Below the pieces are notes generated by a model, which was given only the letters and a program-made list of their open reading frames with translations, ran no database searches and was not told the origin of the DNA. A DNA stretch of 33,327 bases from Candidatus Zambryskiibacteriota bacterium. GTDB taxonomy: Bacteria; Patescibacteriota; Minisyncoccia; Phycocordibacterales; WO2-35-19. Made by a program: the position numbers and the translations under genes. The stretch lies in contig QILQ01000006.1 in NCBI GenBank assembly GCA_003233455.1, positions 1 to 33,327 of the forward strand, read 5' to 3'. Positions within the stretch are counted from its first letter, which is position 1. Each line of letters starts with the position of its first letter. Below, piece by piece: positions 1 to 33,327 of the stretch.

Positions 1-90
1 ATTACCAAAGATAAAGGATGAATATGTCCTTCTTTTTTATCCATTTTTTTCATATAGCCATTATATAGAATAATATGTTATTATCCAAGT

Positions 91-1326
91 ATGCATTTGG
101 TATCAGAAATTATCACTTACTCTTTTCTTTTTATCGCTTTATATCTTGAAGTATTTTTTTTAATCGCCTATTTTGAATTTAGAGAAAAAGAGAGTAAAAT
201 TTTAAAACCAAAAACCTTAAAAAAGTGGCCGAGTGTTTCTATCATAGTGCCTGTTTGGAATGAGGAAAAAACAATACTCAAAACTATTTTTTCACTTTTA
301 AAACTTAATTATCCCAAAAACAAACTCTTAATTTTTATAGTAGATGATGGTAGCACTGACAAAACATGGAATATTATTCAAAGATTTGCACGCCACAAAC
401 AAGTAAAACTTTTAAGAAAACAAAATGGAGGTAAACATACTGCTGTCAATTACGCTCTGAATTTGGTAACTTCTGATTTAATCGGTTGTCTTGACGCTGA
501 TTCCTTTGTTCATTCGGAAGCTTTAAAAAGGATTGCTATTCAGTTTGAAGATGTTGAAATTATGGCGGTTACTCCTTCCATAAAAGTGTTTGAACCGAAA
601 GGTTTATTAGCTCTCATTCAAAAAGCTGAATATATGTTTGGTATTTTTCTTAGGAAAGTTTTTCATTCTTTAGACGCTATTTATATTGCTCCCGGTCCAT
701 TTTCTATTTTTAGAAAATCTGTTTTTGAAAAAATAGGCGATTATAGACATGCGCATAATACCGAAGATATGGAAATGGCTATGCGAATGCAAAAAAATAA
801 TATGAAAATTGGCAATGTCCATAACGCTTTTGTCTATACTGTCGCTCCGACCAGTTTTAGTTCTCTTTATAGACAGCGTTTGCGTTGGGTTTACGGTTTT
901 ATTAAAAATGCCATTGATTACAGAGAAATATTTTTTAAACCTCAATATGGCAATCTAGGGATTATTGTATTGCCGGCGGCCGGTTTTTCGGTCATCTCCA
1001 CTCTATATTTTTTGGCAGCTATGATTTCAAATTGGCTTAATCTTTTAATTCTTAAAATAAAAGAAATTTCCACGGTCGGTTTTTCTTTTCAGGGTTTTAA
1101 TCTAGATTTCTTTTATATAAATACCGATATAATTGTTTTTGTGTCTTTATTTGCAATTTTAGGAACACTTTTTATTATAATAAGCTCGCGTAAACTGGCG
1201 GAAGAAAAAAACAAATTTGGATTGGATAGTATATTTTTTCTCATTTTTTATACTGTACTTACTTCTATTTGGATGACTAAAGCGGTTTATAATGTAGTTT
1301 TTTCTAAAGGCACTAAATGGCGTTAA
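91..1326 (+). CDS. Membrane glycosyltransferase family 2
   Basis: N-terminal TM, then SIIVPVWNEEKTI...VDDGSTDKT...GCLDADS, later QRLRWVYG (GT2 motifs) and C-terminal TM segments. Confidence 0.9.
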   Translation: MHLVSEIITYSFLFIALYLEVFFLIAYFEFREKESKILKPKTLKKWPSVSIIVPVWNEEKTILKTIFSLLKLNYPKNKLLIFIVDDGSTDKTWNIIQRFARHKQVKLLRKQNGGKHTAVNYALNLVTSDLIGCLDADSFVHSEALKRIAIQFEDVEIMAVTPSIKVFEPKGLLALIQKAEYMFGIFLRKVFHSLDAIYIAPGPFSIFRKSVFEKIGDYRHAHNTEDMEMAMRMQKNNMKIGNVHNAFVYTVAPTSFSSLYRQRLRWVYGFIKNAIDYREIFFKPQYGNLGIIVLPAAGFSVISTLYFLAAMISNWLNLLILKIKEISTVGFSFQGFNLDFFYINTDIIVFVSLFAILGTLFIIISSRKLAEEKNKFGLDSIFFLIFYTVLTSIWMTKAVYNVVFSKGTKWR

Positions 1327-1349
1327 TCATTACACCACATTTTAAAAAA

Positions 1350-1390
1350 TACAAAGATGCCCATTGTGCTTTAATAATTTGTGGTATAAT
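1350..1390 (+). promoter_or_regulatory. Promoter-bearing dispersed element, copy 1 (TACAAAGATGCCCATTGT...ATTTGTGGTATAAT)
   Basis: 41-nt element ending in extended -10 TGGTATAAT upstream of the 1433 CDS; second copy inverted at 23957-23997 (about 36/41 identical, no gaps). Confidence 0.6.
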
Positions 1391-1432
1391 AGTGTGTTGC
1401 TATTAATTTCTTTATGATTTATAGTTTATTTA

Positions 1433-2173
1433 ATGGAATGGAAAAAATATTTATATACTTTTTTGATTACAGCTATTATATTTGTAACGGCTATTTTTGC
1501 CAGTAATTATTTTGGGCAAAAAAAGATAAATGAAATCAAAGATATAGAAAGCCAAATTGCGGTGGATATTATTGCTTCTGAAACTCAATTTTCCCTTCTT
1601 TCCGAGCTTCCTTGTCATCAAATAAAAAGCGGTTATCTCTCAAAAGAGCTAGCTACTTTAGGCGATAAACTTTCTTATATGGAAGAAAATAGAGGCTCTG
1701 ACAATAAAGAAGTTTTAAATTTAAAAAAATATTATTCTCTTCTTCAAATTAAAGATTTTATTTTAATGCAAAAGATTAAAGAAAAATGCTTCAACAGTTT
1801 ATCGGTTAAAACAAATAATAATATTAAAAAGAATGGACTCTCTATAGTATATTTTTATTCTAATTTAGAAAATGATTGTCCTGATTGTCAAAAAGAAGGT
1901 TTTGTTCTTACTCGATTGAGAGAAGAATATCCAAACTTAAGAGTTTACGCTTTTGATTACAATCTTGATCTCTCAGTTTTGCAAACTTTAATAAATATTT
2001 ATAAAATAAAAAATAAACAGCCAACGCTTCTTATAAATGGAAAAGTTTATTATGGTTTTAAATCTATTGATGATATAAAAAATATCCTGCCAGCTCTCAA
2101 AGAGATTGATAAACAAAAAGCTCTTAAAGAAACTCTCAAATCTAAAAAAGCCACTTCTACTACTGAGAAGTAA
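1433..2173 (+). CDS. Membrane-anchored thioredoxin-fold-like protein
   Basis: N-terminal TM; LSIVYFYSNLENDCPDCQKEGFVLTRLREEYPNLRVYAFDYN...QPTLLINGKVYYGF is thioredoxin-like with a CPDC motif. Confidence 0.6.
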   Translation: MEWKKYLYTFLITAIIFVTAIFASNYFGQKKINEIKDIESQIAVDIIASETQFSLLSELPCHQIKSGYLSKELATLGDKLSYMEENRGSDNKEVLNLKKYYSLLQIKDFILMQKIKEKCFNSLSVKTNNNIKKNGLSIVYFYSNLENDCPDCQKEGFVLTRLREEYPNLRVYAFDYNLDLSVLQTLINIYKIKNKQPTLLINGKVYYGFKSIDDIKNILPALKEIDKQKALKETLKSKKATSTTEK

Positions 2174-2235
2174 ATTAGTTTTTACATATCAAAATTACGC
2201 AATTCACCTGTTTTGAAAGACTTATGAGTATAAAA

Positions 2236-2676
2236 TTATCTCCTATTTTGGGCAGTTTCTAAATGATTTTCAGTTATTGCAACAATGTAAAGAGTTCTTT
2301 CTGGCTCTATATCAAAATAAAATATTCGAGCATTTTGTTGTAATTTTAATTCTTTGAGTTCAATATCTGAACCTAAACCGTTGAAAAATCTTTTATAAAC
2401 ACCTCTACAAAAAACAGGTATACGATCTATGTGATTCCTTTGAAAATCTGCTTGGGAATGTATTTTTGTTCCAATAGTTTTTAAAATTTTGATGGTTTTT
2501 TTAGCCTTATTGTTATTCAATAACGAAATCTCACAAAGTTTTTCATTATATTTTGAAAAAGATATTAAATATGGCTGAGCTTCAGGAGACTCAGTATTTT
2601 GAGGTAATTCGGCAACAGTTTTTGGTATATTACCCTTATTTGAAACTTGAGTTACATTATCTGGGATATCAGACAT
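2236..2676 (-). CDS. Putative toxin of a Panacea-type TA pair (RelE-like C-terminal half)
   Basis: Directly downstream (3 nt) of the DUF4065 antitoxin gene; C-term 'ELKELKLQQNARIFYFDIEPERTLYIVAITENH' resembles RelE/HigB-type strands. Confidence 0.5.
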   Translation of the reverse strand: MSDIPDNVTQVSNKGNIPKTVAELPQNTESPEAQPYLISFSKYNEKLCEISLLNNNKAKKTIKILKTIGTKIHSQADFQRNHIDRIPVFCRGVYKRFFNGLGSDIELKELKLQQNARIFYFDIEPERTLYIVAITENHLETAQNRR

Positions 2677-2679
2677 AAT

Positions 2680-3165
2680 TCAATTTTTAGCCGCTTTAAG
2701 TTTTTGAGAATAAAAACTTTTCATAGTTTTAAGAGATATTTCATTTTCAGAATTTTCAGAATTTTGTAAACCTTCTCGAGCTTCATTCCAAGGTATTTCA
2801 GAGTGTGTAAGCATTTCGAGATAATCAGCATCAAAGCCTCCGTATACAGACCAAACACTATCTAATAATTTTTTATTTTCAGAAGATAAAGATTTAAGTA
2901 AAGTATTATCAACCCTTTTTTGTATTGGGTTAAATCCAAACTTTCTATATTTTATATACAAACTCTTTATTGCTGGTCCATGAACCCACGCTTCAATTTT
3001 TTCATTAAAAAGCTTTTTATTTTTTAACACCAAAGACCATGCTTGTGTATAATAAACAAGTTTCTGAAGTTTTTTGTTAGTTATCGGCTTTTTATCTTTA
3101 TTTGCTTTGTCTATAAAATACTCGGCAACAGATAAAGCGGTTACTTTTTTAATAGTTGAACTCAT
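2680..3165 (-). CDS. Panacea/SocA-like (DUF4065) antitoxin
   Basis: VAEYFIDKANKDKKPITNKKLQKLVYYTQAWSLVL...EAWVHGPAIKSLYIKYRKFG is the typical DUF4065 signature. Confidence 0.85.
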   Translation of the reverse strand: MSSTIKKVTALSVAEYFIDKANKDKKPITNKKLQKLVYYTQAWSLVLKNKKLFNEKIEAWVHGPAIKSLYIKYRKFGFNPIQKRVDNTLLKSLSSENKKLLDSVWSVYGGFDADYLEMLTHSEIPWNEAREGLQNSENSENEISLKTMKSFYSQKLKAAKN

Positions 3166-3233
3166 ATTTACATTATATCAATTTGTGTTTCTACAAGTGA
3201 TACATAAAGTGTATAACTTTAGGGCTGAGTTTG

Positions 3234-3306
3234 AGCCACCTGTCAGATTTGAACTGACGACATCCACTTTACAAAAGTGGCGCTCTACCAACTGAGCTAA
3301 GGTGGC
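3234..3306 (-). tRNA. tRNA-Thr (anticodon TGT)
   Basis: Reverse complement GCCACCTTAGCTCAGTTGGTAGAGCGCCACTTTTGTAAAGTGGATGTCGTCAGTTCAAATCTGACAGGTGGCT folds as a cloverleaf; 7-bp acceptor stem, CCACT-TTTGTAA-AGTGG anticodon arm. Confidence 0.95.
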
Positions 3307-3348
3307 TTATGTATTTATATGCCCGACTATTATATTACAAATTTTTTA

Positions 3349-3738
3349 TCAATCTTCTATCTTTCCTTTTGGACTAGTATTTTTTTGTTCAGTTATTTTT
3401 TTTAAATAAAATGACACCGAACCTTTGTTGATAATATTTTTATGACCCATAATAACATTTTGTCTCGCTTTGTATTCCTTCATTATTTTTTGTTCCACTT
3501 TATCCAGTAAATTTTTGCAAATAATTTTTGCCTGAATAAGAATGATATAATAAATACTTTGAATAAGTTGCAGACTCTTGGATTTAAAGTAAAAAACAAG
3601 TCTATTTGACTTAGAATCAAATTTTCTTATAAGTCTTAATAAAATATTTTCTCGGTGATGTTTCAACTCAATAATTTTTATAAATATCATAGTTGACCCG
3701 ATAAAAAGCGACGAAACGAATATCACTATAGTTATCAT
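3349..3738 (-). CDS. Small membrane-anchored hypothetical protein
   Basis: Open frame with N-terminal TM, between tRNA-Thr and tsf. Confidence 0.5.
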   Translation of the reverse strand: MITIVIFVSSLFIGSTMIFIKIIELKHHRENILLRLIRKFDSKSNRLVFYFKSKSLQLIQSIYYIILIQAKIICKNLLDKVEQKIMKEYKARQNVIMGHKNIINKGSVSFYLKKITEQKNTSPKGKIED

Positions 3739-3743
3739 ATTTT

Positions 3744-4328
3744 TTAGTTAATTGAAAATCTAACAAATTTGCTGATTTTTATTCTTTCTCCAAATTTTTG
3801 ATTGGCTTGTTCCACTAAATTACGGATAGTTAATTCCGGATTTTTAATGAAAGTTTGTTCTAGCAATACTTTTTCTTTAAAATAAGAAGAAAGCTTGCCT
3901 TCTAATATTTTATCACGAATTTCTTTTGGTTTCTTTAAGTCTATATCTTTTTTAAAAAGTTCTTCAGCTTTATTTTTCTCTTCTTTTTTAACATCTTCTA
4001 TTTTTAGATATGTCGGAGCCAAAGCGGTTATATGCATAGCAATATCTCTAGCCAAAGTTTGAAAATCTTTATTATGAGCCACAAAGTCGGTTTCGCATAA
4101 AAGTTCTATCATTGTCCCAACGGAATCGTTTGAATGAATATATGAAGTAACAATACCGGAACCCAAAGTTCTGGTTGATTTTTTATCTGTTGATTGCTTG
4201 CTTATCTTGCGTAATATTATTTTAGCTTTCTCAAAATCTCCATCGGCTTCTTCTAAGGCTTTTTTGCATTGCATAACAGATACTCCGGTGGCATCACGCA
4301 ATTCTTTTATTTGATTAGTAGTTATCAT
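3744..4328 (-). CDS. tsf: Elongation factor Ts
   Basis: IKELRDATGVSVMQCKKALEEADGDFEKAKIILRK...TDFVAHNKDF. Confidence 0.97.
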   Translation of the reverse strand: MITTNQIKELRDATGVSVMQCKKALEEADGDFEKAKIILRKISKQSTDKKSTRTLGSGIVTSYIHSNDSVGTMIELLCETDFVAHNKDFQTLARDIAMHITALAPTYLKIEDVKKEEKNKAEELFKKDIDLKKPKEIRDKILEGKLSSYFKEKVLLEQTFIKNPELTIRNLVEQANQKFGERIKISKFVRFSIN

Positions 4329-4330
4329 AA

Positions 4331-5017
4331 TTATTTTTTAAAAGCCTCGCTTATTTTTTCTACAAAAAATTGAATACTGGCAATATTGGAATCATTGGCG
4401 ACAATAGGATAATCAATATTTGATATGTTATTATCCGAACCGCATAAAGCGACAACCGGTATATTCAAACTCCGAGCTTCTCTTAAAGCTGTTTCTTCAA
4501 ATCTGGGGTCAATAATAAAGAGAGCTTTGGGTAGAGTAATCATATCTTTTATGCCACCAAACATTTTTTGCAATTTTTCTATTTTTCTATCTATTAACAA
4601 TCTTTCTTTTTTGGTGTATTTAGTTAACTCTCCTTTTTCTTTTTGAGATAATAAATTAAGCATCATATCCACTCTTTTTCTGATTTCTCCAAAGTTTGTA
4701 AGTGTTCCTCCAATCCAACGACTAGCCACATAAGGAGTTTCCACTTTCTCGGCTACTTCTTTTATTATTTTTTGAGCTTCATTCTTACCACCCACAAAAA
4801 GTATTACGGATTTATTAGCTACCAAAGAAGAAACAAATTCAAAAGCTTTATTTAAAGAATTTTCAGTTTTTTCCAAATCAAAAATATCAATTCTGTTTTT
4901 GGATCCAAATACATACGGAGTGACGCTTGGATGCCTTCTGGATTTGCCAAAACCAAAATGAGCCCCTATTTCAAAGAGTTCATCTAAATTTTGAGTTGTT
5001 TTTGTTTTTTCTGCCAT
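4331..5017 (-). CDS. rpsB: 30S ribosomal protein S2
   Basis: GAHFGFGKSRRHPSVTPYVFGSKNRIDIFDLEKT...RWIGGTLTNF; start trimmed to MAEKTKTT so that it no longer overlaps prfA. Confidence 0.96.
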   Translation of the reverse strand: MAEKTKTTQNLDELFEIGAHFGFGKSRRHPSVTPYVFGSKNRIDIFDLEKTENSLNKAFEFVSSLVANKSVILFVGGKNEAQKIIKEVAEKVETPYVASRWIGGTLTNFGEIRKRVDMMLNLLSQKEKGELTKYTKKERLLIDRKIEKLQKMFGGIKDMITLPKALFIIDPRFEETALREARSLNIPVVALCGSDNNISNIDYPIVANDSNIASIQFFVEKISEAFKK

Positions 5018-5033
5018 ACAGTCTAAAATCTTA

Positions 5034-5984
5034 TCAAACTTGTTGGAAAGCGTCAATAATGTTATCAATTTGACCTTTCATTATATTTTCTATGCCATGC
5101 CAATTTTTATTTAATCTATGATCAGTCACTCTATCCTGAAGAATATTATATGTTCTTATTTTCTCCGACCTATCCACTATCCCCACTTGTTCTTTGCGAT
5201 TAGCGGCATATTTTTTATCTTCTTCTTTTTTCTGCAACTCTTCAAGTTTGGCTGAAAGTATTATCAGAGCTTTTTCTTTATTAGCACTTTGGCTTCTTTC
5301 GGCGGTGGAACGCACTACTAAACCAGTAGGTTTATGAGTAAGGCGGACGGCAGTCTCAACTTTATTAACATTTTGACCTCCCTTGCCTCCAGAACGCGAA
5401 AATTCAACTTCCAAATCAGCCGGATTAATTTCAAATTCCATTTTTTTACGAATTGGTAATATGGCCACTGAAGCGGTGGAAGTATGCACTCGTCCCATTT
5501 TTTCAGTTTTAGGCACTCTCTGTATCCGATGTATACCGGTTTCGTATCGTAAATCTCTGTAAACATCTTTGCCACGGATTTCAAAAGAAGCTTCTTTATA
5601 ACCACCGAGAGGTGATTGAGATTCATCTAAAATAGCCACAGACCAACCGCGAATATCAGCGTATCTGCGATACATATTAGCGAGTTCTTCGGCGAAGAGA
5701 GCCGCTTCTTCGCCACCAACTCCGGCTCTGACTTCAAGTGCTATTTCATTGGGAAATTCTTCTTCTTTTTTTCGTTGTTTTTCCTCTTCTTCTAATATTT
5801 CATCCATTTGATATATAAGTGCTTTTTTTTGGATTTCAATATTTTTCAAATCATTTTCAGCCAATTCTTTCATCCCTTCTTCTTTTTGAAGTTCTAAAAT
5901 ATCTTCTTCTTCTTTGAGAAGTCTTTCTAGATTTTCCGCCAAATATTGAGTTTTGACATTTTTTTTGTATTTTTCTAGATCCAT
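5034..5984 (-). CDS. prfA: Peptide chain release factor 1
   Basis: [19 protein letters not shown] (PxT-type RF1 tripeptide), [19 protein letters not shown]. Confidence 0.93.
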
Positions 5985-5995
5985 TAAGAGGTTAC

Positions 5996-6220
5996 TTATT
6001 TCTTTGTTTTAGTTTTTTTTGCGGCTTCTCTACGGGCTTTAAATTTCTCTACTCTGCCGGCAGCATCAATCACTTTTTCATTACCGGTAAAAAATGGATG
6101 ACAAGCGCTGCAAATTTCCACCTTTATTTCTTTTTGAGTAGAACCAACACTAAACTTGTTACCACAAAGACAACTTACTTTAGCATCTGTATAATATTGG
6201 GGATGGATTTCTTTTTTCAT
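5996..6220 (-). CDS. rpmE: 50S ribosomal protein L31
   Basis: [28 protein letters not shown]...[11 protein letters not shown]. Confidence 0.95.
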
Positions 6221-6271
6221 ATTATTATTTTTATCTTCATCAATATAACATATTTAAAAATTTAGACAAAT

Positions 6272-6447
6272 GAAAAATCGGTCTGAGGTTCTTCCCCTAA
6301 GGGAGTCAGCGCTGCAGACCGATTTATTTTTTTCGGACCTCTCTATTTGAGGCCCTAGAGGTACCTACAGGCACCTCAAAACAAACAATGACTATTGTTC
6401 ATCCCCTGGCGACCTCGGTCGCCAAGGAAAATCAATATTCTTCATCT
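6272..6447 (-). ncRNA. Candidate structured small RNA of about 175 nt
   Basis: Minus-strand promoter TTGACA(6481-6476)-16 nt-TATACT(6459-6454) with TGA extension; GC-rich serial hairpins (TTGGCGAC-CGAG-GTCGCCA; ACAAT-GACT... ATTGT-type; GAGGTGCC-TGTA-GGTACCTC); terminal 11-bp stem CAGACCGATTT/AAATCGGTCTG followed by a T tract. rpmE appears to have its own downstream promoter. Confidence 0.65.
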
Positions 6448-6628
6448 GATAATAGTATATCATTTCCAAATATTTTGTCAAGGAAAAATCAATTTAAATT
6501 GGGGATATTCTAAAATAGTCTTATTTTTAAACATATTTAAATGAGTGTTTTTTATTGACTTTTTTTTTTTATTTTGAATTTGTAACATTATTATAATGTA
6601 ACATTTTTTACTATAAAATTTTTTCTTT

Positions 6629-8035
6629 TTAAAAACCTTTTAATGGATCAATCATTGTCAGTTGTATATTTTCGGCTTTAGCTAATACTTGAGTACCATA
6701 AAAAGTATTTCTAGGTCTTCTGTTGTCACATTTTCGTCCTGAATAATATCTGCAAGCGGCGTTGCGTTCGGCGGTATACCCTCTTTTATCAGCTCCTAAA
6801 TCCGCCATATAAACCGCGGTGGCCAAAATAGCGTGTTCCGGATTCCATGGATTTACTTCATTTGCTTTAATACCCAAAGTTTTACCTAGTCTATTTTTAA
6901 AAAGTTCCCAAGTGGAAGGAATAAATTGGGAAGGACCCATACCACCACCATAACCGCGTCCAGAATAATATTTTGTACCTGGTGGGCAAGAAACCGGAGT
7001 CATCTTCCAATTTTTGCCAAGTCTGTTTGTTATGTTTTTAAATGGTGCGGTATCTCGCGGAGCTTTCATTATTTTTTCAAATAAAGTGCCTGTATTTTTA
7101 CCGGCTCCATCTCCGGTTTCCAAATTATTTAGTAAACAAGAACCTTGATTCTTACCCAAATCAGATTCTTGAGTAAGAATAGCTAAAATAAGAGCCGAAC
7201 GAACACCAGTTTTATCTGAAGCCAAGTTTGCATATCTGAGAGCATCGCCAAAAGCTATACCTTTAGTATCGCGCAAAGCGAACAAAGCTACTCTAATTTG
7301 GGCCGCCTTTTTTTCTTTTTCGGCGATTACTTGCTCATAAGTTTTTTCTTGAAATTTATTTATGTTTATAAGTCTTTGTTTTTCTTTTTTATCCAACTCC
7401 ACTTTTCTTTTATCTGTTTCTATTTTAGCTTTGGTATCCACTTCCTTAATTCTTTTTTGGTTAAGAATTTCTTTTTCAGCATCAGTCTTGGCTTGCAATT
7501 TTCTTATTTCATTAAATTGGTTTTTTAAAGATATTTTAATGGAATTATAAGAATCAACATCTTCAAAAAATTGAGACAAATTTTTATTGGAAAGCATTAC
7601 TTCCACCAAAGAATAAGAATCCATCTCATTGGTTGATTTTAAAATAGAGGTCAATGATTCTTTATCTTTATTCATTTTTTCTTCAAGTTCGGCTATAGTT
7701 TTATTTTTAAGTCCTATATCGCGGGTTAATTGTTCTATTTGAATTTGTCTTTTTTTTATATAAGCCTTAGCTTTATTTATTTTTGCTTGCAAAACAGAAG
7801 CATCTCTTTTAAGAGAAGCGGTGCCGGTCTTGGTCTGTCTAAGAATATTCTCCCAATTAGCAATTTCTTTTTCAGTTGCTTGCAATTCGGCTCTCCATTT
7901 AGTTTCCTGTTCTTGTATTTGCTGCTCGGTCAAGGCTGTGGAATGAAGAGGTGCTAGTAAAAAAAAGCCGACAAAGAATAAGAGAATTATAGTCAATGAT
8001 GAACTGGAAATAAGACTATATTTATAAAATTTCAT
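6629..8035 (-). CDS. Secreted coiled-coil protein with C-terminal lytic transglycosylase-like domain
   Basis: Signal/TM, long coiled coil, then ALILAILTQESDLGKNQGSC...GYGGGMGPSQFIPSTWELFKNRLG (MltB/SLT-like). Confidence 0.8.
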   Translation of the reverse strand: MKFYKYSLISSSSLTIILLFFVGFFLLAPLHSTALTEQQIQEQETKWRAELQATEKEIANWENILRQTKTGTASLKRDASVLQAKINKAKAYIKKRQIQIEQLTRDIGLKNKTIAELEEKMNKDKESLTSILKSTNEMDSYSLVEVMLSNKNLSQFFEDVDSYNSIKISLKNQFNEIRKLQAKTDAEKEILNQKRIKEVDTKAKIETDKRKVELDKKEKQRLININKFQEKTYEQVIAEKEKKAAQIRVALFALRDTKGIAFGDALRYANLASDKTGVRSALILAILTQESDLGKNQGSCLLNNLETGDGAGKNTGTLFEKIMKAPRDTAPFKNITNRLGKNWKMTPVSCPPGTKYYSGRGYGGGMGPSQFIPSTWELFKNRLGKTLGIKANEVNPWNPEHAILATAVYMADLGADKRGYTAERNAACRYYSGRKCDNRRPRNTFYGTQVLAKAENIQLTMIDPLKGF

Positions 8036-8108
8036 ACAAATATATTATATCAAATTTTAGATAATTAGAGAAAAACTCTAAAAGAAAATTTTAAAAAATA
8101 TATAAAAA

Positions 8109-8798
8109 TTATTCTTTCGGAGTTTCTTTTAAGTCTTCTTTTTTGGTTTCAGTTTCCTCTCTTTTTTCTCCTTCTTTTTCTTTGCCTTTCTTTTCAACTT
8201 CTATTTGAGAAAGGTCGGCTGACTGGTTTTCTTCTTCTGTTTTTTCCTCTTTGGGAGTAGCTACGGTAGCTACCACTTCATCCGCATTTTCCATAAGTTC
8301 AACTCCTTCGGGCATAACGATATCTTTAGCTAAAATTTGACCTTCAAGTTCAAAAATAAAGGAAATATCAACTTCAATTTTAGCGGGCAAATTTGAAGGT
8401 TCAGCCATTACTTTAATTTCACGCAAAATTTTCATTAAAACTCCACCCAAATCTTTTACCGCTAAAGAAACACCCACGAATTCAATTGGAACTTCAATTT
8501 CAACTTTATGTCCTTTTTCAAAAATATAAAAATCAGCATGTCTAGGAATATCTGTTATCGGATCTAAATCAACAGCGTGAATAAGAGCCTCCAATTCTCC
8601 TTCAGGGGTGGATAATTTAACAACAGTAGACTCTCCCGCGTTTTTCCAAGCTTTTAAAAATTCATTTTTTTTAATCTTAATTGGAGTAGATTCTTTTTTA
8701 TGTCCATAATAAACAGCCGGCAAAAAACCTTCATCTCTTAAAGCTTTTAATCTGCCTCCGATTTTTTCTCTCTTTTCCGCTTTTATATTTATAATCAT
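8109..8798 (-). CDS. rplY: 50S ribosomal protein L25 (CTC family)
   Basis: KAEKREKIGGRLKALRDEGFLPAVYYGHKKESTPIKI...DPITDIPRHADFYIFEKG; acidic/Lys-rich tail. Confidence 0.9.
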   Translation of the reverse strand: MIINIKAEKREKIGGRLKALRDEGFLPAVYYGHKKESTPIKIKKNEFLKAWKNAGESTVVKLSTPEGELEALIHAVDLDPITDIPRHADFYIFEKGHKVEIEVPIEFVGVSLAVKDLGGVLMKILREIKVMAEPSNLPAKIEVDISFIFELEGQILAKDIVMPEGVELMENADEVVATVATPKEEKTEEENQSADLSQIEVEKKGKEKEGEKREETETKKEDLKETPKE

Positions 8799-8902
8799 AA
8801 CAAAGATATCCTAACATTCTATATTTAAAATTACAAATTATTAACACTCTTATCAACATTTTTTCATTTTTAAAATTCTTATTTAGTATACAATGAAAAT
8901 AT

Positions 8903-9916
8903 ATGAATATTTTTAGTGAAAATAAAAATTTTGATTTCGTAGCTATCGGAGACATTACCACTGACGCTTTTATTAGATTAAAAGACGCTAAGATAATTAA
9001 CGATGAGGGGGGTGGAAAAAATGAACTTGCTTTAAGATTTGGAGATAAAGTGCCTTATGAATCTTTAGAAGAAGTGAGAGCGGTTGGCAATAGTGCCAAT
9101 GCCGCCGTTTGTGCTACTCGGTTGGGGCTTAGTTCCGCTTTAGTAACGAATGTTGGAGATGACCATAATGGAAATGAATGTATCGCTACCCTAAACAAAA
9201 ATAAAGTTTCCACTAATCTTGTTTCTACCCATAAAGGTAAAAAAACAAATTATCATTATGTTTTATGGTTTGAAGATGATCGCACTATTTTGGTAAAACA
9301 TCATCAATATGAATATAAATTACCAGATATGGAAACGCCTAAGTGGATTTATCTTTCTTCTTTGGGAGAAAATTCTTTAGATTATCACAAAGAGATTGTT
9401 GAATATTTGAGAAATCACCAAGAGGTAAAATTAGTTTTTCAACCGGGCACTTTTCAAATGAAAATGGGAATTGAAAAATTAAAAGACTTGTATACTCATA
9501 CTGATATATTTTTTTGCAATATGGAAGAAGCTAAAAAAATCTTAAATAGACCGGATGAACAAGATGTAAAAAATTTATTGAAAGAAATGCATAAAGTGGG
9601 TCCAAATGTAGTAGTTATTACCGATGGACCTAAAGGAGCTTACGCTTATGATGGTTATGAAGGGTTTTTTATGCCACTTTTTCCTGACGAAAAACCTCCA
9701 TATGACCGCACCGGTGCCGGCGACGCTTTTTCAGCCACTTTCACTTCCGCTATCGCTTTAGGTAAATCTCTACCAGAAGCTTTTCTTTGGGCTCCAGTTA
9801 ATTCTATGTCGGTGGTTCAATATGTTGGTGCTCAAAAAGGTTTGCTTTCTCAAGAAGAAATACTTAAGTTTCTTTCTAAAGCACCGGAAAATTATCATCC
9901 AGAAAAAATTATGTAA
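8903..9916 (+). CDS. PfkB-family carbohydrate kinase
   Basis: AIGDITTDAFIRL..., GNSANAAVCATRLG, and C-terminal DRTGAGDAFSATFTSA signature. Confidence 0.93.
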   Translation: MNIFSENKNFDFVAIGDITTDAFIRLKDAKIINDEGGGKNELALRFGDKVPYESLEEVRAVGNSANAAVCATRLGLSSALVTNVGDDHNGNECIATLNKNKVSTNLVSTHKGKKTNYHYVLWFEDDRTILVKHHQYEYKLPDMETPKWIYLSSLGENSLDYHKEIVEYLRNHQEVKLVFQPGTFQMKMGIEKLKDLYTHTDIFFCNMEEAKKILNRPDEQDVKNLLKEMHKVGPNVVVITDGPKGAYAYDGYEGFFMPLFPDEKPPYDRTGAGDAFSATFTSAIALGKSLPEAFLWAPVNSMSVVQYVGAQKGLLSQEEILKFLSKAPENYHPEKIM

Positions 9917-10057
9917 CTTTACCCTACTTCCTTTATCACTCCCTGCCTATTTTATCACCTTACCTCTATCACACCTCACTTCTCACCTCTCTTCTTTTTA
10001 CTACACCTCTAACCTCACCCTTTTTTATTACCTCACCCCTATCTCTATTATTTATCA

Positions 10058-10138
10058 CCTCACCCCTAGCCCCTCTCCTTACTAAGGAGAGGGGAAGCGA
10101 GAAACTCAAACTTTGTAATAAATTTATATGGGGTGAGG
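10058..10138. repeat. Palindromic element A (CCTCACCCC...GGGGTGAGG), full copy
   Basis: Terminal inverted repeats CCTCACCCC/GGGGTGAGG enclosing hairpin CCCCTCTCCTTactAAGGAGAGGGG. Confidence 0.85.
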
Positions 10139-10163
10139 TAATATTATAAAAAAATAAAATATA

Positions 10164-10514
10164 TTACAAATAAAATTTTATTTTTTCAATTACTCTATTT
10201 ATATTTTTTTTAATCTCATTATTTCTAAATCTCAAAATTTTATAATCAATGTCGGTAAAAAATTTATCTCTGACTGCATCATATTCTTGAGCTTTTTTGG
10301 TATTATGTATTTCTCCATCAATTTCAATAATTAATTTCTTTTTAGAACAATAAAAATCAAGAATATAACCACCAATACTATGTTGTCTTCTGAATTTAAC
10401 TCCTAATTTACAATTTCTTATTTGTTTCCATAACAAATCTTCTTGAAAAGTTGAATTTCTCCTCAATTCTCTTCTTCTCTCTTTTAGTTTACCGATGTTG
10501 TAATACTTGGTCAT
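10164..10514 (-). CDS. DUF559 / Vsr-like endonuclease-domain protein
   Basis: RRNSTFQEDLLWKQIRNCKLGVKFRRQHSIGGYILDFYCSKKKLIIEIDGEIHNTKKAQEYDAVRDKFF is the DUF559 signature. Confidence 0.88.
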   Translation of the reverse strand: MTKYYNIGKLKERRRELRRNSTFQEDLLWKQIRNCKLGVKFRRQHSIGGYILDFYCSKKKLIIEIDGEIHNTKKAQEYDAVRDKFFTDIDYKILRFRNNEIKKNINRVIEKIKFYL

Positions 10515-10593
10515 ATGATTATCCCCCAGCTTCTACTTACCCACCCTACCTCTTTTTACCACCTCACCCCTAGCCCTCTTCTACTTACTACCA

Positions 10594-10673
10594 CCTCACC
10601 CCTAGCCCCTCTCCTTAGTAAGGAGAGGGGAAAGAAAAGATTGATATTATACTAAAGATTAGATGGGGTGAGG
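10594..10673. repeat. Palindromic element A, full copy
   Basis: CCTCACCCCTAGCCCCTCTCCTTAGTAAGGAGAGGGG...AGATGGGGTGAGG; a partial copy precedes it at 10562-10580. Confidence 0.88.
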
Positions 10674-10707
10674 TTTTTATTCTATTTATCACCCTCTTGT
10701 CTTATCA

Positions 10708-10750
10708 CCTCACCCCTACCCTCTCCTTAGTAAGGAGAGGGGAAAGAAAA
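10708..10750. repeat. Palindromic element A, 3'-truncated copy
   Basis: CCTCACCCCTACCCTCTCCTTAGTAAGGAGAGGGGAAAGAAAAG without the terminal GGGGTGAGG; abuts the transketolase C-terminal ORF. Confidence 0.8.
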
Positions 10751-10761
10751 GCTTAATATGG

Positions 10762-11781
10762 TTACCCTTGACTTTTCCTCTCCATCACTTTCTCCACTGC
10801 TTTTTCAATATAGCTTATTCCCATATGATAATGTTCTATAAGTTCGGCTGGAGTGCCGGATTGACCAAATTTATTATGAATTCCGATAAGTTCCATTGGT
10901 GTTGGATAATTTTGGGCTAAAACTTCCGCAATGGCGGAACCTAATCCTCCCACCACTTGATGTTCTTCAACACTCACTACGGCTCCCGCTTCTTTGGCTA
11001 AATCAATAATAGCTTCAAAATCTAATGGTCTGATGCTGGAAATATTTAAAACTTTAACTGAAATACCTTTCTCCGCAAATCTTTGAGCGGCGATTATAGC
11101 GTTATAAACCAAAGCTCCTGTTGCCATAATAGCCACTTGAGCCTGCATTGGTGGCACAAAAAAGATTCGCGCTTTGCCTATTTCAAAAGGCGTTTCTTCG
11201 GTAGTAATAACAGGTGTTTTTTCTCTGGCTAAACGAAGATAAACCGGTTTATTTATTTTAGCCGCCACGATGGTGGCTTTTTTCGCTTCTATAGCGTCGC
11301 AAGGAGAAAGCACTATCATATTTGGTAAAACTCGCATTATAGCGATATCTTCAATCGCTTGGTGAGTGCCTCCGTCAGGTCCAACAGAAACTCCGGCATG
11401 ACTGCCGACTATTTTGACCGGCATATCGTTGTAACAAATAGTGGTTCGTATTTGTTCCCAATTGCGTCCTGGATTAAACATAGCGTAAGAAGAAATGAAA
11501 GGAATTTTACCCATAGCTGCCATCCCACTGGCGACTGTCGCTAAATTTTGCTCAGCTACTCCTATTTGAATAAATCTTTCCGGATATTTTTCGGCAAATA
11601 AATTCATTTTGGTTGAATCGCTCAAATCAGCACAAAGACCCACCACATTTTTGTCGTTGTCTCCGGCGATAACCAATCCTTCTCCAAAACCCTGACGAAT
11701 AGGTATTTGCTCTATGTCTTGAGAAAACATTTTATTATTCAATTTTAATTTATTATTTAACATTAATATTTCGTAATTCAT
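10762..11781 (-). CDS. Transketolase, C-terminal subunit
   Basis: FGEGLVIAGDNDKNVVGLCADLSDSTKMNLFAEKYPERFIQIGVAEQNLATVASGMAAMGKIPFISSYA; the start may be the internal Met at 11730. Confidence 0.92.
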   Translation of the reverse strand: MNYEILMLNNKLKLNNKMFSQDIEQIPIRQGFGEGLVIAGDNDKNVVGLCADLSDSTKMNLFAEKYPERFIQIGVAEQNLATVASGMAAMGKIPFISSYAMFNPGRNWEQIRTTICYNDMPVKIVGSHAGVSVGPDGGTHQAIEDIAIMRVLPNMIVLSPCDAIEAKKATIVAAKINKPVYLRLAREKTPVITTEETPFEIGKARIFFVPPMQAQVAIMATGALVYNAIIAAQRFAEKGISVKVLNISSIRPLDFEAIIDLAKEAGAVVSVEEHQVVGGLGSAIAEVLAQNYPTPMELIGIHNKFGQSGTPAELIEHYHMGISYIEKAVEKVMERKSQG

Positions 11782-12604
11782 TTAAAGCCTTTTCTCCTTC
11801 TTCTTTATTTGGTGGTTTGCCGTGCCACTCGTATTTGCGTTCCATAAAAGAAACACCTTTACCCGGAATAGTATTGGCTATTATAACCGAAGGTTTATCA
11901 AAAACAGCTTGAGCTTCACCCACTGCACCGACAATTTCTTGAAAATTATGTCCGTCTATACTTTGAACTTGCCAATTAAAAGCTTGCCATTTTTGTTTTA
12001 ACGGTTCCAGTGGCATAATATCTTCGGTATAACCGGAAATTTGAATATTATTTCTATCAATTATGACTGTTAAATTTTGAAGTTTTTCTTTAGTCGCCAA
12101 CATTATTCCTTCCCAGATATTTCCTTCTTGCAGTTCTCCGTCACTCATAAGACAATAAAATTGCTTGCCCGAATATTTATCATTATCCATTTTATCAGCC
12201 AAACACATCCCCACCGCTTGAGAAAGACCGAGTCCCAACGGACCGGAACTGGTTTCAACAAACGGTAGAAATTCGCGATGAGGATGTCCTTGCAGTCGCG
12301 AACCGAATTTACGCAAAGTTTTCAATTCTTCCAATTTGAAATAACCACTGTGAGCCATAGCGGCATAAAGCACGGGACAAATATGACCGTTTGAAAGTAT
12401 CAGTCTATCCCTGTCTTCCCACATTGGATTGGTGGGGTCATGTTTTAAAATATGAAAATAAAGAGCGGTAAAAATATCTGCCATACCGAGCGGACCAGCT
12501 GTATGACCACTTTTTGCTTCTACCAACATTTCAATAATAGACTGGCGAATTTCATTCGCTTTTTGCTCCAGCCATATCATTTTTTTATCTGTAAGTTGAT
12601 GCAT
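11753..12604 (-). CDS. Transketolase, N-terminal (TPP-binding) subunit
   Basis: AKSGHTAGPLGMADIFTALYFHILKHDP...LILSNGHICPVLYAAMA...GPLGLGLSQAVGMCLADK...MSDGELQEGNIWE. Confidence 0.93.
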   Translation of the reverse strand: MHQLTDKKMIWLEQKANEIRQSIIEMLVEAKSGHTAGPLGMADIFTALYFHILKHDPTNPMWEDRDRLILSNGHICPVLYAAMAHSGYFKLEELKTLRKFGSRLQGHPHREFLPFVETSSGPLGLGLSQAVGMCLADKMDNDKYSGKQFYCLMSDGELQEGNIWEGIMLATKEKLQNLTVIIDRNNIQISGYTEDIMPLEPLKQKWQAFNWQVQSIDGHNFQEIVGAVGEAQAVFDKPSVIIANTIPGKGVSFMERKYEWHGKPPNKEEGEKALNELRNINVK

Positions 12605-12690
12605 TTTATTTTATGAATTTAAAAGTGGAGACGATTTCAGTAAAGTGGATAAGTTATTGACAAATTTATTAATAAGAATACAATGAAATT

Positions 12691-12739
12691 ATATTTGGGA
12701 TTATCCCACGACCCCGCCGAAAGGTGGGGGAAATTTTTT
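12691..12739 (+). ncRNA. Candidate ~50-nt RNA antisense to the 3' end of the MazF-like gene
   Basis: TTGACA(12657-12662)-16 nt-TACAAT(12679-12684), then hairpins TGGGA-TTA-TCCCA and CCCCGCC-GAAA-GGTGGGG, then AAATTTTTT. Confidence 0.4.
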
Positions 12740-13135
12740 ATTACGAACTAAATACAACTCAGTAAAAGATTTTGCAACTAATTTACAATCTTCGTCATCA
12801 AGCTCTCCTATTTTTATGTGTAAACGCTTACTGCTCAAAATCCTAATTTGACTTAATATAACTATAACATTTTTACCACTCTGTCTTACATTTACATACC
12901 AACTTCCTTCTTTTTGTTGAGTTGTCATTGGAATTCCTAAAAATCCTTCTCTACTTAGTTTTTTAAATATTAGAACAGGTCTTGTAAAATCATCACTTTT
13001 ACCATTAACTTCCACTCCAACATTTTCTCCAACACTACACCACCATATTTCTCCCTCCTTAAACATGGGCGAGTTATACACACCTTTATCTAATTTTTCT
13101 TTTCTTTTTATCCATTCTAGAAATCTTTTTATCAT
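12701..13135 (-). CDS. PemK/MazF-like toxin-family protein without an adjacent antitoxin
   Basis: FKEGEIWWCSVGENVGVEVNGKSDDFTRPVLIFKKLSREGFLGIPMTTQ...VILSQIRILSSKRL (PemK/MazF fold signature). Confidence 0.82.
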   Translation of the reverse strand: MIKRFLEWIKRKEKLDKGVYNSPMFKEGEIWWCSVGENVGVEVNGKSDDFTRPVLIFKKLSREGFLGIPMTTQQKEGSWYVNVRQSGKNVIVILSQIRILSSKRLHIKIGELDDEDCKLVAKSFTELYLVRNKKFPPPFGGVVG

Positions 13136-13138
13136 TTT

Positions 13139-13810
13139 TTATATATTTTGCAGTTTAGTTAAAGCTTCTTTGACATCAGGCGCGTCAAAAACAGATGAAC
13201 CGGAAATAAATGAAGAAACTCCAGCTTCTTTAAGTTTAGGTATAGTTATCTCATTGACACCAATATCAATTTGAATTGGCATTGAAAAGTGTCTTTGATG
13301 AAAATTTTCTATTTTGTCTAAAACATTTTCATCTAAATTTACTCCGCTATATCCCACTCTGTCATTACCCATAAACTGAACAAAATCTATCTCCGGCAAA
13401 AAAGATTCCAACAAAGAAATATCTCCGGAAGGTTTAATACCGAGACCCACTTGACAGTTAGCGTCTTTAATGGTTTTTAAACATTCTTCCACGTGATCAG
13501 TAGAATCAATATGAATAATAAAACTTTTAGCTCCCAATGAAATAAAATCGCTTAAATATTCAATAGGATGAAGCACTAACATATCTATTTCTAAAATAAA
13601 ATCTTCAATATAAGGAAACTTTTCCTCCCCTGCTACTATCTTTCTTATTTCTTCAAATTGACTTCCGTTGAAAGGCCAAGTCTTTACAGGTGCGTAGTTG
13701 CCGTCCACAACATCTATTTGGACTTTTTTTACTAAACTTAAAACTTTGCCAAGTGTTTCTCTGACAAGATTGAGATTTTTAGGTATGATAGCTGGAATAA
13801 TTTCTGTCAT
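13139..13810 (-). CDS. rpe: Ribulose-phosphate 3-epimerase-like
   Basis: EIIPAIIPKNL...VQIDVVDGNYAP...MLVLHPIEYL...VGLGIKPSGD...IQIDIGVNEITIPKLKEAGVSSFISGSSVF. Confidence 0.82.
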   Translation of the reverse strand: MTEIIPAIIPKNLNLVRETLGKVLSLVKKVQIDVVDGNYAPVKTWPFNGSQFEEIRKIVAGEEKFPYIEDFILEIDMLVLHPIEYLSDFISLGAKSFIIHIDSTDHVEECLKTIKDANCQVGLGIKPSGDISLLESFLPEIDFVQFMGNDRVGYSGVNLDENVLDKIENFHQRHFSMPIQIDIGVNEITIPKLKEAGVSSFISGSSVFDAPDVKEALTKLQNI

Positions 13811-13826
13811 ATAAAATAAAAAATTA

Positions 13827-14318
13827 TCAAGGGTTTTTGTAAAGAGATTCTTCCAGTTTATCTATTTCTTCCAATCTCCTTATATGTCTTTTGTCTCCTG
13901 AAAATGGCGTTTCCAACCAAAGTTTTACAATTTCTTCCGCTTCTTCCAATTCTATAAATTGAGCACCTAAAGAAAGAATATTCGCATCATTATGTTCTCT
14001 AGATAATTTTATAATTTCTCTATTACCTCCATAAAAAACTACCGCTCTAACATTTGGAAATCTATTAACTACTATTGCTTCACCTTGACCGGAAGTTCCC
14101 AGAATTATAGCTTTAGCTTTTTCCGGATTTTTAAATATTTCCAAGCCGGCTTTTTCCATAAGCAACGGATAATCATCTTTTGGGTCAAGTTTATCGGGAC
14201 CTAAATCTATCGCTTCAAAACCAAGCCCTTTAACGAATTCTACCAAAGCGTTTTTCATTTCAAACCCAGCATGATCGCTGGCGAAGAAAATTTTTAACTT
14301 AGAATTTTCAATTTTCAT
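13827..14318 (-). CDS. rpiB: RpiB/LacA/LacB-family sugar-phosphate isomerase
   Basis: FFASDHAGFEMKNALVEFVKGLGFEAIDLGP...IILGTSGQGEAIVVNRFPNVRAVVFYG...SREHNDANILSLGAQFI. Confidence 0.92.
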   Translation of the reverse strand: MKIENSKLKIFFASDHAGFEMKNALVEFVKGLGFEAIDLGPDKLDPKDDYPLLMEKAGLEIFKNPEKAKAIILGTSGQGEAIVVNRFPNVRAVVFYGGNREIIKLSREHNDANILSLGAQFIELEEAEEIVKLWLETPFSGDKRHIRRLEEIDKLEESLYKNP

Positions 14319-14322
14319 TCTA

Positions 14323-15348
14323 TTAATTATTCAAATACTCCCCCATCTTTAAAACATGTTTAATGAGAGTGGCAGTGTAGCCCATCTCATTATCATACCA
14401 AGCGCAAACTTTTACCAAATTTTTATCCACTACTCTGGTTGTTCCTAAATCAGCAACAGAACCATAAAGAGAACCTATAATATCACTAGAAACAATTGGG
14501 TCTTCAGTAACTGCAAAAATACCTTGCCATCTATCTTCTTTAGAGGCTTCTTTTAATTTATTATTTATTTCTTCTACACTTGTTTCTCTTTTGGCGATAA
14601 AAGTAATATCAACTATGGAACCAGACACCACAGGAACTCTCATTGCTAAACCGTCAAACTTTCCTTCCATCTCCGGTGCAATAGCGGCACCGGTAGAAGT
14701 GGGCACTATGTTTTGAGCGGCGGCTCTACCCTTTTTCCAATCTTTTTTATCTGGTCCATCTACCGCTCTTTGACTGGAAGTATATCCATGTATGGTATTT
14801 AAAACCGCTTTTTCAATACCAATTTTTTCATTTAAAATTTGAATAAGCGGTGCGCCAGCGTTAGTGGTGCAAGAACCATTTGAGCTTATTCGGCAAGTGG
14901 CGAGCTTGGAATCATTAATTCCCATTAACACAGTGGCTTGAGTTTCGTCGGCAGGTGCGTCTTTGGCGGGCGCGCTGATAAGCACTCTTTTAGCACCGGC
15001 GACAAGGTGGGCTTTGGCGGTTTCAAATTTGGTAAAGGCGCCGGTTGACTCTATTACCACATCAATATTAAGGTCTTTCCAAGGCAAACCGGTTGGCTCC
15101 TTTTCACTCAAAAACTTTATTTCTCTTTCATTTATTATTAAATTTTTCTTATCCTCACTTACTTTTACTCCAAACTGAGCCAAGCCGTAAGCAGTGTCAT
15201 ATTTTAAAAGATAAGCAATATTATCAATATCCCCTAAATCATTGATGGCGATAATTTCTAATTCTGGTTTATCTTGAGCTAATCTCAAAAAAGCTCTACC
15301 TATTCTACCTGCCCCATTTATAGCTACTCTAATTTTTTTATTTTCCAT
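14323..15348 (-). CDS. gap: Glyceraldehyde-3-phosphate dehydrogenase, type I
   Basis: MENKKIRVAINGAGRIGRAFLR; ISSNGSCTTNAGAPL (catalytic Cys as SCTTN); WYDNEMGYT. Start trimmed from ORF 15399. Confidence 0.97.
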   Translation of the reverse strand: MENKKIRVAINGAGRIGRAFLRLAQDKPELEIIAINDLGDIDNIAYLLKYDTAYGLAQFGVKVSEDKKNLIINEREIKFLSEKEPTGLPWKDLNIDVVIESTGAFTKFETAKAHLVAGAKRVLISAPAKDAPADETQATVLMGINDSKLATCRISSNGSCTTNAGAPLIQILNEKIGIEKAVLNTIHGYTSSQRAVDGPDKKDWKKGRAAAQNIVPTSTGAAIAPEMEGKFDGLAMRVPVVSGSIVDITFIAKRETSVEEINNKLKEASKEDRWQGIFAVTEDPIVSSDIIGSLYGSVADLGTTRVVDKNLVKVCAWYDNEMGYTATLIKHVLKMGEYLNN

Positions 15349-15409
15349 AAATAAATTATAACAAGTATCAAAAAAGCAAACAAGAAAAACTGTTAACAAT
15401 CATTTTGAA

Positions 15410-17716
15410 TTAATGAGTTAAAACCAAAGCGTCTGCTTCGCACACTCCTCCAACACAAGCCAGTTCTTTGGAACCGATAGTTTGGTCGCTTTTTTCATAA
15501 AGTATCAGTTTTGAAAAATCTATATGCTTGAGCATTTTCATACGACGTTCGTATTCTTCTTTGTTAATTTCTTCATAAGGAGCTAATTGATAGATATGAT
15601 TGTCGCGTGGTAAAAAGGAAAGTCCTCCAACAATATCCCAATTTGTATAGACAAAATTAGCGACAGAAATCCATTCATCATCGCCCACATAAATAGTTAC
15701 TGACGGATTATGTTCGGTAAAATTAGTTTTCAATCTTTTCCATTCCTTAAGCATTTCAATAGCACTCACATCTTTATTTATAATAGCTTTATCCGGAGCT
15801 TTGCAGGGAAATTCCAACACCATAGTTGAAGCGTTGGAAGTGGAATATCCGACTTCAGGTTTGATTGGTACTCCTTGATTTTTTGCAAGTTGAAGAAGGG
15901 GGTCATTAGCTGAAATTCTAACTCGACGAATATAATAACGAGAAAACCATGTGTGCATACCAGAACCCACTCCTAAAAGTTGACCGGAATTGCCGTGTGG
16001 CTTTACACAAGTAATAGCGGTAGATTCGTTTACGCCAAACCGTTTAGCGTATTTTTTGTTTGTTTTAATACTTTCATCGCGAAGAATCTGTAAATTTTTA
16101 TCATCCCGAATAATTTTATTGTCATAATAACCGGTAATAGAAACTCCTAAAAGCTGTTCTTTTTCGCAGTTTTCTTTCCATTTCTTTGAAAGATAGTCAA
16201 AATCTGTAAGAGTAGCCTGATATGTTCCAATAATAGTTGCAAGACGCATTTTATTTTTCAAACTTTTGATATCATCTTTTGGTCGCACTACAATTGAAGT
16301 AAGATTACAGAATTGTTTGGATTGAAGGTAAATTTCACCACAAGGATTCATTCCAACTTGTTTAGCATCTTTTATTTCTTCCCAACGGCGTTTTGGAATT
16401 TGAAATTCCAAACCTCCCCTGTTGAAAATACCACGTTCTCCAGACCGAGATTTTACTAATGCTGTCCATTCTTCTAAAAATTCTTCGGCAGTCGGTTTAG
16501 ATTCATATACTGCTGAATTGTTTGCCATTGAGCGCTGACCGTCTGTCTGCCAAAAAGCACCTTTTTTTGCATCACGCATTTCGTGATCATCAGGATTAGA
16601 AAGTGAAATAAGAGCAGAGCGTCGCACCCCTCCGGCAACCACAATAAGACCTATCTGACAAATAATATCATGAAGGTCAAGAGTGGTGAGTCTGCGTCCT
16701 TGTCTAGCAAGCATTTTTCGCTTGGTAAATTTCATCAGTTCTTCAAGAGGTGCTGGTCCGGAAGCTCGTCCGCCCATTGTTTGAAGTTTGGCACCGGCGG
16801 GGCGAATTAAAGAATAATCAATTTCAACATCTTCTCCTTTTTCCAACGCTTCACAAGTAAGCGTAAAAGCCTTGCACCAACCAACTTTATCATCCTCAAC
16901 TACAATTTTCGGAGCCATTTTTCCTGTTTGCTTTTGAATCTGGGGAAATTTTTCCACATTTTCTGGTTCCACCGAATAACCGCAACCGGCACCACACATT
17001 GAAACATACATAATTTCAGAAAGATCACGCCATGATACTGGTGCAACATAAGCACAATTATAAGAGCAAACATTTGTTTTTCGGCAAGCTTTGCCAGCCG
17101 ACCAAAGTAAACGCATTGAAGGACATATTTCTTGATTGAGAATAGCTTCTCTGATTTCTTTGTATTCTGTGTTAGTTAATTTAGAACCCATATTCTCTTT
17201 CATATAATCCATAAAACGATCAATAGCTTCAACCCAAGTTTCCCTCCGACCCAGTTCATCTCTCCATCTGGAGTAGAATTGATAAAAAATAAATTCTTGA
17301 TATGAAGTTTTAAAATACTTGCTACTCTCGGCAATTTTCTTCTTAACCTCTATTGGCACCATTGCATTTTCTTCTCGGAGTCTGGTGCGTTCCTGTCTAT
17401 AGAGAATATAATTTTTTGCTGTATTTATATATTCTGAAAGCATCAGTTCTTTTTCAACCGTATCTTGAATTCCCTCAACTGTAGGTAAAAAATTTTTATA
17501 CTTTTTAAATATACGCACCAAATCAGCCAATACTTTGTGAGCAACCATTCTAGCTTCGGCTTCTGAACCTTCATTTGAAACTTTCATCGCTCTGCTTATA
17601 GCAGTAACAACTCTTTCAAAATCAAAAGGAACGATAGATTTATCCCGTTTTTGAACTTTCTTTATGAAATCTTCCATAGCGTATTTTTTTCCGTTTTTTC
17701 GAGTTTTTTGAGGCAT
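15410..17716 (-). CDS. nrdJ: Adenosylcobalamin-dependent (class II) ribonucleotide reductase with ATP-cone
   Basis: ATP-cone 'KRDKSIVPFDFERVVTAISRAM'; CGAGCGYSVEPENVEKFP; GVRRSALISLSNPDDHEMRDAKKGAFW; MNPCGEIYLQSKQFCNLTS; terminal CVGGVCEAD. Confidence 0.9.
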   Translation of the reverse strand: MPQKTRKNGKKYAMEDFIKKVQKRDKSIVPFDFERVVTAISRAMKVSNEGSEAEARMVAHKVLADLVRIFKKYKNFLPTVEGIQDTVEKELMLSEYINTAKNYILYRQERTRLREENAMVPIEVKKKIAESSKYFKTSYQEFIFYQFYSRWRDELGRRETWVEAIDRFMDYMKENMGSKLTNTEYKEIREAILNQEICPSMRLLWSAGKACRKTNVCSYNCAYVAPVSWRDLSEIMYVSMCGAGCGYSVEPENVEKFPQIQKQTGKMAPKIVVEDDKVGWCKAFTLTCEALEKGEDVEIDYSLIRPAGAKLQTMGGRASGPAPLEELMKFTKRKMLARQGRRLTTLDLHDIICQIGLIVVAGGVRRSALISLSNPDDHEMRDAKKGAFWQTDGQRSMANNSAVYESKPTAEEFLEEWTALVKSRSGERGIFNRGGLEFQIPKRRWEEIKDAKQVGMNPCGEIYLQSKQFCNLTSIVVRPKDDIKSLKNKMRLATIIGTYQATLTDFDYLSKKWKENCEKEQLLGVSITGYYDNKIIRDDKNLQILRDESIKTNKKYAKRFGVNESTAITCVKPHGNSGQLLGVGSGMHTWFSRYYIRRVRISANDPLLQLAKNQGVPIKPEVGYSTSNASTMVLEFPCKAPDKAIINKDVSAIEMLKEWKRLKTNFTEHNPSVTIYVGDDEWISVANFVYTNWDIVGGLSFLPRDNHIYQLAPYEEINKEEYERRMKMLKHIDFSKLILYEKSDQTIGSKELACVGGVCEADALVLTH

Positions 17717-17865
17717 ATTTTTATAAAAAGTTAAGAAATTACTAATTTTTTGTTAATTTTTGAATAAAATGTGAAAACTTACACTTTTTATCTTACCACT
17801 TAATCAACGAAAAAAATTGTGGATAAACCAAAAAATCAGCAACCGAAAACATAAAAAATTTTATG

Positions 17866-18330
17866 TCAAAATTTTAATTTATTCCCTGTTTTAATTTCAT
17901 ATTTTTCAAAAAAGTTAGCTTTTGTCTCTAAAATATAAAAACTAAGCATTGGTAAATTATTTTTAAAAGCATAAAAAACTTTTGGATAAGTATCTGGCGA
18001 AACATTATTTTCAATATATATTATTTTTTTATCTTTATTAATCCAAGCTATATCTATGGGAAATTTCATATTTTTCATCCAAATACCGTGATAATCCTCT
18101 TTTTTAAAAATAAACAACAATCCTTCATTCTCCCCTAAACTCTTTTTTCCGGAGAGACCTTTTATTCTTTCCGCGTTTGTATTTGCTATTTTAACATTCA
18201 AAGTTATCTCACCTATTTTTAAAGTTTTGACATTTTGTTTTTTTATTTGCTCGTTTTTAGCTATAAAAATAAAACTCAAAATCAACAAAACAATCACTCC
18301 TATTGAAATTGAAATAATTATTTTTTTCAT
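17866..18330 (-). CDS. DUF192 membrane-anchored protein
   Basis: TM plus ITLNVKIANTNAERIKGLSGKKSLGENEGLLFIFKKEDYHGIWMKNMKFPIDIAWIN. Confidence 0.88.
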   Translation of the reverse strand: MKKIIISISIGVIVLLILSFIFIAKNEQIKKQNVKTLKIGEITLNVKIANTNAERIKGLSGKKSLGENEGLLFIFKKEDYHGIWMKNMKFPIDIAWINKDKKIIYIENNVSPDTYPKVFYAFKNNLPMLSFYILETKANFFEKYEIKTGNKLKF

Positions 18331-18363
18331 AATATTTATTATATAACAAAAATCACCTAAAAA

Positions 18364-18407
18364 ATGTCAAAGGCGCCCTTTGACATTTGGATGTGTGGTA
18401 TAATTTT
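18364..18407 (+). repeat. 44-bp direct repeat, left copy (21-bp palindrome plus promoter)
   Basis: ATGTCAAAGGCGCCCTTTGACATTTGGATGTGTGGTATAATTTT, identical to 19055-19098. Confidence 0.97.
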
Positions 18408-18410
18408 GAT

Positions 18411-19049
18411 ATGGGAAATAGAGATTATAAAAATTTTGCAAAAGGATCTTTTTACCACATTTACAATAGAGGTAATAACAAAGAAATTGTTTTTCGCGAT
18501 GAACAGGATTACAGAGCGTTTCTTTTCAGATTAGGTTTAGCTTTTGGAATTAAAAAAGAAAATCTAGACAAAAGCGAACTAACTAAATCCTTCAAATCTA
18601 GAATTAGGATAGAAAGTTTAGAACCAAATTCTTTTAAATTACATGCTTTTTGTTTAATGCCAAATCATTTTCATCTTTTAGTAGAGCAGTGCTCTGAACA
18701 AACAATTTCAAAACTTCTCTTGAAAGTATTAACAAGTTTTTCTAAATATATAAATTTAAAATATAAAAGGGTTGGATATGTATTTCAAGACAGATTTAAA
18801 TCAGTACGAATAGATAACAATTCACAATTAATGCTTATATCTTCTTATATACATATGAACCCAGTTAAAGATAAATTAGTAAATAAACCCGAGGATTATA
18901 AATGGAGTAGTTACAATGATTTTATTATAAATAGAAAAAATCATCTTATAAATAAAGAATTCTTAACTGCTGTTTTTGGGAGCAAAACTAATTTTATAAA
19001 ACAAAATTTAAAGCTTTATACGAAAGTGTTGCCAGAAATAGAAATGTAA
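18411..19049 (+). CDS. REP-associated tyrosine (Y1/IS200-like) transposase
   Basis: FAKGSFYHIYNRGNNKEIVFRDEQDY...FCLMPNHFHLLVEQ...GYVFQDRFKSVRI...SSYIHMNPVKDKLVNKPEDYKWSSYNDFI; HxH and Y1 context present; start trimmed to MGNRDYKNF. Confidence 0.93.
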   Translation: MGNRDYKNFAKGSFYHIYNRGNNKEIVFRDEQDYRAFLFRLGLAFGIKKENLDKSELTKSFKSRIRIESLEPNSFKLHAFCLMPNHFHLLVEQCSEQTISKLLLKVLTSFSKYINLKYKRVGYVFQDRFKSVRIDNNSQLMLISSYIHMNPVKDKLVNKPEDYKWSSYNDFIINRKNHLINKEFLTAVFGSKTNFIKQNLKLYTKVLPEIEM

Positions 19050-19054
19050 ATAAG

Positions 19055-19098
19055 ATGTCAAAGGCGCCCTTTGACATTTGGATGTGTGGTATAATTTT
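19055..19098 (+). repeat. 44-bp direct repeat, right copy
   Basis: Exact match to 18364-18407. Confidence 0.97.
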
Positions 19099-19173
19099 AT
19101 ATAATATAACAAAAACACTCCTAATTATTGGGAATGTTTTTGTTTTATTTTAGAAATAAAAAAGTATAATTCT

Positions 19174-19452
19174 TTATCTTCTAAAATTATCTCGGCGAGG
19201 TCTGTCTTCTTGAGGACGAGCTTCATTTACAGTCAAAGCTCTGCCTTCAATATCTTTACCATTCCACGCTTCAACAGCAGCATCAGCCTCGGTATCATTT
19301 GTCATAGTTACAAAACCGAAACCTTTAGATACACCTCTTTCTCTGTCCATAATAACGACAGCTTCGGTAACTTCACCGTTTTGAGAAAACATATCTTTTA
19401 ATTGGGCATCATCTACTTTATAGGGCAAATTGCCCACGAAAAGCTTTTTCAT
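19174..19452 (-). CDS. Small RRM RNA-binding protein
   Basis: KKLFVGNLPYKVDDAQLKDMFSQNGEV...SKGFGFVTM (RNP2/RNP1). Confidence 0.93.
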   Translation of the reverse strand: MKKLFVGNLPYKVDDAQLKDMFSQNGEVTEAVVIMDRERGVSKGFGFVTMTNDTEADAAVEAWNGKDIEGRALTVNEARPQEDRPRRDNFRR

Positions 19453-19545
19453 TGCATACTTTATATTATTTAACGATTAAAACGACCAAGCGAGTTCCGC
19501 TTGACTGTTTCGCTAAACAAAAGTCGCAAAACAAGCAAATAGAAC

Positions 19546-20192
19546 TTAACACTGTATCACCTTTTGGGCGTTTAAGTCAAGACCAATAGTGATTATATCA
19601 TTAATTGCTTTGTCTCCAAGATTGTCAAAGAAAGTTGGAGAATTATATTTTATTTCCCAATCGGCACGATTTATGGAAAAAGAAGCAATAGCACGCAAGC
19701 TGTTTTCATTTCCGTTTATGATAGCAAAGAAAGAAATTGGTCTACTAATATCTTTAATAGTCAAATCTCCATTTATAATATATTTTCCAACTTGATTATC
19801 TTCTCTATTTAATGGAATAATATTTTTGAACACAAATTTTGCGGTTGGATATTTAGTTACATCAAAAAAATCCGTGCCTTTTAAATGATTAACTAATTTT
19901 TCTATGAATTCATATCAATAACAAATTCCCCTTTCTTAATTTTGTTCGCAGAAATGACAAAATTGCCGGATTGAAGAGTTATAAAACCTTTTTGGCTATG
20001 TCCTAAAGATTCTCCATGCCAAGAAATAGAGCTGGATGATATATTTAATTTATACACCCCATCTGAAAAAACAGTTTTTGTCCTGTTTGAAGTATTTACC
20101 ACTTCCGGAGCTTGACTATTTCTATTTGCTAAAATAAAACCGAGTATTGCAATCAATATAATTATAGCGATCGCTATATAAGAATTTTTCAT
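19546..20192 (-). pseudogene. YceI-like domain protein interrupted by a 1-nt frameshift
   Basis: Two ORFs (19902-20192 and 19546-19833) join if one nt is restored near 19903-19910: ...FVIDMNS|IEKLVNHLKGTDFFDVTKYPTAKFVFKNIIPLNRE..., a continuous YceI sequence. Confidence 0.8.
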
Positions 20193-20371
20193 AATAAATT
20201 TAAATTAATTGAACTAACAAATAAATTTGCCTTTTTTGACCTTATTGTGATATTATAAACGAGCTTGATTTAAACATCAAGTTTTTAAAAGTTCCAAAAG
20301 CCTAACCTTTCGCTAACCTAAACGAACAATGACGCGAAAAAGCTTGCGGTTTTTTGTTTTATATTATTTTT

Positions 20372-21478
20372 ATGTCTAAACAAATTATTGAGAAAGAAGT
20401 GGTGAAAAAGAATCTTATGTCCAAATTTTTGGACGAATCCTTATTGCCACCGGTCAAGGAATCCATAGTGGACGGGGTTGTTATCGCCATCGCTAAAAAT
20501 TCCATTTTTGTTAATTTACCTCCGTGGGGCACGGGTATTATTTTTGGTAAAGAATATATCAATGCTCGCGATTTGGTAAAAAAGATAAATATAGGAGATA
20601 AAATTACCGGTAAAATAGTCGGTAATGACAATCAAGAGGGTTATATAGAAATATCTTTAAAAGAAGCTAAGCAAGCTCTTATTTGGGGTGATGCCGAAAA
20701 TGCCATCAGAGATAAAAAAGTATTTGAACTTTCTGTTAAAGAAGCAAACAAAGGTGGTCTGATGCTTATGTGGCAAGGTATTGCCGGTTTCCTTCCCGCT
20801 TCTCAATTAAAAACAGAACATTATCCTAGAATTTCTAATGGAGACAAAGATAGGATACTTGATGAATTACGAAAACTAGTAGGTCAAAAAATTTCAGTCG
20901 CTATTATTGGAGCTAACGCTAAAGAAGACAAACTTATTTTTTCTGAAAAAGACCCTAATAATATAGAAAAAGAAAAGATAATAGATAAATACAATGTCGG
21001 CGATGAATTGGAAGGAGAAGTTACCGGTGTTATTGATTTTGGCATATTTATAAAAATTGAAGAAGGATTGGAAGGATTGGTTCATATATCCGAAATTGAT
21101 TGGGGGTTGGTGGAAAATCCTCACGAATTTGCCAAAGTGGGAGATAAAATAAAAGTAAAAGTGATAGAAGTAAAAGATAATAAAATTTCTCTTTCTATTA
21201 AAGCTTTAAAAGAAAATCCATGGACCGAAGCGGCTAAAAAATATAAAAAAGATGATATTGTTAGCGGAGTGATTATTAAATTCAATAAACATGGTGCTCT
21301 GGCTTCTATTGAGGAAGGGGTGGCTGGTTTGGTGCATATTTCTGAGTTTGGCAGTGAAGAAAAATTGCGCGAAAAATTGGAGCTCGGTAAAACTTACAAT
21401 TTCAAAATCAGCATATTCAATCCCAAAGAACAAAAAATGGCTTTAATTTTCAATTTTGAAGAAAAGAAAGAAGAGTAA
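20372..21478 (+). CDS. rpsA: Ribosomal protein S1-like (multiple S1 domains)
   Basis: Repeated S1 motifs, e.g. VGDELEGEVTGVIDFGIFIKIEEGLEGLVHISEI and KDDIVSGVIIKFNKHGALASIEEGVAGLVHISEF. Confidence 0.92.
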   Translation: MSKQIIEKEVVKKNLMSKFLDESLLPPVKESIVDGVVIAIAKNSIFVNLPPWGTGIIFGKEYINARDLVKKINIGDKITGKIVGNDNQEGYIEISLKEAKQALIWGDAENAIRDKKVFELSVKEANKGGLMLMWQGIAGFLPASQLKTEHYPRISNGDKDRILDELRKLVGQKISVAIIGANAKEDKLIFSEKDPNNIEKEKIIDKYNVGDELEGEVTGVIDFGIFIKIEEGLEGLVHISEIDWGLVENPHEFAKVGDKIKVKVIEVKDNKISLSIKALKENPWTEAAKKYKKDDIVSGVIIKFNKHGALASIEEGVAGLVHISEFGSEEKLREKLELGKTYNFKISIFNPKEQKMALIFNFEEKKEE

Positions 21479-21509
21479 AGAGAAAAAATAAATTTATTTT
21501 TATTCAAAA

Positions 21510-21529
21510 TGTAGCGATACATCGCTACA
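21510..21529. terminator. Bidirectional terminator hairpin between convergent rpsA and pth
   Basis: TGTAGCGAT-AC-ATCGCTACA with A/T tracts on both sides. Confidence 0.7.
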
Positions 21530-21547
21530 AAAAGATTAAAAATTTAA

Positions 21548-22150
21548 TCAATTAAACATATTCATTGTTTTGGCTCGTCCTTCGGTAAGGATAATTTGGA
21601 CAGCTTGACTGGATTTTTTAAAAATTTTCTTGAGAATATCTTGTTCTTTTGGTTTGAATTTGCCGAGAATAAAATCAATCACTTTATCTTCCCCTTTTGG
21701 TTTCTTAATTTTACCACTGGCGGTAATCGGAGAGGTGCCAATTCTTAATCGGATAAATTCCCTTGTTCTAACCGCTTTAACCACTGAAGCTAGTCCCTTA
21801 TGTCCACCAACGCCTTTATTGTAAGAAATTTTAATATCTCCCAAAGCTAAATCAATATCATCGTAAACTATCACTAAATTCTCTAGCCCTTTTTTAGAAT
21901 TTTTTAATTTAGGTTTGATGAAATAAGAAAGAGCTTTGCCGGATTTATTCATAAAAGTTTCGGGTAATATGAGAGTTAGTGATTCTTTTTTTATTTTTCC
22001 TTTTGATATCAGAGATTTTGATTTTTTATCAGTTTCAAAATCTGGGAAATCCAAATCTTTTTGCAATCGCAAAACTGCCATTCGACCAACATTGTGACGA
22101 GTATTTTCATATTCTTCTCCGGGATTGCCCAAGCCTACGATATAAAACAT
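21548..22150 (-). CDS. pth: Peptidyl-tRNA hydrolase
   Basis: FYIVGLGNPGEEYENTRHNVGRMAV...PETFMNKSGKAL...YDDIDLALGDIKISYNKGVGGHKGLASV. Confidence 0.95.
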   Translation of the reverse strand: MFYIVGLGNPGEEYENTRHNVGRMAVLRLQKDLDFPDFETDKKSKSLISKGKIKKESLTLILPETFMNKSGKALSYFIKPKLKNSKKGLENLVIVYDDIDLALGDIKISYNKGVGGHKGLASVVKAVRTREFIRLRIGTSPITASGKIKKPKGEDKVIDFILGKFKPKEQDILKKIFKKSSQAVQIILTEGRAKTMNMFN

Positions 22151-22210
22151 AAAATTAAAAATTAAATAAAATTTGAATTAATTATTATATGTAATATAAT
22201 GACTTAAATT

Positions 22211-22759
22211 ATGGAAAAAAACAACAACCAAGTTTGGGAATTTATAAGATACGCTTTACTGGCTTTGCTTATAGTGATTCCTTTTCGCATTTTTATTGCT
22301 CAACCGTATGTGGTCTCAGGATCTTCTATGGATCCCACATTTAAAAATGCCGATTACCTTATTGTGGATCAATTAAGTTTAAGATTTAAAAAACCAAAAA
22401 GAGATTCAGTTGTTATTATAAGGTATCCCAGAAATCCTTCTAAATTTTTTATAAAAAGACTAATCGGTTTTCCGGAAGAAACTATTAAAATAAAAAATGG
22501 TTTAGTCTGGATTTATAATAAAGAAAATAAAAATGGTTTTGAATTAAATGAACCTTATGTTTTTTATAAAAAGAATGAAGATTTTTCCGCAAAATTGGGA
22601 CCGGATGAATATTTTGTGATGGGAGACAATAGAGCGGCTAGTTACGATTCTAGAATGTGGGGGTCCGTGCCTAGAAAATATATTATAGGCAGACCAATTA
22701 TAAGATTGTTGCCACTAAATAAGATTGGAATTTTACCCGGTCAATCTAAAACTGATTAA
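22211..22759 (+). CDS. lepB: Signal peptidase I
   Basis: QPYVVSGSSMDPTFKNADYLIVDQL...FIKRLIGFPEETI...YFVMGDNRAASYDSRMWGSVPRKYIIGR. Confidence 0.95.
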   Translation: MEKNNNQVWEFIRYALLALLIVIPFRIFIAQPYVVSGSSMDPTFKNADYLIVDQLSLRFKKPKRDSVVIIRYPRNPSKFFIKRLIGFPEETIKIKNGLVWIYNKENKNGFELNEPYVFYKKNEDFSAKLGPDEYFVMGDNRAASYDSRMWGSVPRKYIIGRPIIRLLPLNKIGILPGQSKTD

Positions 22760-22766
22760 ATATATA

Positions 22767-23957
22767 ATGAACAACAACCAACACAATAAAAATAAGATAC
22801 AATCCAAAACAGTTCAAAATAGAAATATTAAAGAAATAACAGTGGTAAATAAAATCGCGAGATTTTACGGGTTTTTACCTATTATTCCTCCAAGTATAGA
22901 AGAACAAGATATTGAACACACTAAAAAATTTGACCAATCATCACATCCAGCGGAAAAAGCGGCTCTTTTGCGTATTTATTTTGAAGATAAGATGATGGCT
23001 TTGCCCCAGCCAAATATGTTTTATTGTGAAAGACCTTTTCCCAGATCAAAAAAATTTACCGGCGAAAGTAAAAAAACTTCTCAGCTTGAAGGGGCGATTA
23101 TTTCTTTAGGTTCCGCTAAAAGCATTTGTCAATGTCTTTCTATTCAAGCCGCTATTTCTATTTTAAATACCATAAGTTACAAAAATCTTGAAATTGAGAT
23201 AAATTCAATAGGAGATAAAGACTCGGCTACTGAATTTCGGAGAGAATTAACCTCGTTTGTAAGAAGAAATTTTAATTCTTTTCCGTCAGATTTAAAACAA
23301 GCTGTTAAAAAAAATTTATTCGCTATTTTAAAAAAACAAAAAGAAGAATGGCAATCTTTCCAAATTAAATGTCCTAAATCAATAGATTTTTTATCCGAAC
23401 TGAGTAGATTGCACTTTAAAGAAACGCTTGAATTTTTAGAGGTTTTAAATATTCCATATCAAATAAATCATTATTTAGTTGGCGATCCAGATATAGGTTC
23501 GGAAACTATATTTTCCATAAAAAATGCAAAAGACGAAAAGGAGTTAGCTTATGGGTTTAGTTTTAACAGACTAGCTAAAAAAATAGGTTGTAAAAGAGAT
23601 ATACCTTGCAGTGTTTTAAATATTTCCGCTAAACTCAAAAAGAAATTAAAAAAAACAAAAGTCAGACCAATAAAATATCAATTCTTTTTGGTTCAATTTG
23701 GTCCTGAAGCCAAACTGAAAAGTTTTTTAGTTTTGGAAGAATTACATAAAGCTGGTGTTAATACGCTTCATTTAATAGCTAAAGATAAATTAAGCGGACA
23801 GATGAATATAGCTGAAAAATCGGAAGCTTCTTATATTATTTTAATAGGTCAAAAAGAAGCTTTGGAAAATTCCGTCATTATCCGCGATAAGAATACTCGT
23901 TCTCAAGAAATTGTTCCTATCTCTAAATTAGCCACCAAAGTAAAAGAGTTAATTTAA
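22767..23957 (+). CDS. HisRS-like class II synthetase paralog with degraded catalytic motifs
   Basis: Aligns by eye to HisRS (IARFYGFLPI; LEIEINSIGDKDS; C-terminal anticodon-binding-like domain), but motif 2 and HisA equivalents read MFYCERP and LVGDPDIGSETIF. Confidence 0.75.
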   Translation: MNNNQHNKNKIQSKTVQNRNIKEITVVNKIARFYGFLPIIPPSIEEQDIEHTKKFDQSSHPAEKAALLRIYFEDKMMALPQPNMFYCERPFPRSKKFTGESKKTSQLEGAIISLGSAKSICQCLSIQAAISILNTISYKNLEIEINSIGDKDSATEFRRELTSFVRRNFNSFPSDLKQAVKKNLFAILKKQKEEWQSFQIKCPKSIDFLSELSRLHFKETLEFLEVLNIPYQINHYLVGDPDIGSETIFSIKNAKDEKELAYGFSFNRLAKKIGCKRDIPCSVLNISAKLKKKLKKTKVRPIKYQFFLVQFGPEAKLKSFLVLEELHKAGVNTLHLIAKDKLSGQMNIAEKSEASYIILIGQKEALENSVIIRDKNTRSQEIVPISKLATKVKELI

Positions 23958-23997
23958 TTATACCACAAATCACTTAACAACAATGGGCATCTTTGTA
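23957..23997 (-). promoter_or_regulatory. Promoter-bearing dispersed element, copy 2 (inverted)
   Basis: Reverse complement TACAAAGATGCCCATTGTTGTTAAGTGATTTGTGGTATAAT matches 1350-1390. Confidence 0.55.
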
Positions 23998-24044
23998 ATT
24001 TTTAGTTTTTGCATAAAAAGAGAAATTGTGATAAGGTTTTAAAT

Positions 24045-24281
24045 ATGGCAATAAATGTAGAAATAATAAAAAGTGGTAATGATAATAATTTGGGAGTTAT
24101 AAGAAAATTTACCAAAAGAGTTAGAGGCTCCGGTATTTTGAAGCGTCTCCGTAGCAGAAGATATAATATTAGAAAAATTTCCGAGTATGTTAAAAAGAAA
24201 AAAACTCTTAAAAGATTAACTAAAAGAGCTAAAATTGAAGAACTTATAAAGATGGGCAAAATACCCGATAAGTTACAATAG
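24045..24281 (+). CDS. rpsU: 30S ribosomal protein S21
   Basis: MAINVEIIKSGNDNNLGVIRKFTKRVRGSGILKRLRSRRY. Confidence 0.87.
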   Translation: MAINVEIIKSGNDNNLGVIRKFTKRVRGSGILKRLRSRRYNIRKISEYVKKKKTLKRLTKRAKIEELIKMGKIPDKLQ

Positions 24282-24707
24282 ATGAAAAACTTATACCAAG
24301 CTAGTAATACTTCTTTAAATTCTCTACTTAAAAATAATCTGTTAATTCCCAGAAATTTTAGAAAATTACCTTTTGAAAAAATTAAAAATGATATCTTAGG
24401 TAAAAGATATGAACTTTCTATTGTTTTTATAGGTGAAAAACGTTCAAAAAATTTGAATACAACTTACGGAAAGAAAAATAAAGCGACAGATGTTCTTTCA
24501 TTTCCTTTTTCTTCTCTTGTTGGAGAAATTTTCATCAATCCTCAAATAGCTAAAATAAAATCAATCAAATTTTGTCTTCCTTATGAAAATTATTTATTTT
24601 TTTTAGTTATCCACGCCATCCTTCATTTGAAAGGTATGCGACATGGTGCTAATATGGAAAGATATGAGCTCAAATATTACAGCAGGTATAGATGTGGGAA
24701 CTTATGA
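24282..24707 (+). CDS. ybeY: Endoribonuclease YbeY
   Basis: KNKATDVLSFPF...GEIFINP...VIHAILHLKGMRH (three metal-ligand His of HxxxHxxxxxH conserved). Confidence 0.88.
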   Translation: MKNLYQASNTSLNSLLKNNLLIPRNFRKLPFEKIKNDILGKRYELSIVFIGEKRSKNLNTTYGKKNKATDVLSFPFSSLVGEIFINPQIAKIKSIKFCLPYENYLFFLVIHAILHLKGMRHGANMERYELKYYSRYRCGNL

Positions 24708-25836
24708 AGTAAGAGTTGTTATTGCGGAGCATGGTGATAAAAATAATTTGACCGCTATTTTAGGTACCGGCAGAGCTGAATCAAAAGGTCTCAGACATGG
24801 ATACATAATAAATATGGCTGATGTTACTAAGAGCGTTAATTTAGCTAAAAGACAAGCGGAAAAAGCTTCTGGCATTAAAATAAGAAAAGCTTTTATTTCT
24901 ATAGGAGGAATTGGTCTCTCTAGTGTAAAATCGCAAGGATCCACTATTGTAACGAAAGCTGACCAAGAAATAACAGGAGCGGATGTGGAACAAGCCATTT
25001 CGGCTGCTGAAGAAGCTATCCCCAATTCTTTAATACAAAATAGAAAAATAATTTATTCTATTCCAACTTTGTGGAAAATAGACGGTAAACCGGTTTTGGG
25101 CAGAGTTCTTGGTATGAAAGGTGTCAAACTTGAAACTAAAACTCTTTTTATCAGTTGTATTGAACCTCATTTGGATGATTTGGTTGAAGCGGTAGAAGAG
25201 ACCGGAGTGGAAGTAGTAGATGTGGTCGCTTCTCCCATTGCCGCCAGTTTTGTCACTCTTTCAAAAAGTCAAAAAATTGCCGGTTGTGTTCTTGCTAACA
25301 TAGGAGCGGAAACAGTTTCTATTGTTGTTTTTGAAAATAATATTCCGATATCTTTAGAAGTATTTCCCATTGGAGGATCAGATATAACAAATGATATTGC
25401 TCTGGGACTCAAAATATCTATGGAGGAAGCTGAATCTATTAAACTCGGAGGAATTACAGCTACCAGTTATTCCAGAAAAAAGCTGGAAGAAATAATCTCT
25501 GCTCGGTTGGGAGATATTTTTGAATTGATAGAAGTTCATCTTAAAAAAATTGGCAAGTCCGGTATCTTGCCGGCCGGTATTATAATGACGGGAGGTTCTT
25601 CTTCTCTCGGATTGATTGAAGATTTGGCCAGAAGTTATCTTCGTTTGCCTTCTCGGATAGCTTCTCTTCATATAGGTAGCGATAAATTTCAAATAAAAGA
25701 TTCTTCTTGGTCTGTAGCTTATGGACTTTGTATTATAAGCAGTATCCCAGACGAAGAAGAAAGACTCGGTCTCAAAAGATATAGCAAAAATGTATTCAAA
25801 ACAATATGGCAAACATTAAAGAAATTTTTACCATAA
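24664..25836 (+). CDS. ftsA: Cell division protein FtsA
   Basis: ITAGIDVGTYEVRVVIAE...AFISIGGIGL...PIGGSDITNDIALGLKISMEEAESIKL...GIIMTGGSSSLGLIEDLA. Confidence 0.93.
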   Translation: MSSNITAGIDVGTYEVRVVIAEHGDKNNLTAILGTGRAESKGLRHGYIINMADVTKSVNLAKRQAEKASGIKIRKAFISIGGIGLSSVKSQGSTIVTKADQEITGADVEQAISAAEEAIPNSLIQNRKIIYSIPTLWKIDGKPVLGRVLGMKGVKLETKTLFISCIEPHLDDLVEAVEETGVEVVDVVASPIAASFVTLSKSQKIAGCVLANIGAETVSIVVFENNIPISLEVFPIGGSDITNDIALGLKISMEEAESIKLGGITATSYSRKKLEEIISARLGDIFELIEVHLKKIGKSGILPAGIIMTGGSSSLGLIEDLARSYLRLPSRIASLHIGSDKFQIKDSSWSVAYGLCIISSIPDEEERLGLKRYSKNVFKTIWQTLKKFLP

Positions 25837-25839
25837 TTT

Positions 25840-25864
25840 AGTGTCAAGGGTTCCCCTTGACACT
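25840..25864. repeat. Palindrome B (AGTGTCAAGGGTTCCCCTTGACACT) acting as probable ftsA terminator
   Basis: Stem AGTGTCAAGG/CCTTGACACT followed by TTTTT; same 27-mer at 31500-31526. Confidence 0.88.
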
Positions 25865-25982
25865 TTTTGATATTTTTTAATAACACATTTTATAATTTAT
25901 ACAACCTTTGTGTTTTTAACACTTCTTGGTATAATAGCATCGTTATCTCTTATTTTTAAATATTTAATTTGTAATTAGTAAT

Positions 25983-27170
25983 ATGCCTCAAATAAAACCA
26001 GAAGTAGAAGTGTTTGCCAGAATAAAAGTTATCGGAGTTGGTGGTTCTGGCAAAAACGCGGTTAATCATATGATTGACTCCAAAGTGAAAGGAGTTGAGT
26101 TTATCGCGATAAATACAGATGCTCAAGATTTACACCATTCGGAAGCTAAAAAAAAGATACACATAGGAAAAAATTTGACTAAAGGATTGGGCACCGGTAT
26201 GAATCCGGAACTGGGCAAACGAGCGGTGGAAGAAACCAAGGAAGAAATTCAAGAAGCTATCAAAGGAGCCGATATGGTTTTTATTGCTTGCGGACTTGGT
26301 GGAGGCACAGGAACCGGAGCCGCTCCGGTTATTGCTCGCACCTCTAAAGAATTGGATACTTTAACAGTGGCAGTGGTAACTAAACCTTTTTCTTTTGAAG
26401 GTCAACAAAAAATGCGTTTGGCGGAATCCGGATTGGAGGAACTTCGCCAATCGGTTGACGCTTTGATAGTAATTCCCAATGATAGATTACTGGCTACTAT
26501 TGATAAAGAAACTTCGGCTAAAAATGCTTTTGCCATATGTGATGATATTTTAAAAGAAGCAGTTGAAGGTATATCCGATCTTATTACTATGCCAGGTATT
26601 ATAAATATTGATTTCGCCGACGTTCGAGCCATTATGGAAGAAGCTGGGGGCGCTTTAATGGGTATAGGTAGAGCTTCCGGAGAAAAAAGAGCCGAGGAAG
26701 CGGCTAAGTTGGCTATAAATTCCCCTCTTTTGGAAGTTTCAATAAATGGTGCTAAAGGTGTTTTGTTTTCCATTGCCGGAGGTGATGATTTAACGATGTT
26801 TGAAATAAACGATGCCGCCAAATTTATTACCGAATCAGTAGACCCAAACGCTAAAATAATATTTGGAACAGTTCACGATGAAAAACTTAAAAAAGGCGAA
26901 GTAAAAATTACTGTTATCGCTTCCGGCTTTCCTGAAAATTATATGAAAGGTAATAATTTATTTGGAAATAAAGAAATGGAAATGGAAGAGGAAGAAGGTA
27001 AGGGTAAAATATTTAATTCTGTATTTGGCAGAGAAAAAGAGGAGGATAAAAATAAAAAAGATAAAAAAGAAGAGAATTTAAAAAAAGAAAAAAAACAAAA
27101 TATAATAGATGATGAAGATGATGAATGGGGTGCTGTGCCGGCATTTTTAAGAAGATCTAAATTAAAATAA
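25983..27170 (+). CDS. ftsZ: Cell division protein FtsZ
   Basis: [18 protein letters not shown]...[15 protein letters not shown] tubulin signature. Confidence 0.98.
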
Positions 27171-27211
27171 ATTTTCCGGCAGAGCAGATTTGATGCTTGA
27201 TTTTTATTTAA

Positions 27212-27290
27212 CCTCACCCCTACCCCTCTCCTTAGTAAGGAGAGGGACCGAGAACATCTATAATTATACTAAAATCTAGATAGGGTGAGG
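27212..27290. repeat. Palindromic element A, distal copy
   Basis: CCTCACCCCTACCCCTCTCCTTAGTAAGGAGAGGG...TAGGGTGAGG followed by TTTTTT; between ftsZ and trxB. Confidence 0.88.
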
Positions 27291-27350
27291 TTTTTTGTAA
27301 ATTTTTGTTATAATGTTACAATTATTTATTATTAATAATTTATTTTATTT

Positions 27351-28319
27351 ATGTATGAACTAATAATCATTGGCGGTGGACCAGCGGGCGTAGCAGGTGC
27401 GGTTTATGCGGCGAGAAAACAAATTAAAACAGCTCTTGTTGTAGAAGATTTTGGCGGTCAGAGTGTAGAATCAAACGAAATCCAAAATTGGGTTGGAACT
27501 ATTGCTATCTCTGGTATTGACTTGGCTAAAAAATTTAAAGAACATCTTAAATTTTATGCTGGCGATAATATTTTTATAAAAGAAGGAGAAAAAGTTAATA
27601 AAATTGAATCTATATCTCCAACCGAAAATAATAATCAAAATAATAATTTCTTAGTAGTTACCAATAAAGATACTTATAAAACAAAAATAATTTTAATAGC
27701 TACCGGCAGTTCGCGTAGAAAACTTGATATTCCGGGCGCCAAAGAATTAGAAGGTAAAGGTATCACTTATTGTGCTTCTTGCGATGGACCGTTTTTTGCC
27801 AATAAAGAGGTGGTGGTTGTAGGTGGTGGCAATGCCGGTTTTGAATCTGCGGCTCAACTACTCGCCTATTGTAAAAGTGTTACTCTTATTTCCAGAGGAG
27901 AATTTAGAGCTGATCCGATTACAATAGAAAAAGTATTAGCAAATCCTAAAATGACAGCTCTAACAAACGCTTCACCCATTGAAATAAAAGGTGGTTCAAT
28001 TGATGGTCAAACGGGTAATTTTGTAAAATCTTTGGTTTATCATCGATCGGCTCCTTTTGCCGATGATGTTGAAATTAAAGTGGATGGCGTATTTGTAGAG
28101 ATTGGTCATACTCCGGCAACTTCTTTTGTAGAAAATTTGGTGGAGATGGATGAATTCAAACATATAAAAATTAACTGTAAAACTCAACAAACCAATGTAA
28201 AAGGAATTTGGGCAGCCGGAGATTGCACTGATGCTCTTTATCACCAAAATAACATCGCCGCCGGCGACGCCGTTAAAGCAGTTGAAGATATTTATTTAGA
28301 ATTGCAAAAAATCAAATAA
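27351..28319 (+). CDS. trxB: Thioredoxin reductase-like FAD/NAD(P) oxidoreductase
   Basis: IIIGGGPAGVAGAVYAARKQ, YCASCDGPFF, VVVVGGGNAGFESA, IWAAGDCTD. Confidence 0.93.
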   Translation: MYELIIIGGGPAGVAGAVYAARKQIKTALVVEDFGGQSVESNEIQNWVGTIAISGIDLAKKFKEHLKFYAGDNIFIKEGEKVNKIESISPTENNNQNNNFLVVTNKDTYKTKIILIATGSSRRKLDIPGAKELEGKGITYCASCDGPFFANKEVVVVGGGNAGFESAAQLLAYCKSVTLISRGEFRADPITIEKVLANPKMTALTNASPIEIKGGSIDGQTGNFVKSLVYHRSAPFADDVEIKVDGVFVEIGHTPATSFVENLVEMDEFKHIKINCKTQQTNVKGIWAAGDCTDALYHQNNIAAGDAVKAVEDIYLELQKIK

Positions 28320-28398
28320 TTTTTTATTATATTATTAGACGCCGAGCGTTTAGTATAGATTTTTTGATATTTCTATTGTATGATTTTTAGTTGTTCTG

Positions 28399-28926
28399 TT
28401 ATTTTAATGTAGCAGAAGGTAATCCAAACATTTGAACTACAAAAATAGCCTGTCTACCTTTATAGATACCGGTAGAAGTGGCAATACCTATTTCAGTATA
28501 GTTTGGATTTATAATATTTAAAAAATGACTGCGAGAATTCATCCATGCTCTTTCCACATCTTCACTGTTTTCAAAATTGACTGCTAAATTTTCACCAGCA
28601 TAAATATATTTATAACCCGCTTTTCGAAACCAATACCAAGGAGTTTTGCCATCCGGAGTATTATGAGCAAAATAACTTTTAGTCGCCATATCATTAGCCT
28701 TCATTTGAGCTGCTTTTACCAGAAGCGGATTTACTTTAAGTTCTTGACGATTAGCGACCACTCTATTTTTATTTGTCAGATTAACTAATACGCTGGCATA
28801 AATAGCTGAAAGTGAATCTAAAACTGTTGTTCTAACAGAAGGACTTATCCCCACAAAAATAACTATAACAACCAAAAAAACAACAGCTATTTTTAATTTC
28901 ATAGTTTCTCTATATTTTTTTCTCAC
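28399..28926 (-). CDS. Secreted CAP/SCP-domain protein
   Basis: N-terminal TM; NPLLVKAAQMKANDMATKSYFAHNTPDGKTPWYWFRKAGYKYIYAGENLAVNF; GTG start. Confidence 0.9.
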   Translation of the reverse strand: MRKKYRETMKLKIAVVFLVVIVIFVGISPSVRTTVLDSLSAIYASVLVNLTNKNRVVANRQELKVNPLLVKAAQMKANDMATKSYFAHNTPDGKTPWYWFRKAGYKYIYAGENLAVNFENSEDVERAWMNSRSHFLNIINPNYTEIGIATSTGIYKGRQAIFVVQMFGLPSATLK

Positions 28927-28945
28927 AAAATTACTATAACATATT

Positions 28946-31468
28946 TTAGAAAAATAATAGATTGGTCGGAATGTATTTTTTCTTTCGCATTATAAGAATA
29001 AAAGAAAGTCCAAGAAGAGCGCTTTGAGAAAAACTTAAGGTGTTAGTTTTATCAACTTTATTATTCGCATAACAAAAACCTGTCAATAATTTTTTGTATG
29101 GTTTTGAATGATTGATAATGGAAATATTTTTAGTGGATAATCCTAAAACCTCTCCCACTACAATCCTTTTTTGTAACTTCTTTTTTTGTTTTTGAACTTG
29201 AATTTGAATTACCGGTTTTTTAGCTATTATAATTTTATCCGATGCCATATTTGAATCAGCTATTGAAGCTGAATTTGGGTCAAAAGAATAATCTCCACTT
29301 AAAGCTTCCACCCAAGCGAAATTTGTATAAGTTCCCGGAGTAGTGCTAGCAGTAAATTCATTGGTGTAAGTAACTGTAATTTCTTCATCCGGTAAAATTT
29401 TTCCAAGTTTCCAAGTTTGTTCATTTATAACTTTTCCATCTTCATTTTTAAGTTGATCTATAAGCAAACCTTCATAAGCCGCCCCGCCGTTATTTTTGAC
29501 TACTATTTTGTAATCAGCCGAACCTTCAAATGGAACCATTTCTATTCCATTAATGATAATCGCACTTGGGATACTGTGAGTTTTTGTTACTTTCAAATTG
29601 GCATAAGAAGTAGTCCTTGAAGTATAAGGCAATATAATAGTCGGTTTTGTATAAACAGAAAGAGTTATTGTATCGGTATTATCTTTTATATTTGCGTCAG
29701 TTTCCTTAAGAGAAACAGATGTTTTATTTGTAATATTGCTTCTTCCCGGCTGATGATTACCTGTAATAGTTCCATAATATGAAATCTTTGTTGATTCTCC
29801 GGCGACAAGCGGACCGAGAGACCATTCATTTTTACCGGCAATATTTAAAAACGGTTCTTGTGGTTTTGTTATAACTTTAATCCCGCTGGCAGTTGCGTCA
29901 CCATTATTTTTTATAGTTGTCGTAAATTTAACAGATGAACCGGGTTTCAAAGAACCGGCAGATTCAGCGACTGTGCCTATCCAAAGATCTGGTTGGCCAA
30001 AAGAAACATTGCCTTGCCAGTTTCCAAGAACATTTACTAAAGCAGCCGTCCAATTACTGCTTACTATATTTGTATTGATTATATTAATTTGATTAGATCC
30101 GGCGTAAGCATTGCCTGTTTTGATGGAATTATTTTCCCCATCAGCATTATTATTGCCAGTAGTAGCATTGACTTTTATATTATTTGAAACTTTAGCATCA
30201 TTATTATTTTTAACTGAAATATTATTTTCTTCCGAAGTTGATTTTTTATTTTCAAAAGGATTACCGCCATCTTTATTATAAAGCACGACACCTTTAGAAG
30301 TTTTTTTCCAGACTATATTTTTTGGCAAATTAAATATATCGCCATTCCAATCGCCAAAAACTTTAATCAATAAATAAAATGAAGATTTACCATAAATATT
30401 GGTATTGATTTTATTATAAACATTTGAAGAAGCCAAACTATTCCCCGAATTTATAGAAGCATTTTTTCCAGAAGCCTTATTTCCTCCGCTATCAGCCGAA
30501 GTATCAACCGAATTTGAAACATTAGCTTTATTATTATTTGATACTTTAGTATCTCCACCACAAGTGACGCAATTAGAAGCGAAATCAGAAAGAAAGTGGC
30601 TGAAAAAATCGCCATTTGGGAAAATTAAATCTCCGGACCAATCGCCAAAATTATTAAAAACCAAAAGCGTATAGTTTGATTTTACAATATTAGTATTAGC
30701 GATATTTATCACATTAGCTCCAGCGTAAGCGTTTCCGGTAGTTATGCTAGCCTCGGTGCTAGAGGCGTTATTGTTTCCGGTTTTTGCTGAAACCGTTATG
30801 TCGTTTGTTACGGTAGCCATATTTTGATTTTTTATTGAAATATCTCCTAGACAATTATCGCAAGTGCTACTGCTTTGTTCGCTAAAATCATTTCTTAAAT
30901 CCAAAGAAGAATCTCCTAAAGAACCACTGCCGACTACAATATCGCCTTTAGAATTAACCACATTTGTATTTACCAAATTAACCGTATCCGCACTGGCTAC
31001 CGCATCACCGGTAACTATCGTAGTAGTGGCCTGTTTTCCCTCGGCATTGTTGCTTCCGGTCTCTGCAGTGGTGGTGGCCGTGTTTTGTATTTCCGCTTTA
31101 TTTTTATTTTGAATATCTACCTTAGCATCATCATTTCCCTCTTCTGTATTTTGAATTTTCTCAGTTTGTTTTGTATCACTTTCTCCTGTTTTGGACGCTT
31201 CAACTGTCACTTTATTGGTATTGACTTCATTTTGAATATTGGTTTGAGAAACCGCCTCTCCGGTTTCAACAGTTTGATTTGAAGCGGGAGCCGATGTTTC
31301 CGAAGTAGAAGAAACCGCGGGAGTATTTTCAGTTGAAGAAACTTCCCCTTCGGCATAGGCGGTAACACTTGGTATAAAAACCCAATTTAAAACACCAACT
31401 ATTAAAAACACCGAAAAAACGATTTTGATTTTCTTACATCTATTAAAATTTAAAGAATGAAAATACAT
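28946..31468 (-). CDS. Large secreted surface protein: four Asn-rich repeats, CARDB/DUF11-like domains, C-terminal TM
   Basis: Signal sequence; repeats such as ISIKNQNMATVTNDITVSAKTGNNNASSTEASITTGNAYAGANVINIANTNIV; CARDB-like PDLWIGTVAESAGSLKPGSSVKFTTTIKNNGDATASGIKV; terminal ALLGLSFILIMRKKK. Confidence 0.85.
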   Translation of the reverse strand: MYFHSLNFNRCKKIKIVFSVFLIVGVLNWVFIPSVTAYAEGEVSSTENTPAVSSTSETSAPASNQTVETGEAVSQTNIQNEVNTNKVTVEASKTGESDTKQTEKIQNTEEGNDDAKVDIQNKNKAEIQNTATTTAETGSNNAEGKQATTTIVTGDAVASADTVNLVNTNVVNSKGDIVVGSGSLGDSSLDLRNDFSEQSSSTCDNCLGDISIKNQNMATVTNDITVSAKTGNNNASSTEASITTGNAYAGANVINIANTNIVKSNYTLLVFNNFGDWSGDLIFPNGDFFSHFLSDFASNCVTCGGDTKVSNNNKANVSNSVDTSADSGGNKASGKNASINSGNSLASSNVYNKINTNIYGKSSFYLLIKVFGDWNGDIFNLPKNIVWKKTSKGVVLYNKDGGNPFENKKSTSEENNISVKNNNDAKVSNNIKVNATTGNNNADGENNSIKTGNAYAGSNQINIINTNIVSSNWTAALVNVLGNWQGNVSFGQPDLWIGTVAESAGSLKPGSSVKFTTTIKNNGDATASGIKVITKPQEPFLNIAGKNEWSLGPLVAGESTKISYYGTITGNHQPGRSNITNKTSVSLKETDANIKDNTDTITLSVYTKPTIILPYTSRTTSYANLKVTKTHSIPSAIIINGIEMVPFEGSADYKIVVKNNGGAAYEGLLIDQLKNEDGKVINEQTWKLGKILPDEEITVTYTNEFTASTTPGTYTNFAWVEALSGDYSFDPNSASIADSNMASDKIIIAKKPVIQIQVQKQKKKLQKRIVVGEVLGLSTKNISIINHSKPYKKLLTGFCYANNKVDKTNTLSFSQSALLGLSFILIMRKKKYIPTNLLFF

Positions 31469-31877
31469 ATTTTATAATTTCTTTTACTGTTTCTTTAAAA
31501 GTGTCAAGGGTTCCCCTTGACACTTTGTTTGTTGGAAATAAAGGGTTTTTAGCGACATTATTTATACTTATTTTTACTTTTGTCTCTACTTTACTCTCAT
31601 CAAATTTATCCCCATTAAACTCTTTTTTGACTTTATAATTGAATTTTTCTTCACCTTGAATTTCTTTTTGGAAATCTTCAATTACTTTTCCATTTACCTC
31701 TGTATGAATATTAACGCTTGACTTGCTTGTTCCTTCTATCACTTTCCCCTTTTCAGCAGTATTTCCGCCGGTAGAAGCAGAAGTAGAGATATTGTTTTTA
31801 ATCTCTACATTATGAGCAGAAACAAATATCGGTGCTATAAAAATCAAAATTAAAACTATTAAAAATTTTTCGCTCAT
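31443..31877 (-). CDS. Small secreted protein with one related Asn-rich repeat
   Basis: Signal peptide; HNVEIKNNISTSASTGGNTAEKGK; SD-like AGGGAG upstream; overlaps the start of the 840-aa gene. Confidence 0.7.
   Translation of the reverse strand: MSEKFLIVLILIFIAPIFVSAHNVEIKNNISTSASTGGNTAEKGKVIEGTSKSSVNIHTEVNGKVIEDFQKEIQGEEKFNYKVKKEFNGDKFDESKVETKVKISINNVAKNPLFPTNKVSRGTLDTFKETVKEIIKYVFSFFKF
31500..31524. repeat. Palindrome B, copy inside a CDS
   Basis: Identical 27-mer to the 25840 copy; read in frame as VSRGTLDT in the 144-aa protein. Confidence 0.92.
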
Positions 31878-31890
31878 AATTTTATCTCCC

Positions 31891-31928
31891 TCAGGCGAAT
31901 TATTTTTTCTAAAAAATAATTCGCCTGA
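31891..31928. promoter_or_regulatory. 18-bp perfect hairpin in the intercistronic leader
   Basis: TCAGGCGAATTATTTTTT-CT-AAAAAATAATTCGCCTGA, adjoining AGGGAG and the 31877 start. Confidence 0.8.
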
Positions 31929-31961
31929 AGTAGCCAGTTAAACTGACTAACTTCAAGACAA

Positions 31962-32552
31962 CTATCGACGAACGCGAGTCAAATTGCTATTGACTACATT
32001 AACAACCGCTGTATGCGAAGCAGCACTGCCGGAATTGATTTCTCCAGCATAACCACCTTTAGAGTCGTTATTGTTGTTGTTATTGTGATTACCATTATGG
32101 TACCACCAACCACCTCCAACTTTGTTGTTAGCATTACCACCATTAGTACCGTTATTGCCGGTATTAGCTTCTGTTGTAACCTTATTTACTACATAAGCTC
32201 TATTGTGATTTCTAACAGCAACATTTCTACCACAACCACAATCATTAGCATTAACCGCTGTTAAATTTGAATTTACAGCATTGCCAACGAGTGTTCCAGC
32301 TGTAGCATTGCCAGTCACAACTAATCCACCGTCACTTCCAACAGCATCGTTATTATTGTTATGAGAGCCTCTTATTCTATTTGAAGCCCAACCTCCATTG
32401 GAAGTATTAGCACCGGTATTAGCGTATGTATCAACATTGTTGACAACAGTAGCGTGGTTATTATTAACAACATGAGGAGAATTACTAGCAAAAGCTGGTG
32501 TAACTAAGACGACAAAAGCCGCCACTGCCACCATTGCTATAACTTTTTTCAT
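31962..32552 (-). CDS. Secreted Asn/Gly-rich protein with two repeats
   Basis: Signal peptide MKKVIAMVAVAAFVVLVTPAFA; NNNHATVVNNVDTYANTGANTSNGG and RNHNRAYVVNKVTTEANTGNNGTNGG, each ending VVNVVNSNLT/GNAVNSNLT. Confidence 0.85.
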   Translation of the reverse strand: MKKVIAMVAVAAFVVLVTPAFASNSPHVVNNNHATVVNNVDTYANTGANTSNGGWASNRIRGSHNNNNDAVGSDGGLVVTGNATAGTLVGNAVNSNLTAVNANDCGCGRNVAVRNHNRAYVVNKVTTEANTGNNGTNGGNANNKVGGGWWYHNGNHNNNNNNDSKGGYAGEINSGSAASHTAVVNVVNSNLTRVRR

Positions 32553-32677
32553 ATTTTTTTACCCGCTTAGATTTTTGTTAACAAAAATTTGGGCAGGTTA
32601 ATTAATTTTTAATAATTTTTTTCTCTTCCCTACCAGAGTATGCATACAAAGCGCTATCCTGGTAGAGAAGTTATCGA

Positions 32678-32731
32678 CCAAACAAAAAAGTCGCTTCAAG
32701 CGAAAATATTCGCTAAGCGGCTTTTTGGTTT
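32678..32731. terminator. Long imperfect inverted repeat with flanking A/T tracts, probable bidirectional terminator
   Basis: CCAAACAAAAAAGTCGCTTCAAGCGAAAATATTCGCTAAGCGGCTTTTTGGTTTG. Confidence 0.65.
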
Positions 32732-32909
32732 GATAAATTCCTATTTTTTGCGTTAAAAATTGAGGAAACATTGCTCTCTTTATTTTAATCCTTTTTTTCC
32801 CCAAAAAAGGCTGATTCAATAATACTCTTATATTTTAAAGAAATATTTGAGGCTGTCAATGTAAACATGTGAATTGCTTTATTTGATTTTATTTTGATAT
32901 AATTATGCT

Positions 32910-33017
32910 ATTAAATATCTTTCATTTGAATTCCAGTAAAAAGCCCAGAATGGACGCCAAATCGGGGAAACAATCCCGCAAGCGAGATTGAAGATCTGGC
33001 GTCCATTCTGGGCTTTT
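32910..33017 (+). ncRNA. Candidate structured transcript with 21-bp perfect stem (32939-32959/32997-33017)
   Basis: TGATATAAT promoter at 32896-32903; stem AAAAGCCCAGAATGGACGCCA/TGGCGTCCATTCTGGGCTTTT; 37-nt loop with its own hairpins. Confidence 0.45.
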
Positions 33018-33117
33018 GATATTCGCATTCTAATGATAATCACTTAAATGTCAACCCTAAATGGTAATATCTAAACACTTCTGGCACTTTTGATAGAGTT
33101 GGTTAATGAGTATCAAA

Positions 33118-33327
33118 ATGTCAAAAAATATTAAAGAAGAGAGGTATAAGTGGATTAAACCGATATTGGAAAAAATATTAGTATAAAAAATCTAATAAAG
33201 GTTTGTCCGTATAGTGAAAGAAGTATAAAGAGATGGTCAAAGAACTTCAGAGACGGAGGTTTGGAAGCTTTAGAGCCTAAATCAACACAACCTAAGACTC
33301 AACCAAACGAAACACCGATATGGATTA
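33118..33327 (+). pseudogene. Start of an IS481/IS3-like HTH transposase with an in-frame stop, truncated by the window edge
   Basis: MSKNIKEERYKWIKPILEKILV*KNLIKVCPYSERSIKRWSKNFRDGGLEALEPKSTQPKTQPNETPIWI in one continuous frame except TAA at 33184-33186. Confidence 0.75.

Follow-up and report, generated by a model that had tools for sequence, protein, structure and literature searches.

A conserved cassette of secreted Asn-rich repeat proteins in CPR bacteria, a surface system that may form an adhesive fibre

We characterized three consecutive genes on the minus strand of the window (the whole stretch of DNA that was analysed, 33,327 nt, which is the complete contig C16 of a 736-kb genome with completeness of 96.6%) as a cassette that is a real, conserved surface system of CPR bacteria, present in many Parcubacteria and in some Microgenomates. 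The genes, called here small, mid and large, encode proteins of 196, 144 and 840 aa; we found them at exactly the positions given in an initial annotation of the window (Table 1). As to the function, we favour, with a probability of about 0.5, an anchored adhesive fibre, in which the large protein would be the base and the small protein an abundant subunit stacking through its repeats. None of the three outcomes named in the initial annotation as contrary to its proposal (units belonging to a well-characterized family, no conserved neighbourhood in relatives, disorder with no repeat fold) was observed.

Table 1. Features of the cassette and of the adjacent gene (positions in the window)
Feature	Coordinates	Strand	Basis or remark
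CAP/YkwD-type secreted protein gene	28399..28926	minus	19 bases downstream of large gene
Large gene, 840 aa: signal, half unit, four units, two DUF11-like domains, C-terminal anchor	28946..31468	minus	
Large, C-terminal helix before basic tail, residues 813-831	28976..29032	minus	likely but marginal membrane anchor
Large, second Ig-like/DUF11-like domain, about residues 625-748	29225..29596	minus	Pfam + AF2
Large, DUF11 domain, residues 504-603	29660..29959	minus	Pfam PF01345, E 2.6e-11, two stretches
Large, unit 4, residues 417-490	29999..30220	minus	alignment + AF2
Large, unit 3, residues 307-370	30359..30550	minus	alignment + AF2
Large, unit 2, residues 210-274	30647..30841	minus	alignment + AF2
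Large, unit 1, residues 117-182	30923..31120	minus	alignment + AF2
Large, N-terminal half unit, residues 65-88	31205..31276	minus	AF2 strands 65-68, 72-82, 85-87; ETGDA motif
Mid/large gene overlap, 26 nt	31443..31468	minus	equal length in many relatives
Mid gene, 144 aa secreted, one degenerate unit, conserved C-terminal YVFSFF stretch	31443..31877	minus	
Strong stem-loop between small and mid genes	31892..31927	minus	similarly strong folding in 19 of 22 gaps
Small gene, 196 aa secreted, two repeat units	31962..32552	minus	conserved in relatives
Small, unit 2, ends N-x-N-x-T-R-x-R-R (conserved)	31968..32231	minus	alignment + AF2
Small, Cys-Gly-Cys between units	32232..32240	minus	alignment
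Small, unit 1, about residues 27-99	32256..32474	minus	low-confidence AF2 + alignment

A repeat family common to the three proteins

All three proteins begin with what appears to be a Sec-type signal ending with A-x-A/V-x-A (as read from the sequence and its hydrophobic peaks), in agreement with the signal-like N-termini noticed earlier. The repeat unit, about 85-110 residues long, consists of a first part, x-V-x-N-x-N-x-A-x-V-x-N-x-V-x-x-x-A-x-T-G-x-N-x-A-x-G, a loop (short in the large protein, rich in Gly and very variable in the small ones), and a second part, I-x-T-G-N-A-x-A-x-x-x-V-x-N-x-x-N-T-N-I.

That the units make one repeat family, as had been proposed, was supported by shuffle controls and profile-profile alignment, which exclude an effect of composition. 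With a profile whose only members were small proteins from the order's other families, the window's genus not being included, the large protein scored 71.0 bits against the best value of -5.9 among 300 shuffles, and the small protein scored 119.4 bits against the best value of 1.4, again among 300 shuffles. Profile-profile alignment of the small and large families gave a probability of 99.3 (E 4e-20). The mid protein scored 12.4 bits in the sequence search, where the shuffled maximum was 13.1; its unit was detected in profile-profile alignment with a probability of 94.5 (E 8e-8), the alignment being formed partly by the signal peptide. Judged in this way, kinship of the mid protein to the repeat is clear only at the profile-profile level; it is there that the earlier description of the protein as having one degenerate unit finds support.

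No family in Pfam, NCBIfam or PDB sequences covers the repeat, and Pfam recognizes only DUF11, in the large protein; the family is thus undescribed in these collections, as was suspected. The PDB sequence matches obtained with the small or the large profile were low-complexity chance matches only. The cassette was also not described in the literature that we searched, which left out most subscription journals and all preprints.

Structure and probable anchoring of the proteins

The AlphaFold2 model of the large protein, with 42 relatives in the input, has an overall pLDDT of 78.9, and most values within the repeat units lie at 87-97. The strand lengths recur almost exactly in units 1-4 of the model, being 20, 3, 5, 11 and 3, followed by 8-10; the confident prediction and the recurring pattern point to a repeat fold, as expected earlier, rather than to disorder. 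The initial annotation had counted four units in this protein; the four full units are indeed there, and an additional half unit at the N-terminus had been overlooked. The set of four is fixed in 11 aligned relatives. An aromatic strand comes after each unit (SNYLLL..NNFGDWxGDLxF in the case of unit 2), and a Cys pair, C203/C206, lies between units 1 and 2. Foldseek matches of the large model were dominated by Ig-fold proteins because of the DUF11 domains and carried no information on the repeats.

The CARDB/DUF11-like domains reported after the four units were identified by Pfam as DUF11, in two stretches. The reported C-terminal transmembrane segment with a basic tail was only partly upheld: the helix is present, and it is short and marginal in the protein of the window. 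Among 42 large proteins 37 have DUF11 and 14 end with PG_binding_1; others, that of the window included, have at this end a hydrophobic helix with a basic tail. Given these domains and C-termini, anchoring at the envelope is most likely for the large protein, in line with its proposed role of an anchored base.

The model of the small protein is poor (pLDDT 60.7, pTM 0.38). At this low confidence the strand order of the large units is seen twice, with strands 27-45, 83-93 and 96-101 in unit 1, and the alignment agrees with the two units assigned to this protein at the outset. Cys105 is nearly invariant among 11 aligned small proteins. In a Foldseek search the top PDB matches of the small model were two FapC amyloid structures, a protein in which each repeat makes a Greek-key cross-beta layer; the matches lack significance (E 0.03, prob 0.06, TM 0.10).

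Conservation and spread of the cassette

Of the order's 98 other genomes, 10 carry the large gene, and in all 10 of these the small, mid and large genes follow in that order on one strand. An eleventh genome, G055, has a match limited to the DUF11 region. When the small gene was searched for separately in this genome set, it was detected by sequence in nine genomes, each with the large gene as well; G058, the remaining carrier of the large gene, has a divergent small gene at its expected place. In the window's own genus the cassette is present in three of eight genomes.

A scan of 85,488 species genomes produced 53 loci, and all of those carrying a lineage name belong to CPR. A contig end truncates six of the loci L043-L088 (46 in all), and the other 40 have enough DNA upstream of the large gene; a small-family gene is located upstream in all 40, and the mid gene was detected in 32. 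The neighbourhood described in the initial annotation is therefore conserved, with all three genes in 10 of 10 genomes of the order and with the small-family gene upstream of the large one in 40 of 40 further loci. A plain small gene with no extra domain is found in nearly all loci, nine loci carry several small paralogues per operon, and in the loci from Microgenomates the arrangement varies, with two to four repeat genes in tandem.

Matches to the large profile were observed in 97 of 390 CPR genomes of the phylum sample, a figure that overstates the spread, since many of the matches cover only DUF11 or the peptidoglycan-binding tail. According to match coordinates the repeat region is covered in about 41 of the 390 genomes, the window's genome included, which is roughly 10%. 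Relatives of the cassette were searched for in viral contigs and none was found.

Gene arrangement, expression and genomic setting

The 26-base overlap of the mid and large genes recurs in nine of the loci L043-L088, with overlaps of other short lengths in more of them. The 84-nt gap between the small and mid genes of the window folds with -37.1 kcal/mol (z -10.6 against dinucleotide shuffles). Strong folding is seen in relatives too: z was below -3 in 19 of 22 gaps, with a median of -4.2; the small-mid gaps are stronger than the control gaps (n=66, median z -1.3; Mann-Whitney p 7e-7). The position of these stem-loops is kept and their sequence is not. The one in the window has no T-run after it and hence is not a classical terminator. 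It could plausibly protect the small transcript or lower the output of the mid and large genes, which would fit a subunit needed in excess of the base. Pairing of the stem-loop with the ribosome site of the mid gene (p 0.04, 14 versus 22 genes) is only suggestive of sequestration of that site.

Upstream of the small gene (32553-33054, minus strand) there are two promoter-like sites with 11 of 12 matching positions and several hairpins, among them a terminator-like inverted repeat at about 32940-33015. Use of the nearer promoter-like site would give the small gene a leader of about 275 bases. Rfam matched no known RNA at this leader or at the small-mid intergenic region.

The CAP/YkwD-type gene next to the large gene keeps its place beside the cassette in G003 and G007, and it may extend the cluster and share an operon with it. 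The cassette is adjoined by ftsA, ftsZ and a thioredoxin-reductase-like gene, trxB (24643-28319). The same flanking genes were found in four other genomes of the order (G003, G007, G017 and G019), which suggests an old insertion site.

Accessory domains and neighbouring families

Some cassette operons contain small paralogues fused to other domains. A VWA domain precedes the repeats in small-family proteins of L047, L075 and L080, Ice_binding-like and PA14 domains precede them in L045, and in G007, a member of the window's genus, the extra N-terminal domain is an unassigned one of about 200 residues. The fused paralogues retain the C-terminal repeat, and nearly all of them retain the end N-x-N-x-T-R-x-R. 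With the repeat constant and the N-terminal domains differing, the repeat looks like a joining part and the N-terminal domain like a cargo.

TasA-like genes (weak Peptidase_M73, SpaA_2) adjoin the cassette in several relatives. Near such genes in L078 (12306-13298) there is a gene for a 330-aa protein with a very acidic linker followed by one B-half and one A-half of the cassette repeat, a hint that the cassette and the TasA-like system may be physically linked. Distant variants of the cassette in eight loci (L080, L081, L086, L089-L092 and L095), Microgenomates among them, have in their vicinity a family of which a member, L086:10334-10939, was confirmed by Pfam as a sortase. Another secreted family occurs near the cassette in L074, L082, L090 and L095, and its member at L095:11368-12411 has RTX-type calcium-binding repeats.

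Proposed function and alternatives

In the mechanism that we infer, with its stacking between molecules, fibre, binding target, stoichiometry and role of the mid protein, the cassette would build an adhesive structure on the surface of the monoderm CPR cell. The large protein, exported by Sec, would have its C-terminus in the membrane (in relatives, on peptidoglycan), its Ig-like DUF11 domains would form a stalk and its four repeat units would face outward. Each unit would be one beta layer composed of a long strand (Asn-Ala-Val), a turn (Thr-Gly) bearing the variable Gly-rich loop, and a second strand; layers of successive molecules of the small protein, the main subunit, would stack, beginning at the base's exposed layers, and thus make the fibre. 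Small paralogues with VWA, ice-binding-like, PA14 or other N-terminal domains could enter the fibre as adhesive subunits. The mid protein, with its half-finished unit and hydrophobic C-terminus, may be an adaptor or a starter, made in step with the base via the overlapping genes, and the stem-loop after the small gene would keep the output of the subunit above that of the base.

In favour of this mechanism are the repeat homology, the conserved gene order, the strand pattern of the large units, the PG_binding_1, DUF11 and binding-type domains in relatives, the stem-loops and the weak FapC top matches of the small model. Several observations count against a fibre: the model of the small protein is poor, its match to FapC is non-significant, and the sequence profiles did not find FapC or curlin; also, none of the cassette genes is known to be dedicated to assembly, matches to sortase and to the M73/TasA type are lacking in the window's genome, and fused binding domains occur in only a part of the loci. 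The main rival, which we consider unlikely, is a non-polymeric display scaffold, where the units of the anchored large protein would be docking sites and one small protein, plain or with a binding domain, would be plugged into each via its repeats, as in a surface scaffoldin. The fixed number of large units would suit such a scaffold, as would the shared C-terminal repeats and differing N-terminal domains of the small paralogues and the loci with several of them per operon. However, the plain small gene present in nearly all loci and the strong stem-loops after it, suggesting a product needed in excess, argue against docking, and the two units of the small protein exceed what a plug would need. 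Even less probable is a surface coat or S-layer-like envelope, with the large and small proteins carpeting the cell for protection or spacing and adhesion being secondary. Presence of the cassette is patchy, both in the order and among the sampled CPR genomes, and if it formed the only envelope layer, one would expect it in every genome of a genus, yet most genomes of the window's genus lack the cassette; what speaks for a coat are secreted, wall-anchored, Asn/Gly-rich proteins with Ig-like domains, and, at some loci, CAP-domain or TasA-like neighbours.

The initial annotation had also suggested that the proteins are curli-like. Common to curli (CsgA/CsgB) and the cassette are secreted imperfect repeats with an alternating polar ladder and small hydrophobic residues, as well as a subunit and a repeat-bearing partner within one operon. 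Curli form a left-handed beta-solenoid of stacked beta-arches; the AF2 model of the large repeat region shows regularly repeated strands, which may or may not stack in this way. Still, curli have a Gln ladder and units of about 23 residues, whereas the cassette has Asn instead and units several times longer. The CPR lineage of the window's organism is not known to have an outer membrane; export in the cassette would be by Sec, and the large partner bears DUF11 and a wall anchor, in which it also differs from curli. Membership in curli was not supported: a search of the whole genome with the curlin model PF07012, at E up to 1, gave no match, with the E. coli control being positive, and the small protein contains no glutamine. 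The motifs X6QX10Q and NX5Q, tested as defined along with the curlin motif N-$-hydrophobic-$-hydrophobic-$-Q (PMC10192328), are absent from the small protein and have scattered single matches in the large one. With Fap (FapC/FapB), where each cross-beta layer of FapC is one imperfect repeat resting on a network of conserved Asn/Gln (PMC12392863), the cassette shares few imperfect repeats per protein, variable loops and conserved Asn; it differs by having two units in the small protein, not the three of FapC, and by lack of a sequence match, as a profile of 38 small proteins found no FapC chains in PDB sequences at E up to 10. No genes of fapABCDEF type were recognized among recurrent neighbour families in a scan that did not use Fap models. 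A CPR branch of curli or Fap that diverged beyond recognition would account for the imperfect repeats, the alternating N-x-A-x-V-x-N ladders, the variable loops and the pairing of a subunit with a repeat-bearing partner; in view of these searches we regard it as very improbable. On our best reading the cassette would work like curli or Fap, with membership in either not supported by sequence.

Other surface fibres offer partial parallels. TasA/CalY-type fibres with SipW are, like the proposed fibre, made by monoderm bacteria, and TasA-like genes lie beside the cassette in some relatives, but the module shared in the cassette is the Asn-rich repeat and not the Ig-like fold, by which TasA fibres are joined through donor-strand exchange (cited in PMC12822426); searched for at E up to 1, the TasA/camelysin family PF12389 (Peptidase_M73) was not found in the window's genome. 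Sortase-assembled pili with VWA tip adhesins resemble the cassette in having a backbone-like subunit, a wall-anchored base and a VWA accessory subunit in one operon, whereas the cassette subunits bear the repeat instead of LPXTG and pilin Ig domains, and sortase PF04203 is absent from the window's nearly complete genome.

More tentatively, and with somewhat less than even odds, the anchored fibre could represent a separate functional-amyloid-like class, seen so far only in CPR, with Asn-rich layers of small subunits, exported by Sec across a single membrane, polymerising on a wall-anchored four-layer base and with exchangeable adhesins for contact with the host. If the small protein polymerises, the cassette would add a class of fibres that is based on Asn ladders and separate from curli and Fap. 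For CPR bacteria a life in attachment to other cells is assumed, and to our knowledge few of their attachment devices have been described beyond type IV pili. The cassette can be tested with recombinant proteins, no culture of the organism being needed, and it bears on the poorly known means by which most CPR cells hold other cells.
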